This document shows positions 1 through 64,000 of a DNA stretch of 64,000 nt, one piece after another. Numbering within the stretch: the first letter of the stretch is position 1; the number at the start of each line of letters is the position of its first letter. The stretch comes from Rubritalea profundi. Its GTDB lineage: Bacteria > Verrucomicrobiota > Verrucomicrobiia > Verrucomicrobiales > Akkermansiaceae. The translations under genes were made by a program, and so were the position numbers. The DNA lies in contig NZ_MQWA01000001.1 of the NCBI RefSeq assembly GCF_002954445.1, positions 2,052,733 to 2,116,732 on the forward strand. The letters are read 5' to 3'. The notes beneath the pieces were generated by a model. It was not told where the DNA came from. It searched no databases and was given only the letters and a program-made list of their open reading frames with translations.

Positions 1-1
1 G

Positions 2-55
2 CGTGCTGATTTAGATGCTCGCATGGCAAAGCTGAAAGAGATTTCTAGCTGGTAG
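2..55 (+). CDS. C-terminal end of an unidentified protein
   Basis: An open frame enters from the left edge and ends at TAG 53-55, giving only 17 residues (RADLDARMAKLKEISSW). A strong terminator-like hairpin follows 16 bases after the stop, which supports a real gene end. The piece is too short to assign a family. It converges with the ABC ATPase on the other strand, so that ATPase has no same-strand partner immediately downstream. Confidence 0.5.
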   Translation, partial: RADLDARMAKLKEISSW

Positions 56-71
56 AAATAAACTTTTTAGG

Positions 72-102
72 CCTCACCATTGTGAATGATGGTGGGGTTT
101 TT
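72..102 (+). terminator. Rho-independent terminator between convergent genes
   Basis: The stem CCTCACCAT pairs with ATGGTGGGG (nine pairs, one of them G-U) around an eight-base loop and is followed by five T. It sits 16 bases past the stop of the left-edge gene and 19 bases before the stop of the minus-strand ABC gene. Confidence 0.8.
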
Positions 103-121
103 GTGTTTAGGGGGAGGGGGC

Positions 122-922
122 TTAAGCCTCAGTTAGGAGGTGGGGTATGGCTTCTAGTAGCCGCTTGGTGTAGGCGTGCTCAGGTTGGTTGAAGACGCGC
201 TCCGAATCACCGTATTCGACGATTTCTCCCTTGTGCATGACAGCGATGTTATCTGCTAAATACCGTACTACCGAAAGGTCGTGTGAGATGAAGATCATCG
301 TGAGGTTGAGATCTCGTCGCAAGTCTAACAGGAGGTTGAGTATCTGCGATTGAATAGAGACGTCCAGTGCTGAGACTGGCTCGTCAGCGATAATGAGTTT
401 TGGCTCTGGGGCGAGAGCTCGGGCGATGGCGATTCTTTGACGTTGGCCGCCAGAAAATTCATGCGGGTACTTCTGCATGAATGAGGGGTCGAGTCCACAG
501 CGCTCCATTAGCGTTATGACGGCCTCAGTGAGCTTCGTCTTGTTTTTCCTGAGTTTAGGGTGGCGTTGGGTGATGGCCTCAGAAAGGGTGGAGAAGACTG
601 TCATGCGCGGGTTGAGCGAGGCGTATGGGTCTTGGAAGATCATTTGAAAATCGAGGCGGTGCTTACGCACTTCGTTTTTCCGGAGGCTGGTGAGATTGAT
701 GTCTTCCAGTGTGATCTCTCCTTCGGTAGCGGGGATGAGCTGCATGATGGTGCGGGATAGAGTAGATTTCCCGCAGCCGGATTCACCAACAAGCCCAAGA
801 ATTTCGCCGTCAGCAATGGAGAGCGTGACGCCATTCACCGCTTTGACCGTATCCACCTGTTTAGTGAAGATGAGGCCTTTTTTGATTGGGAAATGCGTTT
901 TTACGTCCTTGAGTTCGAGCAT
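122..922 (-). CDS. Oligopeptide/dipeptide-type ABC transporter ATP-binding protein
   Basis: This 266-residue protein is a cytoplasmic ABC ATPase of the OppF/DppF type, which powers peptide or related solute import. Visible motifs are Walker A GESGCGKST (about residue 46), the signature SGGQRQR (about 157) and Walker B LIIADEPVSALD followed by the switch histidine in FISHD. The end HAYTKRLLEAIPHL is the start of the usual C-terminal oligopeptide extension, so the protein is shorter than the usual ~320-330 residues. It starts 36 bases after proS on the same strand and may be cotranscribed with it. No permease, binding protein or second ATPase lies nearby, so the substrate cannot be inferred. 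Confidence 0.88.
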   Translation of the reverse strand: MLELKDVKTHFPIKKGLIFTKQVDTVKAVNGVTLSIADGEILGLVGESGCGKSTLSRTIMQLIPATEGEITLEDINLTSLRKNEVRKHRLDFQMIFQDPYASLNPRMTVFSTLSEAITQRHPKLRKNKTKLTEAVITLMERCGLDPSFMQKYPHEFSGGQRQRIAIARALAPEPKLIIADEPVSALDVSIQSQILNLLLDLRRDLNLTMIFISHDLSVVRYLADNIAVMHKGEIVEYGDSERVFNQPEHAYTKRLLEAIPHLLTEA

Positions 923-958
923 GGGTGAGTTGGGTTTTAGTTATTAGGGGTGGCGCTA

Positions 959-2470
959 TTAGTAACTACGTCCCCAAATGGCGCGGGTTTTGGTCGGTTT
1001 GCCAGTGAGGATACAAGGTGATTCTTCTCCGTCTTGCTGATCGAGTGGGAGACAGCGGATGGCGATTTTGTGCTTCTTGCTGAGAGTTTCCTCTTCCTCT
1101 GTGGTGCCAGCCCAAGGGGTGACGAGCCAGCCTGGGGATTCGCAGCTCCAGTGTTTTTCAAAGGTCGCTGGGTCTGAGCAGTCCTGTGTGTTAGCGTCGC
1201 GGAATGTTGCGGCGCGTTCGAGCAGTGTGTCTTGAATCTCCTGTAGGGTGCTCTCTACATTTTGTAAGAACTCTTCTTTGGCTAGGAATGCTTTCTCGTT
1301 AGATGGCTGATCGCGTCTTTGGAGGCAGACTTTGCGGCTCTCTAGATCGCGTGGTCCGATTTCGATGCGGATGGGCGCGCCTTTCTTGACCCACTCCCAC
1401 TTTTTCCCGCGAATGTCGCGCTTGTCGACGAGAACTCTGAGAGGCTCACCGTGGAAGTCTTTGCTGCGTAAAGTTTGAGCAAGGGCTTCACAGGCGTCGA
1501 TGACTGCATCGCGGGTGTCTTCTTTCGGAGTGACCGGGATGATGACGATTTGTTGGGAGGCTACACGTGGAGGCATGATGAGTCCGTCGTCATCAGAGTG
1601 TGCCATGATGAGTGTGCCTATCAGGCGTGTGGAGACGCCCCAAGAGGTGGTCCATGCGTGCTGGGTGGAGCCGTCGCGGCCAGTGAAAGAGATGTCTTGA
1701 ACCTTGGAGAAGTTTTGTCCGAGGAAATGGGAGGTGCCAGCTTGGATTGCTTTTTTATCCTGCACCATCGCTTCGACGGTGAGGGTCATGTCTGCACCGG
1801 GGAAGCGCTCGGCTTCTGATTTTTCACCTGGGATAGTTGGGATGGCGAGATGCTCGCGAAGGAATTTTTCGTAAATGGCATGCATTTGACGGGTTTCATC
1901 GAGGGCTTCCTGTTTCGTCTCGTGGGCAGTGTGGCCTTCTTGCCAAAGGAATTCTGCTGTGCGAAGGAACATGCGGGTGCGCATTTCCCAGCGCATGACG
2001 TTTGCCCATTGGTTGATGAGGAGTGGGAGATCGCGGTAGGATTCGGTCCAACGTGAGAAAGCGGCTCCGATGATAGTCTCAGAGGTCGGGCGGATGACGT
2101 ATGGCTCAGTGAGTTTGCCGGCTGGCTCCATTTTTGTGGTGCCATCATCTTGCTTGATCGCTTCTAAGCGGTGGTGTGTGACCACGGCGCATTCTGTGGC
2201 AAAGCCCTCCGCGCATTCTGCTTCTTTTTCAAAGTGGGAAAGTGGGATGAGGAGTGGGAAGTAGGCGTTCTGGTGGCCAGTTTGCTTAAAATATTTATCA
2301 AGCTGCTGCTGGATGTTTTCCCAGAGTGCGTAGCCCCAAGGCTTGATGATCATGCATCCACGCGTTTCTGAGTTCTCAGCTAGGTCAGCACCTTTGATAA
2401 CTTGCTGGTACCATTCTGGGAAGTCTTCTGAGCGCGTTGGTTGTATCGCTGTTTTCGCTTGCTTAGCCAT
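959..2470 (-). CDS. proS: Prolyl-tRNA synthetase, archaeal/eukaryotic-like (type 3)
   Basis: This 503-residue class II aminoacyl-tRNA synthetase charges tRNA-Pro. Residues YVIRPTSET, MRWEMRTRMFLRTAEFLWQEGHTAH and GVSTRLIGTLIM are the class II catalytic core (motifs 1-3). An anticodon-binding domain (VTPKEDTRDAV onward) and a zinc-like C-terminal domain ending in RAIWGRSY follow. There is no INS editing insertion between motifs 2 and 3, and the C-terminus ends in Tyr, both typical of the archaeal/eukaryotic ProRS form rather than the longer bacterial form. The ATG lies in a clean context, and the next gene upstream is divergent (2646). Confidence 0.95.
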   Translation of the reverse strand: MAKQAKTAIQPTRSEDFPEWYQQVIKGADLAENSETRGCMIIKPWGYALWENIQQQLDKYFKQTGHQNAYFPLLIPLSHFEKEAECAEGFATECAVVTHHRLEAIKQDDGTTKMEPAGKLTEPYVIRPTSETIIGAAFSRWTESYRDLPLLINQWANVMRWEMRTRMFLRTAEFLWQEGHTAHETKQEALDETRQMHAIYEKFLREHLAIPTIPGEKSEAERFPGADMTLTVEAMVQDKKAIQAGTSHFLGQNFSKVQDISFTGRDGSTQHAWTTSWGVSTRLIGTLIMAHSDDDGLIMPPRVASQQIVIIPVTPKEDTRDAVIDACEALAQTLRSKDFHGEPLRVLVDKRDIRGKKWEWVKKGAPIRIEIGPRDLESRKVCLQRRDQPSNEKAFLAKEEFLQNVESTLQEIQDTLLERAATFRDANTQDCSDPATFEKHWSCESPGWLVTPWAGTTEEEETLSKKHKIAIRCLPLDQQDGEESPCILTGKPTKTRAIWGRSY

Positions 2471-2645
2471 ATAGAGGATGGTTTAGCGTTGGAATTACAT
2501 TTTCGCAAGGGTGGATGGAGCCGAATTTGAATTATCGCGAGATATCAATAATGATTCATCTGACCAGATCTTTCATGTTTTTGTATATTTATCCTCGCCA
2601 AGTGGGGTTCGGCTCCGTTAGTTCTAAGGGAAGTCCTATTTACCT

Positions 2646-3278
2646 ATGAAAAAATCCAAACTCAAAATGCTGTTTTCAACAGCCGCACTTTTAGCTCTTT
2701 CCATGGCTGCGCCCGTGAATGCTCAAGCAGGGAGAGTGGAAGCGTCGGACCCTCAATTTAATAACATAGTGTCGCCAGAGTTAGGCGGCAATACTGGGTT
2801 TAAGAAATGGAAGCCCAAAGATTGGCTTGAGGCTGAGGTGAAGTTTCGGGTGGAGATGCCAAAGACCTATAAACAAAAGTATGTAGATAGTGTGACTGTG
2901 AAATGGTATGTGGCGATAGAGAATCCAACTGGGGCAGGCTACGCAATGCTAGAGAAGGAAGTGGAGTATGTGAATGTTCCTGTTGGCGAGGATGTCCACT
3001 CTTCAGTTTATTTGTCTCCATCAGCCATCATGAGAATTAGTGGTAGTGAGCGCGCTAGCAAAAGAGTAGTGAGCCACGTTGGGGGTGAGATTTTAGTGAA
3101 TGGGACTTCGCTGAAGATTAACAAGGGTCGTTACTTTACCTCTAAAGGTAAAATTGGCTGGTGGGTCAGCAGTAAGCTTTCTCGAAACGACAGCATCCCT
3201 CTCTTGAATAAGAACGAAACACCCTTCAAGTTTTTGTGGTGGGATCGTTATGCTGAAATCAAGCCTGAACGTCGCTAG
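2646..3278 (+). CDS. Secreted Amuc_1102-like component of the pilus-like cluster
   Basis: This 210-residue protein has a clear Sec signal peptide: KKSK, a hydrophobic run LFSTAALLALSMAAP, then a VNAQA cleavage-like site near residue 27. The mature part is predicted mostly beta (SVTVKWYVAIENP, VEYVNVPVGEDVH). I place it as the counterpart of Amuc_1102 because it directly precedes the PilM-like gene as in my memory of Akkermansia, and because of its size and the opening ASDPQFNNIVSPELGGN. It is probably periplasmic or surface-exposed. It heads the cluster, 77 bases before the PilM gene, with an imperfect hairpin (CTCAC/GTGAG) near 3301-3320 between them. Its function is not established. Confidence 0.75.
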   Translation: MKKSKLKMLFSTAALLALSMAAPVNAQAGRVEASDPQFNNIVSPELGGNTGFKKWKPKDWLEAEVKFRVEMPKTYKQKYVDSVTVKWYVAIENPTGAGYAMLEKEVEYVNVPVGEDVHSSVYLSPSAIMRISGSERASKRVVSHVGGEILVNGTSLKINKGRYFTSKGKIGWWVSSKLSRNDSIPLLNKNETPFKFLWWDRYAEIKPERR

Positions 3279-3355
3279 GCGGAATTAATTTTTGGATGGG
3301 CTCACTTCGTTTTCGTGAGTCCTAGAGGATACACTTTTAAAATAATTATACAATT

Positions 3356-5191
3356 ATGGCTGATCCACAGTCTATTATAACACTCAATATTGGCTCACAG
3401 ACAGTGAGTATGGGGCATTTCTCTCGTTCTAAGAACGGAGGCTTGATCCTAAAGGCCTACGAGACGACAGGAATTCTTGCTGATCCATCTGCCGAAATGA
3501 CACGTCTTCCACAGGTGCGATTGGCAGTGAGCGAGCTAGCTAGTAAGTTAGGCCTGAATAAGGATAAGGTCGATTACGCAATTTCAGGTCAATCGGTCTT
3601 CACGCGCTTTGTGAAGTTGCCGATGCTGGAGGACGATGACCTCGAGCAGTTGGTCGCATTCGAGGCTCAGCAGCATGTACCATTTCCTATCAATGAAGTG
3701 ATCTGGGATTGGCAGTTACTCGAGTCACCAGGCTCTGAACGTGAGGTCGTTCTCGTCGCTATCAAAGGGGATGCTCTGGATGAACTCAATGACTGTGTTA
3801 CTGACTCGGGTCTTAAGACTGGAGATGTAGACACCGCGCCAATGGCTCTAGCCAATGCATTTCTTTATAACTACGGAGACATTGGAGAGACTAGCCTATT
3901 GATCGACATCGGAGCACGTACTAGTAATCTTATTTATGTGGAAGGTAAGCGTGTGTTTACCCGGAGTATCGCTATCGGCGGAGCTGCGATCACTAGCGCT
4001 ATTTCTAAGGAGTATAATGTGCCATACATCGAGGCCGAGTCTCAAAAGGTGTCTAACGGCATGGTTGCTCTCGATACGCGGCATACATCAAGCATGGATG
4101 AGCTCACTGGAGCGCTGGCATCCTGTATTCGTACTTCTCTCAATCGTATGCCCGCGGAAATCGCGCGGACCACCAATTTCTACCGTAGCCAGCATGGCGG
4201 CAGCGCTCCTACGCGAGTCTTCCTCGCCGGAGGTGGATCTAACCTCCCTCGAGTTGGAGATTTCTTCCAGCAGAAGCTTCGTTTGCCAGTGGAGTATTTC
4301 AACCCACTTAAGCGAATTTCAGTAGGCCAAGAAATTGACGTGGATAAGGTGTCCGCACAGGCGCACCAGCTTGGTGAGCTTGTAGGTGTGGCACTACGCT
4401 CTATCGATAGCGCTCTAGTAAGTATTGATTTAGTTCCTGAAGTGGTTCAGAGCGAACGTGATGAGACTCGCCGCCGTCCATTTTTGATTGGCGCCGCCGC
4501 TGTTACTTTGGCTGCGTTTGCTACTTTGTATAACTCTAACTCGATGAAAGCGGGTGATGCTGAACGTAAGCTTAAAATTGTAAGCGAGCGCATTGACGGA
4601 CTCAATGACTTTGCTGAACCGATAGAAGACGAAGTCAAGCGAGAGGCAGTAATTCAGGAGTTTTCTGATCAATTTGTGCAGGCGCATTACGGACAAAGAT
4701 ATTGGCTGGAAGTGGTTGATGATCTTAAGCAACGCTTTGGTCATACTCATGTTTGGGTTACAGATGTGAGCCCTTTGATTAACTATCAAGTGGGTAGCGA
4801 GAAGCCCGCTGAGGAAGCCGTTCGTGGCGATTTTGCTGATTTACAGTATGGCGTCTCTGGGGTGATTGAGCCAAAGCTGGATGAGCCTGAGTTTTTGGCA
4901 CGAAATCGACCGAATAGGAATTATGTGGCACCTGAAATAAACGCTGTCAGAATCAAGGGTCTCTGGCGTGGATTTGGTGGCGCATCACGGGTGAACGATC
5001 TCGTTAAGATGCTTACATCCGAATCACATTTTTTCACTCTTGAAGTTGAAGATAAAAGTGGCAATAGGCCAGTAACAAGAACACTCACAGCTTCTGAATA
5101 CTCCGAAACTGAGAGTATGCTGAAGGAAGGCGATTTTGCGGCAACATTCACAGTGACCATACCACTTAAGAAACCATTACCTCTCCGATAA
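3356..5191 (+). CDS. pilM: PilM-PilN-like fusion protein (Amuc_1101 type)
   Basis: The 611-residue protein begins with an actin-like PilM ATPase domain (about 1-350). Visible landmarks are ITLNIGSQTVSMG, VAFEAQQHVPFPINEVIWDWQ, LLIDIGARTSNLIYVEG and RVFLAGGGSNLP, the phosphate- and nucleotide-binding segments of this family. A single hydrophobic segment (FLIGAAAVTLAAFATLY, about 378-394) then leads to a ~215-residue C-terminal region with a coiled-coil-like start, resembling PilN. Free PilM is only about 350 residues, so this looks like PilM fused to an inner-membrane PilN-like part. It should couple the cytoplasmic ring to the periplasmic alignment complex. It ends 4 bases before the next gene, so the block is an operon. 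Confidence 0.88.
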   Translation: MADPQSIITLNIGSQTVSMGHFSRSKNGGLILKAYETTGILADPSAEMTRLPQVRLAVSELASKLGLNKDKVDYAISGQSVFTRFVKLPMLEDDDLEQLVAFEAQQHVPFPINEVIWDWQLLESPGSEREVVLVAIKGDALDELNDCVTDSGLKTGDVDTAPMALANAFLYNYGDIGETSLLIDIGARTSNLIYVEGKRVFTRSIAIGGAAITSAISKEYNVPYIEAESQKVSNGMVALDTRHTSSMDELTGALASCIRTSLNRMPAEIARTTNFYRSQHGGSAPTRVFLAGGGSNLPRVGDFFQQKLRLPVEYFNPLKRISVGQEIDVDKVSAQAHQLGELVGVALRSIDSALVSIDLVPEVVQSERDETRRRPFLIGAAAVTLAAFATLYNSNSMKAGDAERKLKIVSERIDGLNDFAEPIEDEVKREAVIQEFSDQFVQAHYGQRYWLEVVDDLKQRFGHTHVWVTDVSPLINYQVGSEKPAEEAVRGDFADLQYGVSGVIEPKLDEPEFLARNRPNRNYVAPEINAVRIKGLWRGFGGASRVNDLVKMLTSESHFFTLEVEDKSGNRPVTRTLTASEYSETESMLKEGDFAATFTVTIPLKKPLPLR

Positions 5192-5195
5192 AACC

Positions 5196-6314
5196 ATGAG
5201 CTGGATACAGGAAAATAAATTTACGGCCGCTCTAGCAGGGGTCACCGCAGTTGGTTCAATCGCACTCATTTCCCTAGCGATGGGGAAAGGCGATGATATC
5301 GCTTCTGCACAGGCAAAATTGAAGAAAGCTCTCAGGAATGAGAAGAGTATTCAGAGTGTGCAGCCCTTTCCAAATAGAGAAAATTTGGAGCAAAAGCAAT
5401 CGACTGTGAACGATTACGAAAAAGGTGCAAGTGACCTGCAACGTCAATTCGCGGCATATCGCCCGAAAGCTGAAGAGGTTGAAGACTTTGCGTCAGATAA
5501 GTTCAGTGCAATCGTGAGTAGCTACCGCAACCGCTTAAATAAGAAATTTAAGAAGAATGAAGTCGAGTTGCCAGATCAATGTGTCTACGGTTTTGAGACT
5601 TACGCTAATAAGTTTCCTCGTTTCGAAGCTACGGGTGAGCTAAGTTATCAGATCAAAGCGATGGAGTGGTTGTTTGCCAAGTTGGCGAGCAATGAGCCCG
5701 AAGCGCTATTGAATGTAGTGCGCGCTAAATTTGATTTAGAGTCGGCACCAGTATCTGCCGGAAAAGCCAAAAAGGGCAAAAAGGGCAAAAACGTAAAGGC
5801 TGTTGTGAAAGAGCCTGCATACTATGTCATGCCGCTTGAGTTGTCATTCCGATCCGATGAGAAAGGGCTCTCAAATTTCCTGGAAGATATAGCTAACACG
5901 GATAAGTACCCATTCGTTATTCGCTCCATACGTATACAGAATGAGCGCATGACTCCACCTACGCAAGGTGATGCGAAGTTTGAGTCAGCAGCTCCTGCGG
6001 CGGGTGCTAATGATGCCTTTGGTTTTGCTGCTGATTTCCTCATCGATGATGATGGCGCTGAGGGAGATGGAGCTGCCGCTGCTGAGGATGCTGGAGCTCC
6101 AGTTCCAGCCGCGGCCGATGTGCCGATGGTAGGCTCCGATAGTGATGATACGCACCTGTTGAAGCCAGTTCTTGGTGATGAAAAGGTGAATGTCTTCCTC
6201 AAGCTTGATCTAATCTTATTGAATCAGTCGTTTGTGCTGACTCTTGATGAGCTTGAAGAGCTTGAAGAGCTTGAAGAAAAGGCAAAAATTGAACAATCTA
6301 GCTCAGCTAGCTAA
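5196..6314 (+). CDS. Amuc_1100-like inner-membrane/periplasmic pilus component
   Basis: This 372-residue protein has an N-terminal membrane anchor (ALAGVTAVGSIALISLAMG, about 12-31), a coiled-coil-like stretch (about 35-100) and a periplasmic domain with PilO-like character. It is longer than Amuc_1100 (about 317 residues). The extra length is low-complexity: a Lys-rich insert AGKAKKGKKGKNVKAV near 189, an Ala/Gly/Asp-rich stretch around 267-310, and a C-terminal run of LEE units encoded by tandem GAGCTTGAA copies at 6249-6278. The opening MSWIQENKF resembles the next protein's MSWLKENYE, suggesting related anchors. Assignment rests on order, size and topology; the known family is a PilN/PilO-like partner of PilM. 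Confidence 0.78.
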   Translation: MSWIQENKFTAALAGVTAVGSIALISLAMGKGDDIASAQAKLKKALRNEKSIQSVQPFPNRENLEQKQSTVNDYEKGASDLQRQFAAYRPKAEEVEDFASDKFSAIVSSYRNRLNKKFKKNEVELPDQCVYGFETYANKFPRFEATGELSYQIKAMEWLFAKLASNEPEALLNVVRAKFDLESAPVSAGKAKKGKKGKNVKAVVKEPAYYVMPLELSFRSDEKGLSNFLEDIANTDKYPFVIRSIRIQNERMTPPTQGDAKFESAAPAAGANDAFGFAADFLIDDDGAEGDGAAAAEDAGAPVPAAADVPMVGSDSDDTHLLKPVLGDEKVNVFLKLDLILLNQSFVLTLDELEELEELEEKAKIEQSSSAS

Positions 6315-6331
6315 CCTTACTTTTTAGAAAA

Positions 6332-7378
6332 ATGTCTTGGCTAAAAGAAAATTATGAAAAGGCGGCGCTCGGTGGAGCAGCAGCTATATTGGTTGGCGTC
6401 GTGGCCACGAGTTTCCTCGGTGAAGACGGGGGGCCTAGTGCTAAAGCTCTACCGGCGGATATTGACAATAGTCCTGGTGAGGAGTTACTCGCGGAGATGG
6501 CTGCGGTGTTAGAAGCTCGTGAGAAATCAGCTGAAATTCGTCCGAAATTAATTGATGGACGTGAGGTTGATTTATTCGTAGGTCAGCCACTCTACATGGC
6601 TGATGGATCCCTTGACCCAGTTGATATTTATGAGGGTCCAAACGTTCATAAAGGTATCACTAATAAGTGGTGGCGCGAGCACAGTATTGATCTAAGTTTT
6701 GCGAATGCGCCCGAGCGCGATCAAGATAAGGATGGTTTTACTAACCGTGAAGAGTTCGATGCGCAGACGGATCCAACAGATAAGGCTTCGTACCCATCCC
6801 CGCTGGTTAAAATTGTTGGTGAAAGCGTGGATGTTTTCAAGATGCAGATGCGCTGGAGCTCCTTTGACGAGAGCTCTATCACGATTTACTACCAAGACAC
6901 CAAGCCCACTCGCACTTTCAGTGAGCGTGTAAAACATGGGGCTTCGTTCTTTGTTAAAGAAGGAATGGATCCCAATAATCGTTTCGTGCTCGCATCTGGA
7001 TCTGCCAAAAAGGCTGGTCCTAACGGACGTGAGCAGGATACTTACGAAGTAGAAGATACCACGCCGCGCTTCAAAGGCACAGCTAAGCAGAACTTCACTT
7101 TGTTCCGCAGCGGTCCAAAAACTGGAGGCTTCAACGAAATCCAAGATCGCTCAGTGACCCTAACTTTGCACGCTCTCGGCCAAGAAGGATCCAGTTTTGT
7201 GGTCAAGGAACTCGAGAAATTTTCGCTCCCCTATGACCCAAAGGCGAAGAATGGCCCCTATCAGGTCACAAAAATCGAACCAATTGTTGGACAGGCCGAC
7301 GTGTTCACTGTCGAAATTGTTTGGCGTTTCGATGGTGGGTTAGAGGCTAAAACTCTTATTGTTCATAAGAAAAAATAG
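6332..7378 (+). CDS. Amuc_1099-like membrane-anchored periplasmic protein
   Basis: This 348-residue protein has an N-terminal anchor (AALGGAAAILVGVVATSFLG, about 11-30) and a long periplasmic part. Residues about 130-155 hold DQDKDGFTNREEFDAQTDP, a calcium-binding loop of the thrombospondin type 3/EF-hand kind, with acidic residues at alternating positions. The remainder is predicted beta-rich (VFKMQMRWSSFD, VFTVEIVWRFDGG). It lies 17 bases after the Amuc_1100-like gene and before the secretin, matching the third position of the Akkermansia cluster. A PilP/PilO-like bridge between inner-membrane complex and secretin is an inference from position. The calcium site suggests a structural metal. 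Confidence 0.72.
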   Translation: MSWLKENYEKAALGGAAAILVGVVATSFLGEDGGPSAKALPADIDNSPGEELLAEMAAVLEAREKSAEIRPKLIDGREVDLFVGQPLYMADGSLDPVDIYEGPNVHKGITNKWWREHSIDLSFANAPERDQDKDGFTNREEFDAQTDPTDKASYPSPLVKIVGESVDVFKMQMRWSSFDESSITIYYQDTKPTRTFSERVKHGASFFVKEGMDPNNRFVLASGSAKKAGPNGREQDTYEVEDTTPRFKGTAKQNFTLFRSGPKTGGFNEIQDRSVTLTLHALGQEGSSFVVKELEKFSLPYDPKAKNGPYQVTKIEPIVGQADVFTVEIVWRFDGGLEAKTLIVHKKK

Positions 7379-7503
7379 CATCCACTGTTAGTGAATCAGG
7401 CAAAGATAAAAATTAAATTAATAAAAATTTTCACAGAAATTGAAAGTTTCTGAAAAAAGAGCTTCACAAGCCCCCCTAAATTAGAAGAACCTACACACCA
7501 ATC

Positions 7504-10067
7504 ATGGAAAAAATACCTACGCATCGTTACAGTCGCACTGCTGCCATCCTTATGGCGGCGGCTGCAGTTATGCCGCTAGCATCCCATGTAGCACACGCTG
7601 ATTCCCTTGTTCAACAAGAGATCGCCCGTCGTGCTGCACAAGTGCAAGAAGCGGATGCAGCCCTACTTGACGGCCGAAAGCTTTACGCTGAAGGCAAGTT
7701 TGAAGAAGCTGTCGCGGAATACCGCAAAGCAATCAACCTGCTACCTTCAGGTCCAGTAGTAGCTGACCGACGTCACGCCTACACTGGTCATCTAGTAGAT
7801 GGCTCTATTGCACTCAGTCAGACCTATCGTCGTGTGGGCCGTTACGCTGATGCGCGCCAGACTCTTTCAGACGTCATAGCTAAAGATCCGCTCAATGTGG
7901 CAGCGAAACAGCAGTTAGAATACCTAGATGACCCAATTCGTACCAACCCAGCACTCACTTACGAACACACTCAGGATTCTGAGAAGGTGCGTAAGCAACT
8001 CTACCGTGCACAAGGTTATCGTGATCTAGGTAAGTACGATGAAGCCAAGGAAGAGTACAAAGAAATTCTTCGCGTTGACCGCTACAACGAAGCGGCGCGC
8101 CGTGGCATGGAAAAAATTGCGGACGTAAAGTCTGATTACTACCGTGCTGCATACGATCATACTCGTGCTGAGCTTCTGATGGAAGTTGATAAAGCGTGGG
8201 AGATCGCAGTTGCACCGAACGTAAACTTCTCTGAGGCTAGCGTGAACCCAACGATAGTTGATGTGACTGGTGCTCTGTACATCCGCCGGAAGCTCCAGAA
8301 TATCATTCTTCCTGTAGTCGATTTTCAGGATGTTACGGTTGATCAAGCTATCGATATCTTGCGCCTGCGCGCTCGTGAACTCGATACAATTGAGCTCGTG
8401 CCATCGAAGAGGGGTGTGAACTTCGTTGTTCGCACGCCTGCTGTGATTGATGCTGATGGAGATGCTGAAGCCGGTGAGTTCGGTGGAACGGCTAAGCTAG
8501 GCTCCCAGACTATCAGTTCACTTCAGTTGCGCAACGTACCTCTCGAGGTAGTTGTGAAGCAGATCTGTGATGTGACTAACTCCGTTACAAGGTGGAAGAC
8601 TATGCTGTAGTTCTCCTCCCCGCGACAGACTTTGATGACACAGAACTCTACACGCGCTTATTCACTGTGCCGCCAGATTTCTTGTCGCTTATGAGCGCTG
8701 GCGGTACTGGCGGTGGTGGTGCTAGCGACGATCCGTTTGGAGATGATGACGGTGGCGGTGGCGGCGCTCTCGCTCCGACTCGTCCAGTGAAAGATCTACT
8801 CACTGATTCTGGTGTGGTATTCCCAGAGGGGTCGACCGCGAGTTTCTCCAAAGCGCGTTCCGTACTCAGTGTGCGTAACACTGCAAATAACCTCGATATG
8901 ATCGAGTCCTTGGTAAATGGGATTAAAGATCAGCTGCCAAAGCAGATCCGCATGTCTACTAAGTTTGTGGAAATCAATCAAGAAAACACAGAAGAGCTTA
9001 GTTTTGACTGGATCCTTTCGCAAACTCCATTGAATAGTGCTGCAACTACCTTCCTTGGTGGTGGTACTAACGGTAACGGAGCTCCACGCAATGGTAGTGA
9101 CTTCGCTAACCCAGTGAATGGAGTTAATGTTCCCGGCCTCCCAGTTGATCCAGCAACTGGGGTGCGAAACATTGTCTCTGGTGGTAACCGTAGCGGTGAC
9201 TACGCGATCACACGTGATAGTATTGATTCATTCCTGAATAATCCTGACCGTGGCGCACAAGACACTTCAATAGCTCCAGGTATAATGTCTTTGACAGGTC
9301 TTTTTACTGATGGTCAGTTCCAAATGATTATGCGCGGACTCTCTCAGAAGAAAGGATCTGACATAATGACAGCTCCTAGCATTGTTGCTAAATCTGGTCA
9401 GACAGCGACTATCGAGATCATCCGTGAGTTTATCTACCCTACTGAGTACGAACCACCTCAGCTTCCGAATTCCACTGGTGGTGGTGGTAATGGTGGTGGT
9501 AATGGTGGTGTTGTGGTGCAAGCTAACGTCTTCCCTGTGACTCCAGCTACTCCGACTGCGTTCGAAACTCGTAACACTGGTGTGACTCTCGAAGTGGAGC
9601 CTACTCTCGGTGATAATGATTACACCATCGATCTGCGTTTCGCTCCTGAGATTGTTGATTTCGAAGGCTTCATCAACTATGGATCACCGATTCAGAGTAC
9701 GGCAACAGATGCTCTCGGTAACCCAGTGATTATTACCATTACTGAAAACCGCATCGAAATGCCAGTATTCTCTACGCGTAAGGTAAACACAGGCCTCACA
9801 ATCTACGATGGTCACACTGTGGCAGTTGGTGGATTGATGCGTGAAGAAGTGCAGACCGTAGAAGATAAAGTGCCTATACTTGGTGACCTTCCTCTCATCG
9901 GGCGTCTCTTCCAGTCTAATGCTGAAAATCACACCAAGAGTAACCTTATCATCTTTGTGTCAGTGAATGTCATTGATGCCACTGGTCGGTCAGTGCGTAA
10001 CTCAATGGGGGAGCCTACTGAATTTAATTCAACAAGTGGTGGTGGCGTGCTTCCCCCACTGAATTAA
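7504..10067 (+). CDS. Type II/IV secretin with TPR N-terminus, frame broken near 8583
   Basis: Two overlapping frames (7504-8610 and 8592-10067) make one protein of about 854 residues. At 8581 the frame reads TCC GTT ACA; adding one C to the CC at 8582-8583 gives TCC CGT TAC AAG GTG GAA, joining CDVTNS to RYKVEDYAVVLLP. Order of domains: signal peptide (about 1-33), TPR repeats (LYAEGKFEEAVAEYRKAI; YRDLGKYDEAKEEYKEIL), N0/STN-like region, N1 region spanning the break, Gly/Asp linker, and the secretin barrel with LTIYDGHTVAVGGLMREE and VPILGDLPLIGRLFQ. It forms the outer-membrane pore (Amuc_1098 type). An 11-base-pair terminator follows, closing the operon. Confidence 0.9.
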
Positions 10068-10095
10068 TTCAGCAAAATTCATTGATTGATTTACA

Positions 10096-10130
10096 AGCGG
10101 GGTAGCACTATGTGGCTGCCCCGCTTCTTT
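10096..10130 (+). terminator. Terminator closing the pilus-like operon
   Basis: AGCGGGGTAGC pairs with GCTGCCCCGCT over eleven pairs (one G-U) around an eight-base loop, followed by TCTTTT. The upstream alternative start of coaE at 10112 lies inside this hairpin, which argues for the later coaE start. Confidence 0.85.
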
Positions 10131-10135
10131 TATGT

Positions 10136-10741
10136 ATGACAATGCGTGTACTTGGACTGACGGGCGGGATCGCTACAGGTAAGTCAACTTGTGTGGAGAT
10201 TTTACGCTCCCTCGATCCACACATTGTTATTTTTGATGCGGACCAATGTGTGGCAGAACTCTATCAGAGGGCCGATGTTGCAGCTGCTTTGGTGAGACTC
10301 GTAGGAGAGTCTGCATATTTGGAAAATGCCGAGTTGAATCGAGCCTATCTGCGCGAACGAATGTTTGCAGAACCTGAGCTTAGACGGGAGATTCAGAATT
10401 TGATTCACCCCTTGGTGAGAAAAGAATGTCTTGTCAGTTTGGAAATCGCGTCTAAAACCATTGGGACGACATCGTTCATTGCAGACGTGCCCCTTTTGTT
10501 TGAAGGAGCCTTTGACTTCGGTCAGGATGCAAATCTGGTGGTCACTGTATCGCGCGAGACGCAAGAGCAGCGACTGATGATGAGAAGCGGATTCGATGTC
10601 GCGACTGTCCATGCCATTCTTGAGGCGCAACTTCCCATTTCTCATAAGGAGAAGTGTGCCGACGTTGTGTTCTGGAATGAGGGGCCTAAATATGTGTTAG
10701 AAGCACAGCTAAAACGATTTATAGAAAATAATTACCGATGA
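10136..10741 (+). CDS. coaE: Dephospho-CoA kinase
   Basis: The last step of coenzyme A synthesis: ATP-dependent phosphorylation of the ribose 3'-hydroxyl of dephospho-CoA. From the ATG at 10136 the protein has 201 residues, normal for CoaE. The P-loop GLTGGIATGKST lies at about residues 6-17, followed by IFDADQCVAELY (substrate aspartate), IHPLVRKE and FIADVPLLFEGAFD, all typical of the family. The frame is open back to 10112, but that start falls inside a terminator stem, so 10136 or 10142 is preferred. Its TGA overlaps the ATG of rho (ATGA), indicating translational coupling. Confidence 0.93.
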   Translation: MTMRVLGLTGGIATGKSTCVEILRSLDPHIVIFDADQCVAELYQRADVAAALVRLVGESAYLENAELNRAYLRERMFAEPELRREIQNLIHPLVRKECLVSLEIASKTIGTTSFIADVPLLFEGAFDFGQDANLVVTVSRETQEQRLMMRSGFDVATVHAILEAQLPISHKEKCADVVFWNEGPKYVLEAQLKRFIENNYR

Positions 10742-12096
10742 GTGAAGAAAATCAATCAGCAGAAGATGAGCCGGCTCCGGAGGAGTTAGTGCAACAATCT
10801 CAGCCGACCCCAGAGGTGGCAAAGGAAGAACCTATTGTGGTTCCTGAATTTATTTGTGTGAATGAATTCCGCGTGAAGCCCTTGGCTGAGCTCCACGATA
10901 TAATCGAGTCCTTGCCTGTGCGCTCACAGCCAACGGCAACTAAAAGCCAACTCATTTTTGATATTTTGAGCTTCTACGCGAAGCATGGTTCAGTGCTGGA
11001 AGGTGAAGGTTACATGGAGCAGGCCAAGGACAACTACGCGATGTTGCGTGATCCGATCCGTTCTTTCAAAACCTCACCAGACGATCTCTATATAGGTGGT
11101 GAGCTTATCCGTAATCACGGACTTTTAGTGGGTCAGCGTATCAAGGTGCGCATGCGTGCTCCTCGTGGGCGTGATAAATACCTCTCAGCAATGGAGATTC
11201 TCGAGATCGAGGGGCTCGCAGTCGGAGATTATTTAAAACCAAAAGATTTCGATAAGTTGACACCGATGTTCCCGAATGAGCGAATCATTCTGGAAAACGG
11301 GAAAGAAGGTGGATTGGGTGTCCGCTTAGTTGATCTCGTTGCTCCACTAGGAAAAGGTCAACGCGGCTTGATTGTTGCCCCTCCGCGTGGAGGTAAAACT
11401 ATTTTGCTCAAGCAAATTGCAAAATCAGTTAAAGCAAACCATCCCGAAATCGAATTGATTATTCTCCTTCTGGACGAGCGTCCTGAGGAGGTGACTGACT
11501 TCGAAGAAACTGTGGATGCGCATATTTTTAGTTCCACATTTGACGAGCCAGCTCGCCGTCACGCGCAAGTGGCAGACTTAGTGCTAGAGCGTGCAAAGCG
11601 GCTTGTTGAACTTGGTAAGGATGTTGTTCTTTTGCTCGACTCCCTCACAAGACTCGCTCGAGGTCATAACAATGCTCAGAGCGGTGGCCCCATCGGTAGT
11701 GGGGGTATAAACCCGGCGGCGCTTCAGAAGTCCCGTAAGTTCTTCGGAGCTGCACGGAATGTTGCAGAAGGTGGAAGCCTGACGATCCTAGCAACGGCAC
11801 TCGTCGAGACTGAGAGCCGCATGGATGAAGTTATTTTTGAAGAATTTAAAGGAACTGGAAATATGGAGATCAGGCTGGATCAGGATTTGGCCGAACGCCG
11901 AATCTACCCAGCGATCCATATCCCGCAGAGTGGAACTCGAAATGATGATCGACTCTATCACCCAGATGAAATGCGCGCCGTCTTAGAAATTCGTCGAGTC
12001 TTGGCAGCTCTGCCTGTAGGTGACTCAATCATGACCTTATTGAAGGCTTTGGATAAGACTCAGAACAATACTGAGTTGTTGTTGAAGGGCTTATAA
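10738..12096 (+). CDS. rho: Transcription termination factor Rho
   Basis: This 452-residue hexameric RNA helicase ends transcription at Rho-dependent sites. An acidic Glu/Pro-rich N-terminal extension (about 1-40) precedes the Rho N-domain, the CSD-like RNA-binding region ([21 protein letters not shown]) and the RecA-like core. That core carries Walker [20 protein letters not shown], Walker [18 protein letters not shown], the Q-loop [16 protein letters not shown] and the R-loop [21 protein letters not shown]. It overlaps coaE by four bases and is followed 45 bases later by RNase D. A short, ordinary Rho apart from the acidic tail at the front. Confidence 0.97.
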
Positions 12097-12141
12097 TTTG
12101 CTAAATAGATCGTAACACTCTTGATAATATAGAAAAATTAT

Positions 12142-13191
12142 ATGATTCAAACCACTCAAGAATTAGCAGAATTCTTAGATAGCTGTAATCGAGAATTTCA
12201 TGCGCTAGATACAGAAGCTGATAGCCTGCACTGTTACCACGAGAAGCTTTGCCTACTTCAGTACAGTGATGGAGAAAAACATGTGCTGATAGATCCGCTC
12301 GCAATTGAAGATCTTAGCCCACTCACGGATTTACTCAAAACCTCTGAGCTCTGGATGCATGGAGCTGACTACGACATCACGCTGATGAGGCGTGATCTCG
12401 ATACAATTCCTCCAGTTGTCTGGGATACGCAGATTGCGGCGCGATTACTCGGTGTGCGTAAATTTGGCTATGCCAATCTGGTGGAGCACTTTCTCGGAGT
12501 CGAGCTATCAAAGGCATCGCAAAAGGCCGACTGGTCAATGCGTCCCCTCACTGAAAAAATGGCTGAGTACGCCATCAATGACGTATTTTACCTCAAACCG
12601 ATGGTGGATATGTTGCTTGAGCAACTTCAGCAAAAAGGCCGCTATGAGTGGTTTGTAGAAAGCTGCCATCAAGCGAAGGCTAAGGTGCTTGAGCGCCCTC
12701 AGGTAAAAGAAGATCCATGGCGCATCCAAGGAGCTGGAAAGCTCAAGCCGCACGGACTTTTGTACCTCAGAGCTCTGTGGTACTGGCGTGATGCTGAGGC
12801 GAGTGAATGGAATAAACCTCCATTCATGGTTTGCGGTAACAAGCAAATTGTCTCATGGGTCAGTGATGTCTGTGATGGCAAAGAAATTACCTTGCCTAAG
12901 TATTTTAGGAGCTCACGCCGAAAGAACTTTTATGCTGCCATTGATGAGGCAAAAAAAGTTCCTGAAAATATGTGGCCGAAGCGCGTACGTGGCGAGAAGC
13001 GTCGCGTGAAAGATGACGCTTTCGAGGGGCGCTGTGATGCTCTTTCCAGGAAGCGAGATGCGGCGGCTGCAGAGTTGGATATTGAGGCTTCCTTGGTGAT
13101 CTCAAAAGCGTCGATCGAAGCCATTTCAGCGAACGAAGTAGAGCCTTCAGCTGTACTGATGCGCTGGCAATGTGAACTGCTTGATTTGTAG
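12142..13191 (+). CDS. rnd: Ribonuclease D-type 3'-5' exonuclease
   Basis: This 349-residue DEDD-family exonuclease trims structured RNA such as tRNA 3' ends. The acidic residues are visible in order: HALDTEADS (DEDD positions 1-2, about residue 22), MHGADYDITLMRRDL (about 73) and YAINDVFYL (Tyr and last Asp, about 145). A DTQIAARLLGV segment typical of RNase D lies between. The C-terminal half (about 200-340) would hold the HRDC-type helical region, with GLLYLRALWYWRDAEASEWNKPPF resembling it. The gene follows rho closely and ends before a strong terminator, so coaE-rho-rnd is a likely transcription unit. Confidence 0.88.
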   Translation: MIQTTQELAEFLDSCNREFHALDTEADSLHCYHEKLCLLQYSDGEKHVLIDPLAIEDLSPLTDLLKTSELWMHGADYDITLMRRDLDTIPPVVWDTQIAARLLGVRKFGYANLVEHFLGVELSKASQKADWSMRPLTEKMAEYAINDVFYLKPMVDMLLEQLQQKGRYEWFVESCHQAKAKVLERPQVKEDPWRIQGAGKLKPHGLLYLRALWYWRDAEASEWNKPPFMVCGNKQIVSWVSDVCDGKEITLPKYFRSSRRKNFYAAIDEAKKVPENMWPKRVRGEKRRVKDDAFEGRCDALSRKRDAAAAELDIEASLVISKASIEAISANEVEPSAVLMRWQCELLDL

Positions 13192-13197
13192 TCGTAG

Positions 13198-15888
<2,691 letters not shown>

Positions 15889-15894
15889 AGACGT

Positions 15895-16062
15895 AGTCAT
15901 CAGTCAATAGTCACTGGTCATTAGTTGGAAGAAAACTAATAACAAAACCAATGAACTGGAGATTTATTTCCTTATAGAAAAACTTAAAAAACGACTCAAC
16001 GTATATATTAAATCGATCGGTAGTGCAGCTGCCCATTGACTAGTGACCGTTGACCAATGAAC
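15895..16062. repeat. Inverted pair of four-unit GTCANNN heptamer tracts between gyrB and gyrA
   Basis: The left arm 15896-15923 reads as four seven-base units beginning GTCA (GTCATCA, GTCAATA, GTCACTG, GTCATTA). The right arm 16034-16061 reads as NNNTGAC units (CATTGAC, TAGTGAC, CGTTGAC, then CAATGAA), that is, the reverse complement pattern. About 110 bases of AT-rich DNA lie between and must hold the gyrA promoter. The same design occurs downstream of prs (58051-58418). Short ACTAATAA copies run from the right arm to the gyrA start. Confidence 0.8.
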
Positions 16063-16079
16063 TAATAAACTAATAAACT

Positions 16080-18710
16080 ATGGCTATAGATTCAATTAAG
16101 CCGATCAATGTGGCGGATGAGATGTCCAAGTCCTTCTTGGAGTACTCCATGTCAGTGATCATTTCTCGGGCATTGCCGGATGCGCGTGACGGCCTCAAGC
16201 CGTCCCAGCGACGCATCCTCTACGCAATGCTCAATGACCTATCGCTCTCACCAGCCAAGGCGCACCTAAAATGTGCGCGTATTGTCGGTGACACGATGGG
16301 TAAGTACCACCCACACGGTGATAGCTCGATTTACTCGACGCTCGTCAACATGGCTCAGCCGTGGACCATGCGCGAGACTCTGGTCGACGGCCAGGGTAAC
16401 TTCGGTTCCGTGGAAGGCGATGCAGCGGCCGCGATGCGTTACACTGAGGCCCGCCTCACGCATATGGGTGCTGCGATGATGATCGATCTCGAAAAAGAGA
16501 CGGTTGACTTGAGACCCACTTACGATGAAACACGTGAAGAACCAGTGGTTCTTCCAGCTTCTATCCCTAACTTGTTAGTCAATGGTGGAACAGGAATCGC
16601 GGTGGGTATGGCGACCAATATTCCAGCTCATAACATGGGCGAGGTGATCGACGGTGTCTGTGCTCGTATTGGCGATCCTCAGATTTCTATCGAGGATATG
16701 CAGAAGATCATCAAAGGCCCTGACTTTGCTGGGGCCTGTGAGATTCGTGGGTTCAAAGGTATCGACAGCTACTTCCGCACTGGACGTGGCAGCATCAAGA
16801 TGCGCGGTACCATGGAGATCGAGGAAAAGGCTTCGGGTATTGCGATCCTTACAATCACTCAGGTGCCACACGGTGTGAACCGCGCTATTCTCCAGCAACG
16901 CATTGCAGAGCTTGTTCGGGAGAAAATCCTCGTCGACATCTCTGGTATGCGTGACCTTTCGGATGATCAGACTCGCATTGAGATCACTCTCAAGCGCGAT
17001 GCTCGTCCGCAGGTGGTGATGAACCAGATCTTCAAGCTCACTTCGATGGAGACATCCTTCGGCGTCAACATGCTGGCGATTCACGAGCGCCGTCCGAAGC
17101 AGATGTCAGTCATCGACTGTCTTGACGCCTTCATCGAACACCGCCGTGAAGTGATTATCCGCCGCACCCGCTACCTTCTCAATAAGGCAGAAGCACGTGC
17201 TGAGAATCTCGAAGCATTCTTGATAGCTCTCGCTCACATTGATGACTTCATCAAGGTCATCCGTGATTCCAGGAACCGTGACGAAGCCCGTACCCGCCTC
17301 AAGGCATATAGCTTCCCAGAGAAGACGGCCGAGAGTCTAGGGATTCTTCTACGCGAACAGGCTAGTATCATTGACGGCCAGTACATCTTCACTGACCGCC
17401 AGGTCAACGCGATCCTCGAACTGCGCCTCTACCAGCTCACTGGTATGGAGCGTGATAAGGTCAAGGCTGAGTACGATAAGCTTCTTGCTGAAATTACTGA
17501 TTACCTCGATATTCTTGGTTCCGAGCCGCGCGTTCTTGCTATCATTAAAGATGAACTTCTGCTGATCAAAGACAAACACGCAACACCACGTCGCTGCCCA
17601 ATCCTTCCTGACGAAGGTGAGATTGCTATCGAAGATCTTATTGCCAATGACGGCATGATCGTGACCCTTTCTAACAAAGGTCTGATCAAGCGCACCCCAA
17701 GCGCCGAATACCGAGTCCAAGCTCGCGGAGGCAAGGGAGTCAGAGGAATGGAGACGCGTAACAAGAATGACGAAAAAGACTTTGTCGAACACCTCTTCTC
17801 AGCGCAGGCGCATGATTACCTAATGTTCTTCACTAACACTGGTCGTGTCTTTGTAGAGCGGGTGTATGGCCTTCCTGAAGGTTCACGTTCCTCCAAAGGA
17901 CGCAGCATCAAGAGTGTTCTCAATCTCGGTCCAGATGAAGTAGTGGCTGCCACTCAGCGACTCGAGCGTCAGCTCGACGAAGATGGCAACGACATCACGC
18001 TTACAGCGAAAGACAAGTTCCTCATGTTCGCGACTCGTTCAGGTAAGGTCAAGAAGACAGCGCTCGCTGACTTCAAGAACTACCGCAAGGATGGCATCAT
18101 CGCGATCAAGCTCGATGAAGGAAACACCCTCATCGATGTGCGTCTTACATCGGGTGACGACGAAGTAATCCTGATTACTCGCAGGGGGCTTTCCCTCCGC
18201 TTCACGGAAGACCAAGCACGAGCTCAAGGCCGAGCAACTGCTGGTGTCGGTGGTATCAAACCTGTCAACGGTGACTATGTCATCGGCATGGCAATTGTGA
18301 ACGATGAAGGAACACTCCTAGTCGCTTCCGAAAATGGTATTGGTAAGCGCTCTCCGTTTTCCGACTACCGAGCTCAGACGCGAGCTGGTAAGGGAATCAT
18401 CACCATGAAGTGCAATGAGAAAACTGGCGATGTCGTCGGTGCTTCCATGGTACTTCCAGAAGACGAACTGATGCTGATGACCTCTGATGGTCAATCTATC
18501 AGAATTCGCTGTGCTGATATCCGCGAAGCTGGCCGTAACACCTCAGGTGTCAAGCTAGTGAGCATGAAGCCAGGTGTCACACTTCTTGATATAGCCCGCG
18601 TCATCCCAGATGATGAGGACGAGATTCTGGAAGATGAAGCCGTCGACGGTGAGGAAGCTCCAGCTGAATCTACCGAAGACGCTCCAGAAGAGAGTGGCTC
18701 AGAAGAATAG
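16080..18710 (+). CDS. gyrA: DNA gyrase subunit A
   Basis: This 876-residue breakage-reunion subunit carries the catalytic Tyr in AAAMRYTEARL (about residue 122). The quinolone-determining region reads HPHGDSSIYSTLVNMAQPW, so the position equivalent to E. coli Ser83 is Ser, but the one equivalent to Asp87 is Ser. The coiled-coil gate (RREVIIRRTRYLLNKAEARAENLE) follows. The C-terminal beta-pinwheel has the gyrase-specific box QARGGKGVRGM, which supports gyrase rather than topoisomerase IV. The C-terminus is an acidic tail rich in Glu and Asp (about 840-876). A strong terminator follows. Confidence 0.96.
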   Translation: MAIDSIKPINVADEMSKSFLEYSMSVIISRALPDARDGLKPSQRRILYAMLNDLSLSPAKAHLKCARIVGDTMGKYHPHGDSSIYSTLVNMAQPWTMRETLVDGQGNFGSVEGDAAAAMRYTEARLTHMGAAMMIDLEKETVDLRPTYDETREEPVVLPASIPNLLVNGGTGIAVGMATNIPAHNMGEVIDGVCARIGDPQISIEDMQKIIKGPDFAGACEIRGFKGIDSYFRTGRGSIKMRGTMEIEEKASGIAILTITQVPHGVNRAILQQRIAELVREKILVDISGMRDLSDDQTRIEITLKRDARPQVVMNQIFKLTSMETSFGVNMLAIHERRPKQMSVIDCLDAFIEHRREVIIRRTRYLLNKAEARAENLEAFLIALAHIDDFIKVIRDSRNRDEARTRLKAYSFPEKTAESLGILLREQASIIDGQYIFTDRQVNAILELRLYQLTGMERDKVKAEYDKLLAEITDYLDILGSEPRVLAIIKDELLLIKDKHATPRRCPILPDEGEIAIEDLIANDGMIVTLSNKGLIKRTPSAEYRVQARGGKGVRGMETRNKNDEKDFVEHLFSAQAHDYLMFFTNTGRVFVERVYGLPEGSRSSKGRSIKSVLNLGPDEVVAATQRLERQLDEDGNDITLTAKDKFLMFATRSGKVKKTALADFKNYRKDGIIAIKLDEGNTLIDVRLTSGDDEVILITRRGLSLRFTEDQARAQGRATAGVGGIKPVNGDYVIGMAIVNDEGTLLVASENGIGKRSPFSDYRAQTRAGKGIITMKCNEKTGDVVGASMVLPEDELMLMTSDGQSIRIRCADIREAGRNTSGVKLVSMKPGVTLLDIARVIPDDEDEILEDEAVDGEEAPAESTEDAPEESGSEE

Positions 18711-18729
18711 ATAATATCTTTTAAAATCA

Positions 18730-18763
18730 AGCCCTGTAGGTTCTTCCTACAGGGCTTTTTTTT
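18730..18763 (+). terminator. Terminator after gyrA
   Basis: AGCCCTGTAGG pairs perfectly with CCTACAGGGCT (eleven pairs, five-base loop TTCTT) and is followed by a run of T. This is one of the strongest hairpins in the window. Confidence 0.92.
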
Positions 18764-18839
18764 AGGTGAAATGACGGGAGAAGGCCAGGCTCTATATTTG
18801 TGTATTGAAAGGAAAGTTCTTAGCTGCTAACAATATGCG

Positions 18840-19640
18840 ATGTTATTTCGCGGAGGAAAAATGATGTGGCTACTGAGCGCTCTATTTACGCTGAGTTCCT
18901 CTGTGGGTGCGCAGGTTGCTTTGAGTGAACGGCTAGAAAGCGCGCATACCACGTATCTCAATCAGATGAGGCAGGGGTTTGGTTCCTTGCGCGATCCATA
19001 CCGAGTCCCTCCTAAAGGTAAGATCGTTGTGGAAGGTTTTGATGGAGCATCGAGTCGTTACCAATACACTTGGAAGCGCGATATTCCTGTTACCGTTTTT
19101 TGGGTGGGCGAAGATGCGACTGAAAATAACCCAGTGCATAATCATGCGAGTTCATGGGATCCCAATTGGAAACACAGCTATGGCGGGTTTGATGACCCAA
19201 ATAATCGGAAGGGCTTTTTCCCTGCTAAGTTTAAACCGAGGCTGAACCCATTTTATATAGCTCTGCCCTACAATGATGTGGCACGCGGTGGCGGGAGATT
19301 TAAACCGGAAGCATCAGGGCTGATTAAGTGGTTTTGGCGGTCCGCTAAGGCGCCTGGAAAATCGGTGTGTAAGGGGCGCTGGCTGGCCATTCATTTTGGT
19401 CACAAAGTGTGCTATGCGCAATGGGAAGACTGCGGACCATTTTACACAGATGACCATGCCTACGTGTTTCAAAATAGCCGACCGAAACCGAACCGTAACG
19501 GCAATGCTGGATTAGATGTGAGCCCGGCGGTGAGAGATTTCTTGGAAGTGAAGAGCAGCCAGCGAGTTTCTTGGAAATTTGTTGAAAGCTCGGATGTCCC
19601 TCAAGGTCCTTGGTCTGAATGGGTTTTACCACAGAGTTAG
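18840..19640 (+). CDS. Secreted protein of unknown function
   Basis: I do not recognise a named family. The 266-residue product begins MLFRGGKMMWLLSALFTLSSSVGAQ, a signal peptide if started at the first ATG or at Met-8 or Met-9. The mature protein is aromatic-rich and has few Cys: one in VCKGRW, one in KVCYAQWEDCGPF and its partner Cys, suggesting a small disulphide loop. The segment CYAQWEDCGPFYTDDHAYVF with the following AGLDVSPAVRDFL resembles the core of double-psi beta-barrel or RlpA-like folds (inference only). It converges with recQ, whose stop overlaps its last four bases. Confidence 0.75.
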   Translation: MLFRGGKMMWLLSALFTLSSSVGAQVALSERLESAHTTYLNQMRQGFGSLRDPYRVPPKGKIVVEGFDGASSRYQYTWKRDIPVTVFWVGEDATENNPVHNHASSWDPNWKHSYGGFDDPNNRKGFFPAKFKPRLNPFYIALPYNDVARGGGRFKPEASGLIKWFWRSAKAPGKSVCKGRWLAIHFGHKVCYAQWEDCGPFYTDDHAYVFQNSRPKPNRNGNAGLDVSPAVRDFLEVKSSQRVSWKFVESSDVPQGPWSEWVLPQS

Positions 19641-21829
19641 CTCGATATCTTTTCAGACTGCATGATGGCGGCTATGATTCTTGCTTGGCCATAGGTGATT
19701 TTCCCGTTGCTAGCCTCGATGATTGGTTTGAGTGCCGAGTGGCCGTGCTCAGCGAAGAGTTGTCGGCAAAGTTGGTTCGTGGCTTCATCGATCCATAGTT
19801 GCCAGTCGAGCGATTCGCCTTCGGTGATGAGCTTTGCAACGTGGGTCTCGATGGTAGAGAGCCCGAGTCCTCGCTCGCTGGCAATCGACGAAGGAGTCAT
19901 GCCTTTACCCAGCATTTCAAGGGTGGTGCGGAAGGTTTCTGTGAGGCCCTGTTTCACTCTGGGTGCAGCAGCTTTCTTAAGAGGCTTTGAGGATGGAGTG
20001 AGATCCGGGTGATTGCAGAGGTATTCGTGAACAGATGAGAGGAATCGTTGCCCGTATTTTTCTAACTTATTTTGGCCAACTCCAGGGATGTTGAGTAGCT
20101 CGGTGTCGTTAGATGGATGGTAGGCTGCCATGGCTCGTAGCGCCTTATCTGAAAACACAACGTAGGGAGGCACGCCTTCGAGGTCAGCCAATTCTTTACG
20201 GAGGGCGCGTAAGTGGTGGAAGAAGTCGTGATCGCAGTCGATCTCTTCAGCGCGGTGTTGCGCTTTCTCTGGGACGACTCGTTTGTCGATGGCGATCTGG
20301 AAGCTGTCGCGTCCGAACAGAATTTCGGTGGCTGCATCATTGATCTGAGGCACTGGGAATTTGTCAGGACTTAGAGCGAGCTTTTTGCCGGCAACTAAAG
20401 CATCAATCACGCTGCGCCAATGGGTCTTTGGCTTGTCTTTGCCGACTCCATAGGTCTTGAGTTTGTTGTGCTCGAACTGACGGATTTTTGCGGTGTTTGC
20501 GCCGCAGACAATATCGCAAATATGAATGCCACCAAAGCGACTGCCAGTGCGCATGATTGCCGAGAGTACGATTTGCGCGTCGCGCGTGGCATCGACGGTT
20601 TCAAAGCTGCCAGCGCAGTAGTCGCAGCTACCGCAATTTTCAACTTCACAGGTTTCATCGAAGTAGTTGAGCAAGCTGATCTTTCGGCAGCTTGGAACGC
20701 TGGCGAAGGCATCCATCGAGGCGAGGAGCTGGCGAGCTCGGCCTTGCTCGGCTTCATCTGGCATGGCTTCAATGAAAAATCGAAGCTTCCCGAGGTCGCC
20801 AGCAGAGTAGAGTAGCAGGCAGTGCGAAGGCTCGCCATCGCGGCCAGCTCGGCCAGTTTCCTGATAGTAGCTTTCGATGTTTTTCGGCAAGTCTCCGTGA
20901 ATGACGAAGCGCACGTCGGCCTTATCAACACCCATGCCAAAGGCGACTGTGGCGACCATCACGGTGATGTCATCGCGGATAAATGCGTCTTGAGTGGTGG
21001 AGCGTTTCTCGGCAGCGAGTCCGGCGTGGTAGGGTGCGGCATTGATACCATTCGCTACTAACATGTTGGCGGTTTCTTCCACACTTTTGCGGGAGGTGCG
21101 ATAGATGATGCCACTTTGCTGTGGGCGCTCGCGAATGAACTCGACGATCTGAGTCGGAGCTTCGCGTTTTGCGAGGACTTCGTAGAACAGGTTTTTGCGG
21201 TCAAAAGAGGCGCGGATTTTCACCGGGTTTACCAGTTGCAGACGCTTCTCGATGTCTTCCGCTACTTGCTCGGTGGCGGTGGCGGTGAAAGCGGTGAGTG
21301 GACTCTGTGGGAAGAGTTCTTTGAGCCGACTGGTGAAAAGGTAATCGGGACGAAAGTCATGACCCCATTCGGAAATACAGTGGGCCTCATCGATGGCGAT
21401 GAAGCTGGGCGCTCCCTGCTGATTTTTCCTTAGCAGGCTGACGGTGTTGCTGAGCGAAAGTCGCTCGGGCGCGAGATAGAGTAGGTCGAGGTTGCCGTCG
21501 ATGTAGTCCTTCTCGATCGCTTGGACTTCGGCGGGGGCCAGTGTGCTGTTGAGGAATGCTGCCTTGATGCCGTTTGATCGGGCCGAGTCGACCTGGTCTT
21601 TCATCAGGGCAATCAATGGACTGACGATGACTGCTGTGCCCGGAAGGATAGAGGCTGGCAGTTGATAACAAAGAGATTTCCCGCCACCAGTGGGCATCAC
21701 ACCAAAAGCATCACGACCGGATAGAATTCCCTCAACAAGCTCCTGCTGATGATCTCGAAAGGTGTCGAAACCAAAGAGTTTCTTCAGTTGCTCAAGAGTA
21801 GACGCACTCTCTAAATTTCCCGTGTTCAT
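19637..21829 (-). CDS. recQ: ATP-dependent DNA helicase RecQ
   Basis: This 730-residue 3'-5' helicase acts in recombination and stalled-fork repair. In order: Q-motif FGFDTFRDHQQELVEG, Walker A PTGGGKSLCYQLPA (about 45), IDEAHCISEWGHDFRPDY (motif II and the aromatic-rich loop), TATATEQVAEDI, ATVAFGMGVDKADVRFVIH and QETGRAGRDGEPSHC (motif VI). The RQC zinc site has Cys in SCRKISLLNYFDE and CEVENCGSCDYC. A single HRDC domain (about 520-600) precedes a C-terminal helix-turn-helix region (GKGMTPSSIASERGLGLSTIETHV), found in a subset of bacterial RecQ. The ATG at 21829 has a clean context. Confidence 0.95.
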   Translation of the reverse strand: MNTGNLESASTLEQLKKLFGFDTFRDHQQELVEGILSGRDAFGVMPTGGGKSLCYQLPASILPGTAVIVSPLIALMKDQVDSARSNGIKAAFLNSTLAPAEVQAIEKDYIDGNLDLLYLAPERLSLSNTVSLLRKNQQGAPSFIAIDEAHCISEWGHDFRPDYLFTSRLKELFPQSPLTAFTATATEQVAEDIEKRLQLVNPVKIRASFDRKNLFYEVLAKREAPTQIVEFIRERPQQSGIIYRTSRKSVEETANMLVANGINAAPYHAGLAAEKRSTTQDAFIRDDITVMVATVAFGMGVDKADVRFVIHGDLPKNIESYYQETGRAGRDGEPSHCLLLYSAGDLGKLRFFIEAMPDEAEQGRARQLLASMDAFASVPSCRKISLLNYFDETCEVENCGSCDYCAGSFETVDATRDAQIVLSAIMRTGSRFGGIHICDIVCGANTAKIRQFEHNKLKTYGVGKDKPKTHWRSVIDALVAGKKLALSPDKFPVPQINDAATEILFGRDSFQIAIDKRVVPEKAQHRAEEIDCDHDFFHHLRALRKELADLEGVPPYVVFSDKALRAMAAYHPSNDTELLNIPGVGQNKLEKYGQRFLSSVHEYLCNHPDLTPSSKPLKKAAAPRVKQGLTETFRTTLEMLGKGMTPSSIASERGLGLSTIETHVAKLITEGESLDWQLWIDEATNQLCRQLFAEHGHSALKPIIEASNGKITYGQARIIAAIMQSEKISS

Positions 21830-22089
21830 CTGAGCATTAACTCATCTACTGGCAGAAGTGTCAATAAAGAGCTAGATGATTCTGGAGTGCTGAAGGACGA
21901 AAGTCGGGTTAGCAACCTCTGGTGACTTTGTGAGCGATTATCAATCGCGACCAAGTTATCTTGCGAGACCTTGGTCTTTCCGGTGTTTGACCGTTGGAGG
22001 TGTCTCAACTAAAAATCCACAGCAGCAGCACAGGTCCACAGCCAGCCCGGTTAAATTCCACTTGGAAATACAATGATTAGACTCTAGCT

Positions 22090-22578
22090 ATGGGCATGGC
22101 AGTGGCTTTTAAAGAATGGTTCGTGGTTTGTGAGGCCCTTGGAATGGGAGCGCAGGACGTGATTATCCGCAAAGGTGGAATCCACGAAGGCCGTGGAGGC
22201 TTTGAATTCACTCACGACTCATTCTATCTGTTTCCAACACTCTTTCATAAGCAGCAAGCACAAGTGAGAGAGCCAGCTCACAAATGGATGCCACAAACTC
22301 AAAAAAAGCTATGGGATTTGGGTGAAATTGTTCCAGTGAAGTATCGCTGTACGGTTGAACGCTCAGAGTTGCTCACTGATTGGGAGGCCGTATTGGAGTT
22401 GTCTGATAGACACGTCTACACCGAGGCTCTTGTGCGTGAGCGCTTTGATTGGGAGGGAAAGGGGATGGCGGCAGGCTGCATCAATGTGGCTTACGTCACA
22501 ACTGAAGTGTTGGTCGAGTCACTGGAAGTCCCCTATAGCAAGCCTCATGGTGGCTGCCGAAGCTGGATTGAATTGTAG
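22090..22578 (+). CDS. DUF1802 family protein
   Basis: This 162-residue protein matches the conserved DUF1802 pattern as I know it: AFKEWFVVCEALGMGAQDVIIRKGGIHEG near the start, FYLFPTLFHKQ in the middle and a C-terminal GGCRSWIEL. It is cytoplasmic, with no signal peptide or membrane segment. No biochemical role is established for the family. It stands alone between divergent recQ and the convergent TraB/GumN-like gene. The start may be ATG 22090 or 22096. Confidence 0.85.
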   Translation: MGMAVAFKEWFVVCEALGMGAQDVIIRKGGIHEGRGGFEFTHDSFYLFPTLFHKQQAQVREPAHKWMPQTQKKLWDLGEIVPVKYRCTVERSELLTDWEAVLELSDRHVYTEALVRERFDWEGKGMAAGCINVAYVTTEVLVESLEVPYSKPHGGCRSWIEL

Positions 22579-22627
22579 AAGAGTGTTTTATAAATCACAA
22601 TAGCCAGTCAACGCCGAGCGAGCCGGA

Positions 22628-22662
22628 GGCGTCGCTCTACGTGGCGACGGTTTCCAACCGTC
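22628..22662. repeat. Overlapping palindromes in a convergent intergenic gap
   Basis: CGTCGC at 22630 pairs with GCGACG at 22644, and GACGGTT at 22646 pairs with AACCGTC at 22656, so the two hairpins share bases and are mutually exclusive. The region is GC-rich compared with its surroundings, lies between the ends of two convergent genes and has no T-run. It resembles a REP-type palindrome more than a terminator, but no second copy was found in the window. Confidence 0.55.
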
Positions 22663-22674
22663 TAAGCCAGCTTA

Positions 22675-23529
22675 TTAGAGTGGCAGGGTCCAAGCGTCTA
22701 ACCAGGTTTGCTGAGTTTGCTTGAATCCCTGCTCGATGAGGCGTTTTTCCATGTCTGGGTAGTGAGCTGCACCGTAGAAAATACCCACCTTGGTTTTACC
22801 CGCTTTGATTTGGTCCTGCATAACTGCGAGGCATTTGAGGTTGCGGTCGCCAATGATGACATTTTCACCGGCTATATTGGCCATTTGGGTGTCTCCTTCG
22901 CCCAGGGTGTCTACCAGCTGAAGCTTGAGTTTGTCAGGGTTGCGTGAGAGTAAGGCTATGAGGAGTCCAGCGGTGCTAGGCTCCTTGCCGCTAGGCTTGG
23001 CAAAGGCTTGTTTGAGCATGAACGACATCAACGATTGCTCGCGCTCTTGGTTGAGCTTGTGAAATTCCTCGATCGTGAGGTCGGCATGGACAAAGTTCTC
23101 GGCGCTGTAGTCGATCTCGTCTTTTTGCCCTTTAAGATCGAGAGCTTGTTGCATTTTCTCAAAGGCTGAGCCTAGAAACCCGAGGGCTCCAGCGGGCTTT
23201 TCACCTTCCTTTTGTACGGCCTGTCCTTTGCCTAGGTTTTCTCCTCCAATCATCTCAAACAGGATCACTGGGTAGGCTTTGAAGCTAGTATTGAGTTTTT
23301 CGTAGTAGGATTCATCCGCGATGTGCACGGCTCCGATGAGATCGATTTCCACCTCTCCGCGGGTGAAGCGAGTGACGGCTGTCTGCAGCCGGGTGCTCTC
23401 GTCGTCGCGCTCGACACGAATAAATTGGGTGGCGGGTGCTTCGACCACCGGGGCCACCACTAACGATTCTGATTTGGCGACCCAAGGGCAGAGGAAACTG
23501 ATGGCGAGACTGAGAAAGGAAAGGCGCAT
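22675..23529 (-). CDS. Secreted TraB/GumN-like (TIKI superfamily) protein
   Basis: The 284-residue product has a signal peptide (MRLSFLSLAISFLCPWVAKS). Two landmark segments fit the TraB/GumN metalloprotease-like superfamily: DLIGAVHIADESYYEKLN near residue 63, with the conserved G-x-x-H, and VGIFYGAAHYPDMEKRL near 248, with the second conserved His. RNLKCLAVMQDQIKAGK before it is where the family has its RN motif. It is probably periplasmic. The true activity in bacteria is not known. Neighbours are unrelated, and there is no sign of an operon. Confidence 0.7.
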   Translation of the reverse strand: MRLSFLSLAISFLCPWVAKSESLVVAPVVEAPATQFIRVERDDESTRLQTAVTRFTRGEVEIDLIGAVHIADESYYEKLNTSFKAYPVILFEMIGGENLGKGQAVQKEGEKPAGALGFLGSAFEKMQQALDLKGQKDEIDYSAENFVHADLTIEEFHKLNQEREQSLMSFMLKQAFAKPSGKEPSTAGLLIALLSRNPDKLKLQLVDTLGEGDTQMANIAGENVIIGDRNLKCLAVMQDQIKAGKTKVGIFYGAAHYPDMEKRLIEQGFKQTQQTWLDAWTLPL

Positions 23530-23657
23530 AATTTGAAAAGCTTGTGCGCCACTATAGTGGTGATCTGCTCAGCGGTCAAAGAGACTTATTGCGCTCTACA
23601 ATCACCAGCACTTTTTGCACTGGTCTATCGAGGAGCTAACCGTTTTAGTGTTCATCC

Positions 23658-24152
23658 ATGCATTCAACCAGCCATCTCAGTATCCACCACGGAGTCGTGG
23701 AAGATCTCACCAGAACCACCCATGTTTCTGGTGGTGGTGAGACGAGTACCACCACCACTCATATTGCGATGATAAAGGTAGCAGGGAAGCATTGCTAATA
23801 CAGGTCTGCATCTCCAGTCCCGATCTCAGAGGGGGAAACAGTGACGGTAGCGGGCGTGGATGAAAGGGGGCTTTATAAAGTGTACGCGATGAGGAATGAT
23901 TCCACAGGATTTATCACCGAGATGTTTCAGGTCGGGGCGGCGGCTTCAGGCTGTTCGATAGCCTTCATGGTGCTTTGGTGTACTGTTTGCCTAGTTATGA
24001 CAGTGGCTTTTGCTTTCCTATTTTTCCCGTTGGCCATTGTGCCTCTGGCTATGGGTGGGTTTGGAGCATGGGCAATGAGTAAAAACATGCGGACAAATCA
24101 GCTCACTCAGACACACTCTCGGCAAGCCCACACCATGCTCATGCGTTCTTGA
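23658..24152 (+). pseudogene. Small membrane protein gene with one in-frame TAA
   Basis: From ATG 23658 the frame runs 46 codons (MHSTSHLSIHHGVVEDLTRTT...) to TAA 23796-23798, then continues in the same frame as YRSASPVPISEGETVTVAGV... to 24152. Joined, it makes about 164 residues: a soluble part with a GGGETSTTTTH stretch, then two hydrophobic helices (about 100-120 and 124-142) and a polar tail. The frame keeps coding character on both sides of the stop, and GVVEDLTRTTHVSGGG plus ISEGETVTVAGV resemble small bacterial membrane proteins with an SH3-like front. Either a nonsense mutation or a base error; the downstream part alone lacks a good start. Confidence 0.6.
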
Positions 24153-24277
24153 TTTCCTTCGGAGTTACTTAACAATAAGGCATTCTTAAGAATTCTCGCT
24201 TGCCATGGGCTGCTTTGGCTGGGATGTTGAGGACTAGTTTTCTCCCCAAAAATGAGGAGGTTAGAGGAAAATCGAGT

Positions 24278-26827
24278 ATGGCAGTAAAGAAGAATACAGT
24301 GCGTGGAGAAGAACCTGAAAGCAATTTGCCTTTGTGGTTCAATGAGGTTGCGGGGATAGCATTGATCGGCGTGGGAATTATTCTTACCTTGTCGTTGATT
24401 ACCTTTACTCCACACGACCTACCTATTCTAAGCATTGGTGGGGTTATCGATAATGAGCCTAATATACCGCGAGAGAATTCGATTGGCGTCGTTGGAGCTT
24501 TGCTTTCTTTCTTTGTTCTCAGGGTTTTTGGCGCTGCGGGTTATCTTTTACCGATTGGCATGCTTTGGTTAGGAATTGCCTACGCATTCATGGGCGCGAA
24601 GTTCTCCAAGCGCACAGTGATTGGACTTTTTTGTTTTGTGCTGACTGGAGCATGTCTTCTCAATGTGACTGAGGTTCTCACTGAATGGGCTGCGAGAAAT
24701 TATATTTTCGAACCAGGTGGATTTGCTGGCCTCTGGCTTGGGACCAATGTGCTAGAAGCCCTTTTGAATAAAACTGGAGCCATCATATTGCTGGTGATGC
24801 TCTACATGATCGGGATGATTATGCTGACTGGGCTCCATCCGATCCAGTTCAGCAAGGTTTGCTGGGCGAACTTTAAGCAATGGCGAGTGAAACGTGCAAA
24901 TGATAGAGAGCGACTTGCCGAGAAGAAAGGTAAACGATCCGCCCGCGAGGCCGAGCGTAGCGCCAGACAGCTAGAGCGCGATAACGCTAAGGCTGAGACA
25001 AAAGAGAAGGCTCAGGAAGAGAATGAGCGTGCAAAGGAAGTCAAAGCGAAGAAGGCCGCTCTGGCGAAGCTGAATAGAGCGGAAGAGGATAAGAAAAATC
25101 CTCAAGTGGAAATGGAGCTCAAGGAGATACCAAAGCCGCAAATTATCGATTCTAGCCAACGTAGGAATAACAAGCGTGAACCCGGCGCAAAACCCTTTGA
25201 GAGAAAGAAGAATCCTGATGCTATTTCGCTATCGACTGACGGTTTTGAGAATTACGAAACTCCAGGCTTTGACCTGTTAGCATTCGATGAATCTGAGCCT
25301 GAAGACGAAGGGATGGATCAGGGTGAGCTTCTCAGTATTCAGAAAACCATTGTAGATACTTTAAAGGCATTTGGTGTCGAAGTCACCGCGGGGGATATCA
25401 CCCGTGGGCCAACAATCACCCGTTACGAAGTGTACCCAAGCTCGGGCTTACGAGTTAGCCGAATCACCCAGTTAGAGGCAGACTTAGCCCGTGCCACAAA
25501 GGCCGAGCGCATCAATATCTTAGCGCCAATCCCGGGTAAGGACACTGTCGGTATAGAAATCGCCAACGACAACAAAGTCGCCGTGCCTCTTCGTGAATTG
25601 CTGCAGGACGAAGCATTCACCTCGGCGAAAAACAAGATTCCACTGGCGTTAGGTAAGGATGTCTATGGAAATACAGTCATCGGCGACCTAGCTGCAATGC
25701 CACACTTACTAGTAGCCGGTGCTACAGGTGCGGGTAAGTCGGTGTGTATCAACTCGATCATTGCGAGTATCCTTTTCAAGTTTAGTCCAGACGAACTACG
25801 CTTTATCATGGTCGACCCGAAGGTGGTGGAGATGCAAATCTATGGCAGGTTGCCTCACCTCGTCGTGCCCGTAGTAACAGATCCTAACAAGGTGGTTGCC
25901 GCACTGCGATGGGTTGTGAACGAAATGGAAAAACGTTATAGGCTCTTCGCTAAGTGTGGTGTCCGAAATTTTGATGGATTCAATGACCGTCCACGCCCAG
26001 AGAAAGAAGAGCCCGTAGTCGTGGAGCCAGAAGTGGTCGATGAGACCGCTGAAGAAGAGCCTGATCCTGAGGCTATCGAGTCAATCGCTCGCGCTCTGGA
26101 AGATGGGGAATTGGGGCCTATCGGTGGTGGTGACGACGATGAACTAGACATGGAAGAAGAGGAAGCTGAAATGCCAGACCGCTTCCCGTACATCGTTGTC
26201 ATTATTGATGAGCTTGCTGACCTCATGCAGACAGCTCCAGCCGATGTTGAGCAAAACATTGCACGTATTGCCCAAAAGGCACGAGCAGCAGGTATCCACC
26301 TAATCATCGCGACTCAGACGCCACGTGCTGACGTCGTCACCGGCATCATCAAGGCGAACATCCCTAGCCGGATTGCTTTCCAAGTTTCTTCAGCTCTCGA
26401 TTCCCGAGTCATTCTCGATACCAAAGGAGCTGACAAGTTGGTCGGTAAGGGCGATATGCTCTATTTACCTCCAGGATCAGCCAAGCTAGAACGCGCTCAA
26501 GGAGCCTTCGTCTCCGATGAAGAAGTCGAAGCTATTGTCGAGCACTGTGCGGCACAATCCGAGCAAGTCTTTGAGCCCTCAATTCAAGAGAGCATAGAGA
26601 AAGGCGGCTCCGGAGGTGGCGATGAGAATGACGTGTCGGACGCCGACGAAGAATGCCTTCTCAAGTGTATTGAAGTTATCACGACCGAGCAAAAAGCCAG
26701 CACCTCGCTACTCCAGCGTCGCCTGCGCCTAGGTTACACCCGTGCCGCCCGCATGATGGATATCCTTGAGGAACGTCAGATGATCGGCCCCGCAGATGGA
26801 GCAAAAGCTCGCGACGTCCATATTTAA
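24278..26827 (+). CDS. ftsK: DNA translocase FtsK/SpoIIIE
   Basis: The septum-anchored motor that moves chromosome ends during division. From ATG 24278 (MAVKKNTVRGEE) it has 849 residues. Four or so membrane helices (about 20-190) are followed by a charged Lys/Glu linker (about 205-330). The motor follows, with Walker A AGATGAGKSVCINSI (about 480) and Walker B YIVVIIDELADLM (about 640). The C-terminal gamma winged helix (LLKCIEVITTEQKASTSLLQRRLRLGYTRAARMMD) reads KOPS-like sites in known FtsK. An unusual acidic insert of about 65 residues (25978-26185) sits between GVRNFDGFNDR and Walker B. The frame is open back to 24200, but that extension is not family-like. Confidence 0.96.
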   Translation: MAVKKNTVRGEEPESNLPLWFNEVAGIALIGVGIILTLSLITFTPHDLPILSIGGVIDNEPNIPRENSIGVVGALLSFFVLRVFGAAGYLLPIGMLWLGIAYAFMGAKFSKRTVIGLFCFVLTGACLLNVTEVLTEWAARNYIFEPGGFAGLWLGTNVLEALLNKTGAIILLVMLYMIGMIMLTGLHPIQFSKVCWANFKQWRVKRANDRERLAEKKGKRSAREAERSARQLERDNAKAETKEKAQEENERAKEVKAKKAALAKLNRAEEDKKNPQVEMELKEIPKPQIIDSSQRRNNKREPGAKPFERKKNPDAISLSTDGFENYETPGFDLLAFDESEPEDEGMDQGELLSIQKTIVDTLKAFGVEVTAGDITRGPTITRYEVYPSSGLRVSRITQLEADLARATKAERINILAPIPGKDTVGIEIANDNKVAVPLRELLQDEAFTSAKNKIPLALGKDVYGNTVIGDLAAMPHLLVAGATGAGKSVCINSIIASILFKFSPDELRFIMVDPKVVEMQIYGRLPHLVVPVVTDPNKVVAALRWVVNEMEKRYRLFAKCGVRNFDGFNDRPRPEKEEPVVVEPEVVDETAEEEPDPEAIESIARALEDGELGPIGGGDDDELDMEEEEAEMPDRFPYIVVIIDELADLMQTAPADVEQNIARIAQKARAAGIHLIIATQTPRADVVTGIIKANIPSRIAFQVSSALDSRVILDTKGADKLVGKGDMLYLPPGSAKLERAQGAFVSDEEVEAIVEHCAAQSEQVFEPSIQESIEKGGSGGGDENDVSDADEECLLKCIEVITTEQKASTSLLQRRLRLGYTRAARMMDILEERQMIGPADGAKARDVHI

Positions 26828-27145
26828 GAAGTGAGAAGTGGACGTTCCTTATAGAACGGTGTGCTCGTTGAGAATTTAACTAGAGACATGCTTCAGGTTG
26901 GGTTTGATAGATTTCTTCTAATGGACGCTCTTGTTTATCAATGCGTATCTCTCTCTATAAATGAGTTATGATCCGTGTGCGCCATTGCGTGCGATTGTGA
27001 ATAATTTCTGAATAAAGCTTGCCTTTCTTCGGAGGTGGCCGCATAGGTTCCGCCCTCAGAGGTGGATGAACCACCTTGGCCGCCATTGATTTCTGTTGAA
27101 TAGGTATTAATCAGACGCGGCTTTGAGCAGCAAATATAACTGATT
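26828..27145. other. Intergenic gap between ftsK and the DEAD-box helicase gene
   Basis: The gap is 318 bases. The minus strand has short open frames (43 and 81 codons) across 26938-27183, but they use two different frames, run into the helicase start and have no recognisable domain. No terminator with a T-run was found after ftsK. The helicase promoter should lie in the AT-rich 27095-27140 part. Nothing else is seen. Confidence 0.5.
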
Positions 27146-28911
27146 ATGACAGACGTAAAATTTACGGACTTGGGATTATCCAAGCCCCTTCTTGATGCGG
27201 TGCACGGCCTCGGCTACGAAGCACCATCAAACATCCAGCACTCGCCATTCCTAAAATCCTCGAAGGTCACGACATCGTCGGACTTTCTGAGACTGGATCT
27301 GGTAAGACAGCCGCATTCGTACTTCCAGCCTTGGAGATGATCGATACCGATATCGCTCGTCCACAGGTTCTCATTCTTTCCCCGACTCGCGAACTCTGTG
27401 TTCAGATCAGCGAAGAAGTCCACAGACTCGGCACCAACCTTCCTAGACTCAACTCTACTCCAGTCTACGGAGGAACTCCTATCGATCGTCAGATCCGCGG
27501 CCTCCGTGGTGCGCAGATGGTAGTCGGAACACCAGGTCGTCTCATGGACCACCTTCGCCGTAAAACTCTCCGCACAGATGATCTTAAGTTGATCATTCTC
27601 GACGAAGCTGACCGCATGCTCGACATGGGCTTCCGCGATGACATGGAAGAAATTCTAGGCCAAGTGAAGGGTGAGTACCAGATACTCTTCTTCTCAGCGA
27701 CAATGAACCGCAATGTTGAGCGTCTCATCGGCAAGTTCGGTAAGAACCCACAGAAGGTTGAAGTCGCTAAGAAAGCTCTCACAGTGGACCGTATCGCCCA
27801 GTCCTACTACGAAGTACGTAACCGCTCTAAGGTTGAAGTTCTTTCCCGTATCCTCGACATGGAAGCATTCCGCCTCGCGGTTGTTTTCTGTAATACTAAG
27901 CGTGCAGTTGACGAAGCTACTGAAGCTCTTCTCGCTCGTGGATTCACAGCAGATCGTCTCCACGGAGACATCACCCAGCAAATGCGTGAGCGCGTTCTCA
28001 ATCGTTTCCGTGAAGGAAAAGTGGAACTCCTAATAGCTACTGACGTGGCTGCTCGTGGTCTCGACATCGATGAAGTCGATATCGTAGTGAACTATGACCT
28101 TCCACAGGATCCAGAAGACTACGTGCACCGTATCGGTCGTACTGGTCGTGCTGGCCGTTCAGGTCGCGCAGTATCTTTCGTATTCGGTCGTGACGTTTAC
28201 CGTCTCCAGAACGTAGAGCGCTACACACGCAGCAAGATTACTCGTGAGAAGGTTCCTTCTCAGGAAGAAGTCGAAGGCAAGCGTGCTGACGTTCTCTTCG
28301 AAAGCGTTAAAGAAAAGCTCGAAGAGCAGACAAAAGGCGCACCATTCACAAACTACGTAGACCGTCTCCTCGAGCAGGGCTACGCAGCCACTGACATCGC
28401 AGGCACACTCTTCGGAATGATGCGTGAGACTGTTGGCCGTGAAGGTGAAGCAATTCAAGAAGACCGCCCAGGTGGTGACCGTGGAAACGATCGTAATGAC
28501 CGCGGTGGAGACCGTGGTGGCCGTGACCGTGGTGGCCGTGATCGTGACCGTGGAGGTCGTGATGACCGCCGTGGTGGTGGTGACCGTTTCGAAAGAGGCG
28601 GTGATCGTGGTGGAGATCGCTACGAGCGTGGCCCAGTCGATCGTGAGTCACGCCGCAATGAAGTTGCATCAGGAATGAAGCAGGTCTTCATCGGTGCTGG
28701 TGGTGTTCTCGGTGTGGCTCCAGGTGAGCTCGCTGGCATGATCTACTCTGAAGCAGGCATCGAGAGTGGTAGTCTCGGTAAGATCCGTATCTTCCCTAAG
28801 CACTCACTCATTCAGGTGAAAGATGGCGACGAGAACAAGGTGATCGACGCACTCAAGGGACAAAAGCTTCGTGGCAAGGCATTCCCATGCCGCCTCGACC
28901 GCGACATCTAA
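27146..28911 (+). CDS. DEAD-box RNA helicase with RGG-type linker, frame broken near 27240
   Basis: An ATP-dependent RNA helicase of the DeaD/CsdA kind, about 588 residues when restored. The first frame ([19 protein letters not shown]...) loses sense after SNIQ at 27236. Adding one base after 27240 gives SNIQ[35 protein letters not shown], including the Q-motif and Walker A, and joins the second frame (27331 onward). Motifs then run [55 protein letters not shown] and [13 protein letters not shown]. An Arg/Gly/Asp repeat linker (28465-28640) precedes a DbpA-like RNA-binding domain ([21 protein letters not shown]). Cold or RNA-folding stress roles are typical of the family. Confidence 0.92.
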
Positions 28912-28934
28912 GCCTCGCTTAAACATAAAATTTC

Positions 28935-28968
28935 AAAGGGCGTTCTCATCACTGAGTGCGCCCTTTTT
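28935..28968 (+). terminator. Terminator after the DEAD-box helicase gene
   Basis: AAAGGGCG pairs with CGCCCTTT across a sixteen-base loop and runs into TTTTT, 24 bases after the helicase stop. Confidence 0.75.
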
Positions 28969-28973
28969 CGTAG

Positions 28974-28994
28974 AAGAGGCTTCCAGCCTCTTTT
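28974..28994 (+). terminator. Second hairpin with T-run, backup terminator
   Basis: AGAGGCT pairs with AGCCTCT around the three-base loop TCC and is followed by TTT. It lies six bases after the first terminator and may be a tandem stop. Confidence 0.6.
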
Positions 28995-29463
28995 GTACTT
29001 CAAGTGGCAGCTCTCACAGCCGAAAGCCAGCAGATCTAAAAGCCGCGTGGTCACGATAGTTGAAAGCCGCGCCGATTATGATAATTTTAAAACGATCAAA
29101 AGTAGACTGAATGTCAATGATGGGTGTGCTTTAGCTTAGGCTCGTGAAAATTTCATTTGGAGGTATGGTCAGCTTAAGTATCACTAAGAAATGCCAAATA
29201 TTGCTGGCGTTAGGCAAAATGAACTAGGATCTCACTGAACTTTCATCTACTCAACAATCGACAAAACTGCTACGAATAGACCATTGCTAAATGGCAGTTC
29301 TAAAAATAAAAAAACTCCCCGTCACTGACACGCCGTGAGTTCAAACCAACATGATGACTTTAAACGACCTCGCAAAATCAAAGAGCGCTGAGAGCCCGCA
29401 CTTGGTGAGCTTTACCTTAGGTCTCCATTGGGAATTCCGGCAGCCTATAGGCTGGTTTAAATC
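28995..29463. other. Intergenic gap before the APC permease gene
   Basis: The gap is about 470 bases with no open frame of note. AGCCGCG occurs twice (near 29040 and 29065) about 25 bases apart. The right part (29330-29460) is slightly richer in GC than the middle and may hold the leader of the permease gene. No tRNA, riboswitch or insertion-sequence end was recognised. Confidence 0.45.
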
Positions 29464-30780
29464 ATGATCAAGAGGCTAATCAGGGAACAGAAGCGGCCAC
29501 TCGGTCTAATAGAATTAATCGCTATTGCTTTGGGGGGCATGGTTGGCGGTGGAATTTTTGCAATCCTTGGCGTATCGGTTGAAGCTATCGGTAACTCTGC
29601 ACCGGTGGCAATCTTCATCGGCGGTCTGCTGGCCCTCTGTGCTGCGTACTCTTACGTGAAGCTGGCGCGGCTCTATAAGGATGAAGGGGCCACTTATTCC
29701 TTTTTCAAAAAGACCTATCCAGATTCCCACTTCGCCGCCGCGGCCATCGGTTGGCTGGTCGCTTTCGGTTACATCAGCACGCTGGCCCTGTATGCGTTCA
29801 CGTTCTCGTCCTACTTCTGTACTGCATTTTCTATTGCGGACTATCCCTGGAGCCATCAGTTGGTGGCGGGTTTGGTTATCCTGTTCTTCGCTGCAGTCAA
29901 TTTGATCAGTGTGAAAGGCATGGGAGAGCTGGAAGACGTGATGGTCTACACCAAGATAATCCTGCTGATAATCATTTCAGCATTACTCACATGGAAGGGC
30001 GATATCCAACAGGCGCTACCATTAATTGAAACCCATAACTCGTGGGCAAGTATCCTGATGATCGCCGCAGTAACCTTCGTGGCGTATGAAGGATTCCAAC
30101 TTGTGATTCATGCTTACCACGAGGTCGACGAGCCGGAACGAAACATCCCGCGGGCGATCTATGGCGCTATCGTAGTCGCCACAATTCTCTATGTGGTCCT
30201 CGCTATCGGCGCACTGGCGACAATTCCCAAGGCGGAGATCATTGCGGGCAAGGAGTATGCTCTGGCGGCAGGATCAGAAAGGATATTGGGCAAGTTCGGC
30301 TACTTTGCGGTGTTGTCCAGTGCCTTGCTTGCCACATCAAGCGCCATCAGTGGCACCCTCTTTGGAGCCTCGCGCTTGATGGCGGTTATAGCCGATGATG
30401 GTTATTTCCCCAAAGCTCTGCGATTGCGCATCAAAGGACATATCCCGCGTAACGCTATTTGGACCATGTTCGTGCTGGCTTTCCTGCTGGTACTCGGTGG
30501 TGGCTTACAGGTCATATTAGAATTCGGTAGCGTTACATTCATCATTGTCTCGTTCCTCATGGCGCTGGCGAATTTTAAGAAACGCAGGGAGACCAGTTCG
30601 CATGTGCTTCTGACGCTTGTCGCTATGATCAGCCTCCTCGTGGCCGGCGTACTTATTTTGGGCTTTGAGTTAATTCATGCACCTAAGCAATTGGCTGCTA
30701 TCATAGTTATCTATGTTGTTCTAATCGTGGGTGCTTGGATCCAATCAAGGTTACAGAACTATGCCGTCAGTGTGGACTAA
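29464..30780 (+). CDS. APC-family amino acid permease
   Basis: This 438-residue membrane protein has about twelve hydrophobic helices. The first helix carries the APC-family consensus LIAIALGGMVGGGIFAILG (about 18-36), and helix 6 has AAVTFVAYEGFQLV, typical of substrate-binding unwound segments. DEPERNIPRAIYGAIVVATILYVVLAIGA after it is a family hallmark. It should import an amino acid or polyamine with protons; the substrate cannot be told. It stands alone, after a long gap and before the P-type ATPase on the same strand, and opens the accessory stretch 29464-37712. Confidence 0.9.
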   Translation: MIKRLIREQKRPLGLIELIAIALGGMVGGGIFAILGVSVEAIGNSAPVAIFIGGLLALCAAYSYVKLARLYKDEGATYSFFKKTYPDSHFAAAAIGWLVAFGYISTLALYAFTFSSYFCTAFSIADYPWSHQLVAGLVILFFAAVNLISVKGMGELEDVMVYTKIILLIIISALLTWKGDIQQALPLIETHNSWASILMIAAVTFVAYEGFQLVIHAYHEVDEPERNIPRAIYGAIVVATILYVVLAIGALATIPKAEIIAGKEYALAAGSERILGKFGYFAVLSSALLATSSAISGTLFGASRLMAVIADDGYFPKALRLRIKGHIPRNAIWTMFVLAFLLVLGGGLQVILEFGSVTFIIVSFLMALANFKKRRETSSHVLLTLVAMISLLVAGVLILGFELIHAPKQLAAIIVIYVVLIVGAWIQSRLQNYAVSVD

Positions 30781-30952
30781 TCGGAGTGAAATGAGGCAAG
30801 ATGTTAGATGGGTGATCCAGTAGCATGATCTGTTGGTAGAAGGATTAGTAAATGACACCACTCTGTTCTAACACAGATTGGTATGAGGTGCATTCTGTAT
30901 CATCAATGCTGTATGGGGTTGAAGCGGAGCTATGTTCTTGGTATGAAGTGGT

Positions 30953-33575
30953 ATGGTAGAAAAGTATCCATGGAATGAGGTGGGGGATGCTCTTTTACAG
31001 AGTTTGTCATCATCATGGAGTGCGGGACTGACGATAGAGGAGGCTGATAGTAGGCTCACTAAGTATGGTCCGAATAAGCTACAAACACATGTGGCGAGGA
31101 GCTGGCTAGCTATATTTTTTAGCCAATTTAAAAGCCTTCTGGTCCTGTTGTTAGCGGTGGCTTCAGGATTGGCATTTCTGTTTCATGACTGGATCGAAGG
31201 GCTGGCGATCTGTGCGGTGTTGGTGTTGAATGCTGTGATCGGATTTTTTACCGAGCTGAATGCGGTGCGTACGATGGACTCTCTGCGGAAATACAATAAG
31301 TCGTTTGTCCGAGTGAGGCGAGGTGGTGGTGTGAAAGTGGTCTCTGCTGAGGAGATAGTTCCGGGGGATGTCATCCTGGCTGAGGGCGGTGATTTGATAG
31401 CGGCGGATATGCGAATTCTTTCTTGTTCTCGTCTTCAGGCTGATGAGTCAGCTCTCACTGGGGAGTCATTTCCAGTGGACAAGCAATGTGGTGTGCTGCC
31501 AAACGACACCATGCTAGCAGAGCGAACTAACATGCTTTATAAGGGCACGTCTCTGACACGGGGTTCATGTGAAGCCATCGTAATGACCACTGGAATGATG
31601 ACTGAGCTAGGGGAAATCTCTGCGCTGGTGATTTCGACAGAGGATGAAGAAACGCCCCTTGAAAAGAGGTTGGCACGGCTTAGCAGAAAACTGGTCGTAG
31701 TCACGGTGGTTATCGCACTTTCCATTCTTATTACTGGACTGATGCGTGGAAGAGATCTTTACCTGATGATCGAGACGTCTATCGCTCTAGCTGTGGCCGC
31801 CATACCTGAAGGGTTGCCGATTATTGCGACACTTGCTCTGGCGCGTGGCATGTGGCGCATGGCCCGCAGCAATGCTCTCATTAATAATCTGTCAGCTGTG
31901 GAAACTCTTGGTGCCACGAATGTCATTTGCACAGATAAGACCGGCACACTGACGGAAAATAAGATGGTGGTTGCCTCAATAGTGACGAAGCAGGGACTGG
32001 ATGATTTGGCGGGAGATCAAAAGGGACTAGAGTCTACGGCTGAAGTTCTTCGGGTCGCGTCACTTTGTAACAATGCTCAGTGGACTGGGCTTGAGGGGGG
32101 CGAGGATTCAGAGCTTATTGGTAGCCCGATGGAAACGTCGTTGTTAGTAGCTGCGAGGGGGTGCGGGCTTGATCAGAACGAGCTCAAACGTAGATTCCAT
32201 CGCGTCCGGGAAGAGGCCTTTGATTCGGAAAGCAAGATGATGGCGACGTATCACCGTGACGGTGATCAGTTCCTAATCGCGGTGAAAGGAGCGGCTGAGC
32301 CATTGCTGTCTGCTTGTCAAACTGTGTATACAGGGCAGCAGTTTCAACCTATGTTTGAGGAGGAGAGACAATGGTGGTTGGATAAAAATAACGCACTGGC
32401 TCTCGACGGTTTTCGAGTGCTGGCATTTGCTCAGAAATATGCTCGGCAGGAGGGTGTAGAACCGTATGAGAATCTGGAGTTTCTTGGGCTTGCGTGCGTG
32501 ATTGATCCGCCTAGGAAGGATATCCCTGCGGCCATAGCGTCTTGCCGAAATGCAGGGATTCGAGTGGTGATGATCACGGGAGACCAGGCTGGTACAGCTT
32601 TGCATGTAGCAAAGGATGTGGGAATCTATGATGAGGTCGCGACGAGGGTGGTCACAGGCAAGCAGATCGACACGTGTCAGAAGGCTGGTCAAATGGAGGA
32701 CCTCCTCGATGTCAAAGTGTTTGCGCGGGTGTCACCCCAGCACAAGCTCGACATTATTCAGATGCATCAAGATGATGGCTCGGTGGTGGCAATGACCGGA
32801 GATGGAGTGAATGATGCTCCGGCCTTAAAACGTGCAGATATCGGCGTGGCTATGGGAATACGTGGAACGGAGGTGGCGCGAGAGTCCGCTGACATGGTGC
32901 TAAGATGATTCCTTTACTTCTATTGTTGCCGCGGTTGCCCAAGGGAGGGTTATTTTTAACAATATCCGCAAGTTTGTGGTCTATTTACTCTCGTGTAACT
33001 TGAGTGAGGTTATGGTGATTGGGATAGCTTCGGCGATGGATGCTCCGCTGCCTTTATTGCCACTCCAAATTCTGTTCTTAAATATGGTCACGGATGTTTT
33101 TCCGGCCCTAGCCTTAGGAGTTTGCCATGGTCATGAGGATGTGATGGCTAGGCCGCCTAGATCGGTGCGAGATCCTATTGTTGGCAAGCGGCAATGGTGG
33201 GTAATCATGCTCTACAGCATTTTGATTACAGTTGTTGTACTCGGTTCATTTACTATTGCTAGGGGGAGTATGGGGATGTCTACTGAGGAGGCGGTGACGG
33301 TTTCCTTCTTGGTGATTGCTTTGGCCCAGATTCTCCATGTGTTTAATATGGCTGAGCCTGGGAGTCACCCGTTTAAAAATGAGATCACTAAAAATGGATA
33401 TGTGTGGGCAGCGGTTGTGCTGTGTGGATTGATCCTTTATTTTGCCCTGAGTTTGCCGCCACTAGCGAGAGTTCTAGCTCTGCAGGCGCCTAGTGCTGGT
33501 GGCTTTGTTTTGATAGTCATATCAAGTGCTATCCCTCTCATTGTTGGCAGGGTGGTGAGTATGATTAAGCGGTGA
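30953..33575 (+). CDS. Cation-transporting P2A-type ATPase, frame broken near 32903
   Basis: A calcium/cation pump of the SERCA/MgtA class, about 873-874 residues when restored. The first frame ends ...RGTEVARESADMVLR at TGA 32906; the sequence resumes in another frame as DDSFTSIVAAVAQGRVIFNNIRKFVVYLLSCNLSEV and continues to 33575. The shift equals one extra or two missing bases around 32903. Motifs: N-terminal cation ATPase domain, DESALTGESFPVDK (actuator TGES), AAIPEGLPIIATLALARGM (helix M4), phosphorylation site ICDKTGTLTENK-type ICTDKTGTLTENK, DPPRKDIPAAIASC, MITGD and TGDGVNDAPALKRADIGVAMG. Whether it is a live gene depends on the frame break. Confidence 0.9.
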
Positions 33576-33672
33576 TTGGATAAAAGGCTACTCCATCACG
33601 AAGAAAGAGCACCGAAGGCGTCTCCAAATCTCTACTAGGGAAAGAGGTAGAAGTTCGGCTGGGGGCTCCATG

Positions 33673-34113
33673 CTATGAAAAGAGACCTTCCACTTCTTTG
33701 ATCGGTAGTCCGGTGTAGTCGGCTTTTTTCAAATCCGTGAGTTTTTGCTGCGCTTGAATCGGCAGGCTTTTGACGAGTTGTTCTGATAGCTCGGCTGGTG
33801 CGGCAAGGTTCCAAATGTCAAATTCTTCGTGTTCAATGAGGTCGCAGATGGCTTTGGTCATAGCGTCGAGCAGGCGTCTCCTTTTTTCGAGTGTTCTGCC
33901 ATGTGGCTCACCGTGTCTCATTGGCGCTCCGTGCTGTAGGCTTCCGCTGGGAAAACGGCCATCATCATCGGAGCTTTCAATAGGGTCTGGTGAAAGACGG
34001 TGTAGGTCAGTCTTGATGGCTTCAATGCGCTGCTGTTGTAGCAGGTCATCCGAGGTCAATCGGTAGGCGCGCAGTTTCTCGGCGTTGGCTAGAATGATGA
34101 GTTTCTGTTTCAT
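33673..34113 (-). CDS. Host-attachment-family protein (PF10116-like)
   Basis: This 146-residue soluble protein begins MKQKLIILANAEKLRAYRL, the usual opening of the family annotated as required for attachment to host cells, related to archaeal release-factor-like baeRF domains. LEKRRRLLDAMTKAICDLIEHEEFDIWNLAAPAELSEQLVKSLP and QQKLTDLKKADYTGLPIKEVEGLF match its central and C-terminal parts. The middle contains a His/Gly-rich segment. The original attachment role is doubtful outside rhizobia. In many bacteria such genes sit with cation ATPases and PEP synthase in stress-type clusters, as here. Confidence 0.75.
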   Translation of the reverse strand: MKQKLIILANAEKLRAYRLTSDDLLQQQRIEAIKTDLHRLSPDPIESSDDDGRFPSGSLQHGAPMRHGEPHGRTLEKRRRLLDAMTKAICDLIEHEEFDIWNLAAPAELSEQLVKSLPIQAQQKLTDLKKADYTGLPIKEVEGLFS

Positions 34114-34261
34114 AGTATTAGGGGGATGTTGGATGTGAGCGTGGTAGCGTATTTTGCTAGATGCGCACCTATCCGAAGCTAATATACACTATGTTCAGAA
34201 TTGTAGTCCTGCAAATCTTGCTGCAAGTATTGCCAATCTTGACCTTATACAGTGAGGTTGT

Positions 34262-34715
34262 TCACTGAGTGAAACGGAGTCCAGTGGGGATGTTCCGGGT
34301 GTGCTGTCGGTATCCTCTGGGTGGCTCACCAGTAAATTTAAGGAAACTTCGGTTAAATTGTGAGAGCGACTGGAACCCCACTGCGTAAGCAATTTCAGTG
34401 ATTGGTTTCTCGGTATTTTTGAGCTCTTCTTTGGTTAATTCAACACGCTGGCGGTTGACATATTCAGTGAATGTCATGCCAGTGGTCTATTTGAAAAGAT
34501 TACAGAAATAGAGCACGCAGACATGGACTTCATTTGAGATTTCTTTTTTCATCAATTCTGGAGGCGACAAGTTCTTTTGCTTTACGAATTGCCTCAGGTT
34601 CACTCGCGTTACGTTCTAGTAAAAGCCTGTTGAGGAATTCCGCGAGTTGGAGGGAAATGACGCTGAGCAAGGTGATCATTCTTGTTCTTAGCAAGATAGG
34701 ACCATCTTTTGACAA
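34262..34715 (-). pseudogene. Decayed AraC-family regulator (C-terminal part)
   Basis: Read from 34715 down, one frame gives SVISLQLAEFLNRLLLERNASEPEAIRKAKELVASRIDEK, typical of the linker before the DNA-binding domain in PocR-type AraC regulators. At the A-run near 34547 the frame must shift to continue as EISNEVHVCVLYFCNLFK, then meets a TAG. It continues in the same frame as TTGMTFTEYVNRQRVE...ITEIAYAVGFQSLSQFNRSFLKFTGEPPRGYR, the second helix-turn-helix. The sensor domain is missing altogether. With a frameshift, a stop and a lost N-terminus this is most likely genuine decay rather than error. Confidence 0.75.
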
Positions 34716-34775
34716 TGGAAGCTGAGTGGGTGTCCTGTGATTCTATTAGTGTGGATATCCACCCCCCCTAAAACT

Positions 34776-35264
34776 ATGAAAAATTTCCCAATTATTATGA
34801 AGGTCGGAGCATTTGCGTTTTTGATATTTTTGACAGCATGTGGAAGTAAGGAAAACAAAATGGCGAAAGGATTTGTCCTTCCAAAGGGCGACATAGAGAA
34901 GGGTATGGTCGCATTTACTGAGCTGAAATGCCACAGCTGCCACACAGTCTCAGGAGAAGTGTTTCCAAAGTTAACAGAGAAGTCGGATGTCCAACTACAG
35001 CTTGGAGGAGAGGTTCGTAAACTGAAGAGTTATGGTGAATTAGTGACTTCGATCATTAATCCACAGCATATTGTATCTAAAGAATATTTGGGCACCTTCG
35101 CAAAGGATCAGCGTGATGGGATTCTGTCGCCAATGTCTTCTTTGAATGACCAAATGACGGTGGAGCAAATGGTTAATCTCGTAGAGTTCTTGAATTCTCG
35201 ATACATGAAGTTCGAGACTGATATAGAGTATCCCTATTATGGACCTACTTTCTACGGGCCTTAA
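34776..35264 (+). CDS. Small c-type cytochrome lipoprotein
   Basis: From ATG 34776 the product has 162 residues with a lipoprotein signal (VGAFAFLIFLTACGSKE, lipobox LTAC). One heme-binding motif, LKCHSCHTV (CxxCH, about residue 52), starts a small class I-like cytochrome c domain. SIINPQHIVSKEYL and MSSLNDQMTVEQMVNLVEFLN give the expected distal Met region and C-terminal helix. It probably transfers electrons on the outside of the inner membrane. It lies 60 bases before ppsA on the same strand. Starting at 34737 would add an unlikely 13 residues before the signal. Confidence 0.82.
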   Translation: MKNFPIIMKVGAFAFLIFLTACGSKENKMAKGFVLPKGDIEKGMVAFTELKCHSCHTVSGEVFPKLTEKSDVQLQLGGEVRKLKSYGELVTSIINPQHIVSKEYLGTFAKDQRDGILSPMSSLNDQMTVEQMVNLVEFLNSRYMKFETDIEYPYYGPTFYGP

Positions 35265-35324
35265 ATCTGCAGGTTAGATGCTGCTATGAAACAACGAAGA
35301 GTGGGCAACACAACCTAGGGTTCG

Positions 35325-37712
35325 ATGAAGAAAAATGTAATTTGGCTAAAAGATGTAACCATCAAAGATATTGCTCTAGTTGGTGGGAAGAGTGCGTCGC
35401 TAGGGGAGATGATTTCTCAAATGAGTAAGCAAGGAATTGTGGTTCCAAGCGGGTTTGCTGTCACGGCAAATGCCTATCGAGAATTTACCGAGAGCAATGG
35501 TATTACTGATGATGTTAGTAGGTTTATGGAGCAGTTCCACGGAGGTTTTCTGAGCTTAGAGGAAGTGGGCGCAAATATTCGAAAACTCATTTTAGAGGGG
35601 GAGTTTCCTGCTGAGATGAGAGAGCAGATCGTTGATGCTTATAGAGGGATGAGTAGGGACTATGACTGTGAGCAGGTGGATGTGGCTGTCAGAAGTAGTG
35701 CAACGGCAGAGGATCTTCCGAATGCTAGCTTTGCTGGGCAGCAGGATAGCTATCTTAATATCAAAGGGGAGGAAGCCATGTTGGACGCCTGTCGGAAATG
35801 TTTCGCGTCACTGTATACGAACCGGGCGATTAGTTACAGAGAGCAGAAGGGGTTCGCGGATGTGGCGGTCTATCTTTCTGTAGCCGTGCAGAAGATGATG
35901 CGTGCTGATAGCGGTGCAGCGGGAGTGATGTTCACACTCGATGTCGATACGGGCTTTCGGGATGTCGTCGTGATCGAGGCTTCTTTCGGCCTGGGAGAAA
36001 ACATCGTGAAGGGGACTGTGACGCCTGATGAATATCGGGTCTATAAGCCATTATTGGGTAAGAAGGGTGTGGTTCCCATTATTAGCAAGAAATTGGGTTC
36101 AAAGGAGCTGACAATGATTTATAGCGAAGCGGGGGACTCCGTCGAGAATGTGCCGACCCCCATGGAGATGCGCTGGAAGTATGCACTCTCAGATAAGCAA
36201 ATCATGCAGTTGTCTGAGTGGGCAGTGTTGATAGAAAGCCATTACGGTAAGCCAATGGATATTGAGTGGGCATTGGACGGGCTCACTGGTGAATTGGCTA
36301 TTGTGCAAGCTAGGCCAGAAACCGTACGCTCAATGGAGCTGGATTCGACTATGGTAGTTTCCCGCTTGAAGAACAATAAGTCTGAGCCGCTGATTGAAGG
36401 ATTAGGGATAGGTTCAGGTATTGCAGCGGGGAATGTGATGGTGCTCAATAGTTTGAATGATGCTGGAAGCTTTGAGAAGGGGATGATATTGGTCACTTCG
36501 GCTACAGATCCAGACTGGGTGCCGTTGATGAAAATTGCAGCTGGATTGATTACTGATCACGGTGGCCGGACAAGTCACGCTGCGATCGTCAGTCGTGAGT
36601 TGGGAGTTCCCGCTATCATAGGTACGGAAAATGCAACACGTCTTCTGCATGAAGGCCAGGCGGTGACAATCAACTGCGCGAGCACAGGTAAGGGAGAAGT
36701 CTACGAAGGTATTCTCGACTACGAGACCGAGGAAATTGATCTGTCCAGTATACCAGAGACGCGAACCAAGGTGATGCTGAATATCGCAAACCCTGATACT
36801 GCAAATCGATCATGGCGTTTGCCTTGCGACGGAATTGGCTTGGCTAGGATGGAGTTTATCATTTCCAACCAGATTGGTGTGCATCCGATGGCGTTGATAA
36901 ACTTTGACCGTTTGACGAATGAGAATGCTTTTGAAGAAATTGAGGTGCTAACCCACCATTATAAGGATAAAAAACAGTTTTTTGTGGATCGCCTAGCCTA
37001 CGGTATCGCACAGATTGCCGCATCTCAGTACCCAGAACCAGTCATTGTGAGAACCAGCGATTTTAAGACAAACGAGTATCGAGACTTGTTGGGCGGAGAT
37101 GATTTTGAACCAGTTGAAGAGAATCCTATGTTAGGTTTCCGTGGTGCTTCGCGCTACTATAGTGAAGAATATAGAGAGGGATTCGCTCTGGAATGCAGAG
37201 CGTTGAAGTGGGTGCGGGAGCGAATGGGACTGAAGAATCTGATTGTGATGATCCCTTTTTGTAGGACTTTAGAAGAAGCCGACAAAGTGCTCAATGAAAT
37301 GGCCTTGAATGGTTTGGTCCGGGGGGATGAAGGGCTACAAGTTTACATGATGGCGGAGATACCAAGTAACATCATATTAGCGAAAGATTTTGCCGAGAGG
37401 TTTGACGGATTCTCTATCGGATCCAACGATCTCACACAGCTTGTTCTAGGGGTTGACCGTGACTCTGAAAAACTGGCAAACCTGTTCGATGAGAATAACG
37501 AGGCTGTTCGAGAGATGATTCGGGTGTTGATCAAATCGGCTCACGAGCAAGGTTGTAAGGTGGGAATCTGTGGTCAGGCTCCGAGTGATAAACCTGAGTT
37601 TGCTCAATTTTTGGTTGCACAAGGTATTGATTCAATTTCTCTGACACCAGATAGCTTTGTTTTAACCAAGCGGGCAATAGCTGCGCGGGAGAGTGAAATC
37701 ACAGAAGGCTAG
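35325..37712 (+). CDS. ppsA: Phosphoenolpyruvate synthase
   Basis: The 795-residue enzyme converts pyruvate and ATP to PEP, AMP and phosphate, feeding gluconeogenesis. The N-terminal ATP-grasp domain has VGGKSASLGEMISQM and VAVRSSATAEDLPNASFAGQQ (about 15-135). The swivelling domain carries the catalytic His in TDHGGRTSHAAIVSRELGVPAIIG (about 410). The PEP-binding barrel contains GFRGASRYYSEEYREGFALEC, SIGSNDLTQLVLGVDRDS and VGICGQAPSDKPEFAQFL with the catalytic Cys. Length and motif order are normal. It follows the cytochrome gene and converges with the SGNH gene. Confidence 0.96.
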   Translation: MKKNVIWLKDVTIKDIALVGGKSASLGEMISQMSKQGIVVPSGFAVTANAYREFTESNGITDDVSRFMEQFHGGFLSLEEVGANIRKLILEGEFPAEMREQIVDAYRGMSRDYDCEQVDVAVRSSATAEDLPNASFAGQQDSYLNIKGEEAMLDACRKCFASLYTNRAISYREQKGFADVAVYLSVAVQKMMRADSGAAGVMFTLDVDTGFRDVVVIEASFGLGENIVKGTVTPDEYRVYKPLLGKKGVVPIISKKLGSKELTMIYSEAGDSVENVPTPMEMRWKYALSDKQIMQLSEWAVLIESHYGKPMDIEWALDGLTGELAIVQARPETVRSMELDSTMVVSRLKNNKSEPLIEGLGIGSGIAAGNVMVLNSLNDAGSFEKGMILVTSATDPDWVPLMKIAAGLITDHGGRTSHAAIVSRELGVPAIIGTENATRLLHEGQAVTINCASTGKGEVYEGILDYETEEIDLSSIPETRTKVMLNIANPDTANRSWRLPCDGIGLARMEFIISNQIGVHPMALINFDRLTNENAFEEIEVLTHHYKDKKQFFVDRLAYGIAQIAASQYPEPVIVRTSDFKTNEYRDLLGGDDFEPVEENPMLGFRGASRYYSEEYREGFALECRALKWVRERMGLKNLIVMIPFCRTLEEADKVLNEMALNGLVRGDEGLQVYMMAEIPSNIILAKDFAERFDGFSIGSNDLTQLVLGVDRDSEKLANLFDENNEAVREMIRVLIKSAHEQGCKVGICGQAPSDKPEFAQFLVAQGIDSISLTPDSFVLTKRAIAARESEITEG

Positions 37713-37739
37713 CCTCAATTGTAGGCGAATGTCTCCGAT

Positions 37740-39848
37740 TCACTGAGTTTCGGAGTGCTCCATCACTTTCTCCAGCGTCGGCATCAGAGCCTTGGCCCAT
37801 GTCTCGTAGCCAGCTGGCTTGAGGTGAATCTTATCACCCGAGTAAGCCTCGGCTTTCAGGGTGCCGTCAGCGTTGGTGAAAGCTGGAGCTAGATCGAGGT
37901 AAGTGACGTGGTCTTTCTCCCCGAGTGGGGCAATATTCTTTTGAATCTGAGCGATGGTGATTCGTGAATTTTCATCTGGGTTCTGACCAGATGGGAAGGT
38001 GCCTAACAAAATGATCTCGGACTCTGGAAGCTTAGCAATAAGTTCCTCGACTAATGCTTCAATGCCACCGGTGATTTGATCAGCATTGTGGTTTGCTGTG
38101 AGCAGGTTGTTGACGCCGATCATGACGACAACCGCCTTGGGCTTGAGTCCTTCAAAGTTGCCGTGGGCGAGGCGGTAGAGTAGGTGCTCCGTGCGGTCGC
38201 CTGAGATGCCAAAGGAGGCAGTTTTCCACTTGTCTGCAAAAAATCTATCGACTGGGCGCTGGCCACCTTTTTCAGCCAATCGCTTATCCGCGCCAGTCCA
38301 GGACTGGGTAATAGAATCGCCGAAGAAGATGAGCTCGAGGTCTTGATTTTCTTTGCTCAGCTTGTTGATGTTCTCAAACTGGTCCCACCAGATTCCACCT
38401 CCCCAGCCTGCCGCTTTCCCTCGGAATGAGGCGGATGGTGCGGGCAATGCTGCCGGATTCGTGTAGCTGCCGTTACAATGCAGTGCAAACTCGACAATGG
38501 GCTGTGGGTTTGGGAGTGCGTGCGGGTGGTGACCTTTGCCTTCTTTAAGAATAATCTCGGCGTAGCCATCTAACATCTGAGCAGCTAGTTGAGAGTTTTC
38601 CATGCCCGGAACCACAGGGTCAGCTGTGCCGACGAGGTACAGCAATGGGATTTTAGCTTGCTTGAGTTGAGCAATGGTATCGACGGGGTTTCCTTTGAAT
38701 GCTTTAGCCTCATCATCAGATTTGAAGCCGTAGGCTTTCTTGCATTGTTCCCAAGTCGGAGCGCTGCCTTTACCTGAGCCAAAACCAGCAGGCCAGCTCT
38801 TGATGTCCATCACGCTGTTGTCTCCATAGATTCCTTCGACTTTTTTCGGATTGGCAACTGCCCAGTTATGAATAGGCAATCCGCCACGACTCATGCCTTC
38901 TAAAAAGGGTGTCTTCGAGAGTCCGATGGACTGCATGGCGTAGTAAAATGTGTCCCAACGCTGGGTGGCTTCTGGCGCGCCAAAGAGATTGGCCACATCA
39001 CAATAAACAACATGCCAACCTAGTTCTAACATCGTTGTGTCAAATTGTGGTTGGTGTCCCCAAAAGCGCGCGCGCCAAACCCACGGTCTGCCTACTGCCG
39101 CAATCTTTGGACTGACAACTTTGCAGGAAACTCCCCGGAATTTAAAATTTTGCATCGCATAGCCATGGAAGTTTCCAAATTGTGCGCCTTCCATTGTCTC
39201 AGTGGTCCATTCGTTATCGCGCTCGGTCGTGAGGTAGCGATGGAGGTGGCGAGCCATGACTTCTGCTCCGAAAGCATTTGGGTGCACTCCATCAGGAATC
39301 CAATCCTTGTGGTTCACCAGAGGTGTGTGGAGGTCGACGAGTTCGGTGTTGAGTTCTAGAGCCACATTGCGAACCAATGGAGCGAGCTCGCCGCGGGTGA
39401 CTTTTTCAGTGATTCCCCACCTCGATTGAACAACGGGTGCTGGCTGACAGAGGATGACTCGTGGCTTGTTAGGTAGAGAAGTGTAAGACTGGACGAGAGC
39501 CTTGGTGTCATCGGCAAATTCTGCCTTAAACTTCCAGTTCTGGGGCTTCGAATCGTTGGTGCCTAACTTGATGATAACGATATCTGGTTGGTAGCTCAGA
39601 GAGTTTTGGTAGGCTTTTTCCTTGGTGTAGGGGTGGTCACCTTTGTTCAGCATTGTGCGGCCACTCACACCAAAGTTACGTACCTCGTAGTCCTCTCCTA
39701 GTAGGTAGCCGAGCTGGGCTGGGTAGTTAAGCTTCTCACGCGCAGTAATGCCTGAGCCAAACGTGATAGAGTCGCCTACGCAGGCGATTTTTGTTTGAGC
39801 GGCAAGGCTAGCAGTGAGCGCTAAGCCAGTTAGTAAAATAGATTTCAT
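37740..39848 (-). CDS. Secreted three-domain protein: SGNH esterase - alpha/beta hydrolase - SGNH esterase
   Basis: This 702-residue protein has a signal peptide (MKSILLTGLALTASLAAQ). Domain 1 (about 18-210) is an SGNH/GDSL esterase: IACVGDSITFGSGI, KLGTNDS and DGVHPNAFG supply the Ser, Gly/Asn and Asp-His blocks. Domain 2 (about 235-465) looks like an alpha/beta-hydrolase: nucleophile elbow GMSRGGLP, later LYLVGTADPVVP and an acid-His region GKGHHPHALP. Domain 3 (about 490-702) is a second SGNH unit with LIFFGDSITQSW, VVMIGVNNLL and DKIHLKPAGYETWA. Such esterases often deacetylate plant or algal polysaccharides; the substrate is not shown. It follows NAD kinase at 82 bases on the same strand. 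Confidence 0.85.
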   Translation of the reverse strand: MKSILLTGLALTASLAAQTKIACVGDSITFGSGITAREKLNYPAQLGYLLGEDYEVRNFGVSGRTMLNKGDHPYTKEKAYQNSLSYQPDIVIIKLGTNDSKPQNWKFKAEFADDTKALVQSYTSLPNKPRVILCQPAPVVQSRWGITEKVTRGELAPLVRNVALELNTELVDLHTPLVNHKDWIPDGVHPNAFGAEVMARHLHRYLTTERDNEWTTETMEGAQFGNFHGYAMQNFKFRGVSCKVVSPKIAAVGRPWVWRARFWGHQPQFDTTMLELGWHVVYCDVANLFGAPEATQRWDTFYYAMQSIGLSKTPFLEGMSRGGLPIHNWAVANPKKVEGIYGDNSVMDIKSWPAGFGSGKGSAPTWEQCKKAYGFKSDDEAKAFKGNPVDTIAQLKQAKIPLLYLVGTADPVVPGMENSQLAAQMLDGYAEIILKEGKGHHPHALPNPQPIVEFALHCNGSYTNPAALPAPSASFRGKAAGWGGGIWWDQFENINKLSKENQDLELIFFGDSITQSWTGADKRLAEKGGQRPVDRFFADKWKTASFGISGDRTEHLLYRLAHGNFEGLKPKAVVVMIGVNNLLTANHNADQITGGIEALVEELIAKLPESEIILLGTFPSGQNPDENSRITIAQIQKNIAPLGEKDHVTYLDLAPAFTNADGTLKAEAYSGDKIHLKPAGYETWAKALMPTLEKVMEHSETQ

Positions 39849-39930
39849 GGTGAATAGTGAGAGAAGGTGAGTAAAAATACGTAAAGTTGCATGACTACCT
39901 TTCAGGGGGATTCCTTGAGACTCGGCAGAT

Positions 39931-40779
39931 CTAGCCCCAATTGAGCTTTTTACGGAGAGTCGAGAAATGCGAGCGATCCTTGAGCCGCAATAGGTGCAAT
40001 TGGTGGTCCGCTTTCTTTATGCTGATGCGGGCATCGCAGGGGAGTTCGATGACGTCGCGGCCATCGATAGAGTAAAATGCGAGGCAGTCGGACTCATCGG
40101 TGGTCACCAGCTCAACCTCTGAAGAATCATCCAGAACTAGTGAACGGTTAGTGAGGGAGTGCGGGCAAATCGGCGTGATCACGAATGCTTTAGCTATCGG
40201 TGAAAGCAGTGGGCCGCCAGCTGCCAGTGAATAAGCGGTAGAGCCGGTAGGTGTCGCCACTATAAGACCATCAGCGTGGTAGTGGTTCAGCAGCGCACCA
40301 TCGATGAAGGCATCCAGTGAAATGAGTCGACCCGTCTGGCCTCGGGAGAGCGTCAGCTCGTTGACCGCAAAGTCGCTTTCCGTTTTTCCGTCGGCATAGG
40401 TGATGCAGGTTTCGAGCAGTATTCTAGGGATTACTTTATAGCTCTGATCTATCAGAGCCTGAGCAAAGAGCTCTAACTCATCGTCGGTACAGGAAGTCAG
40501 GAAGCCTAAAGTTCCAATGTTGATACCGGCGATGGGAGTGGAAGTAGGCCCAATACGGTGTGCGGCATTTATCATAGTGCCGTCACCACCAAGCACTGTA
40601 ATGACATCACAGTTCTTAGCTAGCTCAGCCGCAGAGTATCCAGACTGGACCCCAATGATTTTAGCGGATTCATCTTCCAGTAGAGAAGTGATGTTGTGTT
40701 TGGCCAATACTTCCGTTAGGGCATTGATCGTGCTTGCTGCGCCCTTTTTGTGAGGGTTGGCTATGATGCCGACTTTCAT
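39931..40779 (-). CDS. nadK: NAD kinase
   Basis: This 282-residue enzyme phosphorylates NAD to NADP. The start at MKVGIIANPHKKG (40779) is chosen because the upstream 21 codons are not family-like. The diagnostic VLGGDGTMINAAHRIG (GGDG, about residue 57) and the nucleotide-binding segments FAVNELTLSRG and VATPTGSTAYSLAAGGPLLSP are all present, as is the beta-rich C-terminal domain. Length matches bacterial NadK. A terminator lies upstream (40843-40883), so it has its own promoter and may be cotranscribed with the SGNH gene. Confidence 0.94.
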   Translation of the reverse strand: MKVGIIANPHKKGAASTINALTEVLAKHNITSLLEDESAKIIGVQSGYSAAELAKNCDVITVLGGDGTMINAAHRIGPTSTPIAGINIGTLGFLTSCTDDELELFAQALIDQSYKVIPRILLETCITYADGKTESDFAVNELTLSRGQTGRLISLDAFIDGALLNHYHADGLIVATPTGSTAYSLAAGGPLLSPIAKAFVITPICPHSLTNRSLVLDDSSEVELVTTDESDCLAFYSIDGRDVIELPCDARISIKKADHQLHLLRLKDRSHFSTLRKKLNWG

Positions 40780-40842
40780 GGGGCGGAGTGTGGAGTTAGA
40801 AGGGGAAAGTTTCAAGTGTCCATTCGTCTCGTGGCGGAACAC

Positions 40843-40883
40843 AAAAAAGCGCGACCTCGTGGGAGATAGCGCTTTTTAAAAAA
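40843..40883 (-). terminator. Terminator hairpin, copy 1 of a near-identical pair
   Basis: GCGC, then an interrupted arm with CTC, loop GTGG, GAG and GCGC form a hairpin flanked by A-run on one side and T-run on the other, so it can act on either strand. It lies just past the end of the ThuA-dehydrogenase-cytochrome gene. A copy with only a few differences occurs at 47290-47330 after the superoxide dismutase gene. Confidence 0.8.
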
Positions 40884-40944
40884 TGGATGCTAATGGTGCG
40901 TTGTAATTGGCACCACCACAAATCTGGCCAGCGAGCGCCGCTTT

Positions 40945-43827
40945 TTATTTCTCTTTCAGGATGTCAGCCTCAGTGAAAAATGTGGCGTGGTCTTTGTATT
41001 TTTTGCGAACCTCTGTGACTAAATCCCTAGAGATGTCTCCAAGTTGGGGGGTGAAGTTATTTCTAGTAAAGTTGATCACGTCGGCAACTTCTTGGTCGCT
41101 GAGCTGAGGGTGCCCAGGCATAGCTCCGTTGAATTTTTTTCCGCTCACTGTGATTTCCCCGCTAAGTCCTTTAGCTACAACCATGATGGCGTGCTTAGGG
41201 TTGCGGGCGAGCCAGTCAGATCCGGCGAGTGGTGGAAAGACTCCTTCTGACCCAGCTCCGTCAGGTTGGTGGCAGGCTATACAGCCTGCTTTATAGATCG
41301 CTTCTCCGCGTTTAGCGCTCGTTGAGAGGGGGACGCGCGGGGTGGCTACTGCAGCGAGGGCTGTTAAGTTTCCGTGGTGGGATAGTGCCAACTCGAGCGC
41401 GCGATTGAGAAGGTCGTCATTTTTGAAGAACTCCACGTTTTCGCTTTTGAGTGTGACGATCGCCTTAGCTATTGCGGGAGATCTCTCGAGTTCAGAGATG
41501 TAAAGAAGGTTGGCTAAAGTGTCTTCGGCTTTACTTGGTAGCTTGCGCAGGAGCCCCACTCCAGTTTTTGTATCACGCGGTAAGTAGGCGAGCAGTGCTG
41601 CTTGAACGCCTGCTGTTTTACGTTCCATTTTTTCTAATTCTGTGAGGTCTTCCCCGAGCTGACCTAGTACGTGGATAGCGTGGAGAGTGGCATAGCTGTC
41701 TCCTTTTGCTAAGTTGCGAAGAGCTGCGATTGCTTTTTTACCTGACTTCCTGAGCGTCTCTTGTGCTTGAATACGCCAGAACATGTTGTCGTTATTGAGG
41801 GCATCGAGTTGTTGCTCGAGTGTGGCGAGTTTTGGATTCGATTGAACTTTGACTCCCTTTGGTGAGATGCGGTAGATGCGGCCATATTTTCTGTCACGGA
41901 ATTCGCTGATGTAGGCATTGCCCTTGCCTTTTTTCTGATTAGCTCCGTAGACGTTGTGCTGGACGATGGCATTATACCAATCCGCGATGTAGAGCGCGCC
42001 GTCTGGACCTACTTCTGCAGCAACGGGTGCCGACCAAGCGTCAGCGGATGCGTAGATGTTTTGCTCAGTGTTAGTGATTTTGAAACCGGATCCAACCGAG
42101 TTAAGGATGGGTGCCGAAACTAGCTTGGCGGTAGGAGCGCAGATGAAGGCCCTGCGGTTCCACCAAGATTTATCAAAGAGTCGAGCGGTGTAGATAGAGT
42201 GACCAGCCGCGGCGGTGAAATGGTCTTTCCAATCCACTTGTAAGAAATCGATGGTGGTCGGGAAGATGCGGTCTTTGTTGTCGGAGCGTGGTGCCTTGCG
42301 AGGCTTAAGGTCTGTTCCGGTATAGTGCTTTTTGGGGATTCCAACATAGAAGGATGGGTTCATGTTGGCGGTGGAGCCTAAGATGCGCCCTTGCTCGGTG
42401 AAGCCAAGCCCCCAGGTGTTGTTGCTCGTCGATTGGATGGGTTCGAAGTCTGAGCCATCTCGTTTGAAGCGAAACACCCCTTGGTTGATACGGTAGTCTT
42501 TTCCTGCAACCGTGGTCTTTACCCCTGAGTAACCAACAGTGGCATAAATCCAGCCGTCCATTCCAAGGTGGAGGTTAGAGACGCACGCATGGGTGTCGTA
42601 GAGGTTGATGCCTTTGAATATGACGTGTCGTTTATCGGATTTTCCGTCGTTGTTGCTGTCTTCTAGATAAACCATTTCTTCGCCATCCGTGGTGATGCAC
42701 CCTTTATCGATGGGGAGTACGCTTGTGGCGATTGTTAGGCCTTCGGCGAATACGGATACTGTGTCGGCTTTACCGTCGCCGTTGGTGTCAGTGAGCATCT
42801 TGATTCTGTCTTTGCCTGGGCTGTTAGTGACGTGGCTGTTAGGGTAATCGTAGGCTTCGACCGCCCAGAGCCTGCCTTTGTTATCCCAGTTGATGGCGAT
42901 AGGGTTGACGATCATTGGTTCGGAGGCGAATACCTGAATTGCCATTTCCACAGGGACTTGAACCAGTTTGATCGAATCCTTAACGCTGAGTGGCTGCTGC
43001 AGGTGAGTGGCTGGAACTCCCCGGTCTCGGGGTTTATCTGGCCAGTTTTTACCCTGGATGATATTCACTTTTGGTTCGGTGTACTGAAGCTCTGGCAGTT
43101 TGAGCTTAGAAATGAGTTGGGCTTTCTTATCTCCGATAGTCCAGATGATGCTGCGGTAGATGAGGTCTTGGTACTCTGAGAGGCTCCAGCAGCGATCATC
43201 ATGGCCGCTTGCGGTGTAGAAAATGCGTCCTTTGCCATTGGTTCTGACCCATGTCCATGGTTCATCTTCTCGTTTCTGCAGGACAACTCGGTCCTGATTG
43301 TGTTTTTGGTGAACGTAGCTTTCGTCCCAACATTCAAAACCTGGGAACCCTTTCATCACTGGGTGATCAGGGTTGACTATTTTGGTGCGGAAAACCCCTT
43401 TGCCGTGAGATTTGAATTGAGCGCCGAGCAGTGCGATGAATTTCTCCGAGTTGCGGAAACAGCCACATGCGGAGTGGAGAAAGACGCAGGCACCTCCATT
43501 ATGAGAGTATTCTAACAGCGCTGTCTCTTGTTCCTCATTGATCTCGTCATGGTTGCCGTAGACCAGCAGAGCATCGTATTTGACTAGGTTTTCTTTGGTG
43601 AGCGCGGTTGGTTGGTGGGCGTAGGTGTAGTTGATGCCCTTGACCCCGTGAGCTTGTCGAATCGTTTTGAAGCGGTCAAGTGGACGGTGAGAGCCATTCG
43701 GGCTACCTAGGAAAAGAACTTCGATTCTGCGGGCTGAATCACTGGGATCTGGTTTAGCGTCCAAGTGAGGCAGGAAGAAGATCAATGCTAAGAAGTAGAG
43801 GTGGAAAGGGTGAAATTTTTGGTTCAT
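40945..43827 (-). CDS. ThuA - PVC-type dehydrogenase - HEAT - cytochrome c fusion protein
   Basis: This 960-residue exported protein (signal MNQKFHPFHLYFLALIFFLPHLDA) begins with a ThuA-like domain (about 30-230: YDALLVYGNHDEINEEQETALLEY, GGACVFLHSACGCF). A beta-propeller of the planctomycete/verrucomicrobial membrane-bound dehydrogenase type (about 280-640) follows, with DTNGDGKADTVSVFAEGL, VYLEDSNNDGKSDKRHV and AEVGPDGALYIADWYN. HEAT-like helices (about 660-800) lead to a cytochrome c domain with GCIACHQPDGAGSEG (CxxCH) and NGAMPGHPQLSDQEVADVINF (Met ligand). Such proteins are abundant in marine PVC bacteria and are thought to oxidise sugars. A second ThuA gene precedes it on the same strand. 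Confidence 0.9.
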   Translation of the reverse strand: MNQKFHPFHLYFLALIFFLPHLDAKPDPSDSARRIEVLFLGSPNGSHRPLDRFKTIRQAHGVKGINYTYAHQPTALTKENLVKYDALLVYGNHDEINEEQETALLEYSHNGGACVFLHSACGCFRNSEKFIALLGAQFKSHGKGVFRTKIVNPDHPVMKGFPGFECWDESYVHQKHNQDRVVLQKREDEPWTWVRTNGKGRIFYTASGHDDRCWSLSEYQDLIYRSIIWTIGDKKAQLISKLKLPELQYTEPKVNIIQGKNWPDKPRDRGVPATHLQQPLSVKDSIKLVQVPVEMAIQVFASEPMIVNPIAINWDNKGRLWAVEAYDYPNSHVTNSPGKDRIKMLTDTNGDGKADTVSVFAEGLTIATSVLPIDKGCITTDGEEMVYLEDSNNDGKSDKRHVIFKGINLYDTHACVSNLHLGMDGWIYATVGYSGVKTTVAGKDYRINQGVFRFKRDGSDFEPIQSTSNNTWGLGFTEQGRILGSTANMNPSFYVGIPKKHYTGTDLKPRKAPRSDNKDRIFPTTIDFLQVDWKDHFTAAAGHSIYTARLFDKSWWNRRAFICAPTAKLVSAPILNSVGSGFKITNTEQNIYASADAWSAPVAAEVGPDGALYIADWYNAIVQHNVYGANQKKGKGNAYISEFRDRKYGRIYRISPKGVKVQSNPKLATLEQQLDALNNDNMFWRIQAQETLRKSGKKAIAALRNLAKGDSYATLHAIHVLGQLGEDLTELEKMERKTAGVQAALLAYLPRDTKTGVGLLRKLPSKAEDTLANLLYISELERSPAIAKAIVTLKSENVEFFKNDDLLNRALELALSHHGNLTALAAVATPRVPLSTSAKRGEAIYKAGCIACHQPDGAGSEGVFPPLAGSDWLARNPKHAIMVVAKGLSGEITVSGKKFNGAMPGHPQLSDQEVADVINFTRNNFTPQLGDISRDLVTEVRKKYKDHATFFTEADILKEK

Positions 43828-43938
43828 GACTAATTTATAGGATTAAGTGGCTCAGCGACTAGGAGTCAACGTTCTGTGCTTTTATGGCCGGTGAATGTGG
43901 ATTTGGCTATAGGTTTGCAGTGAGCTCGAGAACGAGTT

Positions 43939-44775
43939 CTATCTCCGAAAGAGCATCGTGTCGAGGGGACAGCTCAGCGTGACTTCCCCCCCCACCGGCA
44001 ATCCAGTAGCACGGTTCATCTTCGGGCCGTTTTTAGGGTTTTTTAGGGCTTCAATTTCTGTGGAGGTGACGAGTGAGTCGACATTTCGGTGACCGACCCA
44101 AGCGATTCCTCGGAGTAGGACGGCACGGTATTGCGGGATGCTGAAGGTGGTGTGCCAGTGGCCAGGGATGGCTGTGAATGTACGCGATTTTTCTTTTTCA
44201 ACTGACCACATCTGAGGTGACCCGGGCGCCCGTTTGCAGTTTGTACAGGCGAGGATTTTGGCTTCAGGGAGCATGTGGAGGTTCCAGTAGATTTCATCGT
44301 CTAGAGAAAAGTCACCCACCCCTTGAGTGATTGGATGCTTGCTGTCTTTATAGTCGATATCGAAATCCCCTTCAAAGTACTTCGAGTGTCTGTGCTCCCA
44401 TGCCCCGCCCGTTATTTTTTTAAACTATTGGGCGTCATCACCGCAGACGGTGTCGTGGATAAACACGAGTCCGCCACCACGCTTCTGGAAGGCGTCGAGA
44501 AGTTGCCGCTGGGGCGGCGTTATGTTTCCCGCATTCTGGGCGTAGAAAATAACCACATCCGCTGACTGGATCTGCTCCGCGGTCGGGAAGGCTAGCGCAC
44601 CCGTCGCCCGGGCGCCTCGATCGTTGAGAAGCTTGATCCAGTCGGCCATAAAGCGAGGGTGGTCGTGGGCACCAGGGCCATGCGTTTTTTCACCAGTACG
44701 GATAAAAACACGGAGCGGCTCAGCGGCCGAAAGCGGAAGCAACAAGGCGATGAGAAGGAGTAAGGACTTTATCAT
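43939..44775 (-). pseudogene. ThuA-domain protein gene with one in-frame TAG
   Basis: A signal peptide (MIKSLLLLIALLLPLSAAEP, start 44775) opens a ThuA-like domain with GPGAHDHPRFMADWIKLL, DVVIFYAQNAGNITP and GGGLVFIHDTVCGDDAQ. The next codon, on the minus strand at 44425-44427, is TAG. After it the same frame continues FKKITGGAWEHRHSKYF...GVGDFSLDDEIYWNLHMLPEAKILA and the C-terminal half to 43939. In related proteins the position is often an aromatic residue, and TGG to TAG would be a single G-to-A change. It is a nonsense mutation or a base error. It precedes the dehydrogenase gene by 111 bases. Confidence 0.7.
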
Positions 44776-44943
44776 GATAAGAAGATGGAGCTGCGGAGGT
44801 GTATTGTTAGCCCCGTACACCTGATCGGGAAAGGCTCTTTAGTGAAATGTGTATTGAGCTATGGTTTTTGTGCTGTGAGCTAAGGTGGATATTCTCGTTG
44901 GGTGACAGTCGAGCGACTAGCTTGGTTGAAACGAATCAATATT

Positions 44944-45804
44944 ATGCCAAATCCATTAACTGGTAAGGGAAATCCTTACACACGCGAAGAAGTGATCGAG
45001 AGATTACACGAGACACTAAGAAATAAAGAACCCATCATCGGCGCCGGTGCTGGTACTGGAATTAGCGCCAAATTTATTGAAAAAGGTGGAGCTGACTTCC
45101 TCATCATTTATAACTCAGGCCGCTTCAGAATGGCGGGTCATGGATCCACCGCTGGATTGATGGCGTATGGTGATGCCAATGCGATAGCGATGGAAATCGG
45201 TGAGTATGAAGTGCTTCCTGTGGTAGAGGAAATCCCAGTGTTTGCCGGCGTGCACGCCACTGATCCACGCAGAAGAATGTGGCACTGGCTCGGCAGAATC
45301 AAAGAAATGGGCTTCTCAGGGGTGAACAATTTCCCGACACATACCTTGGTCGACGGCCATTTCGGACAAGTGCTCGAAGAAACTGGCATGAGCGTCACAA
45401 AGGAATATGAAATGATAGCTCTAGCCCGAAAGTTAGATCTTTTCTCAACGGTCTACGTGACTACGCCTGCGCAAGCTATCGAGATGGCCAAGGCGGGAGC
45501 GGATTCCATTATCGCGCATTGTGGAACCACAGTGGGTGGCTCTATTGGAGTGACTGGTGCCTTGTGTAGCATGGACGATGCGGTGAAGCGCACTCAGGAC
45601 ATTATCAATGCGGCATGCACGGTCAGAAAAGACATCATATTCCTCTCTCACGGAGGACCGATCAATACACCTAGTGATGCAGCTTATATTAACAAGCATA
45701 CCGACTGCGTGGGGTTCATCGGAGCTTCCAGTCTGGAGCGCATGGGGGTGGAGCAGTCATTGACAAATTTGACCAAAGAGTTCAAATCTATACCTCAGTG
45801 CTAA
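44944..45804 (+). CDS. TIM-barrel protein of the PEP-hydrolase-like family (PF09370 type)
   Basis: From ATG 44944 the product has 286 residues (MPNPLTGKGNPYTREEVIERL). Beta/alpha repeats are obvious: EPIIGAGAGTGISAKFIEKGGADFLIIYNSGRFRMAGHGS, YEVLPVVEEIPVFAGVHATDP, GFSGVNNFPTHTLVDGHFG, DSIIAHCGTTVGGSIG and FLSHGGPINTPSDAAYI. This pattern marks the family often annotated as phosphoenolpyruvate hydrolase or TIM-barrel signal protein; the real reaction is uncertain. A frame from GTG 44902 adds 14 residues that lack family character. An AraC-type regulator gene follows (45927), suggesting a regulated catabolic or sensing unit. Confidence 0.85.
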   Translation: MPNPLTGKGNPYTREEVIERLHETLRNKEPIIGAGAGTGISAKFIEKGGADFLIIYNSGRFRMAGHGSTAGLMAYGDANAIAMEIGEYEVLPVVEEIPVFAGVHATDPRRRMWHWLGRIKEMGFSGVNNFPTHTLVDGHFGQVLEETGMSVTKEYEMIALARKLDLFSTVYVTTPAQAIEMAKAGADSIIAHCGTTVGGSIGVTGALCSMDDAVKRTQDIINAACTVRKDIIFLSHGGPINTPSDAAYINKHTDCVGFIGASSLERMGVEQSLTNLTKEFKSIPQC

Positions 45805-45808
45805 AGTC

Positions 45809-45922
45809 ATGTTGATCTCAGCAGAAGACATCAAGGTAGAGGGGGACGAGAAATGTCAAAACGAGTTCATCTCGGCTCTTGATGTTTCCGCAGAGGAACC
45901 TTGGCGGGGGCTAAGGACTTAG
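45809..45922 (+). CDS. Possible 37-residue small protein between the TIM-barrel gene and the regulator
   Basis: An ATG lies 4 bases after the upstream stop, and the frame ends at TAG 45920, only 4 bases before the regulator ATG. The product is acidic (MLISAEDIKVEGDEKCQNEF...). It has no recognisable domain and may be a translational bridge rather than a functional protein. Spacing is the only support. Confidence 0.3.
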   Translation: MLISAEDIKVEGDEKCQNEFISALDVSAEEPWRGLRT

Positions 45923-45926
45923 AAGT

Positions 45927-46808
45927 ATGAAGAAAAAGGGCACAGAGACCGAAAATCTAAGCGAAATTCACGTTTGGGGAGAGAAGACTCACTATTCTTG
46001 TGCTCGCGCGAATGCTGATGACATTAGAGAATGGTTATCGGAGTACCCTGTTTGCCCTACGCTGGCTACGTATCAGATGGAGCATGTGGGTATCATGCAT
46101 GCTGAGGCTCCCTATGAAGTGGTTCGATTGTGCCAAAGCGGGGCCTATTTTTTGGTCACAACGAAGGGGAAAGGGCAAATTCTCATCGATGGTAGTTGGC
46201 ACATTTGTTCTGCAGGCGAAGCGTGCCTTCTACCTGCCTACAGAACGAATGCTCTACGCTGTCTAGAGGGTGAGGTCTGGGAGTTTTGTTGGGTGCGCTA
46301 TCATCACGCTGATGGACAAATCCCTCTTATTCATTCCTCCCAACCATTGGTCGAAAAATTTGCGAGCCTGCAGTTTTTGAATGTGATGCAGGGAATGCTC
46401 TATGAATCTAAAGCTCCGCAGCGACAGGCCGTCACTCAGCAATGGATTCAACTGATTCATATCTATGTGAGTGAGTTTACCGCAACAAACCAGAAGGATG
46501 ATCGGCTCTGGAAACTCTGGTTCGCGGTAGAGCAAAACCTAGAACGGCAGTGGAATCTTGACGCTATGGCGTCGATAGCTAGCCTCAGTACCGAACATAT
46601 TAGACGCCTGTGTAAGTCTCAATACGGGCGTAGCCCAATTCAACAACTACGTTGGCTTCGCATGCAGAGGGCTGCCGAGTTACTGATTTCAACCGGTTTT
46701 AAAGTTGAAGCAATCGCTTACGATGTGGGTTATCAAAATCCAGTTGTCTTCAGTGCTGCCTTTAAAAAAGAATTCGGAGCTCAGCCATCCCAATACAGAA
46801 TCAAATAG
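45927..46808 (+). CDS. AraC-family transcriptional regulator
   Basis: The 293-residue protein has an AraC-type cupin sensor (about 60-160: LVTTKGKGQILIDGSWHICSAGEACLLP) and a C-terminal double helix-turn-helix (about 195-290). LDAMASIASLSTEHIRRLCKSQYGRSPIQQLRWLRMQRAAELL is the first helix-turn-helix with its linker, and VEAIAYDVGYQNPVVFSAAFKKEFGAQPSQYR is the second, with the family signature. It probably senses a sugar or related small molecule and controls the TIM-barrel gene just upstream. There is no terminator between the genes. Confidence 0.92.
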   Translation: MKKKGTETENLSEIHVWGEKTHYSCARANADDIREWLSEYPVCPTLATYQMEHVGIMHAEAPYEVVRLCQSGAYFLVTTKGKGQILIDGSWHICSAGEACLLPAYRTNALRCLEGEVWEFCWVRYHHADGQIPLIHSSQPLVEKFASLQFLNVMQGMLYESKAPQRQAVTQQWIQLIHIYVSEFTATNQKDDRLWKLWFAVEQNLERQWNLDAMASIASLSTEHIRRLCKSQYGRSPIQQLRWLRMQRAAELLISTGFKVEAIAYDVGYQNPVVFSAAFKKEFGAQPSQYRIK

Positions 46809-47289
46809 TGTGTTTCCTGAGAAAAGTTCTAGGTCGTTGGCTGTCGTTTCATCTTTCGATCCCTTGTAATATTTTAGAGTTACGGAATCCCATCTAGGCA
46901 ACAACTGTCACAACAGAAGACGGTTTTATCTAACATTTTTCACACCACACGACAAAAAATCATACGAGATGCGCACCACCTCTAGTTATTGCGGCTGATT
47001 GGAGTGGGGTTCTCCAACGGAGAATTTCATAACAGCCCCGTCAAAGGCGTAGCCGCATGGCGGGGTAAACCATAACCACAGCCTCCTTGGCTGAAGGTCA
47101 AGTTCATGTTTCTAGTCGTTCGGTTGGTCACACCACTCAGATCTATTAGACAAAATGAGTTACTTTATCGGACTGGCATTTTTCGTACTTTTCGCGGTAG
47201 AGATCGCTTCGCTAGAATCTGTCTTAAATTAGAAAAGAGCCAACTTACCAGCAAGTTACAAGGAAGCTTGAAGCGCTCTTCTACGGGCA
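46809..47289. other. Convergent intergenic region with consecutive hairpins and repeat motif
   Basis: The gap between the AraC and superoxide dismutase genes is about 480 bases without a credible gene. From 47010 to 47100 three hairpins follow each other: TTCTCC-AAC-GGAGAA, GCCCCG...CGGGGT enclosing GGC-GTA-GCC, and CAGCC-TCCTT-GGCTG. One copy of the dispersed TTCGCGGTAGA motif lies at 47181-47202. The clustering suggests a REP-like element or a small structured RNA, but no known family was recognised. Confidence 0.5.
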
Positions 47290-47330
47290 CAAAAAAAGCG
47301 CGACCTCTTGGGAGATCGCGCTTTTGCTTT
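47290..47330 (-). terminator. Terminator after sod, copy 2 of a near-identical pair
   Basis: GCGCGA pairs with TCGCGC, continued by CTC/GAG across one mismatch around loop TTGG, with A-run and T-run on opposite sides. It lies just past the stop of the superoxide dismutase gene on the minus strand and closely matches 40843-40883. Confidence 0.85.
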
Positions 47331-47346
47331 TAAAAGTGAATACAAA

Positions 47347-48006
47347 CTATACGTGGTAAGTGTCGCCGCAACTCTGGTTAATGACATTAGCATACTTGCC
47401 GCTAACAACGTCCCAGTTCACGAGCTCGAAGAATGCTGCGATGTAGTCAGGACGACGGTTCTGGTAGTTGAGGTAGTAGGCGTGCTCCCAGACGTCGAGG
47501 CCGAGGATGGGTGCGCTGCCACATGTGCCAGCGAACTCACCCATCAGTGGGTTGTCTTGGTTAGGAGTGGAACAAACAGCTACGCCGCCATCTTCCTTAG
47601 CGCAGAGCCAAGCCCAGCCTGAGCCGAAGCGTGTAGCACCTGCTGTTGCGAACGCTTTCTTGAACGCGTCGAATGAACCGAACTCTTTGTCGATTGCTGC
47701 TGCGAGCTCACCAGAAGGTGCGGATGCGCCACCGGGAGCGATGACTTTCCAGAAAAGTGAGTGGTTGAGGTGACCACCGCCGTTGTTGCGTACTGCTGCC
47801 TGCTTAGCTGCTGGTACTTTGTCGAGTTGTTGCACTAGCTGGCAGATTGGCAGCTCAAGGAGCTCAGTCTGACCTTCAAGTGCTGCATTGAGGTTAGTCA
47901 CGTATGCATTGTGGTGCTTGGAGTGGTGGATCTCCATTGTGCGTGCGTCAATCTGTGGTTCGACCGCGTCGTACGCGTATCCGAGTTCTGGAAGTTGGTA
48001 TGCCAT
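47347..48006 (-). CDS. sodB: Fe/Mn superoxide dismutase
   Basis: The 219-residue enzyme disproportionates superoxide. Metal ligands are in the expected places: His in [11 protein letters not shown] (about 27), His in [11 protein letters not shown] (about 78), and Asp and His in [19 protein letters not shown] (about 175). [13 protein letters not shown] and the substrate-funnel Tyr in HHNAYV are normal. Fe versus Mn use cannot be decided by eye. It is a single-gene unit with its own terminator and is divergent from rmuC. Confidence 0.95.
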
Positions 48007-48125
48007 GATGATTTTTCTAATATGTTTTGCGCCCTCTGCTCAGTGTGTTAGCACCTATACAGTAAAGCTGATGCCGGTAGTATGGTACGGCTCTGAATTT
48101 TCGCAAGTATCAAGATATAGATAAA

Positions 48126-49652
48126 ATGACACCAGAAATGTGGGCAATATTTGGCGCAGCGATTGCTGTTGTGATAGTGGTAGTTGGACTCATTGCGAGT
48201 TCTGGAAAAAAAACGGCGATTTCTGCCCTCCAAGGTAGGCTTGGTGGGTTGTTAGATGCTGAAAAGAAGCGCTCTGAAGAGCTAGCGACGCGTCTCAAAG
48301 ACTCAGAGAAGATCAACACCTCTCTCAAGGTGAAAGAGGCAGATCTCATTAGCTCCGAGGCTGGCCTGCGGGCAAAGCTCGAGGCGGAACAAAAATCACA
48401 CAAACAAAAGGAAGAGTTATTAGGAAAAGCTGAGCAAAAGTTCAGCGACACCTTCAAGGCACTTTCTCAAGACGCACTCAAAGCGAGTCAGGAACAATTT
48501 TTACAGCTAGCAAAGACCTCATTCAAAGCCGAACAAGATTCAGCTCAAGTCAACATGGACAAGCGTGTCGATGCCGTCGAGCGGATGGTCAAACCGATCA
48601 ATGAATCGCTAAATAAGGCGCAGCAGCAGGTGCAGGAGTTAGAGAAAGCGCGCGAGGGAGCCTACACATCACTGCGCGAGCAAGTACGCCACATGCAGGA
48701 GACTCACCTAGGCCTGCAAAAGGAAACATCCCAGTTAGTCAAGGCGCTACGTCAGCCGACCGGCCGTGGCCAGTGGGGGGAAATGCAGCTCCGCCGGGTA
48801 GTGGAAATGAGTGGCATGCAGGAGCATTGCGACTTCGAAACGCAGACCACGACAACCACCGACGAAGGTAAAAAGCTCCGTCCTGACCTCATCGTCAAAT
48901 TGCCTGGTGGCCAGAACATTATTGTCGACTCCAAGGCTCCGATGGATGCCTATCTCGATGCGATTGAAACCGATGACGATGCAGTCAAGGAGGTTGCGCT
49001 CGCTCGTCACGCTGCGCAAGTTCGCAAGCACATCCAGCAGCTCAGCAGTAAGAAATACCAAGACCAATTCGAGACTAGCCCAGAGTTCGTCGTGCTCTTC
49101 CTCCCTAGTGAAGCATTCTTCTCAGCCGCACTCGCCCAGGACAGCTCGCTCATTGAAAAAGGCGTCGACCAAGGAGTGATCCTTGCGACTCCTACCACTC
49201 TTATCGCACTCCTCCGCGCCGTGTCCTATGGCTGGCGCCAAGAGGCATTGGCTCAGAATGCTCAAGAAATCTCAGGAGTGGGCAAGGAACTCTATGAACG
49301 ACTTTCTAAGTTCACCGAATACATCGACAAGATTGGAAACTCACTCGGGACGACTGTGAATCATTTCAACTCAGCAGTCGGCACCTTCGACTCACGAGTC
49401 ATGGTGAGCGCTCGAAAGTTTGAAACCCTCGGCGCGGCTCCTGAGCAAACAAAACTCATTGATGCTCAACCCTGCGAGAAAATTGTCAGAGATGTGAAAA
49501 CTCAGACTCCAGTAGTGAGTAATGCAGAAATCGAAGCTGCTGTAGAGTCTCTCGTAAGCTCAGACGAGATGGAAGGATTCGGCGATTTCGCATCAGTCGT
49601 CTCCAACGACTCAGACTTCGAAGGCTTTACCGCAGAAGGTGATGGAATCTAG
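48126..49652 (+). CDS. rmuC: RmuC family DNA recombination protein
   Basis: The 508-residue protein has an N-terminal membrane helix (MWAIFGAAIAVVIVVVGLIASS), a long coiled coil (about 30-215) and the RmuC nuclease-like core (about 225-420). Landmarks are GRGQWGEMQLRRVVEMSGMQEHCDFE, LRPDLIVKLPGGQNIIVDSKAPMDAYL and VVLFLPSEAFFSAAL...GVILATPTTLIALLRAVSYGW. RmuC limits inversions at short repeats in E. coli. The C-terminal ~90 residues are acidic and low in complexity. It stands alone, divergent from sodB. Confidence 0.93.
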   Translation: MTPEMWAIFGAAIAVVIVVVGLIASSGKKTAISALQGRLGGLLDAEKKRSEELATRLKDSEKINTSLKVKEADLISSEAGLRAKLEAEQKSHKQKEELLGKAEQKFSDTFKALSQDALKASQEQFLQLAKTSFKAEQDSAQVNMDKRVDAVERMVKPINESLNKAQQQVQELEKAREGAYTSLREQVRHMQETHLGLQKETSQLVKALRQPTGRGQWGEMQLRRVVEMSGMQEHCDFETQTTTTTDEGKKLRPDLIVKLPGGQNIIVDSKAPMDAYLDAIETDDDAVKEVALARHAAQVRKHIQQLSSKKYQDQFETSPEFVVLFLPSEAFFSAALAQDSSLIEKGVDQGVILATPTTLIALLRAVSYGWRQEALAQNAQEISGVGKELYERLSKFTEYIDKIGNSLGTTVNHFNSAVGTFDSRVMVSARKFETLGAAPEQTKLIDAQPCEKIVRDVKTQTPVVSNAEIEAAVESLVSSDEMEGFGDFASVVSNDSDFEGFTAEGDGI

Positions 49653-49863
49653 AGTCGCTTCGCTCCAATTAAGAATGAACAATTAATAATTAATAATTCC
49701 AGCCTAGCTCATTTTCGGGAAAGAAATGTTTCATCTCGTACATTTCATAGTCCTAGCCTTTTAGCGTTTTTCTTATTTTTCGCGGTAGGAATACTTCCAC
49801 CGTGCTGGCTGGTAGGCTGAAATAGCATTGCATAGTTGGCGCGGCTTTTGCAGCTTGCTCAGC
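49653..49863. repeat. Intergenic DNA with seven-base-period AT tract and dispersed motif copy
   Basis: GAATGAA-CAATTAA-TAATTAA-TAATTCC at 49673-49700 has a seven-base period, and a related GAATGAA-CAATGAA-TAATTCA lies at 60885-60905. A copy of the dispersed TTTTTCGCGGTAGG motif is at 49768-49789, followed by CCACCGTGCTGG, which recurs as CCATTGTGCTGG after the copy at 57003. The nitroreductase promoter must overlap this region. Confidence 0.6.
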
Positions 49864-50448
49864 ATGCAGACTGAACAAATTTCTAAGATCATTGCCCATC
49901 GCCGTAGTATTAAGCCCGCATTGATGGACTCTGAGAAGGTGGTTAGCCCAGAGCTTTGGCAGACGCTTTTTGAGGCTGCGAACTGGGCACCTAGCCATGG
50001 ACTTACTGAGCCGTGGCGCTTTCTCGTCTACACTGCCGAGTCCAGATGCACCATCGCCACAGCACTACAGACGGCGTATAAAGCTGAGACTGCGGTTGAA
50101 GAATTTCGCCTAGAAAAGTTTGAAAAAATGGGGAAGAATCCATTTCTCGCAAATTCCGTAGTAGCGCTCGTCATGAAGCGCGATCCCAAGCGTAAAATCC
50201 CAGAGATCGAGGAAGTCGAGGCGGTTGCCTGTGCTGTGCAAAACCTCCACTTGGTCGCCTCTGCTGCTGGGTTAGGAGTATTTTGGTCATCACCAGCCGT
50301 GACGTATGGCCTGAGCTTTGCTGACTCGTTAGAATTAGGCGAAGAAGACAAATGTCTAGGTCTGCTCTATGTTGGTTGGCCAAAAAAAGGTCTAGAATGG
50401 CCAGTGAGTAAGCGCACCGATGCGATGGCTAAAGTGACCTTCAAATAA
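49864..50448 (+). CDS. Nitroreductase family protein
   Basis: From ATG 49864 (MQTEQISKIIAHRRSIKPALM) the product has 194 residues. RRSIKPALMDSEKVVSPELWQTLFEAANWAPSHGLTEPWRFLVY is the FMN-binding N-terminal block of the nitroreductase family, and the C-terminal GVFWSSPAVTYG and LGEEDKCLGLLYVGWP complete it. Such enzymes use FMN and NAD(P)H to reduce nitro or quinone compounds; the closest kind is YdjA-like. The frame is open 12 codons upstream, but that extension is unlikely. It is a single gene with no partner nearby. Confidence 0.9.
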   Translation: MQTEQISKIIAHRRSIKPALMDSEKVVSPELWQTLFEAANWAPSHGLTEPWRFLVYTAESRCTIATALQTAYKAETAVEEFRLEKFEKMGKNPFLANSVVALVMKRDPKRKIPEIEEVEAVACAVQNLHLVASAAGLGVFWSSPAVTYGLSFADSLELGEEDKCLGLLYVGWPKKGLEWPVSKRTDAMAKVTFK

Positions 50449-50750
50449 CGATATAGCCAGTTGACGTGACCGCGGAATTTTTCGGCGGGAATGTGAGGGG
50501 TGGAAAGAAGTCGTAAGATGTCTGCTAGACTTTTTCGCTTCAGAGCCTCTATCGTTTTCTTTGTAGTTCTTAAATGAAACCTCCAGAATAAGCTGAATAA
50601 AAAGACCCACCATAACTTATGAGATCCGCTCGTTTAAGCACTTCGAAGTGTCGCCTTATGAAATGACATTGATCGTAAGATCGGGGTGCTTTAAGGTGCT
50701 TCATTGACTATGATGGCGGCATATGAAGAAAGCATTGAAATTTACCTTCG
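50449..50750. other. Intergenic gap upstream of a doubtful small gene
   Basis: About 300 bases hold no recognisable gene, hairpin with T-run or known motif. From 50723 a frame reads MKKALKFTFGARCSK and stops; it could be the lost start of the small open frame at 50751 if one base is missing, but this is not supported by homology. Confidence 0.4.
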
Positions 50751-50981
50751 GTGCAAGGTGCAGCAAATAAAGGAATTCAAGTCTATGATTCAGAAGGTAA
50801 TACCTTCGTAATGTGGCTAATAGACCCTCGGTCTTTCATGGATTTACGATTCGGCAAAAAGGTGACAAGGAGTTTATCTATGGGGCTTGTATGGTCCATG
50901 GATTTATCAGTGAAACTGACATTGACTTATTACAATAAGTTCGGACGAATCATGCGGTTTGGCCTAGCTGAAGAAAAGTAA
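50751..50981 (+). CDS. Doubtful small protein of 76 residues
   Basis: The frame opens with GTG and reads VQGAANKGIQVYDSEGNTFVMWLIDP...FGLAEEK. It has no known domain and may be a fragment: MKKALKFTF in another frame just upstream would make a natural start. Codon use looks plausible and there is no competing gene, so it is kept at low confidence. Confidence 0.3.
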   Translation: MQGAANKGIQVYDSEGNTFVMWLIDPRSFMDLRFGKKVTRSLSMGLVWSMDLSVKLTLTYYNKFGRIMRFGLAEEK

Positions 50982-51150
50982 AGGAATAGAGAAGTGGTTT
51001 CGTAAAACGAAGCCAATAGCGTATTGAAATATCTGACTGTTCATCGTTCTCGTTCTAAAAACTGAACACAGCCAACTGAAAACTATCACACCGCGAGATA
51101 GGTAAAACCATTGGACACTCTGCGAGATTTATGGCACGGCTATGCTGTTC

Positions 51151-52166
51151 ATGAAACAGGAACTCGAAACAATCCAGCTGACGCTCTCAGCGCCATTGAA
51201 GCCGCCTCAGATCAGAAAACTCTCGATGAGGCTCGTGTTGCATTTCTAGGAAAAAAAGGTCGTCTCACCGCAGCATCTGCAGCGATGAAGGACCTCCCTA
51301 ATGAAGAGAAGCCAGCCTATGGTCAGGCGCTAAATGTGGCGCGTTCGGCTGTGACGACTGCGATCGATGGCAAGCTCGCTCAGCTCCAAGAACAGGCGGA
51401 TCAGAAATCAGTAGAAGGAATCGACCTCACTCTTCCTCCACGCGAACTGCTCGAAGGTGGACTCCACCCGCTGACACTGATTAAAGATCGTGCGATTCAG
51501 ATTCTCCGCCGTATGGGTTTCGCTCTTGCGGATGGTCCAGAGATCGAGACCGAGTACCATTGTTTCGACGCGCTCAATACGCCAGACGATCATCCTGCGC
51601 GTAACGAGAAAGACACATTCTATTTTGATAGCGGAAAGCTTCTTCGCACCCACACCTCTTCAGTGCAAATTCGCACCATGGAAAAAGCAACTCCACCGGT
51701 GCGTATTATAGCTCCTGGTTCTGCTTACCGTCGTGACGAGATCGATGCGACCCACCTTTCAGTCTTCAATCAACTCGAAGGTCTCTTCGTTGCTGAAGAT
51801 GTCAAACTGGGTGACCTCAAGGGCACGCTCGAGTACTTCCTTCGCGCGCTCTTCGGTGACAAGACTGAAGTCCGTTTCCGGCCCCACTTTTTCCCATTCA
51901 CTGAGCCTAGCTTCGAAATCGATGTGAAGCTTCACGTCAAGGGACAGGCTCCAAAGTGGATCGAAGTCGCAGGTTGTGGCATGGTAGATCCGGCCGTTTT
52001 CACTTCGCTTACCGCAAGCCGCGGTGACGACCTTTTTGATCCTGAGAGGGTCACAGGCTTCGCCTTCGGCATGGGCCTCGACCGTCTCGCGATGATCCAA
52101 TGGGGGATCAAAGATATCCGCCAGCTGATCGACAACGACACCCGCTTCCTCAAGCAGTTTTCCTAA
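51151..52166 (+). CDS. pheS: Phenylalanyl-tRNA synthetase alpha subunit, frame broken near 51178
   Basis: The catalytic alpha subunit of PheRS. The long frame starts at TTG 51111, but its first 22 residues (MDTLRDLWHGYAVHETG...) do not look like PheS. ATG 51151 gives MKQELETIQ in a second frame, and one added base near 51178 joins it to DALSAIEAASDQKTLDEARVAFLGKKGRL, a normal N-terminal coiled coil; the joined product has 338 residues. The class II core is present: GFALADGPEIETEYHCFDALNTPDDHPARN, LLRTHTSSVQIRTM, RRDEIDATHLSVFNQLEGL and GFAFGMGLDRLAM. Its partner pheT is 2.1 kb away on the opposite strand, which is unusual. Confidence 0.93.
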
Positions 52167-52211
52167 TCTAGCGTGACCGTCTCGGTTGCTTATATCTTGA
52201 TCGCGAAGCGG

Positions 52212-52826
52212 ATGCTGAGACTTCATAACGCATTGATTGTCATTTTCTGTTTGGCGAGTTGCTCGGTACACCCTAGCGATTTTACTCGTGAACAGCGGAA
52301 AACAATCGCGGCAACACGTTGGCAGATAGGTAAAACAACATCCTATAATCCTAGCTACCAACGTCTAAAATATCCCAAAGGAGATGTGCCCATTGAGGGA
52401 GGCGTTTGCACGGATGTGATTATTAGAACACTGAGGAAGGGCCACAAGATCGATCTTCAAAAGGAAATCCACGAGGATATGGCTGCTCACTTTGAGCTTT
52501 ACCCACCATTGTGGGGGCTCACAACACCAGATTATAACATCGATCACCGCCGAGTTCCCAATATACAAACATATCTCTCTCGGATGGGCTGGAATCTACC
52601 AATCGATCAGATCAAAACAAATTACCAACCAGACGACATCATCACCTGCGCTATCGGCGGAGTCACACCTCACATCATGATCGTAAGTGATCGCAAAGGC
52701 ATTTCTGGACACTGGGCATTGATCCACAATGTCGCCATTGGTGTCATCGAGAACGATGTGCTGTTTAACGAAAAAATCACAGCACCTCTCACTGGCCACT
52801 GTCGGATCTCAAATAAACCACTCTAA
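52212..52826 (+). CDS. DUF1287 family lipoprotein
   Basis: From ATG 52212 the product has 204 residues with a lipoprotein signal (MLRLHNALIVIFCLASCS, lipobox LASC). The conserved blocks of DUF1287 (E. coli YijF family) are clear: RWQIGKTTSYNPSY, YPKGDVPIEGGVCTDVIIRTLR, DHRRVPNIQTYL and VTPHIMIVSDRKG, with ALIHNVAIGV near the end. The Cys in GVCTD and His in PHIMIVSD are placed like the catalytic pair of NlpC/P60-type peptidases (inference). A second copy lies at 61863-62511. It sits between pheS and an RluA gene with short gaps. Confidence 0.88.
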   Translation: MLRLHNALIVIFCLASCSVHPSDFTREQRKTIAATRWQIGKTTSYNPSYQRLKYPKGDVPIEGGVCTDVIIRTLRKGHKIDLQKEIHEDMAAHFELYPPLWGLTTPDYNIDHRRVPNIQTYLSRMGWNLPIDQIKTNYQPDDIITCAIGGVTPHIMIVSDRKGISGHWALIHNVAIGVIENDVLFNEKITAPLTGHCRISNKPL

Positions 52827-52831
52827 CAACA

Positions 52832-53470
52832 ATGAACGCTCAACTCGACATTGTCTATCAAGACGCACACTTTATCGTAGTCAACAAGCCCAGCGGCTTG
52901 CTGTCAGCTCCAGGCAAGGGACCCGACAAGCTAGACTCAGTCACTGAGCGAGTACGTGCGCTTTTCCCAGAAGCGCCAGCCTACTCTGCAGTTCATCGGT
53001 TAGATATGGATACCTCTGGTCTGATGCTACTAGCACTCACGAAAGAAGCGCATCGCGCCCTTTCTATACAGTTTCAAGAACGTGAAGTGAGGAAGAAATA
53101 TATAGCTTTGTTAGACGGTGTAATCGAAGAAGGCGAAGGCACGATCGAACTCCCATTCAGACTCGACGTCGACAATCGGCCGCACCAGATTTACGATGCT
53201 GAAGACGGAAAAATGGGCACCACCATTTGGAAGGTTATCGAGCGAGTTAATGGAGTCACTCGAGTCCAATTCAAGCCAATCACTGGCCGTACGCACCAGC
53301 TGCGAGTCCACTCGGCACATGCCAAGGGGCTAGGAATACCGATCATAGGCGACCCACTCTACGGTACTGGCACAGGGCCGGGTCATATGAAGCTCCACGC
53401 TACAATGTTAGAGTTCACCCACCCTGAAACAAGTGAGAGAATCGTGATTGACTCGGAACCTGCGTGGTAG
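52832..53470 (+). CDS. RluA-family pseudouridine synthase
   Basis: The 212-residue protein is a compact RluA-type enzyme without an S4 domain. The N-terminal VVNKPSGLLSAPGKGPDKLDSV and the catalytic loop AVHRLDMDTSGLMLLAL (Asp in HRLDxDTSG, about residue 53) are decisive. KPITGRTHQLRVHSAHAKGLGIPIIGDPLYG completes the core. It resembles RluA, which modifies 23S rRNA and some tRNAs; the target cannot be assigned by eye. It starts 5 bases after the DUF1287 gene stop, so the two are probably cotranscribed. A REP palindrome follows its stop directly. Confidence 0.92.
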   Translation: MNAQLDIVYQDAHFIVVNKPSGLLSAPGKGPDKLDSVTERVRALFPEAPAYSAVHRLDMDTSGLMLLALTKEAHRALSIQFQEREVRKKYIALLDGVIEEGEGTIELPFRLDVDNRPHQIYDAEDGKMGTTIWKVIERVNGVTRVQFKPITGRTHQLRVHSAHAKGLGIPIIGDPLYGTGTGPGHMKLHATMLEFTHPETSERIVIDSEPAW

Positions 53471-53472
53471 GT

Positions 53473-53497
53473 CGGAGCGCCGAGCCCCAGCTCGGCG
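53473..53497. repeat. REP palindrome 1 beside the RAYT gene
   Basis: CGGAGC precedes the hairpin GCCGAGC-CCCA-GCTCGGC (seven perfect pairs) followed by GAAAA. The same unit with CCTA loop is at 54176-54200, and an inverted variant lies at 54271-54295. It immediately follows the RluA gene and precedes the 3' end of the transposase gene. Confidence 0.9.
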
Positions 53498-53523
53498 AAA
53501 ATGTTTCAACTATTTGGCAAGCT

Positions 53524-54120
53524 CTAACGACCACTCCAAGCACTTCCCCAGCGCCAATCTTCAGGCTTGGCACATAGCCGAGCATTCACTGGGTTCATTC
53601 TAATATAACTGGCTGCATTTTCAAAGTGTTCTAGATTGCGGATGAACCTATCCCAATATTCTCGCATCCAAAAGCTCTCCTCTGGAACCCCGAGTCCTAA
53701 CCTCTCGTTATGCTGCAGTGCCCAGCGACCAGTATAGGATTTCCAGGATTGGAGTATGAGCCCCAAGCTTATGTGAGGGCGGATCAATACATGCACATGG
53801 TTTGGCATGATACACCAATGGAGTAGCTCGTACTTCTCAGAGTCAAATTTCAAAAAAGTATCTTCGACCACCTTTGCTACTTCGGGGTGACCCAAAGCAC
53901 AACACCCAAGTCCAGAATCGAGTAGAGCCTCCACCCTTCGTCGGCTCACTCTTGAGCGTACTTTTTCAGGGTGGGACTCTAACTCTAACATTAGTTTTTT
54001 GATCTCAGACCTTGGTAAGGAATCAGCCAGTCGATAAGTAATCATCTGCAGCTCACCCACAGCGTCCACATGCGGCAAATAGCCACGCGACTTCCAAGGT
54101 AAGTGCTCTGAGAACTCCAT
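53524..54120 (-). CDS. REP-associated tyrosine transposase (RAYT, IS200-like)
   Basis: This 198-residue protein belongs to the Y1-type single-strand DNA transposases that mobilise REP sequences. RGYLPHVDAVGELQMITYRLADSLP is the classic RAYT opening. WCIMPNHVHVLIRP carries the HUH metal-binding pair, and FENAASYIRMNPVNARLC holds the catalytic Tyr region. WMREYWDRFIRNLEHF precedes it. The gene is bounded by REP palindromes on both sides (53473, 54176, 54271), which share their stem with each other. The usual role is dispersal or maintenance of REPs. No insertion-sequence inverted repeats or second ORF are present. Confidence 0.92.
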   Translation of the reverse strand: MEFSEHLPWKSRGYLPHVDAVGELQMITYRLADSLPRSEIKKLMLELESHPEKVRSRVSRRRVEALLDSGLGCCALGHPEVAKVVEDTFLKFDSEKYELLHWCIMPNHVHVLIRPHISLGLILQSWKSYTGRWALQHNERLGLGVPEESFWMREYWDRFIRNLEHFENAASYIRMNPVNARLCAKPEDWRWGSAWSGR

Positions 54121-54175
54121 GTTTCTCAGAGTAGTGTATCCCTAGTTAGATGCAAGCTTGCTCTTGGTAACCTCT

Positions 54176-54200
54176 CGGAGCGCCGAGCCCTAGCTCGGCG
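54176..54200. repeat. REP palindrome 2, same orientation as copy 1
   Basis: CGGAGC followed by GCCGAGC-CCTA-GCTCGGC and GAAAAA, 55 bases upstream of the RAYT start codon. It differs from copy 1 by one loop base. Confidence 0.9.
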
Positions 54201-54270
54201 AAAAACACTACTTGAACTAGAGCATCTTACTGCGCTGCGATACCTTGCTCGGAAAGCTATTCAAATTGCT

Positions 54271-54295
54271 GCCAAGCTGGGGCTTGGCGCTCCGG
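54271..54295. repeat. REP palindrome 3, inverted variant
   Basis: GCCAAGC-TGGG-GCTTGGC followed by GCTCCGG is the same unit in the opposite orientation with a compensating stem change. With copy 2 it forms a head-to-head pair about 70 bases apart, the usual BIME arrangement. It ends one base before the pheT stop codon and may act as its transcription end. Confidence 0.88.
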
Positions 54296-54296
54296 C

Positions 54297-56702
54297 CTAA
54301 CGGAAGGTTACTTTCACGCTCTTGGCTAGGAAATCCAGGAGAGCTTGGTGCGCTTTATCGACTTCTTTTGCTTTGAGTGTTTTGTCCGCTGAGCGGTAGG
54401 TGAAGCTGTAGGCAACTGACTTCTTGTCAGCGTCTAGTTTTTCACCAGTCGCGTCGGTGAAGACATCGAAGCAATGGTAGTTGACGAGAAGGTTTTCGTT
54501 GTGCTTCTTGATCGCATTTTCAATCGCTGCATTCTCGAGCGTGAGTGGGGCCTCCATCGCTGCGTCACGGCTAGAGCCTGGGAACTGCGGCAGTGGGTCC
54601 ACTTTATCGATTCCAGTAGCCAGTTGCTGGAGCTTTGCTAGATCGAGCTCAGCCACGTAGACTGGGTTGTTAGCATCGATCGCACGGCAGCGAGCTGGTG
54701 TCATCTGAGCGAATGCGCCGATTGGCTTACCATCAGCGAGTACATCGGCAGCGAGAACGAAGCCATCACGCTTGCGCTCTTTCAGCTGCACCTTTGCTTT
54801 TGGAAGAATGGCTGCCACCACTGCTTTGATGTCGAATAGATCAGTAATGTTAGGAGCTTTGTTCGCCCAGTTTACTGGAGCTTCTGTTCCCGAGAGGAGC
54901 AGCGAAAGTGACTCAGCTTCGAGATCCTTTGCCTTGCCACCACCAGCGTTGCGGAATTGCTTGCCCATTTCGAAGAAGCGCAGCGACTTGCGGCCTTGGC
55001 GGATGTTGCGCGCTGCTACAGCGACCAGACCAGGCACTAGGCTCGGCCGCATCACGGCGTGATCTTCAGAAAGCGGTAGAGCCACTTTGACCAGGTCGCC
55101 ATCGATCAGGGGACGCTGCGGAAGAGCATCGCACATCTGAGCGACCATGTTGTCGTTAGAGTGCTCGGCGATTAGCTTGATGGTCTGCGCCTCGTAGAAT
55201 CCGAGAGCTGCCAGCTGGTGCTTGAGCTTGAGTTGGTAGTCGTACGCTTTGTCGACTGCGCTCTCGTCAACGAAGGCACCGACGAAACGGCTTTCAACAT
55301 TGTCGAGACCGTGGACGCGCGCAATTTCTTCTACCAGGTCGATGTGACGCTGCAGGTCGAGCCGGTAGCTTGGGATCTCCCATGAGTCGTTAGACCCTTC
55401 TGTGAGACCTAGCTTAGTGAGAATTTCTTTAGCGGCATCGAGGGTGATGCTGCCACCCATGAGTTGGTCGAGCTTGGTGACGTTGATAGTCACTGGCTGA
55501 GTGAGCACCGGGGCTTCACCAGCTACTGCTGTTGGGCCTTCGATCGTACCACCAGCGATTTCTACGATTAACTTTGCGGCAAATGCTGCGGAGTTGAGAA
55601 CGGCTTGCGGGTCAGTGCCACGCTCGAAGCGGTAGGATGAATCCGATGTGAGCGCGGTGCGGCGTGAGCTGCGGCGGATGAAGGATGGCGTGAAGTACGC
55701 GGCCTCAAGGATAACGTCAGTTGTCGTTTCAGTGACCCCTGATTCAGCACCACCCATGACGCCAGCTAGAGCGAGAGCATTGCCAGCAGCGTCGGAAATA
55801 AGAAGGTCTTCTTCAGCGAGCTTGATTTCACCGCCGTCGAGCGCATTGAAGGCTTCGCCATCAGCTGCGAGGCGAATGTCGAGTGCTCCGTCCACTTTTG
55901 CAGCATCGAATGCGTGCAGTGGGTGACCTAGCTCGTGCAGCACGTAGTTGGTGATATCCACCACGTTGTTGATTGGACGGAGGCCAATTGCTTCGAGCTT
56001 TGTCTGAAGCCATTCTGGGCTATCGGTGATTTTAACACCTGAAATCTTGGTCGCTGTGTAGAGCGGGCAGCGCTCGGGAGCTGAAAGCTTGATCACATCG
56101 CCAGCATCAGAGGTTTCGAGACTTGGTTGATCGAATGGTTTACGCGCTTTGCCGGTAAGAGCAGAAAGCTCGCGCGCCATGCCAGTGTGGCTGAGAAGGT
56201 CTGGACGATTAGGTGTGATTTCAACTTCGATGATCGTGTCGGATTCGAACATCTCGACCACCGGCAAACCAATCACTGAATCTTCTGGGAGAATAAGTAG
56301 GCCGTCGACGGTATCGACCTGGCCGATCTCGCTCGCGCCACAGAGCATCCCCTTTGACTCAACGTCACGGAGCTTGCCATCTTTGATCACAAATCCACCA
56401 CCGAGGTCAGCACCAGGAAGTGCGCATGGCACCTTGTCGCCAACCTTGTAATTCTGAGCACCACAAACAATCTGACGGAGTGAGCCTTCACCGGCGTCGA
56501 CCTGACAGACTTTGAGCCGGTCCGCATTTGGGTGCTGCACCGCTTCTTTCACCTGAGCCACAACCACCAGCTTTGTGCTGAGGCCTTTTTGCTCGATTCC
56601 TTCTACTTCCACACCGGCGAAAGTGAGGAGGTCGTCGAGTTGTTCGATACTGTGATCGCTAAGGTCGAGGTGGTCGTTGAGCCAGTTGAAAGATACGTTC
56701 AT
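54297..56702 (-). CDS. pheT: Phenylalanyl-tRNA synthetase beta subunit
   Basis: This 801-residue beta subunit carries an N-terminal tRNA-binding fold (LVVVAQVKEAVQHPNADRLKVCQVDAGEG), the B3/B4 editing domain (VEITPNRPDLLSHTGMARELSAL, NVVDITNYVLHELGHPLHAFDAAKV), B5, the catalytic-like core (DYQLKLKHQLAALGFYEAQTIKL; SLRFFEMGKQF) and the ferredoxin-fold anticodon-binding C-terminus (PQFPGSSRDAAMEAP, FTYRSADKTLKAKEVDKAHQALLDFL). The start is set at MNVSFNWLND, the usual PheT opening; the frame opens four codons earlier. It is convergent with pheS and the two are not in an operon. Confidence 0.95.
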   Translation of the reverse strand: MNVSFNWLNDHLDLSDHSIEQLDDLLTFAGVEVEGIEQKGLSTKLVVVAQVKEAVQHPNADRLKVCQVDAGEGSLRQIVCGAQNYKVGDKVPCALPGADLGGGFVIKDGKLRDVESKGMLCGASEIGQVDTVDGLLILPEDSVIGLPVVEMFESDTIIEVEITPNRPDLLSHTGMARELSALTGKARKPFDQPSLETSDAGDVIKLSAPERCPLYTATKISGVKITDSPEWLQTKLEAIGLRPINNVVDITNYVLHELGHPLHAFDAAKVDGALDIRLAADGEAFNALDGGEIKLAEEDLLISDAAGNALALAGVMGGAESGVTETTTDVILEAAYFTPSFIRRSSRRTALTSDSSYRFERGTDPQAVLNSAAFAAKLIVEIAGGTIEGPTAVAGEAPVLTQPVTINVTKLDQLMGGSITLDAAKEILTKLGLTEGSNDSWEIPSYRLDLQRHIDLVEEIARVHGLDNVESRFVGAFVDESAVDKAYDYQLKLKHQLAALGFYEAQTIKLIAEHSNDNMVAQMCDALPQRPLIDGDLVKVALPLSEDHAVMRPSLVPGLVAVAARNIRQGRKSLRFFEMGKQFRNAGGGKAKDLEAESLSLLLSGTEAPVNWANKAPNITDLFDIKAVVAAILPKAKVQLKERKRDGFVLAADVLADGKPIGAFAQMTPARCRAIDANNPVYVAELDLAKLQQLATGIDKVDPLPQFPGSSRDAAMEAPLTLENAAIENAIKKHNENLLVNYHCFDVFTDATGEKLDADKKSVAYSFTYRSADKTLKAKEVDKAHQALLDFLAKSVKVTFR

Positions 56703-56714
56703 GGGAAAATGCAT

Positions 56715-57105
56715 CGCTAGACGATGCTGTATTAAGTTTAAATATTATGTTTTAAGAGTTTGGGCAATGAAGCCGATCAACTCTCTAATCATCATTTTGA
56801 CGCGCTTTCACTGAAGGAAATCCCCTACAATGTCAATCCTTCTGCGTTCATCCTAAGTCTCAAAAAAGAAGGATCGCCCAAAAACACATGAAGGTTAAAC
56901 CAGCCTCTGCTGGGAGTTTGGATTCATTTTGCGGTCTGCGCGGTCCTGCGATTGTTGTAGATTCTAGGTAAGAACTGTTTCACCCAGCCGGCCTTTTCGG
57001 GTCTTTCGTATTTTTAGCGGTAGAGATTGTTCCATTGTGCTGGTGATAGAGCTAAAAAAACAGTTGAACGTGGCGCTTTTGCTGATCACAGTGCGATCCG
57101 GTTCT
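56715..57105. other. Divergent intergenic region between pheT and prs with a dispersed-motif copy
   Basis: The gap is about 390 bases and should contain both promoters. A copy of the dispersed motif (TTTCGTATTTTTAGCGGTAGA) lies at 57003-57024 and is followed by CCATTGTGCTGG as at 49801. The region has no open frame with coding character apart from an extension of prs. No T-box or other tRNA-sensing leader was recognised before pheT. Confidence 0.5.
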
Positions 57106-58035
57106 ATGAAAATTATTGCAGGTTCAGCGCACAACCAATTAGCAGAGGATATAGCATCTCACCTTGGCACGACTGTTGCAGACGTGACTGTGGATGCATT
57201 TCCCGATGGAGAAACATTTGTTCAGATTAACGAAAATGTTCGAGGTGAAGATATCTTCATCGTCCAGCCTACTTGTCCGCCGACGAATCATAACCTGATG
57301 GAGCTTCTCATCATGGTGGATGCCGCCCGCCGTGCGAGCGCCGGAAGCATCATTGCTGTAATGCCATTCTTTGGCTATGCTCGTCAGGATCGTAAAGATA
57401 AGTCACGTGTGCCAATCACAGCTAAGCTTGTGGCAAACCTCATTTCAGCTGCAGGAGTAAACCGTGTGGTCACGATGGACCTCCACGCCGCGCAGATTCA
57501 AGGGTTCTTTGATATACCTGTCGACCATCTTTATGCCCGACCAGTGATGGTGAAGTATCTCAGGGACGAATGTGGTGTGGATGGTAAAAACCTCGTGGTG
57601 GTTTCTCCTGACGTGGGTGGCGTGAAAAATGCACGTGCCTATTCTGACGCTCTGAATGCTGATCTAGCAATCGTGGCTAAGCACCGCGTGAGTGCGACGA
57701 AGGTTGAAGCAACCAATGTGATTGGTGATGTCGAGGGCAAGGATGCTTTCCTTATCGATGACATGACTGAGACTGGCGGCACGCTCTGTGCGGCGGCTAA
57801 GATTTTGAAGGAAAACGGCTGTAAGCGTATCTTTGCAGGTGTGTCTCACGCCGTGATTGGTGATGCTGCACGTAAGAAGATCGAAGACTCAGAGATCGAA
57901 GACCTCATCACAACCAACTCAGTGCCTCAGGCCTTCGGAAAAAATGTGACCCCACTCTCTATCGCACCTTTGTTCGGCGAGGCTATACGCCGCATCCACA
58001 ATGGTGAGAGTGTGACGTCGTTGTTTGATATGTAG
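57106..58035 (+). CDS. prs: Ribose-phosphate pyrophosphokinase
   Basis: The 309-residue enzyme makes PRPP from ribose-5-phosphate and ATP for nucleotide, His and Trp synthesis. From ATG 57106 it reads MKIIAGSAHNQLAEDIASHLG. Landmarks are FPDGETFVQINENVRGEDIFIVQP, FGYARQDRKDKSRVPITAKLVANL, VTMDLHAAQIQGFFDIPVDHLYA, VVSPDVGGVKNARAYSDAL and the PRPP loop FLIDDMTETGGTLCAAAK. Length and motifs are canonical for class I. The frame extends upstream to 57037 without family character. Confidence 0.96.
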   Translation: MKIIAGSAHNQLAEDIASHLGTTVADVTVDAFPDGETFVQINENVRGEDIFIVQPTCPPTNHNLMELLIMVDAARRASAGSIIAVMPFFGYARQDRKDKSRVPITAKLVANLISAAGVNRVVTMDLHAAQIQGFFDIPVDHLYARPVMVKYLRDECGVDGKNLVVVSPDVGGVKNARAYSDALNADLAIVAKHRVSATKVEATNVIGDVEGKDAFLIDDMTETGGTLCAAAKILKENGCKRIFAGVSHAVIGDAARKKIEDSEIEDLITTNSVPQAFGKNVTPLSIAPLFGEAIRRIHNGESVTSLFDM

Positions 58036-58604
58036 GGACCCCTGCGGGGAGTCATTGGTCAAGGGTCAATAGTCAAGGGGCTTGGATGATGAAGCGGGGA
58101 GAAGTGTGTAGTTGGGAGTGTTCAGTGTTCAGAGCCGGGACGATGAAACGAGACCTGAGCGCTGATTAAGCAGATTTTTTCGTTGCAGGGGATTTTACCG
58201 CGAAAAAGACGAAAGTTTCGCAAGTTGCTAAGGTTGGTGAAACGAGCTTTTACCTCGAATAGCACTTATTTCACGAATGGGTTACTGAAACGATCTACCG
58301 AAAAATGCGAAAGTACTTGAAGCTTTCCGCTAGCTAGCTACTAGCCCCTTTCTCCTTAATTCCTCATTGGAGCGCAGCGACTCTCCCCCCCATTGACTCT
58401 TGACTAGTGGCTGATGACTAAGCCTGCATCGCAGGATTACTAATTGACAATTCGTGATCAAGGCGTTACCAACCTCGCCCGGCCTGTGGAAAGGTTATCA
58501 TCTCACTATCCTACCAGCCATATTTTTCCACAGGATCAACCGCACCTAGAAACGTCTAATAAAGTAAATTTAGGCGATATCTAACTTATATATTAAACTA
58601 CAAA
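58036..58604. repeat. Repeat-rich intergenic region between prs and rplY
   Basis: About 570 bases without a gene. It holds a GTCANNN heptamer tract (58051-58078: GTCATTG, GTCAAGG, GTCAATA, GTCAAGG), its inverted partner (58391-58418: CATTGAC, TCTTGAC, TAGTGGC, TGATGAC), an exact GTGTTCA tandem pair (58118-58131), two copies of the ACCGCGAAAAAGACGAA-like motif (58195-58215 and 58294-58313), and an inverted pair CCTGTGGAAA/TTTCCACAGG (58482-58491 and 58525-58534). The last one is near the rplY promoter and resembles DnaA-box halves only loosely. Confidence 0.7.
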
Positions 58605-59234
58605 ATGGCTATTGAAACAATTCAAGCAACTGAGCGCGCGCGCACAGGATCTGGCGCGCTAAACGCAATGCGTCGTGAGGGACTCGTCCCATCCGTAATT
58701 TACGGAGCAACTGAGAACAAGAACATCAAGGTACACGCGAAAGCATTCCGCGACATGCTCAATGCTTCCCCGTCCTCACAAATTCTCATCAATGTGCAAG
58801 TTGAAGGTTCCGCACCACAACGTGTGTTCATTCAGGATCTTCAGTTCGATGCGATCCAAGGTACCATCCTTCACGCTGACTTCCTCGCTGTAACAGACGA
58901 GACAGTTCTCACAGCAAAGCTTCCAGTAGTGCTCAAAGGCGAGCCTAAGGGAATCAAACTTGGTGGTGCTCTCGAGCAGCTCGTTCACACACTTAAGGTG
59001 AAAGCGCTTCCGAATGATCTTCCACAGCAAATTGAAGCTGACGTTACTGATATCGACATTTCTGAGTCACTCACAGTCGGTGATATTACATTCCCGTCAG
59101 GTGTTACTCCAACACTTCAAGGCCATGTTCTTGTTGCTCTCGTCGCAATGACACGTGCGGCTAAGTCTGCAGGTGGTGAAGATGGTGAAGCTGAAGCAGT
59201 AGCTGAAGGTGCCGCAGTAGCAGCAGCTGAGTAA
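58605..59234 (+). CDS. rplY: 50S ribosomal protein L25 (Ctc form)
   Basis: This 209-residue 5S rRNA-binding protein is the long Ctc form with a C-terminal beta domain. ATERARTGSGALNAMRREGLVPSVIYGA is the family opening. LINVQVEGSAPQRVFIQDLQFDAIQGTILHADFLAV and VVLKGEPKGIKLGGALEQLVHTLKVKALPNDLPQQIEADVTDIDI follow. The tail is an Ala/Glu-rich low-complexity stretch. It begins the translation and replication block rplY-pth-rpsF-ssb. Confidence 0.95.
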   Translation: MAIETIQATERARTGSGALNAMRREGLVPSVIYGATENKNIKVHAKAFRDMLNASPSSQILINVQVEGSAPQRVFIQDLQFDAIQGTILHADFLAVTDETVLTAKLPVVLKGEPKGIKLGGALEQLVHTLKVKALPNDLPQQIEADVTDIDISESLTVGDITFPSGVTPTLQGHVLVALVAMTRAAKSAGGEDGEAEAVAEGAAVAAAE

Positions 59235-59325
59235 GATAAACTAACTTCTGACGTATCATAGCAACGTTTTATGCCGCTAGTTGACGTGTGTGAAATCACA
59301 CCATGCTGGCAGATCTTCAGTCAAA

Positions 59326-59892
59326 GTGGCGATCAAATTGATTATTGGCCTGGGTAATCCAGGGAGAAAGTACGAAGGCACCCGACATAATGTCGGATTC
59401 GATGTCCTTGAGCTTCTCTCTGAACGAGCTGGCGCACAATTTGTCCATCACCTGAAGTGGAAAGCACATATCGCGAAACATCCGCACGCCATGCTGATGA
59501 AGCCACAGACATTCATGAATGAAAGTGGCCGAGCAGCTGGAACCGCACTCCGGTTCTATAAGTGGCAACCGGAAGAAGTGCTAGTAGTGTATGATGATGT
59601 TGCGCTCCCAGTGGGTAATTTGCGATTTCGCAAATCTGGCTCAGCCGCGGGGCACAATGGACTCAAATCACTTATTCAGCATTTCGGCAGCGATCAATTT
59701 CCACGATTAAAGATAGGCATTGGCGGACCCTCACCTGGAGAAATGGTCGGGCACGTTTTAGGGCAATTTAAACCCGACGAACGACCCGACATTGAAAACG
59801 CACTTGCAAGAGCAGCTGATGCTGTTCAGCTTGCGCTATCAGATGGGCTGGAAGCCGCCGCAAACGTCTACAACGTCAAAAACAAAATATAA
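59326..59892 (+). CDS. pth: Peptidyl-tRNA hydrolase
   Basis: The enzyme recycles peptidyl-tRNA released from ribosomes. From GTG 59326 it reads VAIKLIIGLGNPGRKYEGTRHNVGFDVL, with the substrate Asn and catalytic His. MLMKPQTFMNESG, VLVVYDDVALPVGNLRFRKSGSAAGHNGLKSLIQHFG and FPRLKIGIGGPSPGEMVGHVLGQF complete a 188-residue, normal-sized Pth. A TTG at 59281 would add 15 non-conserved residues. It lies 91 bases after rplY and 11 before rpsF. Confidence 0.95.
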   Translation: MAIKLIIGLGNPGRKYEGTRHNVGFDVLELLSERAGAQFVHHLKWKAHIAKHPHAMLMKPQTFMNESGRAAGTALRFYKWQPEEVLVVYDDVALPVGNLRFRKSGSAAGHNGLKSLIQHFGSDQFPRLKIGIGGPSPGEMVGHVLGQFKPDERPDIENALARAADAVQLALSDGLEAAANVYNVKNKI

Positions 59893-59903
59893 CTAGAAAA
59901 ATT

Positions 59904-60191
59904 ATGAGCAGAAAATACGAAGGTCTCGTCGTTCTCGACACCAAAGGTAAAGAAGGTTCCGTTGACGAGTTCGTTAGCGAAGTAGGCAAAGTACTCGAAG
60001 CCAATGGCGCTACACTCGACGAAGTGAAGCAGCTTGGCCGCAAAGAATTTGCTTACAACGCACGCCAAATCGAAGGCGGCGTCTACGTAAACTACTTCTT
60101 CAATGCTTCTCCTGAAGCAGTTGCTGAGATCAAGACAGCTCTTGACCTTGTCAAAGGCATCTACATGCACCAATACCGTCGTATCGGATAA
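59904..60191 (+). CDS. rpsF: 30S ribosomal protein S6
   Basis: The 95-residue protein binds the central domain of 16S rRNA, next to S18 in known ribosomes. RKYEGLVVLDTKGKEGSVDEFVSEVGKVLEANGATLDEVKQLGRKEFAYNARQ and GVYVNYFFNASPEAVAEIKTALDL match the family. It follows pth by 11 bases. A terminator lies before ssb, and no rpsR or rplI is found afterwards, unlike the common rpsF-ssb-rpsR-rplI order. Confidence 0.93.
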   Translation: MSRKYEGLVVLDTKGKEGSVDEFVSEVGKVLEANGATLDEVKQLGRKEFAYNARQIEGGVYVNYFFNASPEAVAEIKTALDLVKGIYMHQYRRIG

Positions 60192-60240
60192 TTTTAGCGG
60201 TCATTGACCGTGAAATTTCCAGCGACTGAAAACATTTCAT

Positions 60241-60285
60241 CCCTGCTCGGCTTTTCTATTGTCGAGCAGGGATTTTCTTTTTATA
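60241..60285 (+). terminator. Terminator between rpsF and ssb
   Basis: CCCTGCTCG pairs with CGAGCAGGG (nine perfect pairs, thirteen-base loop), followed by ATTTTCTTTTT. It lies directly upstream of the ssb start at 60297, so ssb either reads through or has a promoter overlapping the hairpin. Confidence 0.8.
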
Positions 60286-60296
60286 GTCCCCCCAAC

Positions 60297-60809
60297 ATGT
60301 CTAGTTTCAATAAAGTAATGATCATGGGTAACATCACTCGTGACATCGAATTGCGTTACACGCCTAAGGGTACAGCTGTTACCGACCTTGGTGTCGCCTG
60401 TAACCGCCGGATCAAGCAAGGTGAAGAATGGGTGGATGAAACCACGTTCGTCGACGTCACTGTGTGGGGAAGTTCTGCAGAGTTCGTTAGCAAGTACTTC
60501 AGTAAGGGCAAAAGTATCTTCATCGAAGGGCGCCTACAAATGGATAGCTGGACTGATCAGCAGTCAGGAAAGCAGCGTTATAAGCTCAAAGTTATCGGTG
60601 AAAACGTCCAGTTTGCGGGAAGTAATAATAATAATACTGGTGGTGGCGGTCAGCCTCAACAAGAACGCCCACAGCAATCTGCACCCCAGCAGCAACAGCA
60701 GCAGGCTCCGCAACCGCAATATCAAGCTCCACCGCAGCAACAGCAGCAGGGTGCTTCACCAGCTGCACCGACTGCTAACTTCGACGATGACGACGACATC
60801 CCATTTTAG
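60297..60809 (+). CDS. ssb: Single-stranded DNA-binding protein
   Basis: The 170-residue protein covers ssDNA at forks and recruits partners. From ATG 60297 the OB fold reads MSSFNKVMIMGNITRDIELRYTPKGTAVTDLGVACNRRIKQG and VDVTVWGSSAEFVSKYFSKGKSIFIEGRLQMDSW. A Gln/Pro-rich linker (about 112-155) leads to the conserved acidic tip DDDDDIPF that binds other proteins. The frame is open back to 60204 across the terminator, but that extension is not family-like. Confidence 0.96.
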   Translation: MSSFNKVMIMGNITRDIELRYTPKGTAVTDLGVACNRRIKQGEEWVDETTFVDVTVWGSSAEFVSKYFSKGKSIFIEGRLQMDSWTDQQSGKQRYKLKVIGENVQFAGSNNNNTGGGGQPQQERPQQSAPQQQQQQAPQPQYQAPPQQQQQGASPAAPTANFDDDDDIPF

Positions 60810-60838
60810 GATCACGTCTGATTACTAAGTTTTTTAAC

Positions 60839-60872
60839 GCCTCAAATAGCCTTGTGCTATTTGAGGCTTTTT
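60839..60872 (+). terminator. Terminator after ssb
   Basis: GCCTCAAATAGC pairs perfectly with GCTATTTGAGGC (twelve pairs, five-base loop) and is followed by TTTTT. Confidence 0.95.
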
Positions 60873-61000
60873 GTCGCGGCGCTAGAATGAACAATGAATA
60901 ATTCAGAGCCTAAGTGTTCAGTCTCTTGGATCTTGAGACTTTTGACATTGGGGGGGTGAAGGTTAAGTGAGCAAAGTTTGGCGGCTTTGATTCTGAACGA

Positions 61001-61792
61001 TCACTTACCGAGCAGCTCTTTGAGCTCTTTGTACTCGGTCCAGTCTATGACTCGGTTTTCTGACTGCTTTGCAGCGGCATCAATCAGGATGGCGGCGAGA
61101 CGCGTGTGAATTTGGGCTGAGAAATTATCCTTAGCTGCATTGGACTTATTGGCGAGCGCTGCGTGCTTCTGAGCTGATGTGATGTAGTTGGTCGGAGTGG
61201 ATTGCGTGGTCGGTTTTGTCTCCATCTTTGTCTTCGTGCTGACCTTTTCCTTCATCTTCTCTTTGTGCATCGGCTTCTTCCCTTTCTCTTGTCCTGGCTT
61301 CTTCTTGTTGTCGTGGTTGAGCTGTCCACTGAGTTTGTGGTACTCGGCCCAATCGTAGTTGCCGCCGGCCTTTTGGGCTTCGCGTTTGATTTCTGCTAGG
61401 CGTGCGTAAGTGGCTGCTTTTTCGGAGTCTCCAGCATCGAGCGCTTTTTTCGAGAGTTGATCGTACCTTTGAGCGGCACCTTCGAAGCCAGATGGCTTGT
61501 TCTTCTTCTTCTCGTGTTTCGCCTTTTCGTGGTCGAGGTTGAGCTGACCATTGAGTTTGTGGTACTCGCCCCAGTCGTAGCCGTTAGTGCTGACTGCGGC
61601 TTCTCGTTTGATCGCCGCTAGTTTTTTGAAGATTGCTGCATTGTGTGCGTTGTCGTTGTTGGCTGCGCGCTCGGCTTTGGCGTCGTATTCTTTCGCAGTT
61701 TTTAGGAAGCCTTGATTGACATGTTTGCCGTCGTTCTCGGCCATGAGTGAGCAACTTAGGAGGAGTGAGCTTAGAATAGTGAGGGTTTTCAT
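61001..61792 (-). CDS. Secreted protein with three imperfect ~75-residue repeats
   Basis: I know no named family. From ATG 61792 the product has 263 residues with a signal peptide (MKTLTILSSLLLSCSLMA). Three repeats follow: a helical part with YDAKAERAANNDNAHNAA, YDQLSKKALDAGDSEKAA and HAALANKSNAAKDNFSAQ, then KKLAAIKREA, ARLAEIKREA and TRLAAILIDA, then YDWGEYHKLNGQL, YDWAEYHKLSGQL and IDWTEYKELKELL. Lys/Glu-rich linkers separate them, the second being long. The helical pairs resemble TPR-like hairpins without their consensus. The protein is exported; its role and ligand are unknown. It is divergent from the DUF1287 gene 70 bases away. Confidence 0.75.
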   Translation of the reverse strand: MKTLTILSSLLLSCSLMAENDGKHVNQGFLKTAKEYDAKAERAANNDNAHNAAIFKKLAAIKREAAVSTNGYDWGEYHKLNGQLNLDHEKAKHEKKKNKPSGFEGAAQRYDQLSKKALDAGDSEKAATYARLAEIKREAQKAGGNYDWAEYHKLSGQLNHDNKKKPGQEKGKKPMHKEKMKEKVSTKTKMETKPTTQSTPTNYITSAQKHAALANKSNAAKDNFSAQIHTRLAAILIDAAAKQSENRVIDWTEYKELKELLGK

Positions 61793-61862
61793 CGTAATTA
61801 TAGGGTGGTTATTTGAGTCTGAAAAAGACTGGCAGCCTCTCTCTGTATCTATATAAGGAACT

Positions 61863-62511
61863 ATGCAGAGAAAGTTACATGCCATTTATTGTGTCTTTGG
61901 GATTATGTTGCTGACGGGAGGCTCGATGGAGGCTCAGTCAGTCTTGGAGAAAGGTTCTGAGCTAGCGGGATCGAGAGGAGTGACCCTGTCACAGAAGGTT
62001 GTTGCTGCGGCGCGTTGGCAAGTTGGGAAGCGGTGACTTATGATCCAGCCTACGTCGGATTGAAGTATCCTGGCGGTGACCTGCCCATTGAGAAGGGTGT
62101 GTGTACGGATGTGGTGATACGCGCCTTACGTAAAGCGCGTGGAATAGACCTGCAGAAAGTGGTAGATGAGGATATGCGGAAACATTTTTCCGAGTATCCT
62201 AAAAATTGGGGACTCAAGCGTACGGATAAAAGTATTGACCATCGTCGAGTGCCTAACTTGAAGACGTACTTCATGCGACAAGGCTGGTCATTGCCAGTGA
62301 CGGATAAAGCTGCTGACTACCAGCCTGGAGATTTAGTGACCTGTACCGTTGCGGGCCGGTTGCCGCACATTATGATTGTGAGTGATAGTCGCGGAGCTGA
62401 TGGGGGGTGATGGTGATTCATAATATCGGCTCGGGAGCTCGTGAAGAATCCAGTCTCTTCGAGTACCCGCTCACCGGGCATTACAGGGTGGGGTCGCAGC
62501 GCTCCAATTAG
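61863..62511 (+). CDS. DUF1287 family secreted protein, frame broken near 62030 and 62405
   Basis: A second DUF1287 gene. ATG 61863 opens a signal peptide (MQRKLHAIYCVFGIMLLTGG) and VVAAARWQVGK, then hits TGA. One added base near 62030 restores GK-x-VTYDPAYVGLKYPGGDLPIEKGVCTDVVIRALRK through PHIMIVSDSRG. The frame ends again at the G-run 62402-62407 (six G); seven G would give DGGVMVIHNIGSGAREESSLFEYPLTGHYR, the normal DUF1287 end. Both breaks equal one missing base. Restored length is about 216 residues. It resembles the lipoprotein at 52212 throughout. Confidence 0.8.
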
Positions 62512-62635
62512 GAATTTTAGTGTCTTTTATCTTTTACCTCTTCCCTTTCACCGCTTCATCGGGTGCGTGTGCGTGTGCTCAAGTAGAGTTTGCGTTTTTC
62601 GTGATCGGCTTCATACTCAGCACGATTTGATAGAA

Positions 62636-63886
62636 ATGGTTAGGTATTTGGTTTGTATTGTGTCGATTGTCGGTTTGGTTTCCTGTGCGAAGCTCGATGA
62701 CAGTCCCTTCATTGGAATGGGGACATCAGCGCCGGCATTGGCTTCACCGCAATTTGATCAGGCGATGGAGCAAGAGGCTCAGGCGGCATGGATTGAGGGG
62801 AATCAGATAGATACCCTAGTCAATGGGGAGGAGTATTTCCCTGTGATGTTAGAGGCTGTGAAGTCCGCTAAGAGAACGATCACCTTTGAGACATTTGTCG
62901 CAGTAGATGGCTATGTGACCTATGATTTGGTGATGGCGATGTGTGAGCGGGCGCAGGCGGGCGTGAGGGTTCATGTGGTCTTGGATGGAGTGGGCTCTAT
63001 GAAGTTGGATGAGCGTTATTTGACAGCTCTGCGTAATGCTGGAGTGGAGGTAGAACTCTACCGGCCGTTCAACTGTTTGCGGCTATTGCACTGTAATAAC
63101 CGCGACCATCGGAAGATTTTAGTGGTGGATGGCAAGTTGGCTTTCACCGGCGGTGCTGGTTATGCTGACTGCTGGAATGGTGCGGCCAAAGGGAAGTGGC
63201 AATGGCGGGATACGATGTACCGAGTCCGCGGGCCTTTGGTGGCTGAGTTACAACGCGGGTTCATGAATAACTGGAAGGAGCTGCGTGGAGTGGATCTTAA
63301 AAGTGAGGCCTATTTCCCGCAGTTAAAGCGAGTCGGAAATATGAAGGCTCAGGTGGTGTTAGGTGCGCCCTGCGAGAGGGGAGATACTTTGGGCGCCGGG
63401 TATTTGTTGGCGATCGATGCCGCGCAGCAATCGCTCTTGATCGAGCATGCGTATTTCGTGCCGAACAAGCAGCTACGAAAAGCACTTTTCCGAGCCATGG
63501 CGCGCGGGGTAGAGGTGGATATTATTTTGCCCAGCGGCCATATCGATACACCGATTGTGCGTCAGACATCGATGTCGCACTGGCCTGAGTTATTAGCGGC
63601 CGGCGCGAGAATCTACGAATTTCAACCGAGCATGATGCACGGCAAGTTGATCGTCGTGGATGACGAGCTTTCGATCATTGGCTCGGGAAATTTTGATGAC
63701 CGCACATTTTTTATCAATGATGAGGTCAATGTGCATGTTCTGAGTAAGCGCTTTGCGGGTGAACAACGGAGGATGTTTGAAAATGACCTGAAGAGCTGCG
63801 AGGAAAAGTGTGCGGCTGATGCTAAGGCTAGGATCGTTGACCTCCCTCGGCGGTGGGCCGGCAAGTTGGTGGAACCTCAGCTGTGA
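62636..63886 (+). CDS. Phospholipase D/cardiolipin synthase-type lipoprotein
   Basis: From ATG 62636 the product has 416 residues with a lipoprotein signal (MVRYLVCIVSIVGLVSCAK, lipobox LVSC). Two HKD motifs form the PLD active site: DHRKILVVDGKLAFTGG (about 160) and MHGKLIVVDDELSIIGSGNFDDRT (about 334). EYFPVMLEAVKSAKRTITFETFVAVDG is the family's first segment. Cardiolipin synthases of the ClsA/ClsB kind are the closest class, but the lipoprotein anchor and lack of N-terminal membrane helices suggest a periplasmic phosphodiesterase or transferase. Extending the frame to 62441 would cross the DUF1287 end and is not supported. Confidence 0.9.
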   Translation: MVRYLVCIVSIVGLVSCAKLDDSPFIGMGTSAPALASPQFDQAMEQEAQAAWIEGNQIDTLVNGEEYFPVMLEAVKSAKRTITFETFVAVDGYVTYDLVMAMCERAQAGVRVHVVLDGVGSMKLDERYLTALRNAGVEVELYRPFNCLRLLHCNNRDHRKILVVDGKLAFTGGAGYADCWNGAAKGKWQWRDTMYRVRGPLVAELQRGFMNNWKELRGVDLKSEAYFPQLKRVGNMKAQVVLGAPCERGDTLGAGYLLAIDAAQQSLLIEHAYFVPNKQLRKALFRAMARGVEVDIILPSGHIDTPIVRQTSMSHWPELLAAGARIYEFQPSMMHGKLIVVDDELSIIGSGNFDDRTFFINDEVNVHVLSKRFAGEQRRMFENDLKSCEEKCAADAKARIVDLPRRWAGKLVEPQL

Positions 63887-64000
63887 TTCTGAGACGGTAG
63901 ATGATTTTCTACCGCGAGAAAGACGAATGGAACCGAAAGTTGCTGAGTATAAGTGTTCAGTTTTCAGGGCCAGCAAGATGAAGTAACCTCCACCGCGAAA
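63887..64000. repeat. Right-edge intergenic DNA with two copies of the dispersed motif
   Basis: ACCGCGAGAAAGACGAA lies at 63911-63927 and another copy begins CACCGCGAAA at 63991, cut by the window edge. Between them is a seven-base tandem GTGTTCA-GTTTTCA (63953-63966). The arrangement repeats the composition of the prs-rplY gap. Confidence 0.65.

Follow-up and report, generated by a model that had tools for sequence, protein, structure and literature searches.

Amuc_1100 is under development as a health-promoting protein. A five-gene cluster containing an ortholog of it lies in a Rubritalea genome, within the 64-kb stretch of DNA that was analyzed here as a whole (the window), and this raises the question of what the cluster builds and whether it is a trait of gut bacteria. 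The preliminary description of this DNA placed the cluster outside Akkermansia. The genus is indeed a different one, and NCBI taxonomy assigns Rubritalea to Rubritaleaceae; GTDB, however, assigns the genome to Akkermansiaceae, the same family as Akkermansia, so that the step outside Akkermansia is only a short one. We take GTDB's Akkermansiaceae to be the family that holds the window genome together with Persicirhabdus. The name is used likewise in PMC13174399. That paper (ISME J, April 2026) described conserved synteny of the locus in aquatic Akkermansiaceae and Verrucomicrobiales, with coaE (dpck) and rho (ttfr) alongside. The core idea is thus already published for Akkermansiaceae, coaE and rho neighbors included; our additions are an apparent PilM-PilN fusion, a calcium-type loop, the phylum-wide gene order, a motor assignment, and the diagnosis of a frameshift.

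Five orthologous genes in a conserved order

The features of the locus are as follows (bit scores refer to NCBIfam models, with curated equivalog cut-offs in parentheses; that of the Amuc_1098 secretin is 750 bits).

959..2470, minus strand: proS, divergent, upstream; neighbor conserved in Rubritalea and Persicirhabdus
2646..3278, plus strand: Amuc_1102 (MUL2A) ortholog, 210 aa; NF042424, 258.5 bits (cut-off, 55); 7dsz, E = 1.3e-32
3356..5191, plus strand: Amuc_1101 ortholog, 611 aa; NF045709, 861.5 bits (cut-off, 650)
5196..6314, plus strand: Amuc_1100 ortholog, 372 aa; NF038287, 382.5 bits (cut-off, 180); 6lad, E = 1.1e-17; family profile, E = 6.2e-69
6332..7378, plus strand: Amuc_1099 ortholog, 348 aa; NF042425, 222.1 bits (cut-off, 50)
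7504..8610, plus strand: N-terminal part of the Amuc_1098 secretin (TPR repeats, N-domains); NF042912, 390.5 bits, model positions 1 to 345; TPR matches
8577..8580, plus strand: one-base deletion breaking the secretin frame, from comparison with relatives; probable assembly error
8592..10067, plus strand: C-terminal part of the Amuc_1098 secretin (secretin domain); NF042912, 696.3 bits, model positions 347 to 805; PF00263, E = 1.9e-30
10095..10126, plus strand: intrinsic terminator after the five-gene unit; 12 pairs, 8 of them G-C, T-rich tail; fold z, -4.17
10112..10741, plus strand: coaE (dephospho-CoA kinase), likely true start at 10142; downstream neighbor in A. muciniphila too
10738..12096, plus strand: rho transcription termination factor; downstream neighbor in A. 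muciniphila too

Judged from these matches, the five genes are orthologs of Amuc_1102, 1101, 1100, 1099, and 1098, and four of the five products (1102, 1101, 1100, and 1099) lie above the curated cut-offs; sequence matches to solved structures of Amuc_1102 (7dsz) and Amuc_1100 (6lad) point the same way. The open reading frames (ORFs) and NCBIfam matches bear out the order 1102-1101-1100-1099-1098 on one strand, as proposed in the preliminary description, and its strong closing terminator is also present: the site 3' of the secretin outranks all other terminator-like sites in the region. An Rfam search of the window returned no RNA families, and the repeats found in the cluster region were limited to glycine-rich and short chance matches.

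The MUL2 locus (Amuc_1098 to Amuc_1102) of A. muciniphila and aquatic Akkermansiaceae is alike in its five families, their order and strand, and the downstream coaE-rho pair. Most members are 24 to 47% identical to those of A. muciniphila MUL2, from which the Rubritalea cluster differs in an Amuc_1100 that is 55 aa longer, a secretin frame that is broken in the assembly, and proS upstream. The coaE and rho flank had been regarded as distinguishing, a reading that we rejected: the A. muciniphila cluster is followed by both genes at the same place, and the flank is therefore shared rather than a contrast. Both genes lie downstream in 24 loci, that of A. muciniphila included, and were undetected in the flanking DNA examined of many other Akkermansiaceae. 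The Amuc_1100 protein, described earlier as enlarged, is so relative to A. muciniphila (372 versus 317 aa) but falls inside the family range of 292 to 386 aa (median, 332 aa), with 5 of 49 members, the window's own counted, reaching at least 372 aa.

All five genes are held by 67 of 80 named loci, and these 67 show the same order and strand without exception; 12 others hold just the first two, three, or four genes and may break off at contig ends, and the Rubritalea marina locus lacks 1099. The closest named locus is that of R. marina DSM 17716 (identity of 90% for proS and 83% for rho). At a threshold of E <= 0.001, an Amuc_1100-like protein was found in 149 of 195 Verrucomicrobiota genomes, representing 87 of 108 genera; about 108 of the 149 genomes fall below 1e-9, and only 16 are above the curated Amuc_1100 cut-off. 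The 1101-1100-1099 order recurs in all 12 loci examined outside the taxonomic order. No Amuc_1100-like protein was present in the five sampled members of one family, which we would guess to be the absence from Methylacidiphilales reported in PMC13174399. The shared order (67 of 67 loci) and the spread across the phylum support the earlier suggestion that the cluster encodes a conserved verrucomicrobial envelope machine and is not a gut-specific trait. The order is shared with Akkermansia, and the proteins encoded at 5196 and 6332 match Amuc_1100 and Amuc_1099, so that neither of the observations named beforehand as refuting the suggestion was made.

A probable PilM-PilN fusion and two anchored proteins

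Amuc_1101 consists of a PilM domain (residues 1 to 350), a PilN docking motif (355 to 361), a membrane/coiled helix (362 to 461), and a predicted (abb)2 periplasmic domain (466 to 609). The N-terminal domain matches PF11104 (E = 5.9e-35) and PilM structures (E = 1.9e-38), with PilM models as its best matches, and its predicted structure reaches a VIA Z score of 34.9 to 2ych (PilM fold). In the AF2 model (pLDDT, 86.5), a long helix is followed by elements in the order a-bb-a-bb. The phmmer match to 5eou, an engineered PilM fused to PilN residues 1 to 12, runs past PilM into the PilN part (SALVSIDLVP in the window versus SGMARINLLP), aligning window residues 355 to 361 (SIDLVP) with the PilN residues INLLP. 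A docking-type motif occurs in 52 of 52 relatives, with an RRKPFLI-type stretch and then a membrane helix after it. For the C-terminal half, Pfam gave no PilN family match above noise (best T2SSM value, 0.047, in 3 of 52 members), a PDB sequence search with its profile gave no match, and profile comparisons with Amuc_1100 and with a PilN-like protein of the same genome were not significant. Taken as a whole, Amuc_1101 appears to be a natural fusion of PilM and PilN, laid out like GspL.

Amuc_1102, judging by its leader, is exported by a signal-peptidase-I type route, and its N-terminus is not that of a type IV pilin: leaders in its relatives end in A/S/G-Q at signal-peptidase-I type sites, and a domain search found no N_methyl domain in the window's protein.

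The N-termini of Amuc_1100 and Amuc_1099 are alike, both having uncleaved hydrophobic anchors (MSWI..NK and MSW...NYEK, respectively); that of Amuc_1100 spans residues 9 to 31 or so. Crystal structures of Amuc_1100 contain two abb motifs resembling those of pilus and type II secretion system (T2SS) proteins (PMC13119276), and the protein is usually labelled as an outer-membrane pilus protein (PMC5332112). Two abb motifs together with an anchor fit PilO and inner-membrane anchoring and sit awkwardly with the outer-membrane label; Pfam returned no PilO match. Strongly diverged Amuc_1100 proteins, with E values of roughly 1e-22 to 1e-33 and scores under the curated cut-off, were also seen in seven apparent Akkermansia genomes and may explain the published claim that the protein is absent from A. 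glycaniphila.

In Amuc_1099, a calcium-type loop (DxDxDGxxxxxE) is invariant across 50 of 50 sequences, 40 of which match TSP3_bac. The C-terminal part of its AF2 model (pLDDT, 83) is beta-rich, and the second-ranked VIA hit is PilP of the Myxococcus machine (3jc8; Z, 5.8 over 70 residues; rmsd, 3.2), which is below the clear level. Neither a PilP family match in Pfam nor a match in a PDB sequence search with the Amuc_1099 profile was obtained. A PilP counterpart is only suggested by the model, because Foldseek found no significant match to it.

A broken secretin frame

The preliminary description called the cluster complete. The secretin, however, is divided into two ORFs (7504 to 8610 and 8592 to 10067) by the one-base deletion near 8577 to 8580. 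The two parts match the secretin model colinearly, each falling below the cut-off because of the frameshift. Relatives read ICxxT-x-LRYxVEDYAV in a single frame, and the window is one base short after the ACT codon near 8577. When the assembly was compared with a same-genus genome, 10 of 219 orthologs were frameshifted, versus 0 of 228 in the reverse test. Since frameshifts are thus spread over the assembly, the break is most likely a residual assembly error, and "complete" is true only on this likely reading. Programmed frameshifting was rejected: the site lacks a slippery heptamer, the gene is read without any shift in relatives, and frameshifts occur assembly-wide.

Decay in this strain, i.e., a true loss-of-function mutation in the secretin comparable to the R. 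marina deletion, would be in keeping with a one-base deletion that likewise breaks a PilB gene elsewhere in the genome, and with the in-frame deletion fusing 1100 to the secretin C-terminus in R. marina DSM 17716. It is nevertheless improbable, given the assembly-wide frameshifts and the splitting of a P-type ATPase gene in the same window.

Two further observations concern these disrupted genes. The P-type cation ATPase (30953 to 33575) forms two ORFs in different frames, split near 32905 to 32976, which is another probable assembly frameshift. In R. marina DSM 17716 (L111:12381-14000), the first ~115 residues of the Amuc_1100 homolog are joined in frame to the C-terminal part of the secretin in a 539-aa ORF; the bulk of 1100 is missing, as are 1099 in its entirety and the N-terminus of the secretin, and the join represents either a real deletion or an assembly collapse.

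Candidate motor genes elsewhere in the genome

The 64-kb window contains no T2SSE ATPase and no N_methyl pilin, consistent with the earlier statement that pilin, PilB, and PilT genes are missing from it. Outside the window, a PilB-PilB-PilC-pilin-like locus lies at C1:3707.5-3713 kb, and a PilT/PilU pair at 54.7 to 58.2 kb adjoins a second, intact, divergent Amuc_1098-family secretin (C1:51941-54223; L049:9932-12385; 855.6 bits). In A. muciniphila, two PilB genes, the only PilC gene, and a pilin signature lie together, and the genome has one PilT/PilU pair and two Amuc_1098-family secretins. The Rubritalea genome holds three more secretin/ATPase/GspF loci (C1:386-402 kb, 2876-2893 kb, and 3913-3929 kb), of which one includes PilN-like and T2SS-K proteins and another carries a PilT of its own; the genome thus has several pilus or secretion systems in parallel, and the motor assignment accordingly rests on elimination in A. 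muciniphila. By this elimination, the PilB-PilB-PilC-pilin locus and the PilT/PilU pair are the candidate drivers of the cluster, and the PilT/PilU pair might instead serve the second secretin, or both secretins. PilT exceeded its cut-off in 20 of 20 cluster-bearing genomes versus 13 of 20 without the cluster, a contrast that is uncorrected for shared ancestry and hence lends weak support.

A second Amuc_1098-family secretin also occurs in most of the relatives searched, as well as in A. muciniphila. In the Rubritalea genome, the second secretin locus is followed by two proteins without family matches, a MoxR-type ATPase, and a DUF58-like protein.

A proposed dispersed pilus-like machine and alternative readings

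We consider it probable that the five genes encode the part of a dispersed type IV-pilus-like machine that comprises its alignment complex and secretin, with the motor supplied in trans. Such a machine would span both membranes. In Amuc_1101, the PilN docking peptide would connect a cytoplasmic actin-like domain with a membrane helix followed by a periplasmic domain (the GspL layout); Amuc_1100 would take the place of PilO, and Amuc_1099 that of PilP, with the calcium-type loop added. Amuc_1098, which is abundant in the outer membrane of A. muciniphila (PMC4960237), would be a PilQ secretin with built-in TPR repeats, and Amuc_1102, rather than being a classical pilin, would be an exported partner located in the periplasm or at the cell surface. 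The PilB-PilB-PilC-pilin locus would supply the extension ATPases, platform protein, and pilin-like gene, and the PilT/PilU pair next to the second, divergent secretin would provide retraction. The secretin would be the passage for extension and retraction of the putative filament of this cluster, which would probably help the cell attach to glycans or particles and take them up. Orthology, the order of the genes, the identity of the PilM domain and of the secretin, the docking motif, and the presence of motor genes elsewhere in the genome are established here; the PilN, PilO, and PilP roles, the pairing of this motor with this secretin, and the function in attachment are inferred. With PilMNOPQ of type IVa pili (Pseudomonas, Myxococcus, and Thermus), the cluster has in common the PilM fold, the PilN docking peptide, the secretin, and the logical order M-N-O-P-Q; it differs in that a single protein combines PilM and PilN, no O or P counterpart is recognizable from sequence, and secretin TPR repeats, the 1099 calcium-type loop, and the extra gene Amuc_1102 are present. 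No sequence families link 1100, 1099, or the C-terminal half of 1101 to PilO, PilP, or PilN, respectively.

The fusion of an actin-like with a ferredoxin-type domain is also common to GspL, and the cluster could be read as a type II-like secretion system that exports folded enzymes by means of a short pseudopilus, with 1101 as GspL, 1100 as GspM, 1099 as GspC, and 1098 as GspD. The motor genes lean the same way: the motor ATPase scores 594.6 for GspE versus 577.8 for PilB (below both cut-offs), the platform protein scores slightly better for GspF, and the pilin-like gene matches T2SSG. However, the best matches of the 1101 N-terminal domain are PilM models, NF045709 is itself named PilM-like, and another locus of the genome holds T2SS-K and PilN/GspL-like genes. 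Unlike a type II secretion operon, moreover, the cluster includes neither gspE nor gspF nor a pseudopilin gene (the window is devoid of T2SSE and N_methyl genes), and PilT retraction ATPases, which a T2SS does not need, accompany it in all 20 cluster-bearing genomes tested; we therefore regard this reading as unlikely. A fixed scaffold (MUL2) for attachment and glycan import, in which Amuc_1102 on the outer face binds glycans, the secretin serves as a pore, and no dynamic filament is made, has a small chance of being correct. It would account for a cluster that carries no motor gene and for an exported Amuc_1102 with a pilin-like fold, and PMC13174399, citing Davey 2023, ties the locus to attachment and uptake of mucin and fucoidan. 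A PilM-type cytoplasmic actin-like component, on the other hand, fits coupling to a motor, and in A. muciniphila the PilB-PilB-PilC-pilin set and the PilT/PilU pair are each retained in exactly one copy.

Implications for Amuc_1100 and the phylum

Extending the dispersed pilus-like machine to the whole phylum, we tentatively propose, at somewhat short of even odds, that an ancestral pilus machine, rearranged so that PilM and PilN form one permanently fused protein, is common to Verrucomicrobiota, with an invariant calcium-type loop in its PilP-like protein and its motor encoded elsewhere; Amuc_1100 would then be an inner-membrane-anchored PilO counterpart facing the periplasm and not a surface pilin. 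The likely motor genes are named here, and the literature surveyed does not place them with the locus. The conserved anatomy suggests that Amuc_1100 is instead the PilO-like component of a pilus machine that the phylum shares and that is found to a large extent in free-living bacteria. The native job of Amuc_1100 would thereby be separated from its effects on the host, and marine relatives would offer test systems for it.
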